Source: Laceyella sediminis (GTDB taxonomy: Bacteria; Bacillota; Bacilli; Thermoactinomycetales; Thermoactinomycetaceae). Taken from it: a stretch of DNA of 64,000 nt. Each line of letters opens with the position of its first letter. Position 1 is the stretch's first letter. Shown here in pieces: positions 1 to 64,000 of this stretch. The notes beneath the pieces are model-generated. The model saw nothing but the letters and a program-made list of their open reading frames with translations, was not told the origin of the DNA and searched no databases. Position numbers and translations under genes: made by a program. The stretch lies in NCBI RefSeq assembly GCF_003003125.1, contig NZ_PVTZ01000002.1:186001-250000 (forward strand), read 5' to 3'.

Positions 1-114
1 TTTGCAAACAAGCCTGGACAAGAATAAACAAGCTTTTTTTTTGGATAAACTATGACAAGATCGCGAAGCCGCGCATAATCCTGTCATGGACAAATGGAAT
101 TGCCCACAACGCGT
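1..114 (-). promoter_or_regulatory. Non-coding left edge with a candidate SpoIIID box
   Basis: No gene is seen here. In B. subtilis the gene after spoIIQ on this strand is spoIIID, so this is probably the upstream region of a gene beyond the window edge. Positions 86-95 read ATGGACAAAT, which matches every position of the SpoIIID consensus WWRRACARNY. A second, weaker GGACAAG word lies near 17-23. The consensus is short and degenerate, so chance matches are common. Confidence 0.3.
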
Positions 115-145
115 AAAAAGGCACTCTCCATCAAGAAGAGTGCCT
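115..145 (-). terminator. Intrinsic terminator after spoIIQ
   Basis: GGCACTCT at 120-127 pairs perfectly with AGAGTGCC at 137-144. On the minus strand the stem is followed by a short U run (complement of 115-119). It starts 9 bases after the spoIIQ stop. Confidence 0.8.
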
Positions 146-153
146 GTCTTGGA

Positions 154-843
154 TTATTGTTTCGTTTGCGGCAAATATTGGGCCGGATTGACTGCCTGTT
201 GGTCGCGTCCGCGAACCTCAAAGTGCAAGTGAACGCCAGCTTCTTTTTCAAACAAGTTGCGTCCGGCCTTGCCGATCACTTGGCCCTTTTTCACCATTTG
301 CCCTTGTTTGACCCGAATGTCGTCCAAACTTTGATAAACAGTGGAAATGCCGCTTTCATGTTTAATTTCTATTTGATGGCCCAACACGGGATGTTCTTCG
401 ACGCGGATGACTTTTCCTTCCAGCGCCGCTACTACTTCAAAGCTTTTTCCATCTTTGCGAGCAAAGTCGATTCCAGCATGGGGCCAGAAAGCATTGGCGT
501 AATCTACCAAAGCCGCTTCCCGGTCTTTTTTGGATTTGGCTTCATCATAAAAATCCATGGTTTTGACAGCGCCTGAATTTTTGGCCGTGGGCAACACCAT
601 ATCATCATCGGTCGGGTTGGCCGGCATTTTTTCTTTAGGCAAGGAGGCGGGGATCGGCTTGTTCGTCTCCGTCACGCGGCTCCCATGTTCTTGGTACAAC
701 CAAGCAATGGTTAGAATCAGTGCTGCCGTCACTAGATAAATCGCTGGGAAAAACCACTTCTTCGCAAAAAGTTTTTTCCACTTCAACCGTTTTTGGACTT
801 GTTCAAGAGATGTCACTGTTTTATTTGGTTCCTCAGGTCTCAT
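154..843 (-). CDS. spoIIQ: Stage II sporulation protein Q (LytM-domain engulfment protein)
   Basis: SpoIIQ is made in the forespore. Together with SpoIIIAH it links the forespore and mother-cell membranes during engulfment. The 229-residue protein has a short cytoplasmic N-terminus, one membrane helix at about 32-50, a linker and a LytM/M23 domain from about 115. The zinc ligands look complete: H122 and D126 in HAGID, then H205 and H207 in HLHFEV. The B. subtilis protein is described as lacking one ligand, so this copy may be an active endopeptidase. AGGTGA lies just before the ATG and a SigF-like promoter lies upstream. The gene is divergent from splB and ends in a strong terminator. Confidence 0.9.
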   Translation of the reverse strand: MRPEEPNKTVTSLEQVQKRLKWKKLFAKKWFFPAIYLVTAALILTIAWLYQEHGSRVTETNKPIPASLPKEKMPANPTDDDMVLPTAKNSGAVKTMDFYDEAKSKKDREAALVDYANAFWPHAGIDFARKDGKSFEVVAALEGKVIRVEEHPVLGHQIEIKHESGISTVYQSLDDIRVKQGQMVKKGQVIGKAGRNLFEKEAGVHLHFEVRGRDQQAVNPAQYLPQTKQ

Positions 844-863
844 GCTTGTATCACCTCAGGTAC

Positions 864-893
864 CATTCTCGACGGTTTATTTCCTTTTTATAC
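864..893 (-). promoter_or_regulatory. Candidate SigF promoter of spoIIQ
   Basis: On the minus strand GTATA (889-893) is followed after 15 bases by GTCGAGAATG (864-873). This fits the SigF pattern of a GTATA -35 and a GGnnAnAnTA-like -10. The predicted start falls just before the spoIIQ ribosome binding site. SigF control of spoIIQ is established in B. subtilis. Confidence 0.5.
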
Positions 894-997
894 CCAAGTT
901 GGTAAATGTTTCGTCAATTCATGGACGTCGGACGCGCATGCGATTCATCTTCGCGCACCGGACCCGCTTTTAGACGAAAGAAGAAAGGAATGGTATC

Positions 998-2020
998 ATG
1001 AAACCTTTCATGCCAGATCTCGTATACTTTGAACCCGACGCGCTCAAATACCCGTTGGGACAGGAATTGCATGAGAAGTTCAGCGCACTCGGCACCCCTG
1101 TCAAAATCACCCCGTCCCACAATCGCATCACCGACCTTCCCGGATCAACCGAGTTGGAAAAATACCGCATCGCCAAACGCACCTTGGTTGTTGGTATCCG
1201 CAAAACGCTGAAGTTTGAACCCTCCAAGCCGTCTGCGGAGTACGCAATCCCCCTGGCTACCGGATGCATGGGCCATTGCCATTATTGTTATCTGCAAACC
1301 ACCCTTGGCAATCGCCCATATATCCGGGTCTACGTCAATTTGGACGAGATTTTCGCCCAGGCGCAAAAATACATCGACGAACGGGCACCGGAGATCACCC
1401 GCTTTGAAGCGGCCTGCACCTCTGATCCGGTGGGGATTGAGCATTTGACCGGATCACTGAAAAAAGCCATTGAATTTATGGCTACCCAACCTTTGGGCCG
1501 ACTGCGCTTCGTTACCAAATTCGCTCACGTCGACTCCCTGTTAGATGCGGATCACCGCGGCCATACCCGGTTTCGCTTCAGCGTAAATGCCGATTATGTG
1601 ATCAACCAAATGGAACCGGCCACCTCGCCGCTTTCCGACCGCATCGAAGCGGCTAAGAAAGTAGCTGCAGCCGGTTATCCACTCGGTTTTATTATCGCAC
1701 CGATCATGATCTTCGACGGTTGGGAGGAACAATATGCCTCCCTGATCCGCCGGTTGGCAGAAGCCCTGCCTCCTGACCTGCCGGACTTAACTTTTGAATT
1801 GATTACCCACCGCTACACCGCGACCGCCAAACGCATCATCGAAGAGCGATATCCCAAAACAAAGCTGGCGATGAACGAGGAAGAACGCAAAAAGAAATGG
1901 GGACGATACGGACGAGTGAAATATGTGTATCCCGATGAACCCATGCGCGAAATAAAAGAAAAAATCCCTGCCTGGTTGAAAGCTTCTTTTCCAAACGCCG
2001 AAATCTGTTACATCACTTGA
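998..2020 (+). CDS. splB: Spore photoproduct lyase (radical SAM)
   Basis: SplB repairs the thymine dimer peculiar to spore DNA during germination, using S-adenosylmethionine and a [4Fe-4S] cluster. The cluster motif CMGHCHYC gives C90, C94 and C97 with Y98 next to it. C140 in EAACTSDP matches the conserved hydrogen-donor cysteine. The length of 340 residues is typical. The ATG follows AAGAAAGGAA at a good distance. It sits between divergent spoIIQ and convergent spoIID, two other sporulation genes. No SplA homologue is visible. I could not find a convincing SigG promoter upstream. Confidence 0.95.
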   Translation: MKPFMPDLVYFEPDALKYPLGQELHEKFSALGTPVKITPSHNRITDLPGSTELEKYRIAKRTLVVGIRKTLKFEPSKPSAEYAIPLATGCMGHCHYCYLQTTLGNRPYIRVYVNLDEIFAQAQKYIDERAPEITRFEAACTSDPVGIEHLTGSLKKAIEFMATQPLGRLRFVTKFAHVDSLLDADHRGHTRFRFSVNADYVINQMEPATSPLSDRIEAAKKVAAAGYPLGFIIAPIMIFDGWEEQYASLIRRLAEALPPDLPDLTFELITHRYTATAKRIIEERYPKTKLAMNEEERKKKWGRYGRVKYVYPDEPMREIKEKIPAWLKASFPNAEICYIT

Positions 2021-2034
2021 TCGACCAGAGCAGC

Positions 2035-2077
2035 AACCGCCTGCGCTTGGCGATGCTCAGTCCAAGCGCAGGCGGTT
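2035..2077. terminator. Perfect 16-bp inverted repeat between convergent splB and spoIID
   Basis: AACCGCCTGCGCTTGG at 2035-2050 and its exact reverse complement at 2062-2077 flank an 11-base loop. The right arm is coding sequence for the last residues of SpoIID. There is no clear U run on either side, so it may be a bidirectional roadblock or mRNA 3' stabiliser and not a classical terminator. Confidence 0.6.
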
Positions 2078-3097
2078 GATTTCCACCCCTTGGTAGTAAT
2101 GCTTGATGATCTCATCCACCGACTTGCCCTGCGCGGCCATCAGGTTGGCACCCCACTGGCTCATCCCTACGCCGTGCCCGTAACCTTTTGTGGTGATGAT
2201 GACTTGACCATCCTTCATCTGCAATTGGAAGTCAGACGAAGGCAGGTTTAATGCTTCTCGCACTTCTCTGCCTTTAAACACTTCCCCGCCAATCCGTACC
2301 CGCTCAATCCGCGCACCTTGCGTCCGGCTGAGGACGGCAAACGACTGGTTGCTTGTGGGTTGCAATGTGGCAACAGCCAACCGTTTGCCGGTCGCATGTT
2401 CCAACTTGCTTAAAAACACGTCCGGCTTCATGCTGATACGGCTGATATACTTGGGCGACAATTGATCCCAGGGAGAGTCCACACTGCGCAAATAGGGGTA
2501 CTTCTCCTTGAAATAATCTTCCGAGTTCTCCGTGCGGCCGTTGCTGGTGGAGAAAAAGGCCGCGTAGATCGGCTTGCCGCCGTAGGTGATAATCTGCCCC
2601 GCTGTGGCATGTACCGCTTCGGCCACTCTCCGTTTATTGTTGGGATAGTTGTAGCCCCATTTTTTGCGGAACACGGCGTCTGTCGCATACGCTTGGTGCT
2701 GTACCGTATCTGTCACATGGGCTCCACTGGCTTTTTCACCCCATTCTTTGGCGTCCAGCACTTGCCCTTTCATCAATCGGCCCACGATGTAGGTGCGTGC
2801 CGCCAATGCTTGGGCTTTTAAAGCTTCCGAATGGAATTGTGCCGGCATTTCGGCCGCTACCACCCCTTCAATATACGATTCCAAAGGTAGCTGAATCACC
2901 CGTTTCTCTTTGCTTAAATAAACACGAACCTGAAGCGAGCTTTGTCCCGTCAGATCCGCCCCTTCCTTCCCCAGCTTGTCCCCCGCATCTGCTGTATCCG
3001 CTCCCACCCATGACACCAGCAGTGCGGGAATTCCCATGATCACGAGCAACAATCCTGCTATGCCGATGAGTATCCCTCTTGAACCCATAACCGTCAT
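2057..3097 (-). CDS. spoIID: Stage II sporulation protein D (SpoIID)
   Basis: SpoIID is a mother-cell lytic transglycosylase that thins septal peptidoglycan and drives engulfment with SpoIIM and SpoIIP. The 346-residue protein has an N-terminal membrane anchor (about 8-30). The conserved block SYIEGVVAAEMP contains the catalytic glutamate, E83 here. The C-terminal signature GYGHGVGMSQWGA is also present. Two ATGs nine bases apart compete for the same GGGAGAAAGG ribosome site, so the start may be 3097 or 3088. It lies directly downstream of murA, as in B. subtilis. The end of the reading frame forms one arm of a long hairpin. Confidence 0.95.
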   Translation of the reverse strand: MTVMGSRGILIGIAGLLLVIMGIPALLVSWVGADTADAGDKLGKEGADLTGQSSLQVRVYLSKEKRVIQLPLESYIEGVVAAEMPAQFHSEALKAQALAARTYIVGRLMKGQVLDAKEWGEKASGAHVTDTVQHQAYATDAVFRKKWGYNYPNNKRRVAEAVHATAGQIITYGGKPIYAAFFSTSNGRTENSEDYFKEKYPYLRSVDSPWDQLSPKYISRISMKPDVFLSKLEHATGKRLAVATLQPTSNQSFAVLSRTQGARIERVRIGGEVFKGREVREALNLPSSDFQLQMKDGQVIITTKGYGHGVGMSQWGANLMAAQGKSVDEIIKHYYQGVEINRLRLD

Positions 3098-3285
3098 CCT
3101 TTCTCCCGTGATCTCTTGCCGCGAGCCTGCAGCAATGAAAGATGCGTTTCTTGATCCCCCGCTCCAACAAGACTACGCTACCAATCTATGAAACAAAAAC
3201 GGCTCTTTAGAACGAGATAACAGAAAACAATCGAAAAAGAAGCGGACACAAGCAACCATCCAGTAGAAACGCCAGCTTCCACGGG

Positions 3286-3322
3286 AAACAAAACAAGCGG
3301 CATCCCAAAGGATACCGCTTGT
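3286..3322 (-). terminator. Terminator after murA
   Basis: ACAAGCGG (3293-3300) pairs with CCGCTTGT (3315-3322), with further partial pairing inside. On the minus strand the stem runs into a T-rich tract. It separates murA from spoIID, so spoIID needs its own promoter somewhere in 3098-3285; none was recognised with confidence. Confidence 0.75.
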
Positions 3323-3333
3323 GCTGGCTTATC

Positions 3334-4635
3334 TTATGCAAATGTTTTTTGATGCACTGGACTTTCTTCCTCTTCCACTACATTCACGCGAGTGATATTT
3401 GCACCCAGCGCACGCAGTTTGCCTACAATATCGACATAGCCACGGTCAACATGGTGCAGCTCGGTCAATTCGGTCGTCCCTTCCGCCACCAAGCCAGCCA
3501 AGATCAGTGAAGCTCCCGCGCGCAAGTCGGTCGCTTTCACTTGGGCACCTGACAAGGGGTGACCTCCTTCAATGATTGCCGTGCGGCCGTCAATTTTGAT
3601 CCGGGCATTCATCCGTTTAAATTCTTCCACATGCATAAACCGGTTTTCGAACACCGTTTCCGTCAACAGGCTATTGCCGTCCGCAGTCAATAAGAGAGCC
3701 ATCATCTGTGACTGAATGTCTGTTGGGAATCCGGGGTATGGCAACGTCTTCACATCTACTGGCTTCAATTTTCCTTCCGCGCGGACATGAATGCCATTCT
3801 CCCCATCCAGCACATGCACGCCCATTTCACGCAACTTGGCGATCAGTGGCACCAAGTGGTCGGAGATGGCTCCTTCCACAAACACTTCCCCGCGCGTAAT
3901 CGCCGCCGCCACCATGTAGGTGCCCGCTTCGATCCGGTCAGGAATGACCGTGTATTCCGTTCCGCGCAAGAAGTCAACCCCATCAATGCGAATTTCGTCC
4001 GTTCCGGCGCCGCGCACCTTAGCGCCCATCGCATTGAGGAAGTTGGCCAAATCAACGATCTCCGGTTCGCACGCTGCATTCTCAATCACTGTGCGACCTT
4101 CCGCCAAAGCGGCCGCCATCATGATGTTTTGCGTCGCTCCCACGCTCGGGAAATCAAGGTAGATCGTCGCACCTCTCAACCGGTCGGTAACACGCCCTTC
4201 GATGTAGCCATGTCCCGTTTCAAACTGCACACCCATCGCCTCAAACCCTTTTAAATGCAGGTCGATCGGCCGGCTACCGATGGCACAGCCGCCAGGCAGA
4301 GGGATGCGGGCATGCTTCTTCCGTGCCAACAAGGGACCCATCACCAACACCGAAGCTCTCATTTTGCGCATCAATTCATAAGGCGCTTCTGTGGAGGCTA
4401 CCTTCTCCGCGTTGATGGTGACTTGATCTTCTTTCAATTCGACTTTCACACCCAAGCACTTCATCATTTGGGTGATCGTCTTCACGTCCTCCAGCATCGG
4501 GACGTCCAAAATGGTGATATCCCCACGTGAAGCCAGCAAAGATGCGGCGATCAGCGGAAGCACCGCGTTTTTCGCCCCATGCACCTTCACTCTACCTTTT
4601 AAGCGCGCTCCACCTTGAACAATGATCTTTTCCAA
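3334..4635 (-). CDS. murA: UDP-N-acetylglucosamine 1-carboxyvinyltransferase
   Basis: MurA transfers enolpyruvate from phosphoenolpyruvate to UDP-GlcNAc, the first committed step of peptidoglycan synthesis, and is the target of fosfomycin. The loop motif [13 protein letters not shown] carries the catalytic cysteine, C117 from the start used here. I chose the TTG at 4633-4635 because it gives the usual [10 protein letters not shown]-terminus and follows a GGGGGGAAGAG site. An ATG five codons upstream (4650) lacks a ribosome site. It starts about 20 bases after ywmB ends, so the two are probably cotranscribed. It corresponds by position to B. subtilis murAA. Confidence 0.95.
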
Positions 4636-4654
4636 AACTCTTCCCCCCATTATT

Positions 4655-5386
4655 CTAGTATTCTATGGTTATGATGGGCGTTCCGATTGTCAGGACAACC
4701 GCGGGCCTTTCCGAATCCATCCGTGCGGCCACTTGCAGGTTCATCGAGCCGCGGCCCGTTTCAATACCCGCGGGCAACACGGGGGAGCGTGCGGAAAGGC
4801 TCACAGTGCGGTCTGTCCGCATCCCTTCCACTTCCCTCGCTCCCAACAGAGTCAGCACCTTTTGCGCATATTGCGCTAGCCCGGTCGTCACATGCAATGT
4901 TCTGCCTCGGATCGAAAAATGATAATCGGCAATAATTCCATATGATTGCAACAGTCTTGTACAACGTCTCTTCAGTGCTTGAAAGGATTGCGTCGGAACC
5001 CCTCGTCCCATCAATTGAAGTGACACGTATGGGGTAACATATTTATCTCCAAGTCTATCATGAATTACAATGAATTTGATTACTGTATTTCCATAGCGTT
5101 GATCGACAGCCGTGTATTTTACCCCATCTCGGCCGACGGTCTTGTGCACGTTCCCCGTACCCAGCCCATGCGATAAACGTTGTACCCAGTCTTCCAACTG
5201 CTGTGCTTGTATGGCTTGACGCAAGCGTCCCCCATGGTGCAGCGTGAAAACTTCTGGTTGAACGTTCAGGGTGTGCAAAGCCGCTAGCAACCGCTGTTCT
5301 GGTTCGATCGGTTGCATCTGGGCCCCTTGCAACAGCAGCGATAGCACAATGAGCAAGCCCCATTCGATTCGGCGCAAATTTTTCAT
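4655..5386 (-). CDS. ywmB: YwmB family protein (secreted or anchored, unknown role)
   Basis: This 243-residue protein matches the YwmB family by context and general sequence character. The family fold is described as resembling the TATA-box-binding protein. The N-terminus is a signal peptide or anchor (positive residues then a hydrophobic run at about 9-22), so it acts outside the membrane. A much longer open frame runs upstream, but only the ATG at 5384-5386 has a proper ribosome site (GGGAGAGG), so I start there. It lies between ywzB and murA exactly as in B. subtilis. Its biochemical role is unknown. Confidence 0.8.
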
Positions 5387-5457
5387 TTTCAACCTCTCCC
5401 ACGAATTGGCATTATTTCCATTTTTCGCATTCGTGGCAAAGATTATACCTTCCGCTT

Positions 5458-5700
5458 TTATCGCAACAGGGTGCCCACCAACCGTGACCATCCGAGATAG
5501 TCGATCACAAACGATGCCAAACCGTGCCCCAGCACAATCGAAACAACTGAAAGCAACAGTCTGGCCTGCATCACCCGGTTGGGGCGAATGAGGACATCCC
5601 AACGGACTCCCGTCAGAATCCACCAGCAAAACACGATGCTACCGAGGGAGATGAGGATGTTCACCAATGATTCCATCGCCAGTTGCCCTACTCCATTCAT
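5458..5700 (-). CDS. ywzB: DUF1146 family small membrane protein (YwzB-like)
   Basis: The 80-residue protein has two membrane helices. The signature VLIRPNRVMQARLLLSVV between them is typical of the DUF1146/YwzB family, which sits near the ATP synthase and murA genes in Bacillales. I start at the ATG at 5698-5700 behind a GGGGGTG site; the open frame extends 23 codons further upstream without support. No function is known. It lies 71 bases before ywmB and after the nuoN terminator, so it probably opens the ywzB-ywmB-murA unit. Confidence 0.75.
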   Translation of the reverse strand: MNGVGQLAMESLVNILISLGSIVFCWWILTGVRWDVLIRPNRVMQARLLLSVVSIVLGHGLASFVIDYLGWSRLVGTLLR

Positions 5701-5798
5701 TTTATGCACACCCCCAATCGCAGGTTCTGCACATGGTATCATGGTACAAAAAAACGCCTTGAATAGCAAAGAATTTTTTATTACAAGTCATCAACATT

Positions 5799-5833
5799 AA
5801 ACCCCCCGCTCGCTTTTGGCAAACGGGGGGTTT
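5799..5833 (-). terminator. Terminator after nuoN
   Basis: AAACCCCCCG (5799-5808) pairs perfectly with CGGGGGGTTT (5824-5833). It closes the nuo operon 18 bases after the nuoN stop. The T run is better on the plus strand, so termination may work in both directions. Confidence 0.75.
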
Positions 5834-5850
5834 CTTTTGCGGCCGCACCG

Positions 5851-7368
5851 TCACTGGGGTGCGCCACTGGAGGCAATGGACAACACCGAAGTCCAATCCA
5901 ATTCACCGATAAACGTCAAGAGCGGTTCGGGGAACAAACCCAAGCCGATCGTCCCACCCACTCCCAACAGGATGGCGATCGTAGCCAACCACGGCACCGG
6001 CACTTTTTGATCGGAGTAGGGAGGGAGAAAATACATTTGGCGTACAATACCAAAGTAATAGTAGTACGACACAATGGTCGTCAAGATCATCACCGCTGCC
6101 AACCATTCCTGATTGTTAAACAGCGTGCTGGTAATCAAATAAAACTTTCCAAAAAACCCAGCGGTCAACGGTAGCCCCGCCAAAGAAATCAGAAACAGGG
6201 TCATGGCTGCCGCCAACCACGGCGAACGGCGGGACAATCCTGCAAACGCGCTAATGCCTCCATGCCCCCGGTCTTTGGTAACGAATTCGATCACTACAAA
6301 TGCCCCAAAGGTCATAAACAGATACGCGACCAAATAGAACAGCATACTAGGGAACAGGTCAAACGGCACCAAGCCAATCGTGGCAAACGGTACAACGAGG
6401 TATCCGGCTTGGGCAATGCTGGAATAGGCCATTAACCGTTTGGCATTGGTCTGCCTCAAAGCGATCGTGTTACCCAAAATCATGGACAAAGCAGCGACGA
6501 TCATCAACATCCACGAGACCACTTCCATCCAGCTCGCGTCGGACATCAACGGGCTGTAAGCTACAAGGAGCACCCGGATGATAAAAGCGAATGCAGCGGT
6601 TTTGGACACGATGGCCAAAAAGGCGGCTATTGGCGTGGATGCCCCTTGGTACACATCGGGCGCCCACATATGAAATGGAACAAAGGCAACCTTAAAACCA
6701 AATCCCACCATCATCAAGAAGAGGGACAAGTAAATAAACAAGTGCCCTGAACCGCCCATCCCTTCGGCGAAACGCCGGCTGATTTCAAACAGGTTCGTGC
6801 TACCTGCAAGGCCGTAGGCAAACGACATCCCATACAGGATGAACGCGCTGGAAACTCCCCCGAGAACCACGTATTTCCAAGCCGCTTCATTGGCTTCCCC
6901 CCGCTCTTTGCGGATGCCCACCAAGATGTAGGAGGAAAGGCTCAGGAGTTCCAATCCTACAAACAACGTGATCAAATCAGCGGAGGAAACCATCACCATC
7001 GCCCCAAGCAAGGCAGTAAGGAGCAAATAGTAGTATTCGCCTTCCCGCGACTTCCACTCTTCCTTCCCCGACGCCAGGGAAAACAGAAAGACCCCGGCAG
7101 TTCCGGCCAGCAAAATCGCTTTGAACATCAAGCTAAATGAATCAATGCGATAAGTATCAGCCAAAATCTGATATGGCTCATGCCCGAACGCCATCGCCAC
7201 GAACACGCCAGCCAGCACGACCGCCGCTAAGCCAAACCAGCCGATCACTTTGCGCGAACGCGATTCCTTCAGCAACAAATCAATGATGGAAAGGAGGGCG
7301 GCGGCAGAGACAATCACCAACTCGGGCGCCATCACCCTCAGATCAAAATCGAGCAATATTTGTTCCAC
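5851..7368 (-). CDS. nuoN: NADH-quinone oxidoreductase subunit N
   Basis: NuoN is one of three antiporter-like proton-pumping subunits in the membrane arm of complex I. The 505-residue protein is almost entirely transmembrane helices. It carries the family blocks VYQGASTPIAAFLAIVSK and RLMAYSSIAQAG, with the lysines and histidines that form the proton path. It is the last gene of the operon, four bases after nuoM, and is followed by a strong terminator. Confidence 0.97.
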   Translation of the reverse strand: MEQILLDFDLRVMAPELVIVSAAALLSIIDLLLKESRSRKVIGWFGLAAVVLAGVFVAMAFGHEPYQILADTYRIDSFSLMFKAILLAGTAGVFLFSLASGKEEWKSREGEYYYLLLTALLGAMVMVSSADLITLFVGLELLSLSSYILVGIRKERGEANEAAWKYVVLGGVSSAFILYGMSFAYGLAGSTNLFEISRRFAEGMGGSGHLFIYLSLFLMMVGFGFKVAFVPFHMWAPDVYQGASTPIAAFLAIVSKTAAFAFIIRVLLVAYSPLMSDASWMEVVSWMLMIVAALSMILGNTIALRQTNAKRLMAYSSIAQAGYLVVPFATIGLVPFDLFPSMLFYLVAYLFMTFGAFVVIEFVTKDRGHGGISAFAGLSRRSPWLAAAMTLFLISLAGLPLTAGFFGKFYLITSTLFNNQEWLAAVMILTTIVSYYYYFGIVRQMYFLPPYSDQKVPVPWLATIAILLGVGGTIGLGLFPEPLLTFIGELDWTSVLSIASSGAPQ

Positions 7369-7372
7369 GCCT

Positions 7373-8914
7373 CTACCCTCCTATTCCCGCTAAAATAACT
7401 TCCAGTGTCTGTTCCATCGGATAAGCCAGCACGGCCGGATAAACTCCGATGACTACGATTAAAAACACCAGTGTAAACAGGGAGCCGACTTCCCATCCTT
7501 TGACGTCGGCCATGTCGCTAAAGCGCTCCTTGAGCGGCCCAAAAGTGGTTTTTAAGCAAGCGCGCAACGTATACGCCGACGCCAGCACCAACCCTAGTGC
7601 CCCTACCGCGGCCACAACCGGACGTTCTTGAAACAATCCCAAGAAAGCCATGAATTCACTGATGAATCCTGACAATCCCGGTAACCCCAACAAAGCCATC
7701 CCCCCGAACAAAAGCAAACCCGACAGGATCGGCATCGGCTTGGCAAGGCCCCCGAGTTCGTTTAGCTCCGTCGTTTTGGTCCGTTCATACAGGCTACCGA
7801 CAATGAAGAAGAGCAAGGCCGAAATCAACCCATGGGACACCGATTGGAACACTGCCCCCTTCAAGCCGGCCTCATTCATTGCAACCAAGCCGAACAGGAT
7901 AATGCCCATGTGGCTAACGCTGGAATAAGCCAGCACCCGTTTCAGCTCCGTCTCCACAAAGGCCAGAATGGCTCCATACAGGATATTAACCAATCCCAAT
8001 ACGGCCAGCACCGTCGCCGCCCTATCCATCAATCCAGGAAAGAAACCGACGCCAAAGCGAATCAGCCCGTAGGCACCCATTTTCAACAATACGCCAGAGT
8101 GAATCATCACCACTGGAGTGGGGGCCTCGACATGCACCCGCAACATCCAGGAGTGGAAAGGGAACATCGGCAGCTTGATTGCGAACGCCACGATCAGCGA
8201 AATAAAAATCAACCAAACCAAGCTTACCTGTTGCGGTTCCAACAGATGGACCTGTTTGACCAGCCCGCCCGCCTGTTGTTGAATGGTTGCATAATCCAGT
8301 GAACCCGATAACAAGAGCAAACCGATCATGGCAAACAGCAGAAAGCCAGAGCCCAGCCCGTTGTAGAGCAAGAAGTGGTTAGCTGCTTTCTCCCGCCCTA
8401 GGAATCCCCAAATACCGATCAAGAAAAATGCCGCAACCAACGTCACTTCAAAGAAGATAAAGAACAAGAAGAAGTTGGCGGACAGAAAAACCCCGTTCAT
8501 CCCGACAAGCAACAGCAACAACAACGTGTAATAAGCTTTGGTACGCTGTTTCACATACACAGAAGCAATGGCGGCCAATGTGGCAACAAGGCAGGTCAGC
8601 ACCACCAGCGGCATCGACAGGCCATCCACTCCCATGCTGTAATTGAACACAAGCTTGGTCGCCGGAGCTTGCCGATTGATCAAGCCCAGCGGAATGTCAA
8701 ACCACGGTATCGACTGCGCCCATTGTAGCCCTTGCTTCAATGGGTCAAACCGCCCAAACATCACCAACGCCAGCACCAATGACGGCAAGGTTCCCGCAAT
8801 CCCCACCATGCGGTGGGCGCGGGTCTTATCTTGGGGCAAGAAAAGCAAGACGGCGAGGCCGATCAAGGGCGCGAAAGTGATGAGTGTCGGCAGTGCGTTT
8901 AACCATTGGGTCAT
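7373..8914 (-). CDS. nuoM: NADH-quinone oxidoreductase subunit M
   Basis: This 513-residue antiporter-like membrane subunit of complex I carries the signatures KLPMFPFHSWM, EAPTPVVMIHSGVLLKMGAYG and ELKRVLAYSSVSHMG. The conserved glutamate of helix 5 lies in the FFEVTLVAAFFLIG region. Its start overlaps the nuoL stop by four bases, which indicates translational coupling, and nuoN begins four bases after its end. Confidence 0.97.
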   Translation of the reverse strand: MTQWLNALPTLITFAPLIGLAVLLFLPQDKTRAHRMVGIAGTLPSLVLALVMFGRFDPLKQGLQWAQSIPWFDIPLGLINRQAPATKLVFNYSMGVDGLSMPLVVLTCLVATLAAIASVYVKQRTKAYYTLLLLLLVGMNGVFLSANFFLFFIFFEVTLVAAFFLIGIWGFLGREKAANHFLLYNGLGSGFLLFAMIGLLLLSGSLDYATIQQQAGGLVKQVHLLEPQQVSLVWLIFISLIVAFAIKLPMFPFHSWMLRVHVEAPTPVVMIHSGVLLKMGAYGLIRFGVGFFPGLMDRAATVLAVLGLVNILYGAILAFVETELKRVLAYSSVSHMGIILFGLVAMNEAGLKGAVFQSVSHGLISALLFFIVGSLYERTKTTELNELGGLAKPMPILSGLLLFGGMALLGLPGLSGFISEFMAFLGLFQERPVVAAVGALGLVLASAYTLRACLKTTFGPLKERFSDMADVKGWEVGSLFTLVFLIVVIGVYPAVLAYPMEQTLEVILAGIGG

Positions 8915-10761
8915 TGGAACAACCTCCCCGCTGTCAAGCCGACGAATAATAGGACAAGTCCGATCACGCTAATCAAGGCATATGTTTGCGCCTGACCTGT
9001 CTGCAACCGGGAACCAAGGCCGCCGAACGCCGACATGAACCAGCCGCTCAAGTGGACGAGACCACCGATCACAAACCGGTCCCAGCCGTTGAGCACCCAA
9101 CCGAACCCTTTGAGCGGCCAGACAACCAACACTTGGTAGCACTCATCCACATAGTATTTGCGCAACACCAGCTGATGGAGCCATGGTACGGCTTTTGCCC
9201 ACTTGGTAGCATCCCATTTGCGCACGCCGTACATCATCGTCGCCAAGCCCATTCCCAAGACAGACACCAAGATGGCCACCACCGGCAACCAGAGCGGAGC
9301 TCCGGTCTTAGCCGACACAGGCGCCAGCCAATGATCGAACCAGTGTCCGGGCAGATTGGCCAAACCACTTGCCGTCGCCATGACCGCCAGCACAGCGAGT
9401 GGAGCCATCATCACGGTAGGCACGGCTTTGGTCTGAGCCTGGCCGCGACTTTCACCCGCGAAAGCGAGGAAAAAGAGGCGGAACATGTAAAATGCAGTGA
9501 AGAACGCCGCCAACAAGCCGATAACAAACAAATCCATTCTCCCTGCCTGATAAACGGCCGCCAGAATTTCATCTTTGGAGAAAAATCCGGCAAACGGAGG
9601 AATCCCCGCAATCGACAGACAGCCAATCAAAAACCACACACCCAGCCAGCGATGCGTTTTCCACAATCCCCCCATCTGACGGAGATCCTGTTGATGGTCG
9701 AACGCGGTGATGACCGCCCCAGCCGCCAAGAACAACAGCGCTTTAAAGAATGCATGCGTGGTCAAATGAAACACGCCTGCTGTATAACCCGCCGAGCCGA
9801 GCGCGAGCATCATGTAGCCCAATTGGCTCACTGTGGAGTAAGCCAACACGCGTTTGATATCGGTTTGCGCAATCCCGATGGTAGCGGCAAACAGTGCTGT
9901 AAATCCGCCAACATAAGCCACTACATCCATGGCTAAGTCCGATGCCGCAAACAGAAAAAAGAGATTGGCTACCAAGTACACGCCTGCGGCCACCATCGTC
10001 GCGGCGTGGATCAGCGCGCTGACCGGCGTGGGGCCCTCCATCGCATCGGGCAACCAGGTATGGAGTGGAAATTGGCCCGATTTGCCCACAGCACCGACAA
10101 ATATCAGAATGGCGACCAATGACAGCCAGCCTGCGTTCAGTTGTCCGCTACTCACTGCCTTCGCCAGCGCATCCACTTCAAAACTGCCCACGCGCCAGAA
10201 GATCAGACAGATGGCGATAAACAGGCCGATGTCTCCGATCCGCGTAACAATGAACGCCTTTTTGGCGGCCTTTTTGGCCTCCGGTTTCGTATACCAAAAG
10301 CCGACCAACAAGAAAGAACAGACCCCAACCAATTCCCAGAATACATAAATCTGCAACAGATTGGCCGACATCACTAAGCCAAGCATCGAACAAGTGAATA
10401 GGGACAGATAGGCGTAAAACACGTGAAACCGCGCATCAGCATGCATGTAACCGTAGGAGTAAAGCTGAACCAATAAGCTGACGCTGGTCACGATCAACAA
10501 CATCAATACTTGCAAAGGTCCCAACGTCACTGACAACTGGACCATTTGGTCTTCTATGGATAACCAGGGGAACTGCCATGCCAACAGTGGCCCTCCAATC
10601 GCGCTGTTCCACACCAGTGGCAGCGTCAACAGAAAGGAGAGCCCGGTCGCCACGATCCCCATTCCCGCAATGACAGGTTTCGCCCATTTCTTGCCCATGA
10701 GCAGAAACAGAAAGGCGAGAAAAGGAAAGAGGGGAATCAGCAAAGCAACATTTGTGCCCAT
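8911..10761 (-). CDS. nuoL: NADH-quinone oxidoreductase subunit L
   Basis: NuoL is the distal antiporter-like subunit, with a long lateral helix along the membrane arm. The protein is 616 residues long. Motifs include VFWELVGVCSFLLVGFW, FPLHTWLPDAMEGPTPVSA, LIHAATMVAAGVYL and DIKRVLAYSTVSQLGYM. The start follows a GAAGGAAGG site. A 76-base gap from nuoK contains a short GTTCT-AGAAC palindrome with a four-base centre, otherwise nothing. The coding frame overlaps nuoM by four bases. Confidence 0.97.
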   Translation of the reverse strand: MGTNVALLIPLFPFLAFLFLLMGKKWAKPVIAGMGIVATGLSFLLTLPLVWNSAIGGPLLAWQFPWLSIEDQMVQLSVTLGPLQVLMLLIVTSVSLLVQLYSYGYMHADARFHVFYAYLSLFTCSMLGLVMSANLLQIYVFWELVGVCSFLLVGFWYTKPEAKKAAKKAFIVTRIGDIGLFIAICLIFWRVGSFEVDALAKAVSSGQLNAGWLSLVAILIFVGAVGKSGQFPLHTWLPDAMEGPTPVSALIHAATMVAAGVYLVANLFFLFAASDLAMDVVAYVGGFTALFAATIGIAQTDIKRVLAYSTVSQLGYMMLALGSAGYTAGVFHLTTHAFFKALLFLAAGAVITAFDHQQDLRQMGGLWKTHRWLGVWFLIGCLSIAGIPPFAGFFSKDEILAAVYQAGRMDLFVIGLLAAFFTAFYMFRLFFLAFAGESRGQAQTKAVPTVMMAPLAVLAVMATASGLANLPGHWFDHWLAPVSAKTGAPLWLPVVAILVSVLGMGLATMMYGVRKWDATKWAKAVPWLHQLVLRKYYVDECYQVLVVWPLKGFGWVLNGWDRFVIGGLVHLSGWFMSAFGGLGSRLQTGQAQTYALISVIGLVLLFVGLTAGRLFQ

Positions 10762-10837
10762 ATTGAATCCTTCCTTCTTTTGTTCTGATTAGAACGTATT
10801 TTGCATTCTGACCGTGAAAACGGCGCATTTCGGACGA

Positions 10838-11149
10838 TCAGCCTTTCATCGAATTGTAACGATCCGCTTCAGCCGTTTCGCGGTTGCGGTACAATGCGAT
10901 GAGAATGGCGATACCGACAGCGGCTTCCGCGGCCGCCACCGTGATCGTGAACAAAGTAAAAACTTGACCGGTCACTCCCGGGAACAATCCGTATTTGGAA
11001 AAAGCGACAAGATTGATGTTCGCCGCGTTGAGCATCAATTCGATCGAAAACAGCACCAGCACGGCATTGCGCTTGGTAAGCACGCCATATAAGCCAATGA
11101 CGAAGAGGATCGCCGCCAAAGCCAAGTAAGAAGTAAGTGTGAGCGTCAT
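10838..11149 (-). CDS. nuoK: NADH-quinone oxidoreductase subunit K
   Basis: NuoK is a three-helix membrane subunit (103 residues) in the proton path between the quinone site and the antiporter subunits. The helix glutamates appear in [19 protein letters not shown] and in [17 protein letters not shown]. It overlaps nuoJ by four bases. Confidence 0.96.
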
Positions 11150-11658
11150 TTTTTCCCCTCCCTCTTGGCCAAGATCACGGCCCCCACCAAGGCCACCAGC
11201 AGTAGCACCGATGTCAATTCAAATGGGATGACGTATTGTTTAAATACACTTCCCCCCAATTGTCCCACCGTGGCCGCTGCCTTTTGGGGCGCTTGGCTAA
11301 CCAGTGGAGACCGGTAAATAACCCAAATGAGCAAACCGAACAACGCCCCAGTCGCGCAAAAACTGATGATGCTATGCCAGGAGCTAATGGATGGTTGCTC
11401 TTCCTCTTTATGCTTGGTCAGCATGATGCCGAACAACATGAGAATCGAAACCGCACCCGTGTATATGAGAATCTGGATCACCGCCAGAAATTCCGCTTCC
11501 AGCAACAAGTAGATCCCCGCAATACTGAAAAAAGTAAATGCCAGCGACAAAGCCATGTGAATGACGCGGGTAGCATTAATCATGAATACGGCTCCGCAGA
11601 TCGCCATGACTGACAGGATGAAAAACGCGATGAACTCGCCGGAAAACTGAAAACTCAT
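11146..11658 (-). CDS. nuoJ: NADH-quinone oxidoreductase subunit J
   Basis: This 170-residue, five-helix membrane subunit of complex I carries the family signature [22 protein letters not shown] at helix 3, the region with the conformationally mobile pi-bulge. It overlaps nuoI upstream and nuoK downstream by four bases each, which shows tight translational coupling. Confidence 0.95.
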
Positions 11659-12107
11659 TTTGCTTTTCCCCCTGCTTTCGGCATGAGATTGGTGCTGTTT
11701 TCCGAACGGATGTGAGTGTTGTTGTTGTGGAGCCAGTTTAAATCCTTAAACAACTCATCCCGGCTGTACACCGCCAATTCGAAGTTGTTTGTCATCACGA
11801 TCGCTTCCGTCGGGCACACTTCTGTACACAAATCGCACAAGATGCAAATTTCAAAGTTAATGTCGTAGGTATCGATGACTTTGCCCTTTTGTTCCGGATC
11901 TGGATGCTTCTTGCCCGTCAACGTGATGCAATCCGTCGGGCAGATGCGCGCACATTGGTTGCAGACAATGCATTTTTCAGGATCAAAATGCTGAATTCCG
12001 CGAAAGCGATCTGGCATGACCAGCGGCTCATCCGGATACTTGTAGGTGACTTTGGGTTTGGCCATATTTTTTAGGGTGATGCCCAACCCTTTAACCAGTC
12101 CTAACAT
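11655..12107 (-). CDS. nuoI: NADH-quinone oxidoreductase subunit I (two [4Fe-4S])
   Basis: NuoI carries clusters N6a and N6b between the peripheral electron chain and NuoB. Both motifs are complete: CIVCNQCARICP (C46, C49, C52, C56) and CILCDLCTEVCP (C88, C91, C94, C98). The protein is 150 residues. I chose the ATG at 12105-12107 because AAGGTGA is ideally spaced before it; a TTG two codons upstream is also open. The C-terminal tail is rich in Asn and Gly. Confidence 0.95.
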   Translation of the reverse strand: MLGLVKGLGITLKNMAKPKVTYKYPDEPLVMPDRFRGIQHFDPEKCIVCNQCARICPTDCITLTGKKHPDPEQKGKVIDTYDINFEICILCDLCTEVCPTEAIVMTNNFELAVYSRDELFKDLNWLHNNNTHIRSENSTNLMPKAGGKAK

Positions 12108-12125
12108 CGCCAATCACCTTCCCGT

Positions 12126-13100
12126 TCAATAGAATTTCCCCAAGAAGGGGACTTCTTTTAACAGCGCCGTCACCAGTATGTTCAACAGTGCCAGCGGCAA
12201 CAATACTTTCCAAGCGAATTGCATCAGCTGGTCGACACGAATCCGCGGGAACGTCCCTCTCAACCAGATGAGGAAGAATACGATAAACCCGAATTTCAAC
12301 ACAAACCACACGATCGGTGGGATAAAAGTAAGGCCGAACGGCGCATTCCAGCCTCCCAGATAAAGCACAGTGGTCAAAGAAGCCATCGCAAACATGTACA
12401 CATATTCCGTCAACATGAAGAAGGCGAAGCGGAATCCCGAATATTCCACATGATAACCGGCCACCAACTCCGACTCCGCTTCCGGGAGGTCAAACGGGGT
12501 TCGGTTCAATTCCGAGATGGAAGCGATCAAAAAGACGACGAACCCGATCGCCTGCGGGAAGATGAACCAGACCTCTTTTTGCGCTTCCACAATCTCGTTC
12601 AGGTTGAGCGATCCCACAGTCATGATGATGCCCACCACTGACATCACCAGCGGAATCTCATAACTGATCATTTGCGCCGCAGAACGCATCCCGCCTAAAA
12701 GCGCGTATTTGTTATTTGAAGACCAACCGCCGACCAAGATCGCAATGATGGTAACGCTGGACAAGGCCAGATAATACAAAAGTCCCACCGCAAAATCGGC
12801 AAATTGGATGGTGTCGGTGAAAGGAATCACCGCCAGGATGGCAAACGCCGGAATAAACGCCAGCGCAGGGGCGAGCTTAAACAGGGCCAAATCCGCCTTT
12901 TTCGGTGTGACATCCTCTTTGAGAAGCAGTTTGAGCACGTCAGCGACGGTCTGCAACAGCCCCCACGGCCCCACACGATTGGGCCCGATGCGGCCTTGTA
13001 TCCATCCAAGCACTTTCCGCTCAAAAAAGATTGCGTATGTAACAAACCCCAACACGATCAAGAGCAAGATCACCGGACCCAGCACCAGCCACGGATTCAT
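12126..13100 (-). CDS. nuoH: NADH-quinone oxidoreductase subunit H
   Basis: NuoH is the eight-helix membrane subunit that forms the quinone entry channel (324 residues). Diagnostic blocks are FFERKVLGWIQGRIGPNRVGPWGLLQ and SELNRTPFDLPEAESELVAGYHVEYSG, given here as the family's two best-conserved loops. Its ATG overlaps the nuoD stop in TGATG. It lies between nuoD and nuoI as in other complex I operons. Confidence 0.97.
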   Translation of the reverse strand: MNPWLVLGPVILLLIVLGFVTYAIFFERKVLGWIQGRIGPNRVGPWGLLQTVADVLKLLLKEDVTPKKADLALFKLAPALAFIPAFAILAVIPFTDTIQFADFAVGLLYYLALSSVTIIAILVGGWSSNNKYALLGGMRSAAQMISYEIPLVMSVVGIIMTVGSLNLNEIVEAQKEVWFIFPQAIGFVVFLIASISELNRTPFDLPEAESELVAGYHVEYSGFRFAFFMLTEYVYMFAMASLTTVLYLGGWNAPFGLTFIPPIVWFVLKFGFIVFFLIWLRGTFPRIRVDQLMQFAWKVLLPLALLNILVTALLKEVPFLGKFY

Positions 13101-14200
13101 CAGCCGTCCACCTCCCCAAGCACGATGTCGATTCCGCCCAAGATGGCGACCAAGTTGGAGATGTTTTGGCCCCTTAACAACTCAGGCAAAATCTGCAAAT
13201 TATAAAACGAAGGGCGTCGGAACTTCAGGCGCCAAGGCTTATCCTTGCCTTTGCTGACAATGTGGCAACCCAACTCTCCCCGCGGCGACTCGATCCCCAC
13301 GTAAACCTCACCTTCCGGTACCCGAAGCACACGTGGTACCTTGCCCATAATCTTGCCCTCAGCGGGAAACGCATTAACCGCCTGTTGCAAGATATTGAGC
13401 GACTCCACCACCTCATTCATGCGACACATGTACTTCTCATACAAGTCACCCGTTTTGCCCACAGGCACATTAAATGTGAACCGATCATAGATCGAATACG
13501 GCTGTTTTTTGCGAAGGTCCCAATCGACACCCGTCACCCGCAAATTGGCACCGGACAACCCGTAATCTAATGCCATCTTGCGGTCATAAACGCCGATTCC
13601 TTTGGTGCGTTGCTTGAAGATCTCATTGCCAGAAATCAACCCATGGTACTCCACCATCTGTTTTTGCATGTATTCGACAAAACTTCCCACTTTGTCAATC
13701 CATCCAGGGGGTGCATCCCATTTCACGCCGCCCACACGCATGTAGTTGTAGGTGAGCCGCGCTCCGCATAATTCATTAAACAAATCCAAAATCTGTTCGC
13801 GGTCGCGGAATGCGTATAAAAACGGGCTTAACGCTCCGATGTCCAACAGGTAGGTTCCCATCCAGACCAAATGGCTGGCGATGCGGTTCAGTTCCATCAC
13901 GATCACGCGCAAAAACTCCGCCCGCTCAGGGACTTCCAAACCCATCAACTGTTCGGTCGCATGTACGATCGCATAGTTGTTGGTCATCGCCGACACATAA
14001 TCGAGACGGTCAGTGTACGGAATGATTTGCGTATAATTCAAATCCTCAGCCAACTTTTCCGTTCCACGGTGCAAATAACCGATCACCGGCTCCGCGTCCA
14101 CAATGGCTTCCCCGTCGATTTTAACCACCAAGCGCAGCACCCCGTGTGTGCTCGGGTGTTGCGGGCCGACGTTCAATAACATCTCTTCCGTTCGAAGCAA
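13100..14200 (-). CDS. nuoD: NADH-quinone oxidoreductase subunit D
   Basis: NuoD is the 49-kDa-type subunit lining the quinone chamber, related to [NiFe]-hydrogenase large subunits (366 residues). It begins LRTEEMLLNVGPQHPSTHGV, with the quinone-contacting HPSTHG loop intact. The start codon is TTG behind a strong AGGAGGTG site. It is a separate gene from nuoC, unlike the fused NuoCD of enterobacteria. Confidence 0.97.
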   Translation of the reverse strand: MLRTEEMLLNVGPQHPSTHGVLRLVVKIDGEAIVDAEPVIGYLHRGTEKLAEDLNYTQIIPYTDRLDYVSAMTNNYAIVHATEQLMGLEVPERAEFLRVIVMELNRIASHLVWMGTYLLDIGALSPFLYAFRDREQILDLFNELCGARLTYNYMRVGGVKWDAPPGWIDKVGSFVEYMQKQMVEYHGLISGNEIFKQRTKGIGVYDRKMALDYGLSGANLRVTGVDWDLRKKQPYSIYDRFTFNVPVGKTGDLYEKYMCRMNEVVESLNILQQAVNAFPAEGKIMGKVPRVLRVPEGEVYVGIESPRGELGCHIVSKGKDKPWRLKFRRPSFYNLQILPELLRGQNISNLVAILGGIDIVLGEVDG

Positions 14201-14203
14201 GGG

Positions 14204-14923
14204 TCACACCTCCTTATCCAGCGGTTCATAATCTTTGCGAAGTGGATGACCGACCCAATCGTCCGGGAGCAAGATGCGCCGCAAATCGGAATGATCGGTG
14301 AAATGTATTCCCATCAAGTCATACGCCTCACGCTCATTCCAACCAGCCGCAGCCCACACATGGGAAACGGTCGGTAACACCGCTTCCTCCCGGTCCACCT
14401 TGACGCGGACGGCCACTTGATGTTGGTGTGCAAACGATACCAGCTGATAACACACTTCCAGATGCGTCTCATAATCCACACTAGAGAGATTGCGCATATA
14501 ATCAAACGCCAGCGCCTCGTCTTCTTTCAAGTATCGGGCAACTTCGCTCCAATGTGCCCGATCGATTACCAAGGTGGGGATATGCCCGCTGGGGCGGTTG
14601 ATATATGCCTCCACCACCGCTTCCGGATGGCAACCCTCCTTGATTCGGGCGACAAACTGTTCCAGCAACGGCTGCATCGGAGAGGGTTCCTCCGGTTTCT
14701 TTTCTTCCGCTTTCTTGGCTCCGGCCGGACGAGGTCTAGCGCCGGACGCCGGTCGGGCTCGCCCTGTCGGAGTCGCCTTGGCTTTCCCTTGGGCCTCTTC
14801 TCCGGTCTTCCCCCCAGCGGCGGGAGCACCTTTATCCGCATTGGCTTCGGTCCCCTTGGCTTCCATCTCGCTCATGCCTTGGCCGGTTTCCGGTTTCTTG
14901 TTTTTGTCCCCTTGTTCACTCAT
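14204..14923 (-). CDS. nuoC: NADH-quinone oxidoreductase subunit C with a disordered N-terminal extension
   Basis: The C-terminal 155 or so residues are a standard 30-kDa subunit. They include the signature [12 protein letters not shown] followed by [20 protein letters not shown]. Before this lie about 80 residues made almost only of Lys, Glu, Ala, Gly, Pro, Arg and Thr, which should be unstructured. The ATG overlaps the nuoB stop by four bases, so the extension is translated if that start is used. Extended NuoC proteins occur in other Gram-positives, and the purpose of the tail is unknown. Confidence 0.95.
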
Positions 14924-15438
14924 TGACTGGTCACCCTCTTCCCATGCTTGGCCTCATAGCGAATCTTCTCCTGCAATTTGTGGATGCCGTAGATCAATGC
15001 CGCCGGATTGGGTGGGCAACCGGGGATGTATACGTCCACAGGCACGATCTGATCGACTCCCTTTACCACAGCGTACGATTTGACGTAAGGTCCACCTGCC
15101 GTCGCGCAGGAACCCATGGCGATCACCCATTTGGGCTCAGGCATCTGATCATAGAGCCGGCGCAACAAGGGGGCCATCTTTTTGGTGACAGTTCCCGCTA
15201 CAATCATCACATCCGACTGACGGGGTGAAGCGCGGAAAAACACGCCAAAACGGTCTAGATCATAGTGCGAACCGCCCGTTCCCATCATCTCGATAGCACA
15301 GCAAGCAAGCCCGAATGTCAGAGGCCACATGGAGTTGGAGCGCGCCCAAGCCTTCACCTGCTCCAAGCTGGTGAACAAGACGTTTCTTTCCAACTCCTGT
15401 TGCTCAAACGGCGTCATCTGTTCAAAATTTACTCCCAT
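14920..15438 (-). CDS. nuoB: NADH-quinone oxidoreductase subunit B (cluster N2)
   Basis: NuoB holds the terminal [4Fe-4S] cluster N2, which reduces quinone. Its four ligands are visible: C46 and C47 in [10 protein letters not shown]111 in GSCATAGG and C141 in PGCPPNP. The protein is 172 residues from the ATG at 15436-15438, chosen because AAGGTG precedes it. That start lies inside the last codons of nuoA, a ten-base overlap. It overlaps nuoC by four bases. Confidence 0.97.
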
Positions 15439-15803
15439 TCCAACACCTTCTTTTTCCAAGCATAAGCCAAACCCAGCACCAGGAAGAAAATGAAGATCAA
15501 CATTTCCACAAGAATAAATAGTCCCACATCCGAGCGAAGGACATCATAACTGACCGCCCACGGATACAGGAAAACAGCTTCCACATCAAATATCACAAAC
15601 AGTAACGCAAACAAGTAGTACCGGACGTTGAACTGAACCCAGCTGTCACCCTTGGGATCAACACCGCTCTCATACGTGATCGCCTTATCGGGGGTGGGAT
15701 TGTGCGGACGAAGCACGCGTCCCAGCGACAAGGCCACAATCGGCAACGCGATGCCGATCAAAAGGAAGATAGCGAGTTGCAAGTGGGTGGGATCAAGCGC
15801 CAT
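15429..15803 (-). CDS. nuoA: NADH-quinone oxidoreductase subunit A
   Basis: NuoA is a three-helix membrane subunit next to the quinone channel (124 residues). The sequences [18 protein letters not shown] and [28 protein letters not shown] are the family's hallmark loop and helix. It is the first gene of the operon and has an AGGAGG ribosome site. The 5' region holds a small hairpin and a cre-like site close to the gene, and a likely promoter about 490 bases upstream. Confidence 0.97.
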
Positions 15804-15831
15804 ATTTATCCCTCCTAGCGGAAAATGAAGG

Positions 15832-15852
15832 AGACGGATCTGTCATCCGTCT
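15832..15852 (-). other. Hairpin in the nuoA 5' region
   Basis: AGACGGAT and ATCCGTCT are perfect eight-base arms around a five-base loop on the minus strand. The hairpin lies 29 bases upstream of the nuoA start and outside its ribosome site. There is no U run, so a role in mRNA stability is more likely than termination. Confidence 0.55.
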
Positions 15853-15868
15853 GTAAAAACGCTTACAT
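15852..15868 (-). promoter_or_regulatory. cre-like site before nuoA
   Basis: On the minus strand ATGTAAGCGTTTTTACA matches the CcpA consensus WTGNAANCGNWNNCW at all but one position. It is also nearly palindromic (TGTAA...TTACA), though with two extra bases in the centre. It lies about 50 bases upstream of nuoA. CcpA control of respiratory genes is plausible but unproven here. Confidence 0.35.
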
Positions 15869-16001
15869 CAATCAAATTCGGGCAGGGGATTCCGCCTAAA
15901 AAGCGCCCCGCGAACACTTCCCTCACTCCGAGGTTCCCCACGGGCCTGACAACCCCTCAGGGAAGCCTGCCACAGCATGTGATTCCCTTCTGCAACAGCG
16001 C

Positions 16002-16028
16002 AAAAAAAGGGGGGCACCCACCCTGCTC
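16002..16028 (-). terminator. Possible attenuator hairpin in the nuo leader
   Basis: On the minus strand a short G-rich/C-rich stem with one mismatch (AGGGTGG against the following C run) leads directly into seven U. It lies between the distal promoter and nuoA, so it could attenuate the operon or end a small RNA of about 280 bases. The stem is weak. Confidence 0.35.
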
Positions 16029-16067
16029 CAAAAAAAAGCAATCGCGCCTAACAAACCAAACGAACTT

Positions 16068-16095
16068 CACTCTGGACACCTTCTATGCCAGAGTG
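16068..16095. other. Hairpin upstream of nuo
   Basis: CACTCTGG (16068-16075) and CCAGAGTG (16088-16095) are perfect arms around a 12-base loop. Weaker pairing of CTTCAC with GTGAAG can extend it. It lies within the presumed leader, near a dispersed repeat copy. Confidence 0.4.
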
Positions 16096-16129
16096 CGCCT
16101 GGTGAAGATGTCCGGCGGCGCAATACCTC

Positions 16130-16221
16130 ATCCCTATTCACTTCACTTGCCCATCGGTGCTCATTGGGAAATGATGTTTCCGCCGCCTCACATGTGTCAA
16201 TTGGACTTGTCAGACACACCA
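16130..16221 (+). repeat. Dispersed intergenic repeat, copy C
   Basis: CTTCACTTGCCCATCGGTG begins at 16141, TTTCCGC lies at 16177 and TTGTCAGACACACC at 16207-16220. The copies at 43.54, 46.73 and 52.04 kb share these words in the same order and similar spacing. The closest full-length partner is at 46.73 kb. All copies are intergenic. Confidence 0.55.
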
Positions 16222-16291
16222 CAACGTATCAGGCGCATTCATATATAAAACTTAAAGAGATACATAAAAAATAGCCCGTTTCTATTGTTTG

Positions 16292-16320
16292 ATTATACAA
16301 CACTTTCCTAATTGTGAGAA
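16292..16320 (-). promoter_or_regulatory. SigA-type promoter upstream of nuo
   Basis: On the minus strand TTCTCA (16315-16320) and TATAAT (16292-16297) are separated by 17 bases. The -10 is perfect. It would start a transcript about 480 bases before nuoA. It is the best promoter in the gap. Confidence 0.6.
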
Positions 16321-16367
16321 GGTTGACGAAAACGACGAAAAATTGTCCCATTTTCTACGTTGACGAA
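16312..16367 (+). promoter_or_regulatory. Candidate Rex or Spo0A operators over the nuo promoter
   Basis: Positions 16312-16329 (TTGTGAG, AAGG, TTGACGA) match the Rex operator TTGTGAANNNNTTCACAA at 11 of 14 defined bases and cover the -35. The same area has TGACGAA at 16324-16330 and 16361-16367, both fitting the Spo0A box TGNCGAA, with CGACGAA at 16333-16339. The motifs overlap, so only one reading may be right. Confidence 0.35.
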
Positions 16368-16527
16368 ATGCTGTTTCTAGCCTGGGCCTGGTCACTCCTA
16401 ACATAAGCGAATTTTCCCGCATTTATGCCGAAAGAAAAAGCGGAATGAACAGCAACCCTTGCCTTGGCCCCCTCTTTGCATTCATCATTACCTCAACAAC
16501 GCCCGCGCCTCCCTATGTTTTCAGGGT

Positions 16528-16564
16528 AAAAAAAAGAGGACTTTAGCTTCACTAAAATCCCCTC
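16528..16564 (-). terminator. Terminator of the atp operon
   Basis: CTAAAATCCCCTC and GAGGACTTTAG form an imperfect stem, followed on the minus strand by seven or eight U. It lies 36 bases after the atpC stop, so the short atpC frame is not followed by more coding sequence. Confidence 0.85.
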
Positions 16565-16599
16565 CAATAGCACAGCGACTTCTTTAAGCGCCACGCCAA

Positions 16600-16854
16600 T
16601 TATACGCCGGCCGACTTAGCTAAGATCGTCACTTTGTCAGGGCGCACTTCAATAAATCCGCCACTGACAGAAATGACCTCTTCTGAACCGTCTTTCTTAA
16701 TTCGCACCGTATCCCCTTTGAGCGGGCTAACAAAGGGGGCGTGTTTTGGGAGAATCCCAACATCCCCATTGGCCGCACGGGTGATGACCATTTCTACTTG
16801 TTCTGAGTAGACGACCTTTTCAGGTGTCACAATGTCCAACTGAATTTTGCTCAT
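16600..16854 (-). CDS. atpC: ATP synthase epsilon subunit, C-terminal domain missing
   Basis: The 84 residues match the N-terminal beta-sandwich of epsilon (MSKIQLDIVTPEKVVYSEQV; GDVGILPKHAPFVSPL; VSGGFIEVRPDKVTILA). The usual bacterial subunit is about 130-140 residues and has a two-helix C-terminal domain that inhibits ATP hydrolysis. Here the frame stops after that first domain. I looked in the other frames of the short stretch before the terminator and found no helix-domain remnant, so it seems truly short. The gene is separated from atpD by a terminator-like hairpin and a foldable leader. Its nearest ribosome site is weak. Confidence 0.93.
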   Translation of the reverse strand: MSKIQLDIVTPEKVVYSEQVEMVITRAANGDVGILPKHAPFVSPLKGDTVRIKKDGSEEVISVSGGFIEVRPDKVTILAKSAGV

Positions 16855-16933
16855 GTGGGCGTCCTGCTACTCCCTCGGGTGTCATCTTGGTATCAGCCAA
16901 GCGACGTACCTTGTAGCAGTGATTCACCTCCCC
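16855..16933 (-). other. Foldable atpC leader with a distant Shine-Dalgarno
   Basis: A perfect GGGGAGGTGA lies at 16924-16933, 69 bases before the atpC ATG and with no start codon next to it. Between them CTGCTAC pairs with GTAGCAG (16913-16919 and 16864-16870), enclosing an inner stem CTTGG/CCAAG. Folding would shorten the gap to about 13 unpaired bases. The local site before the ATG (AGGAC) is poor. Confidence 0.45.
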
Positions 16934-16954
16934 ATCTCGAGTTGAGGCTAGCTA

Positions 16955-16997
16955 AGAAAACTGCCTGGCAGAAACCCGATTCCTCTCCGCCAGGCAG
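16955..16997 (-). terminator. Terminator-like hairpin between atpD and atpC
   Basis: CTGCCTGGC (16961-16969) and GCCAGGCAG (16989-16997) are perfect arms. On the minus strand they are followed by TTTTCTT. It begins 12 bases after atpD. It may lower atpC transcription relative to the rest of the operon, or protect the upstream mRNA. Confidence 0.6.
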
Positions 16998-17008
16998 AAT
17001 GTTATGGT

Positions 17009-18421
<1,413 letters not shown>

Positions 18422-18496
18422 TTAAACTGCATTTGCATCTATCAAAACGGGATGGCCAACCCGCTAATCGTTGCTTCGTTCAAATCATCGCTTGTT

Positions 18497-19369
18497 CTAT
18501 TCCAGCGCAGCTGCCCCACCGACGATCTCCGCAATCTCTTGCGTGATAGCCGCTTGCCGTGCCCGGTTGAATTGTAACTTCAGCGATTCGATCATTTCCG
18601 TAGCGTTGTCGGTCGCATTGCTCATCGCGTTCATCCGAGCGGCGTGTTCACTCGCTTTACCATCTAAAAGAGCGCTATAGATAAGTGCTTCTGCATAACT
18701 TGGAAGCAGAGTGGACAACACCTCTTCTTGGGATGGCTCATACTCATAAACGGTTTTTCCAGTTTGGCTGGACCCCGCCAAGTCATCCCCAGCCAGCGGC
18801 AACAAGCGTTTTTCCGTCGGACGCTGAACCACTGGGTTGACAAACTCATTGTACAAGAGGTACAGCTCATCAAACTTCTCTTCCGCATAGAAACGAACGG
18901 CTTGCTCCGCAATTTCTTTCACATCGGCAAACGTTGGCGAATCGGACAAGCCTGTCACTTCATTGATGACAGGGTAATTGCGTTTGCGTAGGAAATCGCG
19001 TCCCTTGCGCCCGATCACAAAGATCACGTATTCATCTTTGCTTTGGTGGCGCTTGCTCAGTGCAGACACCAGCATGCGCAATAGGTTTGAGTTGTAGCCG
19101 CCAGCTTGGCCACGGTCCGAAGTGATAATCAGATAACCGGTTTTTTTGATCGGACGGGAAACGAGCATCGGGTGATTGGCATTTGTCGTGCTTTGAGCGA
19201 TGTTGATGATCACATCGCGCAACTTCTCCGCATATGGACGCGCCGCCTGCGCTTGCTCCTGTGCGCGGCGAAGTTTGGCCGCAGATACCAGTTTCAACGC
19301 TTTGGTCGTCTTTCTGATATCCTCTTTCGCTTTAATGCTCCGCTTAATGTCCCGCATCGATTGTCCCAT
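18497..19369 (-). CDS. atpG: ATP synthase gamma subunit
   Basis: Gamma is the central rotor shaft (290 residues). The N-terminal helix [21 protein letters not shown] and the C-terminal helix with MKAMSNAT-like spacing ([15 protein letters not shown]) and [20 protein letters not shown] are present. GGCGGTG precedes the ATG. An alternative ATG lies four codons in. Confidence 0.97.
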
Positions 19370-19469
19370 GTGTTCACCGCCTTTCTGTTGCCGATCGTTC
19401 GTCGAGCCGCCGCTTTCTTACACGTGAGCGGCTCAACCGAGCGTCGGCAGTGAAAACTTGTCTTCCTGC

Positions 19470-20990
<1,521 letters not shown>

Positions 20991-21017
20991 TCACCCCAAT
21001 CTTTCCGTCTGTATGTT

Positions 21018-21563
21018 CTATCCGATTCTGCCCAGCTTCAACCCATCCTGAAAACGGGCCAACTTCGTCTTCAGGCTTCCGTCAAACAACCGGTCGCCCA
21101 CTTGCACGATCACGCCGCCCAGGATGTCGGAATCCACTTTTTCGGTGATTTGAATCTTCTTGCCGATAATCGGTTCAAACGCTTTGACGATCTCCGCCTT
21201 ATTCTCCTCAGTGAGGGGGAACGCGGTCGTCACTTGCGCTTCAGCAATCCCTCTCGCTTCGTTGGCCAACTCATTAAACGCTTGCGCCAGATCGAACACG
21301 ATGTTCTCGCGGCGACGGTCAGCCAATACGTACAATAGGTTCTTCGTGTATTGGTTCACATCCGCGAACAGCTTGTCAAACACTTCACGCTTCTTGGCGG
21401 AGGAAGTGGAAGGATGGCCTAGCCACGCCACCAGCTCAGGGGAAGCGTTAAATGTTGCCGTCACTATTTTTAGATCTCGCTCCACGCCATCCAAGCATTT
21501 CTGTTCTTCGGCGACCTCAAACAATGCTTTGGCGTATCGCTTCGCTACTACCGAGCTGGTCAT
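21018..21563 (-). CDS. atpH: ATP synthase delta subunit
   Basis: Delta joins the peripheral stalk to the top of F1 (181 residues). It begins VAKRYAKALFEVAEEQ, typical of the family, and ends with the domain containing ADPSILGG-like VDSDILGGVIVQVGDRLFDGSLKTKL. It overlaps atpF by four bases. Confidence 0.96.
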   Translation of the reverse strand: MTSSVVAKRYAKALFEVAEEQKCLDGVERDLKIVTATFNASPELVAWLGHPSTSSAKKREVFDKLFADVNQYTKNLLYVLADRRRENIVFDLAQAFNELANEARGIAEAQVTTAFPLTEENKAEIVKAFEPIIGKKIQITEKVDSDILGGVIVQVGDRLFDGSLKTKLARFQDGLKLGRIG

Positions 21564-22048
21564 TGCACTCTGCCTACCTGCTCAAGGTAACGACCCACCA
21601 GCTCAGCTTGGGCTTTGCCATCCAGTTCTTTCTCGATCAACTTGGATGCGAGCTGAACGGACAGGGCACCCACTTCATCGCGCAAACTGGCAAGCGCTTT
21701 TTCTTTCTCGCGTTGAATTTCATTGGTCGCCTCTTTGATCATGCTCTCAGCGCGCTCTTGCGCTTTGGCGATGATCTCTTCCGCTTCACGCTCTTTTTGC
21801 GCTTTGGCGCGTTCGATGATCTCTTTCGCCTCTAGGCGGGCTTTTTCCAGCGCTTCGCGTTGCTCTTTGATGAGATCCTCCGCTTCTTTGCGGCTTTTCT
21901 CAGCAGCCTTGATCTGGCCGTCGATGTGCTCTTGACGTTGCCTCATGGTGTTCAGCATTGGACGAAGAGCGTATTTGGAAACGAGCAGCATTAAAATGAT
22001 AAATGCGATAAGCTGGAATACCATCGTACCCCATTCAATACTTAACAC
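21560..22048 (-). CDS. atpF: ATP synthase b subunit (peripheral stalk)
   Basis: The protein has one membrane helix near the N-terminus (FQLIAFIILMLLVSKYAL) followed by a long charged coiled coil of Lys, Glu, Ala and Arg, which forms the peripheral stalk. I use the GTG at 22046-22048, because AGGGAGTG lies six bases before it and the protein then starts at the usual place (162 residues). A longer frame begins 22 codons upstream without a ribosome site. Confidence 0.93.
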   Translation of the reverse strand: MLSIEWGTMVFQLIAFIILMLLVSKYALRPMLNTMRQRQEHIDGQIKAAEKSRKEAEDLIKEQREALEKARLEAKEIIERAKAQKEREAEEIIAKAQERAESMIKEATNEIQREKEKALASLRDEVGALSVQLASKLIEKELDGKAQAELVGRYLEQVGRVQ

Positions 22049-22167
22049 TTGATTCACTCCCTTCAGACTTGCGGGAACTTGTGTATGCAAATTACGAATA
22101 AAAGGCTTAATCATAAGCAGACGGGGAATAGAAAAACATATTCCCCGTCATTGCATTGGTGAAGACA

Positions 22168-22395
22168 TTAGCCGATGATGCCGAGTACAGCCATGATGCC
22201 GAAAGCAACAGCAATAATTGGCAACGCCTCTACCAAAGCGATCCCGATAAAGGTTTGGGTGAACAGCATGCCGCGAACTTCAGGTTGACGAGCAATCCCT
22301 TCCAGATAGCGTCCAAACACCCAAGCGTTACCAAATGCACCCGCGATAGCGGCAAAAGACAACATGATAGCACCAGCAATAATCGTCAAATCCAT
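22168..22395 (-). CDS. atpE: ATP synthase c subunit (proteolipid ring)
   Basis: This is a two-helix hairpin of 75 residues with the loop EGIARQPE. The ion-binding carboxylate is E56 in GIALVEALPIIAV. The first helix lacks the Gln, and helix 2 lacks the Glu-Ser/Thr pair, of sodium-dependent rings, so proton coupling is expected. Confidence 0.97.
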   Translation of the reverse strand: MDLTIIAGAIMLSFAAIAGAFGNAWVFGRYLEGIARQPEVRGMLFTQTFIGIALVEALPIIAVAFGIMAVLGIIG

Positions 22396-22439
22396 AATAA
22401 AATCCTCCTTAAAAATTAAATCGTTTTTTGAATCGTTGA

Positions 22440-23219
22440 TTAATGATCGTCAGCCAACTTCTGTGACATGTATACAATGGCCAACACTGTAAATACGTAC
22501 GCTTGCACCGTTCCGACAAAGACCGAGTACGCCAACCATACGATCAGCGGTGCTTCGGTCAAGAACCCGCCTTTGAGCAACACGATAATCAGAATCTCAC
22601 CAGCAAAGATGTTCGCCCATAGACGCAAGCCGTGTGTGACAGGCTTGGCGACTTCATCGATGATGTGGAGCGGGAACATCCAGAAGAATGGTTGGAAATA
22701 ATGGGATGCGTACTTCTTGGGTGACTTTCTGATGCCCAGGAAATGAGCAACAATCGTGATTGCTAAAGCCATCGCGATCGGCACGTTGATGTCAGCAGTC
22801 GGTGATTTCCACCAAGCGTAGGCGTTATGATGCTCCGCTTCCTTGCCCGCTTCACCATGATGCTCTCCCGCTGCTTCAATTCCCAGGAAAGGTATGGGTT
22901 CATGGTGTTCGGTCACCACGTTAAACATGAGTCCCATCTGATTCGCGATAAAAATGAACAAAAAGAGCGTGAAAGCAAAGCCATAAAAGCGTTCGCTTGT
23001 TTTGGCATCCATGTTGGAACGGACAATCCCCTGGGTGAACTCGATGATCATTTCCACAAAGTTTTGCATACCCGTCGGAACCATTGCCAAGCGGCGAGTG
23101 GCCAACATAGCGATGAGGAATACCAGGATGCAACAAATCGTCGTGGTGATCATCACAGTCACGTCCAGCTTTACTTGCAAACCCATTAAGTCAAACACTA
23201 GCTTTGGTGTTTTTTCCAT
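22440..23219 (-). CDS. atpB: ATP synthase a subunit
   Basis: Subunit a forms the proton half-channels against the c-ring (259 residues). The essential arginine is in HGLRLWANIFAGE. A His- and Glu-rich loop (near HHEPIPFLGIEAAGEHHGEAGKEAEHH, split here for length) precedes the third helix and is unusually long. I start at the ATG at 23217-23219 (MEKTPKLVFDL) behind AAAGGGGTGA. The open frame extends 53 codons further but overlaps atpI. Confidence 0.95.
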   Translation of the reverse strand: MEKTPKLVFDLMGLQVKLDVTVMITTTICCILVFLIAMLATRRLAMVPTGMQNFVEMIIEFTQGIVRSNMDAKTSERFYGFAFTLFLFIFIANQMGLMFNVVTEHHEPIPFLGIEAAGEHHGEAGKEAEHHNAYAWWKSPTADINVPIAMALAITIVAHFLGIRKSPKKYASHYFQPFFWMFPLHIIDEVAKPVTHGLRLWANIFAGEILIIVLLKGGFLTEAPLIVWLAYSVFVGTVQAYVFTVLAIVYMSQKLADDH

Positions 23220-23229
23220 GTATCCAGCT

Positions 23230-23625
23230 TCACCCCTTTCCTGACGTGGTTCGGAGTTTTCGAACCTCCCAAAACTCCAATACAATGATGAGTATATAGC
23301 AGATTGGCAACCCCACGACAATCGTGCGGACATCAAAATGCATTGGATATTTGAAAGCGACGAGTATCGCAAGGGCAACCATGAGATAACGATTGATCAT
23401 GCCTGTTCCTCTGTGTCTGGTGGAACCAGTCGCTAAGGTCGTCTCTCCCGCCAGGCGCACTTTACGCGCCATGTACAAGACGTTATACAGACTGACCAAC
23501 AAGCCAAGGCCTGCTCCAGCAACCATTTTCTTATACGGAGTAAGTAACCATAGGACTAAGAGTAACGCGAGGAATCCGGCTGTGAGGATCACCACTCGTC
23601 GGCGAATGGTATGCAATGGATCCAT
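23230..23625 (-). CDS. atpI: ATP synthase subunit I
   Basis: A small membrane protein of 131 residues with about four helices, at the standard place before atpB. Subunit I is thought to help c-ring assembly or Mg2+ handling. It shows the usual poorly conserved hydrophobic pattern with the basic loop MARKVRLAG. It lies seven bases after atpZ. Confidence 0.85.
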   Translation of the reverse strand: MDPLHTIRRRVVILTAGFLALLLVLWLLTPYKKMVAGAGLGLLVSLYNVLYMARKVRLAGETTLATGSTRHRGTGMINRYLMVALAILVAFKYPMHFDVRTIVVGLPICYILIIVLEFWEVRKLRTTSGKG

Positions 23626-23632
23626 GAGGAGT

Positions 23633-23848
23633 TCATTCCTTCACAAATGCTTTCAAAGTGAAAAAAGCAGTGATAAAACCGCTTCCAAGCCCAACCAACA
23701 CACCTGCGAGGAGCAAAAAAGGTTTGGTGCCCCACAAGGCATCCAATTTGTTCCCCACCCAAGCCCCGCCCACGGTCAACAACACGATCTCCGTGCCAAT
23801 TGAACTGACCATCGCGGCAATGCGCCACAGATTCGTGTCATTTTTCAT
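23633..23848 (-). CDS. atpZ: AtpZ/AtpI family protein
   Basis: A 71-residue protein with two membrane helices. It carries the family glycine motifs GGAWVGNKLDALWGTKPFLLLAG and GLGSGF. AtpZ and AtpI together have been proposed to form a Mg2+ or Ca2+ channel linked to ATP synthase in alkaliphiles. It is the first gene of the operon, with a GGGGG ribosome site and a SigA promoter upstream. Confidence 0.85.
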   Translation of the reverse strand: MKNDTNLWRIAAMVSSIGTEIVLLTVGGAWVGNKLDALWGTKPFLLLAGVLVGLGSGFITAFFTLKAFVKE

Positions 23849-23952
23849 GAAAAACCCCCATATGTAGGAAGGATTTCAGAAAAGGGCAGACAGCTTCCGG
23901 TTGCTTGGAATTCGTTCGGAGAATCTTAGGAAAACTTCCCTTTCCCCTGCCT

Positions 23953-23982
23953 ATAGTAACGAAGCCTCATCCTTTTTGTCAA
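23953..23982 (-). promoter_or_regulatory. SigA promoter of the atp operon
   Basis: On the minus strand a perfect TTGACA (23977-23982) and TACTAT (23953-23958) are 18 bases apart. The start would lie about 100 bases before atpZ. No operator was recognised. Confidence 0.7.
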
Positions 23983-24173
23983 CGTTTTCTCAAAAACATA
24001 TGTGACAAAAAAGTCGTTTTTTTGAAAAATGGCTTGCTGTTACTACATTTTTATGGGTTTTGACGCCGTCACAGAACAAGTTATTCACCATATCGCTATT
24101 GACATATGCACAGACGTTCTTCTCAACATGGCAACATAAACAACTCTAGATCCGATTGCTGATCCCCATGCTA

Positions 24174-24190
24174 GAGCGTGTCTAACAAGT
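24174..24190 (-). repeat. Dispersed intergenic repeat, fragment D
   Basis: Read on the minus strand this is ACTTGTTAGACACGCTC, nearly the same as the right end of copies at 16.2 and 43.6 kb. Only this end is recognisable here. Confidence 0.35.
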
Positions 24191-24296
24191 CAAGTGGGTG
24201 CGTAGATGCGGCTTCAACCCCCTAAGGTCGCTCATGCGCGGGGCGCAGGCAAACGCATGTTGCGAGTTGACCGCGGGCCCCGGCGCCGCCTTGTTA

Positions 24297-25013
<717 letters not shown>

Positions 25014-25057
25014 TTAGATTATTATTGCCACATGTTGGGTTAAATTTCCCACGGCGC

Positions 25058-25079
25058 AAAAAAAGCCCTAGCAGAGGGC
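25058..25079 (-). terminator. Second terminator hairpin between glyA and upp
   Basis: GCCCT and AGGGC pair around a five-base loop and are followed on the minus strand by seven U. It lies 132 bases before the upp start, so it either backs up the glyA terminator or attenuates upp. Confidence 0.65.
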
Positions 25080-25097
25080 GCTTCGGGGATGGATCAT

Positions 25098-25129
25098 AAC
25101 GAACCAAGCGGTTTTCACCGCGCTTCGTT
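25098..25129 (-). other. Hairpin ahead of the second terminator
   Basis: AACGAACCAAGCGGT pairs imperfectly with ACCGCGCTTCGTT around a three- to four-base loop. It lies between the glyA terminator and the 25058 hairpin. With the latter it resembles an attenuator or a short RNA. Confidence 0.45.
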
Positions 25130-25146
25130 ACCTGCCTACACACGCG

Positions 25147-25175
25147 AAAACCCCGAGAGCACTTGGCTCCCGGGG
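25147..25175 (-). terminator. Terminator after glyA
   Basis: CCCCGAGAG (25151-25159) pairs with CTCCCGGGG (25167-25175) with one weak pair, followed by four U on the minus strand. It starts 17 bases after the glyA stop. Confidence 0.75.
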
Positions 25176-25192
25176 CTAGCTGCTCCGCTTTT

Positions 25193-26434
25193 TTATTTGT
25201 TCGGGTACAGAGGATATGCACCTGTCAATTTGGCTACACGTTGTTTCGCTTCTTCATGCTTCGCTTGGTCTTCAGGGTGCTTCAGGGTCAGAGCGATGAT
25301 CGCAGCGATCTCTTCCATCGCTTCCACACCCATGCCACGGCTGGTGACCGCCGCCGTCCCGATGCGGATTCCGCTGGTGACAAACGGTTTTTCCGGATCG
25401 AATGGAATCGCGTTTTTATTGCAGGTGATGCCCACTTCATCCAAGAGATGCTCCGCTTTTTTACCTGTCAAGCCCAAGTTGCGGACATCGATGAGCACCA
25501 GGTGGTTGTCGGTGCCGCCAGAAATGAGTTCAAGGCCGTGCCCTTTGAGCGATTCAGCCAAGCGTTCGGCGTTGTCCACCACTGCTTGGGAATAAGACTT
25601 GAACTCATCGGACAGCGCTTCGCCGAGGGCGACAGCTTTTGCGGCGATGATATGCATGAGTGGCCCGCCTTGGACACCGGGGAAGATCGATTTGTCGATC
25701 GCTTTGGCAAATTCTTCTTTGCAAAGGATCATCCCGCCGCGTGGGCCGCGCAATGTCTTATGGGTGGTGGTTGTCACAAAGTCAGCATACGGCACAGGGT
25801 TTGGGTGATGGCCCGTCGCCACGAGGCCGGCGATGTGAGCCATATCCACCATCAACCGCGCCCCCACTTCGTCGGCAATCTCTCTGAAGCGGGCGAAATC
25901 AATTTGGCGCGGATAGGCGCTCGCCCCAGCCACAATCAACTTCGGTTTGTGCTCAAGTGCCATCTGGCGCACTTCTTCATAGTTGATTCGATGTGTCTCT
26001 TTATCAACGCCGTATGCAACGAATTTATACAGCTGGCCGGAGAAGTTGACCGGGCTACCATGGGTCAAATGGCCGCCGTGCGCCAAGTTCATGCCCAATA
26101 CGGTGTCACCTGGTTCCAACACCGCAAAGTACACAGCCATATTGGCTTGCGCACCTGAATGAGGCTGCACATTGGCGTGATCGGCGCCAAACAGCTGTTT
26201 CGCCCGTTCCCGCGCCAGTTCTTCCACCACATCCACGTGTTCGCAACCGCCATAATAACGCTTGCCAGGATATCCTTCAGCATATTTATTGGTCAATACC
26301 GTCCCCATCGCTTCCATCACCGCTTCGGAAACGAAATTTTCAGAAGCGATGAGTTCGATCTTGTCCCGTTGGCGGCGCAACTCCTTGGTAATTGCCTCAG
26401 CCACTTGTGGGTCTTTCCGCTTTAACTGTTCCAT
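25193..26434 (-). CDS. glyA: Serine hydroxymethyltransferase
   Basis: GlyA interconverts serine and glycine while charging tetrahydrofolate with a one-carbon unit. The 413-residue protein has the PLP lysine in [14 protein letters not shown] and the early motif [12 protein letters not shown]. Length and order (upp-glyA-ywlG) match B. subtilis. Its own promoter probably lies just after the ywlG stop. Confidence 0.98.
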
Positions 26435-26477
26435 TCAACCTGCCCCCTCGAATAAAAAACTTAACATTCCAATCCTC

Positions 26478-26486
26478 ATTTTAACA
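26478..26486 (-). promoter_or_regulatory. Possible extended -10 promoter of glyA
   Basis: TGTTAAAAT on the minus strand matches an extended -10 (TGnTAnAAT). No good -35 is seen 17 bases upstream. It lies in the 64-base gap before glyA. Confidence 0.35.
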
Positions 26487-26498
26487 GATCTTTCGTTT

Positions 26499-27068
26499 TT
26501 AAGGAGACACTTTTTCAATTTCCCGTACATAAACCGCCCGTGCGCCACCAATTAGCTTTGGACGGGTTTTGGCCATGGTCACATGCGCGCCGCCGATCGT
26601 TTTCCGCCCAGGACGAACCGGCACAGCTACCGGCTTGAGATGCATGCCGATGAGGGTGTCACCGATGTCGATCCCAGCATCGGCTTGAATCGATTCCACC
26701 AACACCGCGTCAGCTAGATGCCGAAAGGCATAAGCGGCCATCGCGCCGCCTGCTTGACGGACAGGTACCACCATCACTTCCTGCCAACCAAACCGCTCTG
26801 CCACCGCGCGCTCGACGACAAGAGCTCGATTCAGGTGTTCGCAACATTGAAAAGCCAAATGAAAACCGGCTTCTTGTTGTACCTCCCGCACGCCGGCGAA
26901 CAAAGCCGCGGCAATCTCTTCACTCCCTTGCGAACCGATCCGTTGCCCAGCCACTTCGCTAGTGCTCACTCCCAAGACCACCACATGCTTGTCCGTCAAA
27001 CCGGCTTCCGCCACCAGCTCGCGCATGGCATCTTTCACTTCTGCGGACAGCCGTTCCATTCCGTTCAC
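26499..27068 (-). CDS. ywlG: TIGR01440 family protein (YwlG)
   Basis: A 189-residue protein of the conserved Firmicutes YwlG family, with motifs GVSTSEVAGQRIGS, FQCCEHLNRALV and DIGDTLIGMHLKPVAVPVR. No reaction is established for the family. It starts with GTG overlapping the rpiB stop by four bases, and an ATG three codons later is an alternative. The place between glyA and rpiB matches B. subtilis. Confidence 0.85.
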   Translation of the reverse strand: MNGMERLSAEVKDAMRELVAEAGLTDKHVVVLGVSTSEVAGQRIGSQGSEEIAAALFAGVREVQQEAGFHLAFQCCEHLNRALVVERAVAERFGWQEVMVVPVRQAGGAMAAYAFRHLADAVLVESIQADAGIDIGDTLIGMHLKPVAVPVRPGRKTIGGAHVTMAKTRPKLIGGARAVYVREIEKVSP

Positions 27069-27514
27069 GACTGGAGAGCCCCTTCCAATTCGTGGATTTT
27101 TTGCACGCGGCGGGCATGCCGATCCCCTTGGAATTCAGAAGTTAACCACACTCGCACGATCGAGCGGGCCAAATCAGGGCCAACAACGCGCTCCCCAAGG
27201 GCCAAAATGTTGGCGTTGTTGTGTTCGCGGCTCATGCGGGCGGAAAACTCATCGCTCACCACTGCACAGCGAATGCCTTTGACTTTGTTAGCGGCGATGG
27301 ACATGCCAATACCGGTTCCACAGATCAGGATACCCAAGTCATATTCGCCGCTAGCCACCTTTTCCGCGACCGGGCGTGCATAATCTGGATAATCGACAGA
27401 AGTCGCACAGTCACAGCCAACATCGCTGTAATGGATGCCCATTTCATCCAGCAAATCCTTGATTTCTTGCTTCAACCGAAGGCCACCGTGGTCGGAGCCA
27501 AGTAGTATACGCAT
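27065..27514 (-). CDS. rpiB: Ribose-5-phosphate isomerase B
   Basis: RpiB interconverts ribose 5-phosphate and ribulose 5-phosphate. The 149-residue protein has GSDHGGLRLKQ, the catalytic cysteine in GILICGTGIGMSIAANK, and SREHNNANILALGERV. The ATG at 27512-27514 follows AAAGGAGG; the upstream codons in the frame have no support. It corresponds to B. subtilis ywlF. Confidence 0.95.
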   Translation of the reverse strand: MRILLGSDHGGLRLKQEIKDLLDEMGIHYSDVGCDCATSVDYPDYARPVAEKVASGEYDLGILICGTGIGMSIAANKVKGIRCAVVSDEFSARMSREHNNANILALGERVVGPDLARSIVRVWLTSEFQGDRHARRVQKIHELEGALQS

Positions 27515-27599
27515 GTTTATTCCTCCTTTGGAAACATCCATCCCCAGTATAACGCAGTGCTTCCCCTGCTGGCGCTTTGAATTGGGCGTTCCTTTCCGG

Positions 27600-28247
27600 T
27601 CATTCCCTCCATTTGGTCACAATCGCCTCGATCGCCGCCTCGATCTCCCCAGCGCACGCCCGGTATTCTTCTACCGATCCGCCATAGGGGTCGGCGATGT
27701 CCTGCTGAAATGCCATCTGTTTCAATTCCAGCAATAGCCGTTCTTCCTCAGCCAATAGCGGGCCCACTTCTTTCATCCACGCTTCTTCTGCTTCTTTGGG
27801 CCAAGGCTCGTCCGCTTTGAGTGAAAACCTGCTTTGTACCGCCGCCCGATGACTTTCCATCTCCGCATATAACCGATCCAACGCTTGATGTACCGAAACC
27901 TGCTCTGAACCGCCGAAAGCGTATTCTTTTAACGTGAAAATTTTGTCCACGCTCTCGGGGAAATCGTGGATGATAAACGCTTTGTGCTGCGCGGTCATCG
28001 TCAAGATCACATCGGCCCACGCCACCAACTCCTTGCACAGCGGGGTTGATGCGTGGCGATGAGCGATCCCCTTCTCTTCCAACACCTGGGTCGCCTGCTC
28101 CGACGCCGCGGCTCCGTCCAACGCCGATATCCCAGCCGATTTCACATCCACATCCAGCCGCTCCCGCTCAACCCACTTCCGCAACAGCGCTTCGGCCATC
28201 GGGCTTCGGCATGTGTTTCCTGTACAGACAAACAACACCTTACGCAC
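27600..28247 (-). CDS. ywlE: Low-molecular-weight protein phosphatase (YwlE-like) with an internal insertion
   Basis: The P-loop VCTGNTCRSPMAEA (C8, R14) is that of YwlE, the protein-arginine phosphatase that opposes McsB; the Thr after GN is the residue linked to arginine specificity. The catalytic aspartate is D186 in IADPYGGSVEEY. The usual length is about 150 residues, but this protein has 215. The extra 70 residues (about 113-182) are charged and helical-looking and lie between the conserved FTLKEYA segment and the DPYGG loop. The start is GTG behind GAGGTGA. Position between rpiB and mntP matches B. subtilis. Confidence 0.88.
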   Translation of the reverse strand: MRKVLFVCTGNTCRSPMAEALLRKWVERERLDVDVKSAGISALDGAAASEQATQVLEEKGIAHRHASTPLCKELVAWADVILTMTAQHKAFIIHDFPESVDKIFTLKEYAFGGSEQVSVHQALDRLYAEMESHRAAVQSRFSLKADEPWPKEAEEAWMKEVGPLLAEEERLLLELKQMAFQQDIADPYGGSVEEYRACAGEIEAAIEAIVTKWRE

Positions 28248-28443
28248 ATTTATTCACCTCGCTTCCACCTATTCTCGCACGCCCGGGGGCAACCGGACAT
28301 CTCATTTCGGCCATCGCGCCAGCGCCTTTTTTGCGTCCCGCGTCTCTTTGCCGACGAGACTAGTGGATAAACTTATTTTAATTAAAAATAAACATCCTTA
28401 TCATCTACTTTACTCAAAGGAATATTTTGGGGCAATAGGGGGC

Positions 28444-29007
28444 TTATATCATAAATTTGCATCCCAAGTAGATAAGGATCATTCCGCCGATCACCTCGCC
28501 ATAGGTGCCAATCCATCCCCCCATGAATCTCCCCAGTACCAGCCCGATCCCGGTCATGGCAAAGCTGAACAAACCAAACAACAACAAGGCCAACCATATA
28601 TCCGCATCGAACAGCCCCAGACTGAGGCCAGCCGACAAAGAGTCTAAACTTACGCTGAGCGAAAAAAGCAGGATACTTCCCCATGAGGAGATGCGAAAGC
28701 GCTCATCCTCTTCCCCTTCCCTGATCACATGCCACAGCATGGATAGGCCCAAAAAGCACAGCATTCCGCCCCCCACCATGACTGCGACATCTTTCATCAC
28801 TTTGCCCAGCAACTGCCCGATCGCCATGCCGATGAGCGGCATCAACACATGGAAAAAACCGACGGATGCGCTCAACTTGGAAATGGTACCGACCGCGGGC
28901 CGTTTCGTGCCCATGCCGACGCCAAATGAAAATGCATCTGTCCCCATCGCAAGGGCGATCATGGAGAGGGTGAACAGCTGCCCCCATTCCACAGTCGTCA
29001 GCGGCAT
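28444..29007 (-). CDS. mntP: Manganese efflux pump MntP
   Basis: This six-helix Mn2+ exporter (187 residues) has the two repeat motifs ALAMGTDAFSFGVGMG and SVSLDSLSAGLSLG, whose aspartates bind manganese. The ATG at 29005-29007 follows GGGAGGTG; the longer open frame upstream is unsupported. The 5' region can form alternative stems, one covering the ribosome site. It corresponds to B. subtilis ywlD. Confidence 0.92.
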   Translation of the reverse strand: MPLTTVEWGQLFTLSMIALAMGTDAFSFGVGMGTKRPAVGTISKLSASVGFFHVLMPLIGMAIGQLLGKVMKDVAVMVGGGMLCFLGLSMLWHVIREGEEDERFRISSWGSILLFSLSVSLDSLSAGLSLGLFDADIWLALLLFGLFSFAMTGIGLVLGRFMGGWIGTYGEVIGGMILIYLGCKFMI

Positions 29008-29133
29008 ATCCGCACCTCCCGTCCAAGTCCTCGTCTCATGGTATGCCCTCGTCCAAGAAAAAAGAACTGACGGGATGAGGGACTCAGCGCGCCTCCAACG
29101 ACAGGGGGCCATTTGGCTCCCCTAAGAATAGAC
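29008..29133 (-). promoter_or_regulatory. Structured mntP leader with mutually exclusive pairings
   Basis: On the minus strand CCCGTC can pair with GACGGG in the ribosome site GACGGGAGG. The overlapping CCCTCATCC can instead pair with GGACGAGGG. A separate hairpin AGGGGAGCC/GGCCCCCT lies upstream. This could be a switch, but the core of the known Mn2+ riboswitch is not recognisable. Confidence 0.35.
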
Positions 29134-29165
29134 AAAAAGCCAGACGACTCATCCGTCTGGCTTTT
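29134..29165 (-). terminator. Terminator after tsaC
   Basis: AAAAGCCAGACG (29135-29146) and CGTCTGGCTTTT (29154-29165) pair perfectly around a seven-base loop. On the minus strand five U follow. It overlaps the tsaC stop and separates it from mntP. Confidence 0.85.
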
Positions 29166-30240
29166 ACTTACGCAAATCGAGTGTTTTCCCTGCCGCCGCT
29201 TTGGCCAAGCGGTTCATTACTGACCGGTATATCCCCTCCTCAGGGAAGGTCTCGGCGAAGATGACATCCACCTGCTGCTCATCAAACTCCCGCAATGCAT
29301 GGTACAATCCGCGAGCCACGCTGAGCGGGTCCCGGCGCCATCCACAGCGAACAATCACATCCGCCGTAACAAGGTCGCTGTGTTCCTCGGTCACCAACAG
29401 CCCCACCCGGTGCCCTTGTCCCTGCTGACGGCTGATTTCACGTTGTAGCGCCTCTTTCACTTCTGCCCAAGGCTCCCGTACCAGCCACACGTCCCCTTCC
29501 GGCGCATAATGGCGGTACTTCATCCCTGGCGAGCGCGGAGACTCATCGTCACGAACCAAGCCGGGGTCCACCTCCACTGTACCGACTGCCGCTTGCAACT
29601 GCTCCAACGTCACCCCGCCCGGGCGCAACAGGACAGGCACTTCCCCTGTCACATCGACAACCGTTGACTCCAAGCCGTACCCGGTCGCGCCTCCGTCAAG
29701 GATCAGGGCTACTTTTCCCCGCAGGTCATCCCACACATGAAGAGCTTCCGTGGGGCTGGGGCGCCCTGAGCGGTTAGCGCTGGGGGCCGCAACGGGAATC
29801 CCCGTTTCCAACAGCAACGCCTGAGCAAGCGGATGATCCGGCACCCGCACCGCAACAGTGGGCAAACCGGCGGTCACATTGGACGCCAAGTTGCCTCTGT
29901 GTCGAAAAACCATCGTCAGCGGGCCGGGCCAAAACCGGCGGGCCAATTCGGCGGCGATGGGCGGAATGGACTCCACCCAGTCACCCACCTGCTCCACCGC
30001 TCCCAAGTGAATGATGAGCGGATTGTCTGAGGGGCGCCCTTTGGCTTTGTAAATGCTGGACACCGCGTCCGCAGAGGTGGCGATCGCTCCCAATCCGTAA
30101 ACCGTTTCCGTCGGAAAAGCGACCAATCCCCCTCGCTTGAGGATGTTGGCCGCCTCCTGAATCTCCGCCCTACCGCGCAATTCCTCGATTCCCTTTCCCT
30201 CATCAACCACCCGACTCAAGCGTGTCTCTATCCATTCCAC
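29164..30240 (-). CDS. tsaC: L-threonylcarbamoyladenylate synthase (Sua5 type)
   Basis: It makes threonylcarbamoyl-AMP for the t6A modification of ANN-decoding tRNAs. The 358-residue protein has the YrdC domain (GGLVAFPTETVYGLG; KAKGRPSDNPLIIHL; SANRSGRPSPT) and the extra Sua5 C-terminal domain. The start is GTG behind AAAGGAGA. It corresponds to B. subtilis ywlC. The spacing to mntP shows separate termination. Confidence 0.95.
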   Translation of the reverse strand: MEWIETRLSRVVDEGKGIEELRGRAEIQEAANILKRGGLVAFPTETVYGLGAIATSADAVSSIYKAKGRPSDNPLIIHLGAVEQVGDWVESIPPIAAELARRFWPGPLTMVFRHRGNLASNVTAGLPTVAVRVPDHPLAQALLLETGIPVAAPSANRSGRPSPTEALHVWDDLRGKVALILDGGATGYGLESTVVDVTGEVPVLLRPGGVTLEQLQAAVGTVEVDPGLVRDDESPRSPGMKYRHYAPEGDVWLVREPWAEVKEALQREISRQQGQGHRVGLLVTEEHSDLVTADVIVRCGWRRDPLSVARGLYHALREFDEQQVDVIFAETFPEEGIYRSVMNRLAKAAAGKTLDLRK

Positions 30241-30323
30241 AATCCATTCTCCTTTTCCTCATCCGCTGTCACATCTGTCCACCTATCTTAACACAATAGA
30301 GCAAAGAATTCAGACACCGGTCG

Positions 30324-30788
30324 TCATTGCTGATGGGAAGGGACGCAGGAGAACACCATCGCCGTTCCTTGGTTCCGGGATCGTTCCACATGTTCGGATT
30401 CCCGGATATCCGCCGGCAATTCGTCAAACGCAATTTCGGAAAAACCCAATTGGGTGAAAAATTCCTGGGAAGCGCCCGCTAACAGATACACATGCGACAA
30501 GCGCAGTTTGCTCGCATAGGACAGAAGGATTTGGATCATGTTCATGCCCACTTTGGTGTTCCACGGCGCCCGCTCCAACACAAACGAACGCAACAACCCA
30601 TACTTTCCGTGAACCTCCATGCCTACCGCCCCGGCCAATTGCGGTGTCTCTCCCTCATCCGTGGGCATTTCCACCACAAAAAAATGATCGATATGCTCAT
30701 CAATTCCTCTATCATTGAGTCCGGCTTCCCTCAACAATTTGCGCACTTGAAAGACGTCTCGCTCAATGGCTCGTCGTATCACGAACAT
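30324..30788 (-). CDS. ywlB: GNAT family N-acetyltransferase (YwlB-like)
   Basis: A 154-residue acetyltransferase-fold protein. It begins FVIRRAIERDVFQVRKLLREAGL and has the late FFTQLGFSEI segment typical of GNAT proteins; the acetyl-CoA loop is less clear. The substrate is unknown. It occupies the place of ywlB between ywlC and spoIIR in B. subtilis. Confidence 0.75.
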   Translation of the reverse strand: MFVIRRAIERDVFQVRKLLREAGLNDRGIDEHIDHFFVVEMPTDEGETPQLAGAVGMEVHGKYGLLRSFVLERAPWNTKVGMNMIQILLSYASKLRLSHVYLLAGASQEFFTQLGFSEIAFDELPADIRESEHVERSRNQGTAMVFSCVPSHQQ

Positions 30789-30905
30789 ACAACCTTGCCC
30801 CCTGTCTCGCTTGTCCTACAATATGACGGTATGACAGGGGGTAAACGCGTAGAACAAAAATCGGTAGAGCAAAGCGCTCTATGTTAGGATATCCTCTTTC
30901 TACGC

Positions 30906-31538
30906 TCATTTTTTCAACAGCTTATCCAACAGGAAAAACCGCACTTGGATTTTCTCTTCTTTAGGTTGCGCCGGTTGGGTCGGTTCTAGCGAAGCGGACA
31001 ACGACTCCGGGGGTGGCTCCACCGCGTCACCGTTGCTCATGTCGATAAAGCATAAAGGCGGAAACAGCACACACCACCAATTTTCCCCTTCTCCTCGCCC
31101 GATCGTAACACGCAACGCTTCATAATTGCCGGCCGGATATACCTTTTCTCCATACAGCTTAGTCGGGAACGGCACGCGCCCAAAATCGACTTTGACCGGA
31201 TAATCAAATCCATGTTGGGCGACAGTGCGTTCGGCCAATGCCTGAAAACGGGGCAAACGGGATCGAATCAACTGCCGGGCTTCACCGATGTCGCCCGGTT
31301 GCTCGGCCCAAGTCTCAATCTCTTTCACCAGTTCATCCCGCACTTTGCGCTTCAACCACTGATCCCGCAGCTGGTCGCTGTTAGCCAAAATGCGTAACCG
31401 TATCGCTTGTTCTGGAATCCCCTTTTCCGGATGATCCGGCGCCTGGCGGCCGGAGACCACTGCGGACGATTCCGCGCGAACAAAAGAACATAAGATAAAA
31501 CCGCTCAACAAAAATAAAAAAATAGTCCGTTTGCACAT
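30906..31538 (-). CDS. spoIIR: Stage II sporulation protein R
   Basis: SpoIIR is secreted from the forespore and triggers SpoIIGA to process pro-SigE in the mother cell. The 210-residue protein has a signal peptide and the family motif IRLRILANSDQLRDQWLKRKVRD (split for length) followed by YPAGNYEALRVTIG and WWCVLFPPLCF. A clear SigF-like promoter lies just upstream. The last 40 residues are a Pro/Glu-rich tail. Confidence 0.93.
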   Translation of the reverse strand: MCKRTIFLFLLSGFILCSFVRAESSAVVSGRQAPDHPEKGIPEQAIRLRILANSDQLRDQWLKRKVRDELVKEIETWAEQPGDIGEARQLIRSRLPRFQALAERTVAQHGFDYPVKVDFGRVPFPTKLYGEKVYPAGNYEALRVTIGRGEGENWWCVLFPPLCFIDMSNGDAVEPPPESLSASLEPTQPAQPKEEKIQVRFFLLDKLLKK

Positions 31539-31565
31539 CTAAATCCTCCCCCTTGTCCTTACCCA

Positions 31566-31596
31566 AAGTATGGACAGGGGGGCAACCCGTTTATAC
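31566..31596 (-). promoter_or_regulatory. Candidate SigF promoter of spoIIR
   Basis: On the minus strand GTATA (31592-31596) and GTCCATACTT (31566-31575) are 16 bases apart, the same architecture as the site before spoIIQ. SigF control of spoIIR is established in B. subtilis. Confidence 0.55.
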
Positions 31597-31611
31597 ATGT
31601 TTTTGTAATTT

Positions 31612-32493
31612 TCACCCTACTGCAGAACGCCACCCGACGACGATTCGATCTAGGCCAGCCAAATCTTGTTTTACCGTCACTTCTTGGCAGACATTGCCCA
31701 AAAGCTCTGCCACCGCGCGCCCCTGGTCGGCCCCGATCTCAAAGCAGATCAGCTTCGGACCCGCTTTCACCGAAGCTAGGGCGCTCACCATGCGACGATA
31801 GGGAGATAGGCCGTCGTCGCCACCGTCTAAGGCAAGGTGTGGTTCAAAGTCGCGCACTTGCCGCTCCAGCTCATAAACCGTCTGAGACGGAATATACGGC
31901 GGGTTAGAGACCAGAATATCGATGTCGGATAGTCCTGCCCCCACCGGCGCCAATAAGTCGCCCTGAAGCCAGCAGATTTGCTCTCTGACCCCATACCTCG
32001 CAGCATTCATCTGAGCCACTTCCAGTGCGGAGGCCGATAAGTCGATCGCCGTCAAATGCCATTGTGGCTTCTCCAGCGCCAATGTCACTGCAATCGCGCC
32101 ACTGCCCGTCCCCACATCAACCACACGCAACGCATCCTCAGCAAAACGCCGCCCAGCCTCATCGATTACCGCTTCAATCAGCAATTCGGTTTCCGGCCGG
32201 GGGATGAGCACAGCCGGACTGACGTGGAACACCCTTCCGTAAAACTCCTGGTCACCCACAATGTATTGCAACGGCTCCCCCGCCGCCCGCCGCCTGAGCC
32301 ATTCCTCCAGCTTTGTTGCCAAGTCCGCCGGAAACGGGTCAGACAAATGCATGAAAAATTGCGTTCGATCCAAGCCTACCAGACGCCGGATCAGCAATTC
32401 CGCCTCAAAATTTGCATTCTCTTCCGCCCCGTTGTCCTGCAAAAAAGAAGAAGCCCGGCGATAGGCTTCTCTCAGCGTATATTCCCTATGCAT
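31612..32493 (-). CDS. prmC: Peptide chain release factor N5-glutamine methyltransferase
   Basis: PrmC methylates the glutamine of the GGQ motif in release factors. The 293-residue protein has VDVGTGSGAIAV for SAM binding and the catalytic SNPPYIP. I prefer the ATG at 32491-32493, which follows AAAGGAG. A GTG at 32521-32523 overlapping the prfA stop is also possible. It lies directly after prfA, its substrate. Confidence 0.95.
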   Translation of the reverse strand: MHREYTLREAYRRASSFLQDNGAEENANFEAELLIRRLVGLDRTQFFMHLSDPFPADLATKLEEWLRRRAAGEPLQYIVGDQEFYGRVFHVSPAVLIPRPETELLIEAVIDEAGRRFAEDALRVVDVGTGSGAIAVTLALEKPQWHLTAIDLSASALEVAQMNAARYGVREQICWLQGDLLAPVGAGLSDIDILVSNPPYIPSQTVYELERQVRDFEPHLALDGGDDGLSPYRRMVSALASVKAGPKLICFEIGADQGRAVAELLGNVCQEVTVKQDLAGLDRIVVGWRSAVG

Positions 32494-32519
32494 CCCACCG
32501 ACTCCTTTGGCAAACTCGC

Positions 32520-33590
32520 TCACTGCGCCTCTTTGCTGAGCAGTTTCGTCTGTTCATGCAAAATCAGGGAATCAATCACTTCCTGCAAGTCACCATCCAA
32601 AATCAAATCGAGCTTGTGCAGGGTCAAGCCGATGCGGTGATCCGTCACCCTGCTTTGCGGATAGTTGTACGTGCGAATCCGCTCACTCCGGTCCCCGGTT
32701 CCAACCGCACTACGGCGAGCGTCGGCCAGCTTGGCGTTCTCTTCCTGTTGCTTGAGGTCATACAGCCGAGCCCGCAAAACCCGCATCGCTTTTTCCTTGT
32801 TGCTGTTCTGCGATTTCTCATCTTGGCAGGATACGACGATCCCCGTCGGAATATGCGTGATCCGCACCGCCGATTGCGTTGTGTTCACGCTTTGGCCGCC
32901 AGGGCCGCTCGAACAGAAGGTGTCAATCCGCAAATCTTTATCGTGGATTTCGATTTCCACCTCTTCCGCTTCTGGCAACACCGCCACCGTCGCCGTTGAG
33001 GTGTGAATCCGGCCGCCTGACTCCGTTTCCGGCACGCGCTGCACTCGGTGGGCGCCGCTTTCATACTTCAGCCGGCTGTAAGCGCCACGCCCCTGGATGG
33101 AAAAGACTACTTCCTTAAATCCGCCCAATCCCGTCGCATTGGCTTCCAACAGCTCCACTTTCCAACCTTGGCGTTCGGCGTAACGGGTGTACATCCGGTA
33201 CAAGTTTGCCGCAAACAGCGCCGCCTCTTCCCCGCCGGCCGCACCACGGATCTCGACGATGACGTTTTTCTCGTCGTTGGGGTCCTTCGGCAACAGGAGG
33301 ATCTTGATCCGTTCTTCCAACTCTTCTTTGCTCGCCGTCAATTCTTCGATCTCCGCCTTCACCAATTCGCGCATCTCATCATCCAGCTTTTCTTCCAACA
33401 TCGCCTTTGCGTCGCGCAATTGTTCAACCACATTTTTATATTCTAGATACGCTTGATTTTTCTCTTCCAATCCCGATTGTTCCTTGGAATATTCCCGCAA
33501 TTTCTTGCTATCGCTGATAACTTCGGGATCGCATAGCAAGCGGCTCAGTTCTTCATATCGCTGATGAATCGCCTCTAAACGATCTAACAC
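32520..33590 (-). CDS. prfA: Peptide chain release factor 1
   Basis: RF1 reads UAA and UAG stop codons. The 356-residue protein has the GGQ motif in [21 protein letters not shown] use the GTG at 33588-33590, which follows GGGAGTGA and gives the usual [16 protein letters not shown] start; the frame opens five codons earlier at another GTG. It is coupled to prmC. Confidence 0.96.
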
Positions 33591-33699
33591 AGTTCTCACT
33601 CCCACATATCATAAAATCGCCGACCCGTTGGAATATGGATGCGCTTTCCCACCCAACGCCAACGCCCATGCAGATCCGACTCTATAAACACGTTATTTG

Positions 33700-33708
33700 A
33701 TTGTACCA
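33700..33708 (-). promoter_or_regulatory. Possible extended -10 promoter of prfA
   Basis: TGGTACAAT on the minus strand fits an extended -10. The upstream -35 is poor. It would give a leader of about 100 bases before the prfA GTG. Confidence 0.4.
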
Positions 33709-33807
33709 CATCCCGCACCTTTTTTGGAAGAAACCAAAGACACCGTTCCAATGATAATGTTATGATGATAGAAAATGACAGAAAAGTTAAAGGGAGAACA
33801 CTGATAC

Positions 33808-34860
33808 ATGTACGAAGCACTTTCTGCAATCATTGAAAACCTGACCGTGTTTGGCCCGATCATCATCTTGTTCTACTTGGTCAATCTCGCCGAGCGTTCG
33901 CGCACACCAGAGCATCCGCGCGAAGGAAAAGAGTTCGCCTTGGTTCTTTATATGTTGATGGCTCTCGGTTTTGCCATCGTTTTTTTGCTCGGCCTTATCG
34001 CCCACTTCCAAGGCGGGCAGTTGGCACACACCCTCCAAGGCATCTATTCTGAACGCATCGTCAATCACTTTGCTAGCCAGCATGCATCCATCGGTATGAG
34101 CTTGTGGATTCCGTCCTTAGTAGGCATGCTCGTCTTCATCCCGTCGTTGCGCCGGTTCTTGGCCGGAAAGGTGTTGCCGATCGACCCTGCTCATCGGGTA
34201 CATACGATGGCGTTATCTTTCAGCATGGTGGTCTGGGTTCAACTTTTCGTCACCGTCGCCATCGGACTCGGCCTGATCAATGACGCCACCGCACCAAACG
34301 TGGCAGCGTCCTATACGTTTGCCTCCATCTGGTCGCAAAACATTTTATTCGCCTTACTCGCCTTTATCGGAACAGGGTGGCTGACCCGCCGCAATGGGAA
34401 AGAAGTACTGGAGCGCCTTGGCGTGCGCCCTCTCACATTGAAACAAGTCCTTGCTGGGATCGGCATTGGCGCCGCGCTCACCCTGTTTCCAGCCTTGATG
34501 ACATGGGTGGAAACCCTATTCGGACCGATCGTGGACCAAAATGTGAACGATCTGACCACCAAGATGCTAGGCCCCTTGTTCGATTCCATCCCCGGTGTGC
34601 TCACACTCGGATTGGCGGCCGCTTTGGGTGAAGAACTCATCTTCCGCGGAGCACTTTTGCCCCGCTTCGGCATCGTCTACACCAGCGTGTTGTTCGCTTT
34701 GATCCACACTAACTACGGGCTCAGCCTGTCCACCCTGATGATTTTCTTCGTGGCGCTGGCGTTGGCGTTTGCTCGCCTACGCGTCAACACTACGTTGAGC
34801 ATGGTCATCCATGCAACCTACAATATCACCCTCGGCCTGCTCTATATGTTGGCTGGATAA
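33808..34860 (+). CDS. CPBP family intramembrane metalloprotease
   Basis: A polytopic membrane protein of 350 residues with the three motifs of the CPBP (CAAX prenyl protease 2-like, Abi) family: E275-E276 and R280 in GEELIFRG, H300 in FALIHTNYG, and H335/N339 in VIHATYN. Substrates of bacterial members are mostly unknown; some process small peptides or bacteriocins. It is the only plus-strand gene between prfA and tdk, and shares a bidirectional terminator with tdk. Confidence 0.88.
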   Translation: MYEALSAIIENLTVFGPIIILFYLVNLAERSRTPEHPREGKEFALVLYMLMALGFAIVFLLGLIAHFQGGQLAHTLQGIYSERIVNHFASQHASIGMSLWIPSLVGMLVFIPSLRRFLAGKVLPIDPAHRVHTMALSFSMVVWVQLFVTVAIGLGLINDATAPNVAASYTFASIWSQNILFALLAFIGTGWLTRRNGKEVLERLGVRPLTLKQVLAGIGIGAALTLFPALMTWVETLFGPIVDQNVNDLTTKMLGPLFDSIPGVLTLGLAAALGEELIFRGALLPRFGIVYTSVLFALIHTNYGLSLSTLMIFFVALALAFARLRVNTTLSMVIHATYNITLGLLYMLAG

Positions 34861-34872
34861 GGGCCAAACGGC

Positions 34873-34913
34873 AAAAAATCTCAACACGCGCATTGCTGTG
34901 TTGAGATTTTTTT
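34873..34913. terminator. Bidirectional terminator between the CPBP gene and tdk
   Basis: AAAAAATCTCAACAC (34873-34887) and its complement (34898-34912) flank a ten-base loop, with T runs on both sides. It serves both convergent genes. Confidence 0.9.
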
Positions 34914-34915
34914 AT

Positions 34916-35506
34916 TCAGCGGACAACCAGTTCATGGCAATGGCGGCAGCGCGCTTCATACTGCTCGGAAGCCCCTACTTGGATGACGGGATCATTTACG
35001 GCGGCGGGCCGGCCGTCAATCAAGCGTTGGGTCCGGCTGGCCGGAGCCCCGCATTTCACACAGATCGCTTGCAACTTGGTCACATACTCAGCAACGGAAA
35101 GCAAGAGGGGGGTAGGGCCAAATGGCTTTCCGCGGAAGTCCTGATCCAGTCCCGCACAGATTACGCGTTTCCCTTGATCGGCCAGATCCTGGCAGACTTC
35201 TACAATTTCCGGTTCAAAAAATTGCACTTCGTCAATGGCCACCACATCTACTTCCGATGTGATCAGCGACATGAGTTCCGTTGCGCTGCTGACCGGATGG
35301 GCATCGGCGATCAAACCGTTGTGCGAAGCAATCGCTTCACTGTGATAACGGTCATCAATGGCCGGCTTAAAAGCCATCACCTGCAACTTGGCGATTTTGG
35401 CGCGTCGAATCCGGCGGATCAACTCTTCGCTCTTCCCGGAAAACATCCCACCGCAGATAATCTCGATCCAGCCCTGGCGCTTGATGTAAAGCCGTTCGCT
35501 TTTCAC
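34916..35506 (-). CDS. tdk: Thymidine kinase
   Basis: This type II thymidine kinase (196 residues) has the P-loop GGMFSGKS (19-26), the AIDEVQFF Walker B region and a zinc site built from CVKCG and CRHCH. It makes dTMP from thymidine. The order prfA-tdk-rpmE-rho matches B. subtilis. Confidence 0.97.
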
Positions 35507-35590
35507 TCTCGTTCCTCCCGTCCGTGTTCGTTACAAATTGTCATTTTAACCGATCTTGACGAAAACGGATAGTTACAAGTTTTCCCGCAC

Positions 35591-35615
35591 AAAAAAATCC
35601 AGGATGTCCCTGGAT
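35591..35615 (-). terminator. Second terminator after rpmE
   Basis: ATCCAGG and CCTGGAT pair around a five-base loop and are followed by seven U on the minus strand. It is the second of two tandem terminators after rpmE. Confidence 0.8.
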
Positions 35616-35631
35616 CGACTTTCTTCGCAAC

Positions 35632-35663
35632 AAAAAAGGCAAGCTTCCAACGATCGGCTTGCC
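35632..35663 (-). terminator. First terminator after rpmE
   Basis: GGCAAGC (35638-35644) and GCTTGCC (35657-35663) pair perfectly, followed by six U on the minus strand. Confidence 0.85.
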
Positions 35664-35690
35664 TGGCAGGTTTTAACGCCAACAATCTCA

Positions 35691-35891
35691 TTATTTGAGG
35701 TTGTATTTCTTTTTGAAACGGTCTACGCGACCACCCGCATTTACCATTTTTTGTTTACCAGTAAAGAAAGGATGGCACTCGGAGCAAACGTCCACTCTCA
35801 AGTTCTCAACGGTAGATCCGGTTTCAAATGTATTTCCACATGCACAGGTAACAGTCGTCATTTTGTATGCCGGATGAACTCCTGCTTTCAT
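35691..35891 (-). CDS. rpmE: 50S ribosomal protein L31 (zinc-binding type)
   Basis: L31 has 66 residues. It retains the zinc ligands C16 and C18 in TCACGNTF and C37 and C40 in [13 protein letters not shown], so it is the C+ form that is replaced by YtiA-type L31 under zinc limitation in B. subtilis. I start at the ATG at 35889-35891 behind AGAGGTGA. A strong SigA promoter lies 100 bases upstream. Confidence 0.97.
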
Positions 35892-35986
35892 GCTTTTCAC
35901 CTCTTTTCCTAGCCATTCCATCTGTGACTCACTCCCCACAAAATGCAGAGAAGTTATTCGCACGATTTCTAGAAAATCACTGCAAC

Positions 35987-36015
35987 ATTATAGCATGGTT
36001 AACAGCAGGAAGCAA
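35987..36015 (-). promoter_or_regulatory. SigA promoter of rpmE
   Basis: On the minus strand TTGCTT (36010-36015) and TATAAT (35987-35992) are 17 bases apart, with TGC before the -10 as an extended element. The leader would be about 90 bases. Confidence 0.75.
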
Positions 36016-36051
36016 GGCGGTGTCTGTTCACAAAAAATAAATGAATGCCAA

Positions 36052-37029
36052 TTATCTCAATAGCCGCAATGGGTTAATTGCTTTATCTCCTTTGCGCACC
36101 TCAAAGTGCAAGTGATACCCGGTTGCCCTGCCGGTCATCCCCATAAAGCCTAAAACCCGCCCCGTCGCGACTTGCTCGCCTTTGCTAACTGTAATCCGGC
36201 TCAAGTGCGCATAGTACGTGACCCAGCCTCCGCCATGATCCACGACCACCAAATTCCCATATCCGTTCACATACCCCGCTTGGACAACCTGTCCACTAAG
36301 CGATGCATGAATCTCCGCTTTCTCTTTCGCCGGGCTCCAGATATCGATCCCTTTATGTTGCCGCCCATTACGCCAGCCAAAGTTGCTGGTGACCTGTCCG
36401 GCTACAGGCCAACGAAAGACAAACTCCCCACTCGATTGCCGCGTTGGTGTTGTCGCCAATCGCGCCGCATTTCCGCGATTTTCCTTGACCCGCTTCGGCG
36501 GAGGGGCCATCCGCACCGGAACCGCTATCAATTGGCCAATATATGCCAGTTCGGCGTCGGCCAGTTCCGGGTTGAGATAACGGATCAGCTCCGGCACTGT
36601 CTGATACTCTTTGGCCAACCGCGCGACGGAATCGCTCTGCTTGAGGCGAATCCATTTTTTGGTCAGCGGAATCGTCAGCTTTTGCCCTGCACGCAATCGG
36701 TCGGGGTCGGGCAACCGATTGACTTGGGCAATCTCATGATAGTCCAAGCCAAATAGCTGGCCGATCTCCATCAGGGTGTCTCCTTGCTTCACCTCGTAAA
36801 CCAACGGCTTGGTCTCCACCCTAGCGGCCAGATTTCCTTCGGCCACCGCCATGACCGGATTGAGATATTGAAAGATCGCTTCCTCGGCTATCTGTTTCTG
36901 CTCAGGTTCCCCATCCGCTCCCTCCAGCAACTCCGCGGAGACAACCGGATGTCTGTCTGTTCCGAACATCCATGAAGCCGATGTGGTAACAGCGAGGGAA
37001 GAAGCCAACAATGCGCGTTTGGAAGACAT
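36052..37029 (-). CDS. LysM and M23 peptidase, secreted
   Basis: A 325-residue cell-wall protein. It has a signal peptide (about 1-31), a LysM domain at about 77-121 (YEVKQGDTLMEIGQLFGL), a second weaker LysM-like segment to about 172, a basic linker, and an M23 domain with HKGIDIW and HLHFEV carrying the zinc ligands. It should bind and cut peptidoglycan cross-bridges. It is inserted between rho and rpmE, where B. subtilis has no such gene. The ribosome site lies inside a long 5' hairpin. Confidence 0.88.
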   Translation of the reverse strand: MSSKRALLASSLAVTTSASWMFGTDRHPVVSAELLEGADGEPEQKQIAEEAIFQYLNPVMAVAEGNLAARVETKPLVYEVKQGDTLMEIGQLFGLDYHEIAQVNRLPDPDRLRAGQKLTIPLTKKWIRLKQSDSVARLAKEYQTVPELIRYLNPELADAELAYIGQLIAVPVRMAPPPKRVKENRGNAARLATTPTRQSSGEFVFRWPVAGQVTSNFGWRNGRQHKGIDIWSPAKEKAEIHASLSGQVVQAGYVNGYGNLVVVDHGGGWVTYYAHLSRITVSKGEQVATGRVLGFMGMTGRATGYHLHFEVRKGDKAINPLRLLR

Positions 37030-37036
37030 GTCAGCA

Positions 37037-37094
37037 CCTCACAAAAAGATGAAAGTGTCGGGTATACATTCACCCGGTTTCATCTTATGTGAGG
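37037..37094 (-). other. Long hairpin covering the ribosome site of the LysM/M23 gene
   Basis: Three nested stems pair across this segment: CCTCACA/TGTGAGG (outer), AAGATGAAA/TTTCATCTT (middle) and CGGGT/ACCCG (inner), 21 pairs in all with small mismatches. The outer arm contains the TGAGGTG ribosome site eight bases before the ATG. It also lies 32 bases after the rho stop, so it may double as a rho 3' end. Confidence 0.6.
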
Positions 37095-37126
37095 CACTCG
37101 CTCGATATGTCAGTGAAATGTGCCGC

Positions 37127-38398
37127 TCATGAAACAGGAGTGGTTTGGCGGGGGGATTTCAACTCCAGGGAGCCTAAGAATTCCTCATTGGTTTTGGCTT
37201 GTTTCAGCCGTTTGACAAGCGCCTCCGTGGAATCCGGCGCATCGTTAAGCGATTTCCTCAGCGCCCACAATTTTTCCAACTCCGTCTTGCTCAAGAGCAA
37301 ATCTTCGCGGCGCGTGCCAGATCTGCGAATATCGATCGCGGGAAAGATGCGGCGTTCTGCCAACTTGCGATCCAAATGCAATTCCAGATTGCCTGTCCCT
37401 TTGAACTCTTCATAGATGACATCATCCATGCGTGAACCGGTCTCAACTAAGGCCGTCGCCAAAATTGTCAAACTTCCGCCTTCCTCCACGTTGCGGGCAG
37501 CTCCAAAGAAACGCTTGGGACGATGGAGCGCAGCGGGATCAATCCCCCCGGACAACGTGCGCCCGCTCGGCGGGATGACCAAATTGTAAGCGCGGGCCAA
37601 CCGTGTGACACTATCCAGCAAAATCACGACATCTTTCTTGTGCTCTACCAGCCGTTGCGCCCGTTCTAACACCAACTCAGCCACTTTGATATGGTTTTCG
37701 GGCAACTCATCAAACGTGGAGCTCACCACTTCCGCTTTGACGGAGCGTTGCATGTCAGTCACTTCTTCGGGCCGCTCATCAATCAGCAACACAAACAGCT
37801 CGATATCCGGATAATTCTCTGTAATGCTGTTAGCGATTTCTTTGAGCAACATCGTTTTCCCCGCTTTGGGCTGGGCTACGATCAAACCGCGCTGCCCCAA
37901 CCCCACCGGAGCGATCAAGTCCATCATCCGCGTCGATATCCGCTCTGGCGTCGTCTCCAACACCAAGCGTTGCTCTGGATAGAGGGGCGTCAACGCCGCA
38001 AAATGCAAACGCTCGGCAGCGACATTCGGATCTTCGCCATTAACCGCCTCCACATGCAACAAACCAAAATAACGCTCATTTTCCTTCGGCGGACGCACTT
38101 TTCCCGATACCAAGTCGCCTGAGCGCAGGTCAAAGCGACGGATCTGGGAAGCGGAAATATAAATGTCTTCCGACGAGGGCAGGAAGTTGATCGGCCGCAA
38201 AAAACCGTACCCTTCCGGCAGGACATCGAGCACGCCTTCCATGAACATCAGCCCGTCTTGCTCCGCCTTTGCTTTTAATATCGCGAAAATCAGTTCTTTC
38301 TTTTTCAGCTGTGAATAATAAGGAATTTGATATTCTTTTGCCAGTTTGTACAAGTCGACCAACCGGCGATTCTCCAATTCGCTCAAGGTGAGCTCCAT
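37127..38398 (-). CDS. rho: Transcription termination factor Rho
   Basis: This hexameric RNA helicase (423 residues) has the N-terminal SAP-like domain, the RNA-binding PEGYGFLRP region, the P-loop PKAGKT (177-182) and the Q/R-loop area [17 protein letters not shown] start at the ATG at 38396-38398 ([13 protein letters not shown]) because this aligns with other Rho proteins. Upstream GTG/GTG/ATG codons are also open, and the strongest AGGAGGG sits about 25 bases further up, so the start is uncertain. Confidence 0.93.
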
Positions 38399-38462
38399 GG
38401 GTACCATCACCACTCGATTCTAGTTTCATCCCTCCTCCGCCAAACAGAGAGGAAGAAGGGTA

Positions 38463-39434
38463 TTATAAAACAAGGTTTGGTTTTTTCTCAAGTCGATGGG
38501 TACCTTCCATAAAACGCACGGTTCCTGTTTTGGCGCGCATCACAACGGAATGCGTCTTCGCCAAGTTCCCTTGATAACGGACACCTTTCAACAATTCGCC
38601 ATCAGTCACCCCAGTCGCCGCGAAGATGGCATCGTCGCCTTTGACGAGATCGTCCATGCGCAAGACTTTGTTTGGATCGGAAATGCCCATCTTCAGGCAA
38701 CGCTGAACTTGTTCCTCGTTTTCCGGCATCAGGCGCCCAAGAATCTCCCCACCCAAGCATTTAAGAGCCACAGCTGCCAACACGCCTTCTGGGGCTCCGC
38801 CTGAGCCAAATAGAATGTCCACGCCCGTATCTGGGAATCCCGTATGAATGGCCGCCGCCACATCTCCGTCTGGAATCAGCTTAATCCGTGCCCCGGCGTT
38901 CCGTATTTCCTCAATCAGCTTGGCATGGCGCGGACGATCCAGTACCACGGCAACCAAATCATCCATGTCTTTGCCCGACGCGCGCGCCACCGCTTTCAAG
39001 TTGTCAACCACAGGTGCGTCAAGATCAACCAAACCGACTGCTTTCGGCCCCACCGCGATCTTGTCCATGTACATGTCAGGCGCATGCAACAAACACCCGC
39101 GATCAGCCACCGCGACGACGGAGAGGGCGTTCCACAACCCTTTGGCCACAATGTTCGTTCCTTCAAGCGGATCTACGGCGACATCCAATTCCGGCATGTA
39201 CCCCAAACCGAGCCGCTCCCCGATATACAACATGGGCGCTTCATCCATCTCCCCTTCACCGATGACAACCGTGCCGCGCATCGGAATGGTGTCAAACACC
39301 TTGCGCATCGCTTCCGTGGCCGCCCCGTCGGCTTCATCTTTCTTCCCGAATCCCATCCACCGCGCCGAAGCGATCGCCGCTGCTTCTGTCACACGAACCA
39401 ATTCCATTGTCAAACTTCGTTCCATCATTGCCAT
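38463..39434 (-). CDS. glpX: Class II fructose-1,6-bisphosphatase
   Basis: A GlpX-type gluconeogenic phosphatase (323 residues) with [15 protein letters not shown] and the metal-site VDPLEGTN. It corresponds to B. subtilis ywjI. The ATG follows GAGGGG; a second ATG three codons in is possible. It lies next to rho as in B. subtilis, but murAB, which usually follows fsa, is absent. Confidence 0.95.
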
Positions 39435-40172
39435 GTGTAATCCCCTCGCATCTTCATTTAGTATGTCACATGTATAGGATTAGAGTATCACATTTCACCC
39501 GATAGGTCATACTCCATCCACGGCCTATCCGTGCATATACAGGCTGGGTCGCGAGTTGGTTCGGTTGTCACAAACAAGGTTCCACCGTATGAAAACAATA
39601 AGTGGCAAAAGAAAGAAAAAAGACAGGATGAAGGATGGTTCCTCCCTGTGGCAATCAAACGCACGGCATGCAACCCACGTGGCAGATACACGCTGAAAAG
39701 GGAAAGTGGCAATGATTGACAGCGGCGCACCCGCGTCAACTTCGATTGAGAGGAGATGGTTCGCAGGAGAACGATGGAACAATTCAGAATGAAGGGCAGG
39801 TTGTATGGAGACAGACGGAAAACAAAACATTCTGTCCAGTAACCGGTAACGTTTTATTCTTTCAACAGTACCCCCAACTACTTTACTTTAGCAGAAAAAA
39901 GAAGAGAGATGTTAATGAACATTTGTTTCACTTGTGAATCTACAGTGTACACAAAACATCTTCGCCTTGCATGCGCGAAATCCTTTTCCAAGAAAAACAT
40001 GTTTCTTTTTTCAATTCAACCCATCTTTAACCATGGTATGCCCAATCGCCCCCCTATCCAAACACCCCATGGAAGCTCCGGGGCGATTGGGCTGACTTTT
40101 AAGCGCGCCAAAGACGGCCGCTCTGAGCAGAAGTGGCCGCAAGCGGGAATCCCTTTCCCGCCTTCCGCATGC
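39435..40172. other. 738-base region without a recognised gene between fsa and glpX
   Basis: B. subtilis has murAB here. I read all frames and saw no MurA-like segment; frames of 60-100 codons are present but have no ribosome site or family resemblance. The part next to glpX has a weak promoter-like pair (GTGAAA, 17 bases, TATACA on the minus strand). A perfect 13-bp inverted repeat lies at 40040-40092. Nothing else is supported. Confidence 0.5.
40040..40092. repeat. Perfect 13-bp inverted repeat downstream of fsa
   Basis: GCCCAATCGCCCC (40040-40052) and GGGGCGATTGGGC (40080-40092) flank 27 bases. Only a weak T run follows on the plus strand and none on the minus strand, so it is not a typical terminator for fsa. 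It begins 81 bases after the fsa stop. Confidence 0.6.
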
Positions 40173-40826
40173 TCATTTGCCCTTCTTCATCGCGCTTTTC
40201 CAGTCGGCTTCAAACTTTTCAATCCCTTGATCCGTCAGGGGATGGCGAACGATCTGCTCCAGCACTTTGTAAGGCACTGTCGCAATATGGCTGCCAGCCA
40301 GAGCCGCCTGGGTCACATGCATAGGGTGACGAATGCTGGCCGCGATGATTTCGGTGTTGATGCGATGCGTATCAAAAATCGCGGATACTTGTTCAATCAA
40401 CTGCATGCCGTCTTGGCTGATATCATCCAAGCGTCCCACAAACGGGCTTACAAACGTAGCCCCGGCACGTGCTGCCATCAACGCTTGGTTGGCGGAAAAG
40501 ATGAGCGTGACATTGGTTTTGATGCCTTTCTTAGAGAAATGATGAACCGCCTTCAACCCTTCAATGGTCATGGGGATCTTGATGGTGATCTTTTCGGAAA
40601 GGCGAGCGAGTTTCTCCCCCTCCTCAATCATGCCCCGGGCCTCGCGGCTCATCACTTCGGCGCTCACCGGCCCATCCACAATGGTCAAGATTTCGGACAG
40701 CACTTCTTCAAATACACGGCCGGACTTGGCTACCAAGCTGGGATTGGTCGTCACCCCGGCCAATAATCCCCATTCGTTCACTTGGCGAATCTCATCTACG
40801 ATGGCGGTATCCAAGAAAAACTTCAT
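40173..40826 (-). CDS. fsa: Fructose-6-phosphate aldolase / small transaldolase
   Basis: This 217-residue TIM barrel of the small transaldolase family (B. subtilis YwjH) has the Schiff-base lysine in [11 protein letters not shown] and the early [13 protein letters not shown]. It may transfer dihydroxyacetone units or cleave fructose 6-phosphate; the two activities cannot be told apart by eye. I start at the ATG at 40824-40826 (MKFFLDTA), with GGATGGAG upstream. It lies 74 bases after fbaA. Confidence 0.92.
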
Positions 40827-40863
40827 GTCTCCATCCCCTTCGTTAACAACTGAATGATTGGGC

Positions 40864-40891
40864 AAAAGCCCGGGCCAACTGTATCTGGCCC
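40864..40891 (-). terminator. Hairpin after fbaA
   Basis: GGGCCA (40872-40877) and TGGCCC (40886-40891) pair around an eight-base loop; a short TTTT follows on the minus strand. Partial termination between fbaA and fsa is likely. Confidence 0.5.
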
Positions 40892-40900
40892 AGGGTGAAA

Positions 40901-41755
40901 TTAAGCTTTGCCGGAGCTTCCAAACAGGCGCATTTTGCCTTTAACCACTTCTTTAATCGCTTCGCGGGACGGTCCCAAGTATTTGCGCGGATCGATCATG
41001 TCCGGATTTTTGTCAAGCAGTTCCCGGATCACTTGCACTTGGGCTACTTGGTTTTCCGTGTTCACATTGATTTTGCCCACACCGAGGGAAACGGCCTTCT
41101 TGATCGATTCATCCGGTACACCCGAACCGCCGTGCAACACGATGGGTGCATCGATGTTTTTGGCCACTTTCTCGATGATGTCGTAACGGATTTTTGGCTC
41201 GCCTTTGTACATACCGTGAGCTGTACCAACAGCAATTGCCATTGCGTCTACGCGGGTTTCTTCCCAGAAGCGGATGGCTTGTTCCGGATTAGCCAGGGTC
41301 GCATCCTCTTCTGCCACATCCAGATCGTCTTCCACTCCACCGATGGTACCCAATTCACCTTCTACAGAAACACCGACGGCATGGGCGGCTTCGACCACTT
41401 TTTTGGTCAAACGGATATTTTCTTCAAATGGATAGTGTGATCCGTCAAACATTACGGAGGAGAAACCAGCCCGGATACACTTCATAACCATCTCAAAGCT
41501 GCTGCCGTGGTCAAGGTGCAATGCAATCGGCAGTCCGGATTCCTCCGCAGCCACTTTCGCCAGGGCAACGATGTTGTTCAGCCCAACATAGCGGATGGCG
41601 CCTTCACTTGCACCGAAAATAAGCGGAGAGCGCTCCTCTTTAGCAGCCTCAGTGATCGCCTGGAAATATTCCAGGTTGTTCACGTTAAACTGCCCCACCG
41701 CAAATCCTTCTTTTTTTGCCTGAGGTAAAAAATGATTCATTGATACAAGCGGCAT
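40901..41755 (-). CDS. fbaA: Class II fructose-1,6-bisphosphate aldolase
   Basis: A zinc-dependent aldolase of 284 residues with [11 protein letters not shown] and the zinc-site histidines in [10 protein letters not shown] and [11 protein letters not shown]. The ATG follows GAAGGAGG. A TATAAT promoter lies in the gap before it, separate from the kal-kce genes. Confidence 0.97.
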
Positions 41756-41800
41756 GTGAAAGCCTCCTTCAAAAAGATAAACTTATTGTGTCATTTCGAC

Positions 41801-41809
41801 ATTATAACA
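41801..41809 (-). promoter_or_regulatory. Extended -10 promoter of fbaA
   Basis: TGTTATAAT on the minus strand is a perfect extended -10 about 50 bases before the ATG. The -35 position (TACCCA) is weak. Confidence 0.55.
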
Positions 41810-41835
41810 CTACGAATTCGAATTGGGTAATCGCA

Positions 41836-42660
41836 TCAATAAAAGTTATTGCGGGTGAGGTGTAAGATCTGCCGCGCTTCTTGCGGTGTGGCGACTGGTC
41901 TTCCCAATTCCGTGGCCAGCCGGACGACCCGTTCCACCAATTGGGTATTGGTGGCCAGCTCCCCTTTTCTGTAATAAATATTATCCTCCAAACCCACGCG
42001 GACATGCCCACCCCACAGGATGCCAAGTGTTGCCATCGGCAATTGCGCGCGGCCCACACCAGCTACGCTCCATGTCGCTCCTTCCGGCAACTGGCGCATC
42101 AAGTGCAGCAGGTTTTCCGGCGTCGCGGGGATGGCTCCAGGCACACCCATCACAAAATCGAAGTGGAGATGTCCCGTGAAGAAGCCGCGTTCTACCAAAC
42201 GGAGCGCATTGGCCACCATGCCCACGTCAAAAATTTCAAATTCGGGCCGGACACCGTATCGCTCAAACTCCTCCGCAAACAATTGAAGTTGCTCCGGTGA
42301 ATTCATGAACACCTCATTCCCAAAGTTGACCGTGCCCGTGGTGAGCGTAGCCATCTCAGGCCGAAGTGACAATGGTTGCAACCTCTCTTTCGACGACATA
42401 CCCACCGCCCCACCAGTGGAAACTTGGATGATGGCATCCGTGTGTCGTTCGATTCCCTCTATCACTTCGCGGTAAATCTCTTTATCTTGTGTAGGCCGTC
42501 CCTCCGCATCCCGCACATGCAGGTGAATGATCGAGGCGCCAGCCTGGCACGCTTCCACCGCCGCCTGCACAATCTCATCCGGAGTCACCGGCAAATGAGG
42601 CGTATCCTCTTTGGTTACTTCCGCTCCGACCAAAGCCGCTGTGATCACTAACTTTTGCAT
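41836..42660 (-). CDS. kce: 3-keto-5-aminohexanoate cleavage enzyme family (BKACE)
   Basis: A TIM-barrel condensing/cleaving enzyme (274 residues) with the zinc histidines in IIHLHVRD and the conserved glutamate in VGLEDNIYY. Kce condenses a beta-keto acid with acetyl-CoA; the classical substrate is 3-keto-5-aminohexanoate from lysine, giving acetoacetate and 3-aminobutyryl-CoA. BKACE members have varied substrates. The next gene upstream (kal) acts on 3-aminobutyryl-CoA, which supports the lysine-type reaction. The earlier lysine enzymes are not in the window. It is inserted between spo0F and fbaA. Confidence 0.85.
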   Translation of the reverse strand: MQKLVITAALVGAEVTKEDTPHLPVTPDEIVQAAVEACQAGASIIHLHVRDAEGRPTQDKEIYREVIEGIERHTDAIIQVSTGGAVGMSSKERLQPLSLRPEMATLTTGTVNFGNEVFMNSPEQLQLFAEEFERYGVRPEFEIFDVGMVANALRLVERGFFTGHLHFDFVMGVPGAIPATPENLLHLMRQLPEGATWSVAGVGRAQLPMATLGILWGGHVRVGLEDNIYYRKGELATNTQLVERVVRLATELGRPVATPQEARQILHLTRNNFY

Positions 42661-42696
42661 GATGTATATCCCCCTCCCAACACAAAAAAAACCAGC

Positions 42697-43074
42697 CTAT
42701 CGTCCTTTTGGTACCACACACGTGCCAGAAGCACGGGCTACCAAAAGGGGCTGTTCAAGTACGCGCGCTGCGTACGGACGGGCGGGATCTGTTCCCGCTT
42801 CAATCACCTTGTACGCCTCAAACGTCATTTTCCGACTGGTGTTGCCGACTTTCTCCAAACGGCCAACCGCTTCAACAAAATCGCCTGCATACAGCGGCGC
42901 CAGAAATTCAACCATATCGTAAGCTACAAACAACCCTTCATCCCCATCATGCCTGATCAATATCTCCGTGGCCGCATCGCCGAACAGCGACATGATTTTG
43001 GCACCATCCACCAAATTCCCGCCATAGTGCGCGTCCGCTTGGCTAAGGCGCAAGCGGATCTTCGATTCTATCAT
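42697..43074 (-). CDS. kal: 3-aminobutyryl-CoA ammonia-lyase
   Basis: A hotdog-fold protein of 125 residues. The segments [34 protein letters not shown] and VGNTSRKM are those I know from Kal, which removes ammonia from 3-aminobutyryl-CoA to give crotonyl-CoA. I start at the ATG at 43072-43074 behind GGGAG. It lies 36 bases before kce and 26 after spo0F, so all three may be cotranscribed. Confidence 0.8.
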
Positions 43075-43100
43075 GCTGTCTCCCTCTCTCCGCGTTGAAT

Positions 43101-43466
43101 TCATGAAGCCAAATGCCGGATTACTTCTGAACGCAATTCCTCAATGTCAAACGGTTTGGTGAAATGGGTCAGCGCTCCAAGACGGCTCGCCTCCGCCACC
43201 ATATCCAACTCTCCATACGCCGTCATCATGATCACTTTGGCCTTGGCATCAAACTTGCGCAATCGGCGCAACAACTCCAATCCATCCATTCCTGGCATTT
43301 TCATGTCCAGCAGGATGAGATCCGGCTTTTCCATCTGAATAATCTCCAATGCTTGCTTGCCGTTGGACGCTTGATAGAAGAGGATTTGATCTTTTGAAAA
43401 CACTTCTTTCAACAGCAGGCGGATGCCATATTGGTCGTCGACCACCAACACTTTTTTATTATCCAT
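43101..43466 (-). CDS. spo0F: Sporulation phosphorelay response regulator Spo0F
   Basis: A single receiver domain (121 residues) with the phospho-acceptor D54 in [11 protein letters not shown], acidic D10 and D11, T82, H101 and K104, all at the B. subtilis Spo0F positions. It receives phosphate from sensor kinases and passes it to Spo0B. There is no output domain. A dispersed repeat lies 75 bases upstream. Confidence 0.95.
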
Positions 43467-43827
43467 GCGCGACGATCCCCTCCCTTCAGCTCGGCTTTTC
43501 TCTAACTGGGTTTTATGCGGGCGTTTTTTGCGGCTCTAAACCGTTTACTCATTTGCTTCACACGTGATGAGGCGCTCACATGGAAAAGGTTTTTCCGCGA
43601 TTTGTCAGACACGCCCTAGGTCTATTAGTTTATCTTAGTGAATATGTATGACTATTATTTTTTATCGGCAACGCTATTTCCTGCAAAGAAGCAAAAAAAC
43701 ATGAAAATCGGTTTCAATCATTTCGGTTTTCTATCAAATCTCGAACATGTTACTCTATTCATAGTTGGCAAGCGCGCTGACGACATCGCTCGCGCCGCAA
43801 CCTTGGCAGCGATAAAGGAGGAAAGCC
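43467..43827. other. Divergent intergenic region between spo0F and the SRPBCC gene
   Basis: It contains dispersed repeat copy A (43540-43616) and, inside it, a short GGAAAA/TTTTCC hairpin. The rest is AT-rich. No promoter is convincing, although spo0F and the plus-strand gene must both start here. Confidence 0.45.
43540..43616 (+). repeat. Dispersed intergenic repeat, copy A
   Basis: Contains GCTTCAC (43555-43561), GAGGCGCTCAC (43569-43579), AAAAGGTTTTTCCGCG and TTGTCAGACACGCC (43602-43615). It aligns with the copy at 52.04 kb over about 58 bases (roughly 40 identical). Both copies begin 75-76 bases upstream of a minus-strand start codon. Confidence 0.6.
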
Positions 43828-44268
43828 ATGCAATTTACCTATCAAATTGAATTTAACGCACCCATTGAAGAGGTATTTCATTGGCTGGTGGACCCTCAAC
43901 AACAACAAGAGTGGAAAACCGAGCTGCTGGAGACCAAATGGCTGGAGCTTTACAATCCGGAGAATCCGGTTGGCATTCGATTCACCCAAACCGTGCGCCA
44001 AGGCAAAAACACCTTGGAGCTCGATGGGGAAGTGATCGAATATTATCATCCGAACATATACGGGGTGAAGATAAATAAAGGTTCTCTCTCTGAAGAAATC
44101 ATCTATCGGCTGGAACCCCTGACATCCAAGCAATGCCGCCTACACTTCAAGTGCACAGTCCAATCTCGGACAGCGGCGTCAAAACCAAAGGAATGGTTCG
44201 CCTTCCTGCCTTCCCGCTTTCATCATGTCAAACAATTGCAACGTCTGAAGCAACAAATAGAGCAATAA
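43828..44268 (+). CDS. SRPBCC (START/polyketide-cyclase fold) family protein
   Basis: A 146-residue protein. The pattern FTYQIEFNAPIEEVFHWLVDPQQQQEW at the N-terminus (beta strand, then helix with a Trp at the domain opening) is that of SRPBCC lipid- or ligand-binding domains. No ligand can be inferred. GGAGGAAAGCC precedes the ATG. It opens the plus-strand accessory stretch. Confidence 0.75.
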   Translation: MQFTYQIEFNAPIEEVFHWLVDPQQQQEWKTELLETKWLELYNPENPVGIRFTQTVRQGKNTLELDGEVIEYYHPNIYGVKINKGSLSEEIIYRLEPLTSKQCRLHFKCTVQSRTAASKPKEWFAFLPSRFHHVKQLQRLKQQIEQ

Positions 44269-44618
44269 GCCAACCTCCTACATCCACCGCCGAACGCAGG
44301 CAACGGGCCCCATGTACTGGATGGCGACACCCCTGCGCCCTCACCCATGCCCGCTGCCGAAGTTCGGCATTCACATCCCCGCTGGCCCAGGCGCAATGCC
44401 AACCAACTTCCCCTGTGTGACCTTCATCCACCCCTTTTAAATCTTACGCGCAATCTATCATTTTTTATGACAATAAACCTCTTTATTGTCATTATCTTGT
44501 CATCATTAGACGGCTCAGAATGTATTATGATTGAGTAGATATCATTTCCCAAGGGCATTACCTCTTTCCTATAAAAACCACCTGTTATCATCACATATAA
44601 AATTAGATATAAAGGACG
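44269..44618 (+). other. Non-coding region before the first PIG-L gene
   Basis: No gene is seen. The first half is GC-rich with a GCCGAA/TTCGGC palindrome near 44357. The second half is AT-rich and holds a perfect 11-bp palindrome (44467-44492). TATTATG sequences near 44520 could be a -10, but the matching -35 is weak. Confidence 0.5.
44467..44492. promoter_or_regulatory. Perfect 11-bp palindrome, candidate operator
   Basis: ATGACAATAAA (44467-44477) and TTTATTGTCAT (44482-44492) flank four bases. It has no T run after a GC stem, so it is more like a repressor site than a terminator. A further TTGTCAT half-site follows. It lies about 130 bases before the PIG-L gene. Confidence 0.4.
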
Positions 44619-44624
44619 ATGGGC

Positions 44625-45542
44625 ATGAATTTGTGTAAACGCAAAAACACTTTACGACTTTCACTATTCGCTGCCTTCTCCATTCTCACCCTGTCCTTGT
44701 TGGGCTGTTCTTTGGTGTCCATCGTGTCCGCAGAAAACAAGCCACAAAAAATCTTGGACACCAGCACGCCAAAACCAAAACCAGTCGCTATCTATTTCGT
44801 GCCACACGCGGATGACGAATTGCTCTCCATGGGAGCGGACATCGTCAACCACCAACGCATGGGCTATGACATCCAGATGGTATTGGCTAGCCCCGGCGAG
44901 CACAGTGGAGCCCGGTTCGTAGTCAACGGCTTCCGAGAAATGTGGGAAGGGAAAAAGAAGGTGAAGCATCCCGTCTTCTGCCATTGGCACAACACGTATC
45001 ACAGTGCTGATGAACTAAGAGATCCAGATCATTATTTGGATACCAAGGAGTTTGGCGATGCGAGAATCCGCGAATTTTATGAAGTCGCCCGACGCTTGGG
45101 CATCCCCAAAGAAAACACCCACACCTATGAATTAGTCAACGGCAAATTTACCGAAGAAGGGCTACGCGCCATTTACGATGAATTCATCGCCCGGTATCCG
45201 CATGCGATTTTCCGCACCATGAGTCCGTACGATTATCACCCTGATCATGCAATGATGGGCAAAGTGCTTATGAAGTATGAAAAAGAAGGGAAAATCGATC
45301 CCACGGATACGGCTTATTTTCTATCCATTTATAAAACTCGGTTCACCAAGTTCGGCAAGTTGCCTGTTGAGTTAATAAAGGTAGGGCCGATGGGCAAAGA
45401 CGAAGCAAAGCGTCTGCAACACGCTGCAGAAGTGTACAGCCTATGGGAACCGCTGAAAGGGTGGCTGGCGCTGGGTTACCATAGCGTTCCACAACAATTC
45501 GACTCTTACTTTAGAGATAAATCGATGATCATGCATTATTGA
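44625..45542 (+). CDS. PIG-L family deacetylase, predicted lipoprotein
   Basis: The N-terminus is a lipoprotein signal with C28 in the lipobox LLGC, so the enzyme is probably tethered outside. The PIG-L (LmbE) zinc motifs are HADDE (61-65) and HPDH (205-208). Family members remove acetyl groups from N-acetylglucosaminyl compounds, such as in bacillithiol or mycothiol synthesis, but extracytoplasmic members are poorly understood. I use the second ATG (44625), eight bases after AAAGGA. A paralogue follows downstream. Confidence 0.85.
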   Translation: MNLCKRKNTLRLSLFAAFSILTLSLLGCSLVSIVSAENKPQKILDTSTPKPKPVAIYFVPHADDELLSMGADIVNHQRMGYDIQMVLASPGEHSGARFVVNGFREMWEGKKKVKHPVFCHWHNTYHSADELRDPDHYLDTKEFGDARIREFYEVARRLGIPKENTHTYELVNGKFTEEGLRAIYDEFIARYPHAIFRTMSPYDYHPDHAMMGKVLMKYEKEGKIDPTDTAYFLSIYKTRFTKFGKLPVELIKVGPMGKDEAKRLQHAAEVYSLWEPLKGWLALGYHSVPQQFDSYFRDKSMIMHY

Positions 45543-45547
45543 TCTAC

Positions 45548-45583
45548 GAGGGTCCCCAACATCTGAAAGGGGACTCTTTTTTC
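45548..45583 (+). terminator. Terminator after the first PIG-L gene
   Basis: GAGGGTCCCC pairs with GGGGACTC (one bulge) and is followed by six T. The two PIG-L genes therefore have separate transcripts. Confidence 0.8.
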
Positions 45584-45771
45584 TTGCATGCAAACACCCG
45601 CAACCTGAGAGCCGGAAGCGATTGTGTCACCGTCTGCTTGGTCTTTTCACTGCTAAAATGACGAGCGTTTTTACCATCAGGCCGCTATTCCCATTTTCCT
45701 TAAAATGGATTATGATGAGAAGTAATGAATCTTCATAATTCGACATTGACTCGCGAAAAAGGAAGATGGGC

Positions 45772-46698
45772 ATGAAACGAGCTGCTGGAGTGAAACAAAA
45801 ACGCAAGGTTATCTTCTGGTTAACCCTCATTCTGATCAATCTCGCCATGGTTGGCTTCTTTTTGGGCAAGATTGTAGCCGCGCAAAGCCGCCCGATCCCC
45901 CATTCCGCTCCCGCGAACCAACCGAAACCGCGCCCGGTAGCCATTTATTTTGTGCCCCATGCCGATGACGAAATCCTGTCCATGTCACCAGATATCGTCA
46001 ATCGGCAACGGATGGGTTACGAAGTTCACTTGGTGTTGATGAGCGGCGGCGAACACAGCGGAGCCCGCTTCGTGATCAATGGCTTCCGCGAAGTGACAAA
46101 AAAAGGCAAAGTGGTTAAAATCCCCGTCTATTGCGTTTGGCACAACACTTATCACAGCGCGCTTGACGTCAATGACCCCGACGGCTACTACAGCCCAAAA
46201 GATCTAGCCCGCGACCGGGTGAGGGAGTTTTACGCAGCGGCGGAGCAACTGGGCATTCCCCGCGACCGCGTACATGTGCGCAGTCTGGTCAACGGACGCT
46301 TTACAGAACGCGCTGTGCGCCAGGTGTATGATTACTTTTTGTCCCGCTATCCCCACGCCATTTTCAGAACGATGAGCCGGTATGATTATCACCGTGACCA
46401 TGCGTTTTTGGGGCAAATCATGCGGAAATATGAATTGGAAGGGAAAATTAAGCCCACGGACACCGTTTATTTCCTGTCCATATACAAGTCCCGTTTCACC
46501 AAACGCCGCCCACCTGTTGAAACCGTACAACTCAAAGTGATCGACCCCCGAGATCGCAACAAAATCCTGGAAGCCGCCCGGATTTATCTGCGTTGGGAAC
46601 CCAGCCGCGGTTGGCATGCGTTGGGACTACACAGCGTTCCTCATCAATTTGAGTCATTCATGAAGAACATCCGCGTGGAAGCCCATTTTGACAGCTAG
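45772..46698 (+). CDS. PIG-L family deacetylase, second paralogue
   Basis: The protein is 308 residues with an N-terminal membrane anchor (about 14-36) and no lipobox cysteine. Zinc motifs are HADDE (63-67) and HRDH, where the usual Pro is Arg. It shares VAIYFVPHADDE, GEHSGARFV and YPHAIFRTMS with the upstream paralogue, and even the ribosome site context AAGGA.GATGGGCATGAA. A TATGAT -10 with TTCCCA 17 bases before it lies near 45690-45720. Confidence 0.85.
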   Translation: MKRAAGVKQKRKVIFWLTLILINLAMVGFFLGKIVAAQSRPIPHSAPANQPKPRPVAIYFVPHADDEILSMSPDIVNRQRMGYEVHLVLMSGGEHSGARFVINGFREVTKKGKVVKIPVYCVWHNTYHSALDVNDPDGYYSPKDLARDRVREFYAAAEQLGIPRDRVHVRSLVNGRFTERAVRQVYDYFLSRYPHAIFRTMSRYDYHRDHAFLGQIMRKYELEGKIKPTDTVYFLSIYKSRFTKRRPPVETVQLKVIDPRDRNKILEAARIYLRWEPSRGWHALGLHSVPHQFESFMKNIRVEAHFDS

Positions 46699-46729
46699 GC
46701 ATACCCAGTGATGATGTACGGCGGCTTCT

Positions 46730-46806
46730 TCGCTTGTCCATCGGCACTTAGTGGCAAAAATAATTACATCTTCACGAGTCAATGTGATTGGCCCGTCACG
46801 CCCCAA
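46730..46806 (+). repeat. Dispersed intergenic repeat, copy G
   Basis: CTTGTCCATCGGCACTTAG (46733 onward), TGGCAAAAAT, and later GTCAATGTGATTGG and CGTCACGCC follow the same order as copy C at 16.14 kb. Identity is about two thirds by eye. It lies between the second PIG-L gene and its terminator. Confidence 0.45.
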
Positions 46807-46852
46807 ACGGTAGCGGAAGCGGAAACGGACGGTGTTTCAGTCGCCAGGCCCT

Positions 46853-46876
46853 AGCAAGCAGACGCTTGCTTTTTTA
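46853..46876 (+). terminator. Terminator downstream of the second PIG-L gene
   Basis: AGCAAGC (46853-46859) and GCTTGCT (46864-46870) pair perfectly and are followed by six T. It lies about 155 bases after the gene's stop. Confidence 0.8.
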
Positions 46877-46927
46877 TTGGCAACATCCAGCGCCCAATCT
46901 CTCTTTTTATTCTATAAAAATGTGCAT

Positions 46928-46988
46928 CTACTCCTATCAAATAGAGAACTAATCTCATAAATTAGAATATCTCTATTGAAAGGAGTAG
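46928..46988 (+). other. Hairpin hiding the ribosome site of the broken protease gene
   Basis: CTACTCCT (46928-46935) pairs with AGGAGTAG (46981-46988), AATAGAGA (46940-46947) with TCTCTATT (46970-46977), and CTAAT with ATTAG inside. The AGGAG ribosome site is in the outer stem, four bases before the ATG at 46993. Low GC in the stem suggests it could melt with heat. Confidence 0.5.
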
Positions 46989-46992
46989 AAAT

Positions 46993-48079
46993 ATGGCTAC
47001 TTTCTTTGAAGCTACCACGCAAAAAAATAAGCTTTCTAAGTTAGTGTCGAGCCACAGCGATGTGCATGGGATTGGTGTGGGATATGCCAACCCGAAAACC
47101 GTCCCAAGGAGCTGGCACCATCGTTTATGTGGAGAGAAATATTTCTTCAAAGTGACTTGCCACTTTGAAGGCTAGCATGGAACGAACCGTCGGCGCCGCA
47201 TCCAACGTTCCGATCCGTTTCATCAGAAGTGGAGGATTCTACACAGACAAATTGGTTGCAGCCCAACCGATCTTTCAAACCCGGTTGCGTCCTGTCCCCG
47301 GGGGCGTTAGCGTGGGCACGGCCACTGCCGGCACCGGCACAGCGGGAGTGATTACCGTCAATTTCCCCAATCCGTCGCGCCTGTTTGTGCTGAGCAACGC
47401 CCATGTGCTCAACCCGACCAATGACACCTCTTTTCATGAAGTGATTCAGCCGGGCCGATCGGATGGTGGGCAGCCGGGAACGGACCGCATCGGCAGAACC
47501 TTCCAATCGGTAATTATCAGCACGACGTCTGTCAATTTCTTGGACGCTTCCATCGCCATTGCCGACCAAAATAGCCTGTTGGATCCCCGTTATCTGTTGG
47601 GCAACACAGGGGAACGGATTGTGTTGTCGGGTCATTTCACCAGCTACCCTGTGGGAACACGCCTCAAGAAGACGGGGCGTACATCGGGCTTCGGCACAGG
47701 GACAGTAGAGTCTATCAACGCGACAACGCGCATCCAATACTCATTCGGGATCGGCATGTTTGAAAACCAAACCATCGTTCGGGGTGATGGCGTCGTAGGA
47801 GGCCCTGGTGATTCCGGTTCCGTCTGGATCGGGGAAACGAACAATCTCGCCGCTGCTGTTCATTACTCGTCCACTTCCAACATGACCCGTTCGTTGTGCT
47901 TCCCCATTCAATTCGCCATGCAGACGTTCGGGCTGAGAATTGCCATCCCACCTACCTCTTCCTCCAGACCGGCAGCTGGCTTCCTCAAAAGTGCCCCAAG
48001 GAAAAGCTTTGCTTATACGCAACCCCTCACCCAGAGGGAATTGGAACAAATCAACGTGGTCAAAGCGAAGAGAAGATAA
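46993..48079 (+). pseudogene. Trypsin-like serine protease, interrupted by a frameshift and a stop
   Basis: The first frame starts MATFFEATTQKNKLSK behind GAAAGGAG and runs to NPK near 47097. There the family-like continuation PSQGAGTIVYVERNISSK appears in the next frame, then meets TGA near 47153. In that same frame the protein continues LATLKASMERTVG to 48079. The later part keeps a likely triad: His in LSNAHVL, Asp in FLDASIAIAD and Ser in GGPGDSGSVWI. So two lesions about 60 bases apart split one gene. The C-terminal part could still be made from the ATG at 47177, which has GAAGG five bases before it. Confidence 0.7.
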
Positions 48080-48091
48080 CACCCGTCCCGT

Positions 48092-48128
48092 CCGCCCACC
48101 CGATCACTTACCCCGTGGGCGGGCTTTT
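48092..48128 (+). terminator. Terminator after the broken protease gene
   Basis: CCGCCCAC (48092-48099) and GTGGGCGG (48115-48122) pair perfectly and are followed by GC and six T. Confidence 0.85.
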
Positions 48129-48141
48129 TTGTTTGGATGCA

Positions 48142-48169
48142 CAAAACAACCTTCACAAAGCGGAAGGTT
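48142..48169 (-). terminator. Terminator after the GNAT gene
   Basis: AACCTTC (48148-48154) and GAAGGTT (48163-48169) pair perfectly; GTTTTGT follows on the minus strand. Confidence 0.7.
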
Positions 48170-48177
48170 GCCGGTGT

Positions 48178-48681
48178 TTAGTCCAATTGCTTCTCAAACG
48201 CCATGTGCGGATCGTCGCTACCTCTAAGATAAATAATCCCCTTTTGCTCATACTCATTCACCATATAGAGCCGCATCGCTTTTTCATTCTTGATCTGTGT
48301 ATCTAATCGGATGCTGGTGTACCCGTGCTCCTTGGCAAACCGTTCGATCTCCCCCATCAAGATGCGAGATACTCCCCTTCCCTGGATGGCCGGGTTGACG
48401 CACAATCGATGCACCACCAAAAAACGTCCAGATTGATCTGACCAAGAAACCTTTTCATAGGCATCCTCATATTCCTGATCCAACACGACGACAGCCGCCA
48501 CCCGATCTTCATCAAGCAGGGTGTAGAGATTTCTCTTCTGAATGTCATCCTTAACCAGTTCTTCGCTGGGATAATCATCCGCCCATTGGGTAATGCCTTG
48601 CTCATTCATCTTGCGTGTCGCATGCCGGTAAATCTCCAAGATCTCATCCAACTGATCCAAATGTGCATGAACTAACCGCAT
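48178..48681 (-). CDS. GNAT family N-acetyltransferase
   Basis: A 167-residue acetyltransferase. The acetyl-CoA loop is VNPAIQGRGVSRILM and the C-terminal part has RLDTQIKNEKAMRLYMVNEYEQKG, both typical of GNAT enzymes. The acceptor is unknown. It is preceded by GGGAGGC and is a single gene between convergent terminators. Confidence 0.85.
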   Translation of the reverse strand: MRLVHAHLDQLDEILEIYRHATRKMNEQGITQWADDYPSEELVKDDIQKRNLYTLLDEDRVAAVVVLDQEYEDAYEKVSWSDQSGRFLVVHRLCVNPAIQGRGVSRILMGEIERFAKEHGYTSIRLDTQIKNEKAMRLYMVNEYEQKGIIYLRGSDDPHMAFEKQLD

Positions 48682-48776
48682 GTTGCATCTTGCCTCCCTC
48701 GCTTCAACCCGCAGAATCTATCTCTAGGGTTCCACCAGGGAGAAAGAACATACCAAACATGCGCCCCTCTCCGGCA

Positions 48777-49094
48777 TTACATTAACACCATGCCGACGGC
48801 GGACACGACCGCAATCACCAACCCTACCCCCATGAACAGAATGACAATGCCATACCCTTTTTGATTTAGGTGCATGAATGTAAAGAGCTGCAACACTACC
48901 TGAATCGAAGCCGAAATGATCAGCACCCAAAAAATGGCCGTTTTGGATTCAACCAGTCCTCCGCCGACCACGATGAACGCAATCGCCGTGAACAAAATCA
49001 TCCATACAAACGAGAGGACATAGCGCCATGCTGTTTCCGGTTTTTCCTTCGGTTTCACTGGCCGCTGGGTTTGCGGCTGCAATTGCGGTTCCAT
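48777..49094 (-). CDS. ctaF: Cytochrome c oxidase subunit IV family protein
   Basis: A 105-residue protein with three membrane helices and FTFMHLNQKG in the second loop, as in subunit IV of caa3-type oxidases (CtaF). The N-terminus is a Pro/Gln/Lys-rich tail. It stands alone, whereas ctaF is usually in the ctaCDEF cluster. The ATG at 49092-49094 follows AGGTGG. It could also be the subunit IV of another haem-copper oxidase. Confidence 0.75.
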   Translation of the reverse strand: MEPQLQPQTQRPVKPKEKPETAWRYVLSFVWMILFTAIAFIVVGGGLVESKTAIFWVLIISASIQVVLQLFTFMHLNQKGYGIVILFMGVGLVIAVVSAVGMVLM

Positions 49095-49246
49095 TCCAAC
49101 CACCTCGCCTTTTCACCTTTTTATTTCATTATAATGAATTTTCTAATCATAAGCGATAAAAATGATCATCCATCGGGATGCCCCGGTTTTTCACCATGAT
49201 CCGCCCTGATCGCTTGATGGATGCAAGCGTATTTAACAGAATCCCC

Positions 49247-49275
49247 TTCCCGATCGTGTTGGAGTCATTTATAAT
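49247..49275 (+). promoter_or_regulatory. SigA promoter of ribU
   Basis: TTCCCG (49247-49252) and a perfect TATAAT (49270-49275) are 17 bases apart. The transcript would start about 30 bases before the FMN aptamer. Confidence 0.6.
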
Positions 49276-49311
49276 ATAAAAACGAGGAATGCAAGACAAT
49301 AACATAGGGAT

Positions 49312-49444
49312 ATCCTTCGGGGCAGGGTGAAATTCCCGACCGGCGGTGATGGGAAATGCGTTTCCCTAAGCCCGTGACCCGCTTACAAGCGGTGGATTCG
49401 GTGTGATTCCGAAGCCGACAGTATAGTCTGGATGGGAGAAGGAT
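49312..49444 (+). ncRNA. FMN riboswitch (RFN element)
   Basis: The hallmark words occur in order: ATCCTTCGGGGCAGGGTG, AATTCCCGACCGGCGGT, AGCCCGTGACCCG, GGATTCGGTGTGATTCCG, GCCGACAGTATAGTC and GGATGGGAGAAGGAT. The ends pair to close P1. FMN binding should favour the terminator at 49534-49570 and switch off the riboflavin transporter ribU. Confidence 0.96.
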
Positions 49445-49533
49445 GATGACGCGTACGAAAATCAAGGTACACGACCCAGGGTGGAGTCTGCCCTTTTACA
49501 ATAAAATGGGTTGTTTGCACCTTTCTTTCTGAT

Positions 49534-49570
49534 ACCCCGAAGATGGACACACCATCTTTCGGGGTTTCTT
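49534..49570 (+). terminator. Riboswitch-controlled terminator before ribU
   Basis: ACCCCGAAGATGG and CCATCTTTCGGGGT pair around five bases with one mismatch, followed by a T-rich tract. It lies 60 bases before the ribU start, the expected expression platform. Confidence 0.8.
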
Positions 49571-49630
49571 ACCTTTTTCAGGCCTTCGTACCCGTTGTCA
49601 TCAGAAGCACAAATAAGGGAGCGTGTTCTG

Positions 49631-50206
49631 ATGCAACGATCGCAAGCACTGACAAAAATGATCTTTTTATCTTTGATGGCGGGCATCGCATTTATCTTAC
49701 AAAAACTAGAATTTCCGTTGCCCGGCTTCCCAACGTTTTTAAAAATTGATTTCAGCGAAGTCCCTGCCTTAATCGCAGGACTTCTCTATGGGCCGTTGGC
49801 CGGGGTGTTGGTGGAGTTCTTCAAGAACTTCCTACACTTCCTCTTCAGCGGCAGTGAAACCGGCATTATCCCTGTCGGGCAACTGTCTAATTTCCTCGCC
49901 GGCAGCGTCTTTGTCGCTGTCACTTCCATCATCGCTCGCAAAGTGGGAGAATTGAAAGGGCTCATATACGGCTTGGCCACCGCCACGGTGATCAGCGCGG
50001 TCGTCATGACTTCGGCCAATTGGTATGTCTTCTTCCCGCTTTACAGCAAACTGATCCATTGGACAGTATCCGGTTCACAAAAATTCGCCTTAATCATGTT
50101 TGGTATCGCCCCGTTTAACTTGCTCAAAGGCGTACTTGTGACCGCGATTTTCATCCCGCTTTATTTGAAGTTACAACCGCATCTAAAACGGCGCTTAAGC
50201 TTCTGA
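49631..50206 (+). CDS. ribU: Riboflavin ECF transporter S component
   Basis: RibU is the riboflavin-binding membrane subunit of an energy-coupling-factor transporter (191 residues, six helices). The segments LPGFPTFLKIDFSEVPALIAGLLYG, PLAGVLVEFFKNFLHFL and FNLLKG are typical of the family. I start at the ATG at 49631 behind AAGGGAGCG; the longer frame overlaps the terminator. The upstream FMN riboswitch confirms the substrate. EcfA and EcfT are not in the window. Confidence 0.95.
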   Translation: MQRSQALTKMIFLSLMAGIAFILQKLEFPLPGFPTFLKIDFSEVPALIAGLLYGPLAGVLVEFFKNFLHFLFSGSETGIIPVGQLSNFLAGSVFVAVTSIIARKVGELKGLIYGLATATVISAVVMTSANWYVFFPLYSKLIHWTVSGSQKFALIMFGIAPFNLLKGVLVTAIFIPLYLKLQPHLKRRLSF

Positions 50207-50224
50207 ACAGCGCCTTGACCATAG

Positions 50225-50268
50225 AAAAACCCAGTCAAACAGGGAACATCCCGCTTGACTGGGTTTTT
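50225..50268. terminator. Bidirectional terminator between ribU and pyrG
   Basis: AAAAACCCAGTCAA (50225-50238) pairs perfectly with TTGACTGGGTTTTT (50255-50268). T runs lie on both sides, so it can end both convergent genes. Confidence 0.88.
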
Positions 50269-50341
50269 GTCGCCTGGAACGCGGAAAGAGCCGATGGTTG
50301 CGGCGCCGCAATCATCAGCTGATCCCGTTTGGCGGTTGAAA

Positions 50342-51964
<1,623 letters not shown>

Positions 51965-52036
51965 TTATCTTCCTCCTGTATCTAAGGATGCCCCTATTCG
52001 CTTAAAGCATTTCAAAATCTCGCGTTCAGGCCCGCA

Positions 52037-52098
52037 ACCATTTTTCTCAATCGCTTCACTTGTTTACGAGGCACTCACTGAAAAAAGGTTGGCCGCCT
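52037..52098 (+). repeat. Dispersed intergenic repeat, copy B
   Basis: CTCAATCGCTTCACTTG, GAGGCACTCAC and AAAAAAGGTTGGCCGCC align with copy A at 43.54 kb. It starts 76 bases upstream of pyrG; copy A starts 75 bases upstream of spo0F. The TTGTCAGACACGCC end is not clear here. Confidence 0.5.
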
Positions 52099-52130
52099 GT
52101 CGTAGCGGTTGAAAATACCGCACAAAATAG

Positions 52131-52164
52131 AAAAGAGCGCCCCCGAATGCAGGGGCGCTCTTTT
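52131..52164 (-). terminator. Terminator after rpoE
   Basis: AAAAGAGCGCCCC (52131-52143) pairs with GGGGCGCTCTTTT (52152-52164). On the minus strand it is followed by TTTTCTATTTT. Confidence 0.88.
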
Positions 52165-52225
52165 CATTTCCGTTCATAATGAGCCCAAAAAATAATTTAT
52201 CTCACGTACCTTTATTTGTCAAGGA

Positions 52226-52711
52226 TTAAAGCGCGTCTTCCTCGTCATCTTCCACGTCTTCGTCCGGCAATGCATCCTCATCACCGTCAAAAGGCGTATC
52301 TTTGTCAGCATAAGGCACCTCAATATCATCCAATTCATCCAGGCCGGCATTTCCGTAATCCTCGTCATCCGCTTCAAACAAGTCTTCATCCATGTCTTCG
52401 TCTAAATAATCGTCTTTCACGTTCATGGCCACAGCGGAATCGGTTGCCTGCTCGGTCGAATACCATTCCCTCAAGCCCCAAGTGCCTCTGCCCACACAAA
52501 CGAAGCGTCCGTCAATGTTGATTTCTGTATACAATTGCGCGATATATTGTTCAACTTCCTCTTGGGTAAATTCCTTTTTCTTCGCAACTTCCGCCATGAT
52601 GTCTCTATATTGCATCGCGTCGCCTCTTTGTTTGAGCAGATCGTACGCTAGATCAACCATCGACGTTTCTTTGATCTTTTCTAAAGCGAGGTTGTCATTC
52701 AACCTGGACAC
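52226..52711 (-). CDS. rpoE: RNA polymerase delta subunit
   Basis: Delta raises transcription specificity and recycling of RNA polymerase in Gram-positive bacteria. The 161-residue protein has the folded N-terminal HARE-HTH domain (SMVDLAYDLLKQRGDAMQYRDIM; TEINIDGRFVCVGRGTWGLREW) and a C-terminal 65 residues of nearly pure Asp and Glu. The start is GTG behind GAGG. It has its own strong promoter and a terminator after it. Confidence 0.96.
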   Translation of the reverse strand: MSRLNDNLALEKIKETSMVDLAYDLLKQRGDAMQYRDIMAEVAKKKEFTQEEVEQYIAQLYTEINIDGRFVCVGRGTWGLREWYSTEQATDSAVAMNVKDDYLDEDMDEDLFEADDEDYGNAGLDELDDIEVPYADKDTPFDGDEDALPDEDVEDDEEDAL

Positions 52712-52762
52712 ATCCTTCCCTCAGGGCGAAGTCCACAAAATCCCTATGTTTCTCGTACAACT

Positions 52763-52790
52763 ATTTTATCCAAAAAACGGTTGAAGTCAA
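52763..52790 (-). promoter_or_regulatory. SigA promoter of rpoE
   Basis: On the minus strand TTGACT (52785-52790) and TAAAAT (52763-52768) are 16 bases apart, each five of six to consensus. It lies between the icmF terminator and rpoE. Confidence 0.7.
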
Positions 52791-52822
52791 CCAATCTTCC
52801 TAAAAAACATCCCTACGCATGG

Positions 52823-52855
52823 AAAAAGCCCGGCATCCATCAAAGAATGCCGGGC
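52823..52855 (-). terminator. Terminator after icmF
   Basis: GCCCGGCAT (52828-52836) and ATGCCGGGC (52847-52855) pair perfectly and five U follow on the minus strand. It ends the acyl-CoA operon. Confidence 0.88.
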
Positions 52856-52935
52856 GCAAACAAGTAGGCTTACGCGGCTCTCAATCTCGGGCTACCTAAG
52901 CTCTTGCCCACAGGGCTGAAAGCAAAGGAACCGAT

Positions 52936-55900
52936 CTACATGTTTCGCCGATATTGTCCGCCCACCTCATACAAGGCGTGGGTAATTTGCCCAAGGCTCG
53001 CCACTTTCACCGTTTCCATCAACTCCGCGAACAAGTTGCCACCGCTTCGAGCCACTTCCTTCAACCGTTCCAGCGCTTCCGTCGCCTCGTTGCGGTGCGC
53101 CTGTTGAAACGCCCTCAGCCGGTCGATTTGCGCTTGCTTCTCTTCCGGTGTGGCCCGGGTTAATTCAATCTCTACCGTTTCTGCCGGCGGATTTGGATTT
53201 TCAAAGGTGTTCACGCCGATAATCGGCAATTCGCCCGAGTGCTTTTTCGTTTCATAATACAACGATTCCTCTTGAATCTTGCCGCGCTGGTACTGCGTTT
53301 CCATCGCTCCCAGCACGCCGCCCCGGTCGCTGATCCGCTCAAACTCCTTTAACACCGCTTCTTCCACCAAATCGGTCAATTCGTCAATGATGAAGGAGCC
53401 TTGCAACGGATTTTCATTTTTAGCCAAGCCCAATTCCCGGTTGATGATCAATTGGATCGCCATGGCTCTGCGCACCGATTCCTCGGTTGGCGTGGTAATC
53501 GCTTCGTCATAAGCGTTGGTGTGGAGCGAATTACACTGGTCGTAAATAGCCATCAACGCTTGCAATGTGGTGCGAATATCATTGAAGTCGATCTCCTGGG
53601 CGTGCAGTGAACGGCCGGATGTTTGGATATGATACTTCAGCTTTTGGCTACGCTCATTGCCCTTATAGAGATGCTTCATCACGATCGCCCACACCCGACG
53701 GGCGACGCGGCCGATCACGGAATATTCGGCATCCAATCCGTTGCTGAAAAAGAAGGACAAGTTGGGGGCGAATTGGTCGATCTTCATGCCTCGGCTTAAA
53801 TAATACTCCACATACGTGAAGGCATTGGCCAAGGTGAACGCCAGCTGGGTAATGGGATTGGCACCCGCTTCGGCGATATGGTAACCGCTGATACTGACCG
53901 AATAATAATTGCGAATCCCATGCTCAATAAAATACTCCTGAATGTCCCCCATCATCTTCAAGGCAAACTCTGTTGAAAAAATGCAGGTGTTTTGCCCTTG
54001 GTCTTCTTTCAAAATATCGGCTTGTACCGTTCCCCGCACACTGCGTAGCGTCTCTGCTTTGATTTGCTCCCTCTCTTCCGCTGACGGTTCCCGGCCCTCC
54101 CGTTCCCGGAATCGATCCACTTGTTGGGCAATAGCGGTGTTAAAATACATAGCCAAGATGATGGGCGCGGGCCCGTTGATCGTCATCGACACACTGGTGT
54201 TGGGCGCGCACAAATCAAAGCCAGCATACAGCTTTTTCATATCTTCCAGCGTGCAGATGCTCACCCCGGATTCCCCGATTTTCCCGTAGATGTCGGGCCG
54301 TTCGGCAGGGTCCTCCCCATACAGGGTCACGCTGTCAAACGCAGTGGACAAGCGTTTGGCTGTATCATTCTTAGATAAGTAATGAAAGCGCTTGTTGGTG
54401 CGCTCAGGCGTTCCTTCTCCCGCAAATTGCCGCTTCGGGTCCTCATCAGCCCGCTTGAACGGAAACACACCCGCGGTGAAGGGGAAATGACCTGGCAGGT
54501 TCTCTTTGCGGAACCACCGCAACAAGTCGCCCCAATCCTTTAGCTTAGGCAGGGCCACTTTGGGGATACGCGAGCCAGCCAATGTTTCCGTGAAGAGGGG
54601 CACCCGCAACTCCCGATCCCGCACTTTGGTGATAAACACGTCTTGCCGATACGCCTCTTGCACTTTTGGCCAATCCGCCAACGCCTTTTTGCTCTCTGGC
54701 GCCAACCGCTCTTCGATTTCCCTGATTTTGGCCGAGAGCCGCTCATTGAGATCATCGTCTTCCGCAAGCAACGCTTTGGTTCCTTCCAGCTGGTACAATT
54801 GGGTGGCCAGCTGAGCCTGCTCCTCGGATTCCGCATGGTATTTGCGAACGGTAGCCGCGATCTCGCGCAGATAGTGCGTCCGCTCCGGCGGAATGATGGC
54901 GCGCCCCTTGGTCACATCATCCTCGGTGCCATCCCACGTCGTTTGCCAAGCGAGCGAACATTTCTCATTGATTTTTTCAATCAGTGCCCGGTAGAACCGA
55001 TTTGTCCCCGGATCATGGAACCGGCTAGCCATGGTGCCATAGACAGGAATCGCTTCATCCGGCGCGTCAAACAGCCCGTGATTGCGACGGAATTGTTTTT
55101 TGACGTCGCGCAAAGCGTCTTCCGAACCTTTGCGGTCAAATTTGTTAATGGCGACCAGGTCAGCGTAATCCAGCATCTCAATCTTCTCCAGCTGGGAGGG
55201 GGCACCGAATTCGGAGGTCATCACATACAAGGACACATCGCTGATCCCTACTACATCGGCGTTGCCTTGCCCAATTCCGCTGGTTTCAACGATGATCAAA
55301 TCATATGCGGCTCGTTTCAACACTGCGATGGCATCCCGGATGCCGGCGCTCAACTCCGAACGCGTTCTCCTTGTGGCCAAGCTCCGCATATAAACGCGCG
55401 GATGGTGAACCGCGTTCATGCGGATGCGGTCACCCAGCAAGGCGCCTCCCGTCTTTTGCTTGGAGGGGTCCACTGAGAGTACCGCCACTTTTTTATCAGT
55501 GAAGTCCTCAACAAAACGCCGTACCAATTCATCGGTCAAAGAGCTTTTCCCCGCTCCCCCCGTGCCAGTGATCCCCACCACAGGAATCACTTTGTCCACC
55601 GGTGGTTGGAGGCGCAATTCATCCAGCGCCTGGCGGAGATAATCGAGCCCTCCATCCGCCTCGGCCACTTCTTCCGCTGCTGTGATGAGACGCGCAATCG
55701 CTTGCGTGTTCCCTTCAGAAAGGGCATCCATTTCCCATGTGATCTCGCCGACCGTCGGAAAGTCGGTTTCGCGCACCATGGTATTGATGATCCCCTGCAA
55801 GCCCAACTGGCGGCCATCGTGCGGGGAAAAGATGCGAGCGACGCCATACGCCTCCAACTCTTTTATTTCCTGGGGAATAATGACGCCCCCGCCTCCCCCG

Positions 55901-56190
55901 AACACCTTGATGTGCCCAGCACCCCGTTGCCTTAACAAATCGACCATATATTTGAAAAACTCCATATGGCCTCCTTGGTAAGACGACACCGCGATGCCTT
56001 GGACATCCTCTTGGATTGCCGCTTCCACAATCTCATCTACGGAACGGTTGTGACCCAGATGGATTACTTCCACCCCTGATGCCTGTAACAGGCGACGAAA
56101 CAAGTTGATGGAAGCGTCATGCCCGTCAAACAGACTGGCTGCCGTCACAAAGCGCACCGCATGTTTAGGTCGAATCACTTCTGTTTCCAT
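52936..56190 (-). CDS. icmF: Fused isobutyryl-CoA mutase IcmF
   Basis: IcmF converts isobutyryl-CoA to butyryl-CoA with adenosylcobalamin. The 1084-residue protein is a fusion: a B12-binding domain first (DGHDAS with H24, and FGGGGGV near 97), then a MeaI-type G-protein chaperone (P-loop GTGGAGKS at 209-216), then the mutase domain ([38 protein letters not shown]). This order sets it apart from methylmalonyl-CoA mutase. The ATG at 56188-56190 follows GGAGGG. Some relatives act on pivalyl- or isovaleryl-CoA; I did not assign specificity residues. Confidence 0.95.
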
Positions 56191-56827
56191 CCCGCTTCCC
56201 TCCATTGGTAAACTCACCCAGCAACAACGCCATCTGCCGATCCGTGTACTCCTGCACGTCATAGTGCTTGCCGAGCGACCAGTGGCGGAATGTCCACATC
56301 TGTCCCATCACCATGATGTTATGAGCCATCAATTTGATAGAAGATGGGTCGATGCCGATCGTTCCGTCCTGCATCCCTTTATGCAAAATCCTTTCAAAAA
56401 GCCCCGTGATTTCCTCTTCTTTGCTCAACACATACTTCATCTTGTCGTTCGGCAAGGACTTGGTCTCCTGGTAGATCAATAGCACCAACGGACGCATTTC
56501 ATCCATCACGCGAAACAGCTGTTTCAACCCTTTGCGCAGGGATTCCATCCCCGAATCGGACTCGATCACCACTTCCAACAGCCGCTTTTCCAAATCCGAG
56601 TGGATGTCTTCACAAACGAGATATAGCACATCTTCTTTGCTTTGAATGTATTCATACATCGTGCCGATCGACAGCCCGCACTCCCGCGCGATTTCCCTCG
56701 TAGTGGTCTTGTGAAATCCCTTTTTCACAAACAGCCGTACCGCCCCTTCGATGATCTGCCGCCGCCGCTCCGCGATCAGGCGCTGATCCTTAATCATCGA
56801 CGGGATCAGCTTGGAATTGCGTTTCAA
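56165..56827 (-). CDS. TetR family transcriptional regulator
   Basis: A 220-residue TetR protein. The helix-turn-helix is [40 protein letters not shown] (given across its two helices), and the C-terminal ligand domain is unassigned. Relatives in fatty-acid operons bind acyl-CoA. The start is TTG behind AAAGGAGG, overlapping meaB by 38 bases; its end overlaps icmF by 26 bases. It probably controls this operon; a palindrome near the operon promoter is a candidate target. Confidence 0.9.
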
Positions 56828-57764
56828 TTCGTAATTCCTCCTTTAGCCAACGGCGCGCCACCTCATGCGGGCTGATGCGTTGATCCAATGCGTCCTGGAT
56901 ATCCCGCCGGAAGCGGGGCGCCTGTTGTTTGGCCTTGAAACGTTCCCGCCAAGCGGAAAAAACCAAGTCGCTCACTTCTTTTTCGATGCGCGCTCTCCGC
57001 TTCTGCACCAATAAGCCATGCCCCCGCAGATGGGCATAGTGTCGTTCCGCCGCTTCCCACCAATCTTCCAACCCTTTCTCCTCTGTCGCCAACGTTTCAA
57101 TGATCGGCGGGTGCCATAGGGCGTCATGCTTGGATAAAGTCAACAAATCTTGTATCTCTTGCTTTAAGCGCGATACCCCAGGGAGATCAGCCTTGTTGAT
57201 CACAAACAGATCGGCGATTTCCATGATTCCTGCTTTGAACACCTGCACCACATCGCCCGCCGTCGGGTTTAACACCAGTGTGACGGTATCAGCCAGATGC
57301 ATGATGTCCCACTCCGCCTGCCCAACGCCCACGGTCTCGATCAAGATGACATCATACCCTGCCGCGTCCAACACACGGACTGCCTCTGAGGTGGCCTGGG
57401 CCAAACCGCCCCATCCCCCCCGGCTTCCCATGCTGCGGATGAAAACCCCCTCATCCAACGCGTGTTCCGTCATCCGCACCCTGTCCCCCAAGATCGCCCC
57501 ACCAGTGAAGGGACTGGTCGGATCAACCGCCAACACCCCCACTGTTTTTCCCATGTGGCGCAACAGGCGAATCAAGGCGGCGATGAGAGTGCTTTTGCCA
57601 GCGCCCGGTGAACCGGTGACGCCGATCAATTGGGCATTGCCTGTATGGGGATACAATGCGTCTAACCACTTTTCTTTCTCGGGGTCCCCATTCTCCATCC
57701 GGCTAATCAGGCGGGCGATCTGCCGTTTGTTTCCCTCCTTGATCTGTGTCAGCCATGTCTCCAT
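56790..57764 (-). CDS. meaB: MeaB-type GTPase, mutase chaperone
   Basis: A G3E-family GTPase (324 residues) that protects and reloads B12-dependent acyl-CoA mutases. It has the P-loop GSPGAGKST (51-59), VDPTSPFTGGAILGDRVRM and the guanine motif NKAD. A separate MeaB is unexpected next to IcmF, which has its own G-protein domain, and no methylmalonyl-CoA mutase is in the window. It lies 15 bases after acd. Confidence 0.93.
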   Translation of the reverse strand: METWLTQIKEGNKRQIARLISRMENGDPEKEKWLDALYPHTGNAQLIGVTGSPGAGKSTLIAALIRLLRHMGKTVGVLAVDPTSPFTGGAILGDRVRMTEHALDEGVFIRSMGSRGGWGGLAQATSEAVRVLDAAGYDVILIETVGVGQAEWDIMHLADTVTLVLNPTAGDVVQVFKAGIMEIADLFVINKADLPGVSRLKQEIQDLLTLSKHDALWHPPIIETLATEEKGLEDWWEAAERHYAHLRGHGLLVQKRRARIEKEVSDLVFSAWRERFKAKQQAPRFRRDIQDALDQRISPHEVARRWLKEELRIETQFQADPVDD

Positions 57765-57779
57765 CGCCGTTCCTCCCGC

Positions 57780-58919
57780 TTATTTCAATAAATAATTGGC
57801 TATGACGACACGTTGGATTTCGTTGGTTCCTTCATAGATTTGCGTGATCTTGGCGTCGCGCATCATCCGCTCGACCGGATACTCCCTGGTGTACCCATAT
57901 CCGCCGAAGATTTGCACTGCTTCGGTGGTCACTTGCATCGCGATATCCCCCGCATACAATTTAGCCATGGCTGAAGCCTTTCCATAAGGAAGTCCCTCGG
58001 ACTCACACCAAGCCGCTTGATACGTCAGCAAACGCGCCGCTTCAATCTGTGTGGCCATATCCGCCAGCTTGAATTGGATGGCTTGCAGTTTGCTCAGCGG
58101 CTGCCCGAATTGCTTGCGCTCTTTGGCGTAATCACGGGCCGCGTCAAAGGCGCCTTGGGCGATACCTAGCGCTTGAGCAGCGATGCCGTTACGCCCACCG
58201 TCCAGCGTCATCATGGCGATTTTGAAGCCTTGCCCCTCTTCCCCCAACCGCTGGCTGGCCGGAATGCGGCAATCTTCAAAAATGATTTCCGTGGTCGGTG
58301 ATGACCGGATACCCAGCTTTTTCTCTTTTTTGCCGATGGAAAACCCAGGCGTGCCCTTCTCTACGATGAAAGCAGTGATGCCTTTGTGCTTCTTGGTCGG
58401 ATCAGTCACCGCAAACACGACATAGATTTCCGCTTCTCCGCCATTGGTGATGAAAATCTTGTTTCCGTTGAGGATATAGTCATCCCCGTCGCGTACCGCT
58501 GTCGTTTTCATCCCGGCAGCGTCAGAGCCGGAGCCAGGCTCGGTCAACCCGTACGCGCCCAATTTGCTTCCTTCAGCAAGCGGTTTCAAAAAACGTTCTT
58601 TCTGTTCGTCAGTGCCAAACTTGTAGATGGGCCAGCTTGCTAGGGAGATGTGTGCCGACAATGTCACTCCGATTGATCCGCACACGCGGGACAATTCTTC
58701 CACGGCAATCACATAACTGAGATAATCAGCCCCCGCACCGCCCCACTGCTCTGGAAACGGAATCCCGGTCAAGCCCAACTCACCCATCTTGTCAAAAATG
58801 GACCGGTCAAACCGCTCTTCCTCATCCCGCTCTCCGGCACTCGGCGCCACTTCTTGCAAAGCGAATTCACGCACCATTTTGCGCATCATTTCATGCTCTT
58901 CTGACAATCGAAACTGCAT
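57780..58919 (-). CDS. acdA: Acyl-CoA dehydrogenase
   Basis: A flavoprotein of 379 residues that forms the alpha-beta double bond of short-chain acyl-CoA. Catalytic base E363 is in [14 protein letters not shown]-binding blocks [12 protein letters not shown] and [15 protein letters not shown] are present. It is similar to the next gene upstream, so one may act on butyryl-CoA and the other on branched substrates. Electrons should pass to ETF and FadF. Confidence 0.95.
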
Positions 58920-58946
58920 GTTTTGCCCTCCTGATCTCTGTTATAA

Positions 58947-59000
58947 GGCGTGTCCGCAAAAAAACTATGTGAAAGAGGCCACAACCTGTTTGGACACGCC
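58947..59000. repeat. Dispersed repeat, copy F, with 9-bp inverted ends
   Basis: GGCGTGTCC (58947-58955) and GGACACGCC (58992-59000) are perfect inverted ends around 36 bases. The inside (GCAAAAAAACTATGTGAAAG) resembles copy A read on the other strand. It lies between the two acd genes. It may interrupt or process the operon transcript. Confidence 0.45.
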
Positions 59001-59086
59001 CGGATGGTGGATGCCACATGTGATAGCTCTCCTAAATCCCTTCCTATTTGCTTCCATATCCATGAGCAAGGATTTCTACAATCCTA

Positions 59087-60229
59087 TCAGGACGAAAGCA
59101 CTTCATTGGCAATGACAAGCCGCTGAATCTCATTGGCTCCTTCATAGATTTGTGTCACCTTCGCGTCACGGAACAGCCGCTCCACTGGATATTCCCGCGT
59201 ATACCCGTATCCACCAAACACTTGCACCGCCTCCGTGGTCACGCGCATGGCCACATCTGAGGCGAACATTTTAGCCATCGCCGCTTCTTTCTTGCAGTTG
59301 GCCCCTTCTTCTCGCAACACGGCCGCGCGGTAAGTGAGCAAGCGAGCAGCCTCAATCTCAGTAGCCATGTCGGCCAGCTTAAACTGAATGGCTTGCAGGC
59401 GGCTGATCGTGTTGCCGAACTGCTTGCGCTCCTTGGCGTACTGAAGCGCTGCTTGATATGCCGCTGTCGCAATTCCCAGCGCTTGGGTAGCGATGCCGAT
59501 CCGTCCGCCAGCCAAATTGGACAGCGCCACTTCATAGCCTTGCCCCTCTGCACCCAACCGCTGAGTAACTGGCACTTCCATCTCTTCAAAAATCAAAGAG
59601 CTGGTGTTGGACCCGCCCATCCCCATCTTCTTCTCTTTCTTCCCGATGGTGAGACCTGGGGTGTCCTTCTCCACGATAAATGCCGAGATGCCTTTGGTTC
59701 CCTTGTCGGGGTCGGTCACCGCGAACACCACATACACGTCCGCTTCACCCGCATTGGTGATGAACACCTTATTCCCCGACAGCACATACCGATCCCCGAC
59801 GCGGCGGGCTTGCGTACGAATGCGCGCGGCATCCGATCCGGCCTGTGGTTCGGTTAGCGCAAACGCCCCCAAGTACTCCCCCCGAGCCATCCGTGGGACA
59901 TAGGTTTGTTTTTGTTCTTCTGTGCCGTATTTCAAAATCGGCATCGTTCCCACAGATGTGTGCACAGCCAAAATGACGCCAACCGTAGCGCTGACCTTGG
60001 ATATTTCCTCCAAAGCCAAAATGTAAGACAAAAAGTCAGCTCCTGCCCCACCATAAGCTTCGGGGATGGGGATGCCCATCAGCCCAACCTCGCCCATGCG
60101 CCGGATCACTTCCCGCGGAAACTGATCTCCTTCATCCATGGACTCCAAATAGGGAGTAATCTCTTTCTCTGCAAAATCACGCACCATTCTGCGCATCATT
60201 TCTAGTTCTTCCGTTAACAGAAAGTGCAT
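59087..60229 (-). CDS. Acyl-CoA dehydrogenase
   Basis: A second acyl-CoA dehydrogenase of 380 residues. E363 in [11 protein letters not shown] is the catalytic base, and [15 protein letters not shown] and [15 protein letters not shown] are FAD and substrate loops. About two thirds of residues match the neighbouring acd by eye, which suggests an old duplication. It lies 28 bases after hbd. Confidence 0.94.
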
Positions 60230-60257
60230 CCCTCTCCACTCCTCCTGTTGCCTCGCC

Positions 60258-61112
60258 TTAGCTGTATGAATAAAAGCCCCGACCGCTCTTGCGGCCCAGC
60301 CAACCCGCCTTCACATATTTTCTGAGCAACGGGCAGGGGCGGTACTTGCTGTCGCCAAACCCTTCATAAAGCGTTTCCATGATGTACAAGCAGGTGTCCA
60401 AGCCGATGAAATCGGCCAACGTCAACGGCCCCATGGGATGATTCATGCCCAATTTCATCACTTCGTCGATCGCTTCTGGCGTAGCCACGCCATCATAGAC
60501 GGCGAAAATCGCTTCATTGATCATGGGCATCAAGATGCGGTTGGACACAAAACCAGGATAATCGTTCACTTCCACAGGCGTCTTGCCCATCCGTTCCGCT
60601 GCCGCCATCACCGCTTGGAATGTCTCCTCACTCGTGGCCAATCCGCGAATCACTTCTACCAACTTCATCACTGGCACGGGGTTCATAAAGTGCATACCGA
60701 TCACTTGCTCCGGGCGACGGGTGGCTGCGGCAATCTCTGTGATAGGTAGGGACGAGGTGTTACTAGCCAAAATCGTATGACTCGGACAGTACTCATCCAA
60801 GCGCGTGAAGATCTCGGCTTTCACCTCCATTTTTTCCACCACGGCCTCAATGACCAAGTCGGCATCCTGACCTGCCACAGCCAGATCTGTGGTGAGCGAG
60901 ATCCGTCCCAAAATAGCTTCCCGCTCCTCCGCCGACAGTTTGCCCTTCTCCACACTGCGCGACAACAAGCTGCCGATCCGATCCAAACCGGCTTGCACAC
61001 GTTCTTCTGTCGTATCAAGCAAAACCACTTGATATCCGGCTTGCGCAGCCACTTGGGCGATACCGCCTCCCATCTGGCCAGCGCCGATCACACTTACGCG
61101 TTGCAATTCCAT
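60258..61112 (-). CDS. hbd: 3-hydroxybutyryl-CoA dehydrogenase
   Basis: It oxidises 3-hydroxybutyryl-CoA to acetoacetyl-CoA (284 residues). It has the Rossmann motif [13 protein letters not shown], the catalytic histidine H141 in [15 protein letters not shown], and [16 protein letters not shown] use the ATG at 61110-61112, nine bases after AAGGAG; the upstream ATG overlaps the thiolase end. It lacks a fused crotonase. Confidence 0.95.
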
Positions 61113-61128
61113 CTCCACTCGCTCCTTT

Positions 61129-62310
61129 CTATCCATCCACTCTTACCAAAATGGCATCCCCTTGCGCAGCCCCACTGCAAATAGCCGCTACGCCTAAACC
61201 GCCGCCGCGACGCTTTAATTCGTGGATCAACGTCAACAGAATCCGGGCTCCGCTCGCTCCCACCGGATGACCCAAAGCAACCGCGCCGCCATTCACATTC
61301 ACCTTCTCCTCGCTGACTCCCAACAACTTCATGTTGGCCAAAGCGACGGCAGCAAACGCCTCATTGATCTCGTACAAATCGATCTGATCCGCGGTCAAGC
61401 CATGTTTTTTGAGCAATTTTTTCACGGCGTAAGCGGGGGTGATGGGGAAGTCTTTGGCTTCCATGGCAACAGCAGCATGCCCCACGATCGTAGCCAGCGG
61501 TTGGACTCCAAGCTCAGCCGCCCGTTTGGCTGAAGCGACGACAAGTGCGGCCGCCCCATCATTCACTCCCGGCGCGTTCCCCGCTGTGATGGTTCCGTTG
61601 GTGTCGTACACCGGCTTCAATTTGGACAGTTTCTCCAAGCTGGTGTCAGGCCGGATTGATTCATCCTGATCCACCACCACTTCCTGCCGTTTCGCCTTCA
61701 CTGTCACCGGCACGATCTCTTCCGCAAACCATCCCGCTTCGACAGCAGCTTGCGCTTTTTGGTGGCTCCGCAGTGCCCAAGCGTCTTGTTCTTCGCGAGA
61801 AACCTCTTGTTCCTTCGCCGTCCGACTTCCGTGCACGATCATGTGCACACCGTGAAAAGCGCACCACAGCCCGTCATGGATCATCAAATCCGTCAGCTCC
61901 CCATGACCCATGCGCTCACCAAACCGCGCGCCCTTCAGCATGTATGGAGCTTGGCTCATACTCTCCATCCCACCGGCGACGATCACATCCGCGTCCCCCG
62001 CCCGGATGATTTGGTCGCCGAGTGTGACACTACGCAAGCCGGAAGCGCAGACTTTGTTGATCGTCTCCGTACCCACTTCCCAAGACAAACCCGCATGACG
62101 CGCCGCTTGCCGGGAAGGGATCTGTCCCGCTCCCCCTTGCAAAACCATGCCCATGATCACTTCTTCCACCGCTTCATCAGGAATCCCCGCCTTCGTCAAC
62201 GCACCTCTGATGGCAACGCCGCCTAACTCCGCCGCGGTCACTCCTTGCAATGCTCCGCCAAACTTGCCAAACGGCGTACGCGCCCCTCCTAAAATCACGG
62301 TTTCTGCCAT
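61129..62310 (-). CDS. Acetyl-CoA acetyltransferase (thiolase)
   Basis: A thiolase of 393 residues that cleaves acetoacetyl-CoA to two acetyl-CoA, or works in reverse. Catalytic C88 is in [11 protein letters not shown], the histidine in [17 protein letters not shown] and the second cysteine in [11 protein letters not shown], where the usual glycines are partly Ala and Ser. The ATG at 62308-62310 ([16 protein letters not shown]) follows GGGGGG. It is the first gene of the operon after fadF's terminator. Confidence 0.94.
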
Positions 62311-62345
62311 GATCGGCACCCCCCATAGGTTGATTTTCATTCTAT

Positions 62346-62359
62346 CGAGCGTTCGTTCG
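62346..62359. promoter_or_regulatory. Candidate TetR operator upstream of the thiolase gene
   Basis: CGAGCGTTCGTTCG is a near-palindrome (12 of 14 symmetric) 36 bases before the thiolase start. CG-rich palindromes of this kind are bound by TetR regulators of acyl-CoA genes in other bacteria. The TetR gene in this operon is the likely partner. Confidence 0.35.
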
Positions 62360-62417
62360 GCACTCCGGCACAATGAAAACGCCTTCATTTTCAGATTACC
62401 TCAACCATTCTGTTTTA

Positions 62418-62446
62418 ACAATAGTTATTCGAATTCTTCTATTCAA
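62418..62446 (-). promoter_or_regulatory. SigA-type promoter of the thiolase-icmF operon
   Basis: On the minus strand TTGAAT (62441-62446) and TATTGT (62418-62423) are 17 bases apart, each four of six to consensus. The candidate operator lies about 60 bases downstream. Confidence 0.45.
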
Positions 62447-62510
62447 ATAACATATTTAATTCTGTTTGCCGCCAAGTTGCGCGCTCTTTCCCACTGCGGT
62501 TTTGCACATC

Positions 62511-62544
62511 AAAAAGGCTGTCGGTTTGATCCCGACAGCCTTTT
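62511..62544 (-). terminator. Terminator after fadF
   Basis: AAAAAGGCTGTCGG pairs with CCGACAGCCTTTT; T runs follow on both strands. It isolates fadF from the thiolase operon. Confidence 0.85.
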
Positions 62545-62548
62545 CTAA

Positions 62549-62562
62549 AGCGTGTCTAACTT
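62549..62562 (-). repeat. Dispersed repeat end, fragment E
   Basis: Read on the minus strand as AAGTTAGACACGCT, it matches the right end of the repeat family. Only this end is seen, and a match this short could be chance. Confidence 0.25.
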
Positions 62563-62589
62563 GATACTCCAAACGAGCCTTTGTCTTCC

Positions 62590-64000
62590 TTAGTGAACCC
62601 CGTCCGCCACCTCAGCTGCTGAATCAAACTCCAGCGACAAGGCCAAGATTTCGGCCACATCCATCGTTTTCACTTGATCTTCCACTTCTTTGGCCTTCGT
62701 ACCATCCGATAGCATGGTGAGACAGTAAGGACAAGCACTGCCGATCACCGTCGGGTTCACTTGCAACGCTTGTTCCGTACGCGCGACGTTCACCCGCACC
62801 CCTTCTGTTTCTTCCATCCACATCATCCCGCCACCGGCGCCGCAACACATGCCGTTTTCGCGGTTGCGTTCCATCTCGACCACTTCCACGCCCGGAATCT
62901 GGCTCAGAATGTAGCGGGGCGCGCTGAACACGCCGTTGTAACGGCCCAAATAACAGGAATCATGGTAGGTGATCCGCTCATTCACCTCTTTGGTCGGTTT
63001 GATGCGCCCTTCTTTGATCAAATCAGCCAACACTTCCGTGTGATGATACACTTCCGCCGTCAAGCCCAAATCAGGATACTCGTTTTTAAACGTGTTGTAA
63101 GCATGAGGGTCGATGGTAATGATCTTCTTCACTTGATGCTTCTCAAACAAAGCGATGTTATCAGCGGCCAATTGTTGGAACAAGAACTCATTGCCCATCC
63201 GTCTGGCCGTGTCCCCGGAGTTTTTCTCTTTGTTGCCCAAAATAGCGAACTTGACGCCTGCGTGATGCAACACCTTTACCAACGCCCGGCTGATTTTCTG
63301 GCTACGGTTGTCAAACGACCCCATCGAACCGACGAAGAAGAGATATTCGAAGTCTTTTTCTTCTTTGACCGTGGGCACTTTCACTTCTGCGTCTGCCGTC
63401 CATTTGTCGCGATCCTTGCGGTTGATGCCCCAAGGGTTGCCTTGGCGCTCGATATTGGAGAACGTCCGGGAAGCTTCGGCGTTCATCTTCCCTTCAGTCA
63501 TTACCAAGTAGCGGCGCATATCGATAATTTTGTCTACGTGTTCATTCATCACCGGGCAGGCATCCTCACAGTTGCGGCAGGTGGTACAAGCCCACAGCTC
63601 CTTTTCTGTGATGACATCGCCGATCAAGCTAACCGGATACTCACCCTGGCCAGCCAACCGCAACGAAGCTTGGTTTGCCTCTGCGAAGGCGAAGTTGGGT
63701 ACCCACGGCGTTTTGGAGGTGATCGCCGCCCCTTTCATGGTCAAGTGGTCACGCATCTTAACCATCAAATCCATCGGAGACAACAGCTTCCCTGTTCCCG
63801 CTGCAGGGCAGACATTGGTACAGCGCCCGCATTCTACGCAGGCATACAAATCAATCAATTGCTTCTGATTGAAATCTTCAATCTTTCCTACGCCGTACTC
63901 TTCAACGCTTTCATCTTCAAAATCGACCAAAGACAACTTCGCTGGTGGTTGTTGCCGCTTGAGGAAGACGTTGAGCGGAGCGACCAGCAAATGAAAGTGT
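62590..64000 (-). CDS. fadF: Heterodisulfide-reductase-like Fe-S oxidoreductase (FadF/EtfD type), 5' end cut by the window
   Basis: Only the C-terminal 470 residues are in the window; the frame stays open to position 64000. Two ferredoxin-type clusters are seen, CVECGRCTNVCP and CTTCRNCEDACP, then two CCG-type domains (CYLGRYNG; CCGAGGGMMW; CPYCLTML). FadF of B. subtilis also has N-terminal membrane helices, which would lie outside. It probably carries electrons from ETF and acyl-CoA dehydrogenases to quinone. Confidence 0.92.
   Translation of the reverse strand, partial: HFHLLVAPLNVFLKRQQPPAKLSLVDFEDESVEEYGVGKIEDFNQKQLIDLYACVECGRCTNVCPAAGTGKLLSPMDLMVKMRDHLTMKGAAITSKTPWVPNFAFAEANQASLRLAGQGEYPVSLIGDVITEKELWACTTCRNCEDACPVMNEHVDKIIDMRRYLVMTEGKMNAEASRTFSNIERQGNPWGINRKDRDKWTADAEVKVPTVKEEKDFEYLFFVGSMGSFDNRSQKISRALVKVLHHAGVKFAILGNKEKNSGDTARRMGNEFLFQQLAADNIALFEKHQVKKIITIDPHAYNTFKNEYPDLGLTAEVYHHTEVLADLIKEGRIKPTKEVNERITYHDSCYLGRYNGVFSAPRYILSQIPGVEVVEMERNRENGMCCGAGGGMMWMEETEGVRVNVARTEQALQVNPTVIGSACPYCLTMLSDGTKAKEVEDQVKTMDVAEILALSLEFDSAAEVADGVH

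Follow-up and report, generated by a model that had tools for sequence, protein, structure and literature searches.

A hairpin between the Shine-Dalgarno sequence and the start codon of atpC in Laceyella sediminis: a probable RNA-bridged ribosome binding site with apparent counterparts across Thermoactinomycetaceae

How does a ribosome reach a start codon that lies far downstream of the strong Shine-Dalgarno (SD) sequence of the gene? The question is raised by atpC in a 64,000-nucleotide stretch (the window) of the genome of Laceyella sediminis, a heat-loving bacterium whose genome is also labelled G000 here. A sequence-only reading of the window had proposed that a folded spacer carries a distant SD to the atpC start. 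The gap between atpC and its upstream neighbour, which we take from its sequence to be atpD, is 154 nt long and contains, in order, a terminator-like hairpin, the SD GGGGAGGTGA, 69 nt with the arms CTGCTAC...GTAGCAG and an inner stem, and the ATG (Table 1). The distance of 69 nt and the two arms enclosing a second stem were found as the earlier description had them, and the approximately 13 unpaired bases said to remain between site and start are made up of ATCA (4) and GACGCCCAC (9). It had also noted that no start codon accompanies the distal SD, and indeed no ATG, GTG or TTG lies at SD distance from it; CTG, the first triplet of the stem, does sit there. The layout noted at atpC is confirmed, and it is wider than first noted.

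We consider it probable (roughly 0.72) that the atpC leader is an RNA-bridged, or split, ribosome binding site of a kind that recurs in cellular genes with a sequence signature. The 30S subunit would pair with the strong distal SD (GAGGTG), and the hairpin, running from 7 nt past GAGG to mostly 6-9 nt before the start, would stay folded and shorten the path, such that the start codon could reach the P site despite the 35 to about 143 nt that follow GAGG (72 nt in the window). In Thermoactinomycetaceae, hairpins of the CTG...CAG type would have been gained repeatedly between SD and start of housekeeping and sporulation genes, Laceyella atpC being one case.

Table 1. Features of the atpC locus, in window coordinates
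Feature	Positions	Strand	Basis or remark
atpD (ATP synthase beta), presumed name	17009..18409	minus	open reading frame and translation; upstream neighbour of atpC
Terminator-like hairpin CTGCCTGGC...GCCAGGCAG, then TTTTCTT at 16960-16954	16961..16997	minus	directly 3' of atpD
Distal SD GGGGAGGTGA	16924..16933	minus	computed pairing with the anti-SD, -17.8 kcal/mol
Left arm CTGCTAC	16913..16919	minus	first base 7 nt past GAGG
Inner stem-loop GTCGCTTGG-CTGATA-CCAAGATGAC	16881..16905	minus	conservation between genera absent
Right arm GTAGCAG	16864..16870	minus	exact complement of CTGCTAC
Linker GACGCCCAC, hairpin to start	16855..16863	minus	weak local AGGA here and in the arm end; proximal pairing -6.4 kcal/mol
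atpC, 84 aa, epsilon subunit without the C-terminal helical domain	16600..16854	minus	PF02823, E 4e-31
Probable operon terminator	16533..16565	minus	consensus scan, which as a whole yields no excess of sites over shuffles

The anti-SD context GGATCACCTCCTTTC is present 7 times in the genome. The hairpin at 16954-16997 may act as an attenuator between atpD and atpC, in which case the atpC transcript could drop relative to atpD; the 16961..16997 hairpin is absent from the list produced by the consensus terminator scan of the window. Terminator-like hairpins resembling CTGCCTGGC...GCCAGGCAG-TTTT also stand 3' of atpD in Thermoactinomyces daqus and in one further genome (G009).

The predicted folding of this single sequence exceeds chance to an extent that is suggestive only. 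For the window spacer after GGAGGTG, 2.7% of 300 shuffles fold equally well (0.04 for a slightly longer spacer), and the fold of a 167-nt piece spanning the gap is equalled by 3 of 200 shuffles (z -2.48) and that of a 112-nt context by 19 of 200 (z -1.25). Part of the SD is paired in both of the longer computed folds, a point against a freely accessible site. The hairpin retains a calculated -12.6 kcal/mol at 55 °C. The conclusion that the arrangement is more than chance therefore draws on the comparative evidence given below, since it is the recurrence of the layout, at atpC and at other genes, together with the empty sites that makes chance unlikely, and not the single fold. Another genome, G001, is placed in the same genus. 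Laceyella sacchari DSM 43356 has an identical AtpC protein, the atpD-atpC DNA is 98% identical, and the L. sacchari spacer differs from that of the window at 4 positions, all 4 of them unpaired in the window fold.

AtpC was retrieved by protein from all 23 genomes of the family Thermoactinomycetaceae, and the bridged layout was found in 9 of them, namely two from Laceyella, two from genus g4, three from g8, one from g9 and T. daqus. In these nine leaders GGAGGTG lies far upstream and the spacer after it measures 46-83 nt; inspection by eye places an SD-like run close to the start in the other 14. The minimum-energy fold of every one of the nine spacers is a single hairpin that leaves 2-5 nt free after GGAGGTG and 4-8 before the start, and it is better than shuffles in eight cases (p 0.027 or less) and not in T. 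daqus (p 0.16). The g8 arms are only 4 bp. That SD, hairpin and start are kept by relatives despite such different spacer lengths supports the proposal that the folded spacer would bring the distant SD to the start. Another family genome (G022) has a very long synthase-like reading frame upstream of atpC instead of atpD in the fetched stretch, either a rearrangement or an assembly artefact.

The layout appears, from the sequences compared, to form a recurrent class in Thermoactinomycetaceae, beyond what the sequence-only reading saw. The signature GAGGTG-N5-CTG...CAG-N6-9-start was located at at least 38 sites before about 20 unrelated kinds of gene in the family; 10 of the 38 were obtained via protein, 2 via a scan blind to the arm sequence and 26 via a pattern or model, and all site counts are lower bounds. 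A pattern based on atpC, GGAGGTGANNNNYTGC...GCAG...ATG, gave 12 matches in 9 of the 23 genomes, 6 of them away from atpC; its reversal gave 0 matches in the 23 genomes, a weak control because the reversed motif contains no SD. One of the six (G005:C39) was dropped, having no arms beyond the pattern and a 7-aa reading frame, and another (G005:C31) was retained despite a reading frame of only 12 aa downstream. Pieces of a group II intron lie upstream of the latter site (L131:376-986). When a tighter pattern was applied to 299 genomes of the class Bacilli, it matched 3 of 12 inside the family and 0 of 287 outside, and the rate inside the family shows the pattern to be insensitive.

Two covariance models place the layout before hup, lspA, sigG, glmM, asp23, rsfA, rsgA and ccdC, before AhpC-type, RsgI-type anti-sigma, PEP-hydrolase-like and transglycosylase genes, and before lactate/malate dehydrogenase-type, adenosylhomocysteinase-type and other genes. 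The finer names (hup, sigG, glmM and the like) are presumed, as are those of reading frames of 123, 76 and 454 aa and of a substrate-binding-type protein, which have no Pfam or NCBIfam match. With the first model 26 of the 41 matches examined were kept, and 15 were dropped for want of a gene start or a bridging fold or because only a 64-aa or 18-aa reading frame followed; the second gave at least 29 family matches at E 0.005 or better, training sites included. A class search of 200 genomes with the second model and stricter filters found at least 6 positive genomes, 3 of them outside the family. The three non-family sites (L206, L207 and L208) have an SD and an 8-10 bp hairpin flush to the start of a reading frame, with different arm sequences, and bridged sites may therefore occur elsewhere without the CTG...CAG signature.

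The criteria of the arm-free scan were an SD 7-mer that has no start nearby, a reading-frame start farther on and a bridging stem of 7 bp or more, whatever its sequence. It was run on 400 kb of G005, 400 kb of G022, 264 kb of the Laceyella genome and 200 kb of G012. Sites found against those expected from shuffles were 4 vs 1.75 in G005, 3 vs 1.0 in G022, 3 vs 1.2 in Laceyella and 1 vs 0.6 in G012 at 7 bp, and 3 vs 0.31, 2 vs 0.30, 0 vs 0.38 and 1 vs 0.22, respectively, at 8 bp. Although it was not a criterion of the scan, CTG stands 7 nt past GAGG in all 7 sites of G005 and G022; among the three Laceyella sites only atpC has it. G012 lacks the signature yet gave one scan site, without CTG 7 nt after GAGG. 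The sense strands of the G005, G022 and Laceyella stretches contain 7 hairpins of the form CTGYTAC...GTARCAG, every one of them between an SD and a gene start; the G012 stretch has one such hairpin, without an SD.

Among the 38 sites, the first base of the stem is placed exactly 7 nt past GAGG in 36 (6 and 8 in the remaining two), the triplet opening the stem is CTG in 36 and TTG in 2, and the stem ends 6-9 nt ahead of the start in 35; a right-hand distance of 3 at two sites is an artefact of picking the second CAG. The distance from GAGG to the start is 35-89 nt in 37 sites and about 143 nt in one. All of the 37 spacers folded are predicted to form one exterior helix, with a mean of about 10 unpaired nt from GAGG to start, and in 8 of them the outer predicted pairs extend into the TG of the SD. 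Filled sites read GAGGTG, with GGGGTG at one. This TG after GGAGG is outside the six commonest dinucleotides in ordinary genes of G005 and G022; it is among the commonest in the Laceyella genome, which leaves a longer, compensating SD as a suggestion. The CTG/CAG base of the stem is nearly invariant over the aligned sites. As the modal SD-start distance of ordinary genes is 7 nt in G005 and G022 (8 nt in the Laceyella genome), the NTG triplet occupies the position of a start codon, but paired; it could serve as a decoy, meet some geometric requirement of the 30S subunit or mark where an inserted unit ends. A pure distance bridge accounts neither for the constancy of CTG...CAG nor for the spacing of exactly 7 nt.

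If the stems matter as structure, their arms should change together, and compensatory changes in relatives had been named beforehand as the check on the proposal. They were seen over 25 sites and at glmM and are weak at atpC alone. Over the 25 sites, both sides have changed 24 times, in 7 of 9 pairs; as many pairs are obtained in 1 of 500 shuffles, and the covariation score in none of 500. At glmM such changes affect 4 of 8 pairs (12/500 shuffles), again with a covariation score that no shuffle of 500 attained. The six distinct atpC rows have both-side changes in 4 of 8 stem pairs, which 15 of 500 shuffles reach, but the covariation score is reached by 117/500 and the share of paired cells by 201/500, so atpC by itself is weak evidence for specific pairs. 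The rows of all covariation tables had the loop trimmed and the register set by hand, and thus lean towards structure; given this registration, and as most sites came from patterns or models that reward arms, the covariation is partly selected for.

Orthologs without the hairpin allow filled and empty leaders of the same gene to be compared. The lspA, sigG and glmM leaders were each fetched by protein from all 23 family genomes; the hairpin is present in 2 for lspA and 2 for sigG (G005 and G006 in both cases) and in 5 for glmM (G019, G022, G013, G002 and G010). In most of the hairpin-free orthologs (21 for sigG, 21 for lspA and 18 for glmM) SD and start are an ordinary distance apart. Both filled sigG sites retain the flank CATCCTG(A/G)GGAGG, and the empty sigG leaders mostly share the flank CATCCTGAGGAGG. 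The glmM leader of G010, with 10-bp arms CTGCTGCATA/TATGCAGCAG and the spacer of about 143 nt, was missed by the models and found via protein. The lspA leaders of G008, G017 and G020 (L282, L283 and L286) have AAGGAG or AAGAGAG directly before a hairpin of the GCGAGTATAC/GTATGCTCGC type and then a second SD near a TTG start, and possibly represent an insert of greater age that has recently acquired a local SD.

Could these genes be initiated from a local site after all? The ribosome might dock at the distal SD as at a standby site, whereupon melting of the hairpin would hand initiation to a weak local SD located within the right arm or beyond it, the hairpin mainly repressing or regulating the gene. 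An AGG, GGA or GAG triplet does lie 4-14 nt ahead of the start in 30 of the 38 sites, so that a weak local SD is often available, several right arms end in CAGGA 6-9 nt ahead of the start, and in Laceyella the AGGA of GCAGGA stands near the start, partly paired in the stem. However, a 4-mer match is found in only 12 of the 38, and the computed pairing with the anti-SD over 37 sites averages -4.6 kcal/mol for the start-adjacent region against -16.3 kcal/mol for the distal SD, local pairing being nearly absent at sigG (+0.6), C31 (-1.1) and the AhpC-type gene (-2.2) of G005 and at hup (-2.2, -2.5). On these energies initiation at the local site is not favoured, and we regard the standby route as rather unlikely. 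The constant triplet also invites the reading that the SD serves a short upstream frame opening at the CTG or TTG, with translation of the gene coupled to it; one of these two triplets is present in 38 of 38 sites, mostly at just the distance usual for a start codon. Yet the triplet is never ATG or GTG, a stop follows after 1 to 31 codons or is missing within the leader, the frame is unconserved even among the three near-identical g8 atpC leaders, and at one gene TTG faces CAA, a change that befits a stem. An upstream frame was rejected on these grounds of frame, stops and start codon, and is highly improbable.

More can be said for a regulated element, with the CTG...CAG hairpin as the target of a protein or small molecule that modulates initiation. 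The bridging conformation would then be the ON state, which makes this idea compatible with a bridged site. The near-invariance of the stem base exceeds what distance shortening needs, and the longer folds offer an alternative pairing of the SD; on the other hand, the nameable target genes have no evident common pathway, the interiors are no more alike than shuffles and no Rfam family falls on the element in the sources searched, and regulation of this sort seems to us unlikely, if less so than a standby site. Excision of the hairpin from the mRNA, in an RNase III-like or splicing-like manner, would restore the proximity of SD and start as the loss of an intron-like insert, and both the clean empty-site orthologs and the constant stem base, which resembles a recognition site, could be read in this way; but removal of CTG...CAG leaves about 15 nt and not the usual 7-8, and arms as short as those of g8 atpC occur, which render it very improbable. 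What the sequences show is the layout, its recurrence, the empty orthologs, the covarying arms and the weakness of the local SDs; that the ribosome meets a folded hairpin and initiates from the distal SD is our inference.

On a tree of GlmM, SigG and LspA, whose deep supports are low, the atpC hairpin occurs in a group of six genomes that includes Laceyella and separately in g8, the sister of which (G012) is without it; the glmM hairpin falls in g13 and in G002 and G010. Repeated gain of hairpins is the simplest reading of this distribution. Compared between genes, the interiors resemble one another no more than shuffled sequences do (best score 13, reached by 8 of 60 shuffled sets), and the likeness between sites is mostly in the SD and left arm. 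One 28-nt stretch, which runs from the SD through the left arm and reaches the loop, is 93% identical between g8 atpC (L011) and G005 lspA (L162), different genes of two genera, and hints at a common origin of some inserts. A mobile hairpin element of the MITE or REP kind seems unlikely in view of the interiors and because no copy was seen outside a ribosome binding site in the G005, G022 and Laceyella stretches, the 28-nt match leaving a shared origin conceivable. A phage origin was rejected, the signature pattern having 0 matches in the viral collection; a pattern of the same shape with other arms had 4 viral matches, all of one sequence inside a coding frame. Going further, the hairpins might be dispersed, repeatedly acquired RNA inserts of Thermoactinomycetaceae that originate or insert precisely in the interval from SD to start, with the paired NTG at the start-codon position, which the ribosome would pass over at initiation, and whose CTG...CAG base would be recognised by the ribosome or a factor, as a translational counterpart of an intron; we put this forward as a conceivable and still doubtful extension.

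The analogy to phage T4 gene 38 drawn for atpC was found to be apt: according to a review (PMC3014915), hairpins between SD and AUG cut the distance from 22 to 5 nt in gene 38 and from 27 to 11 nt in gene 25, and the gene 25 structure is described as retained in close relatives and missing from distant ones. As in these two genes, the hairpins of the family would shorten the SD-start distance, to about 10 nt on average as predicted. Unlike them, they precede cellular genes of about 20 kinds, with spacers to about 143 nt, a CTG...CAG base at a fixed 7 nt and an extended SD GAGGTG. The T4 cases were tested by mutation and probing, whereas the sites of the family are known from sequence and predicted folds. 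Escherichia coli thrS, with a split ribosome binding site, is comparable in that a long hairpin is accommodated by the ribosome without unfolding, next to a 24-nt single-stranded domain, but the passage on it places no hairpin between SD and start (PMC3936740). The leader of E. coli rpsA, which encodes S1, is also structured and has an SD-like sequence in pieces, for which SD pairing is disputed and recognition of GGA motifs by S1 has been proposed (PMC1805508); the sites of the family, in contrast, keep a strong intact SD. A literature search to which subscription papers were mostly closed yielded no description of bridged sites from Thermoactinomycetaceae, nor any of them as a class of bacterial genes, and the hairpin-bridged sites that it did find are few, chiefly from T4.

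A device known from phage thus seems to be an established part of how a bacterial family expresses its genes. The fixed signature before about twenty kinds of gene, matched by empty orthologs, provides natural experiments on bridging distance, structure and tolerance of insert size. It is also a warning for programs that call start sites, since in bridged genes the likely SD falls well beyond the region that is usually searched.

Cyanobacteria have a structured RNA in the ATP synthase operon, the ATPC RNA motif, and the element described here lies in such an operon too; the sole Rfam match at gathering score in the window is an FMN riboswitch at 49309-49447 (120 bits). The short epsilon subunit of the window has counterparts of 84-91 aa in G001, G004, G016, G009, G015, G002 and G010, and the other family members measured have 129-134 aa. 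A tie between the hairpin and the short subunit is ruled out: three g8 genomes combine the hairpin with an epsilon subunit of 129 aa, and G002 and G010 have a short one without an atpC hairpin.
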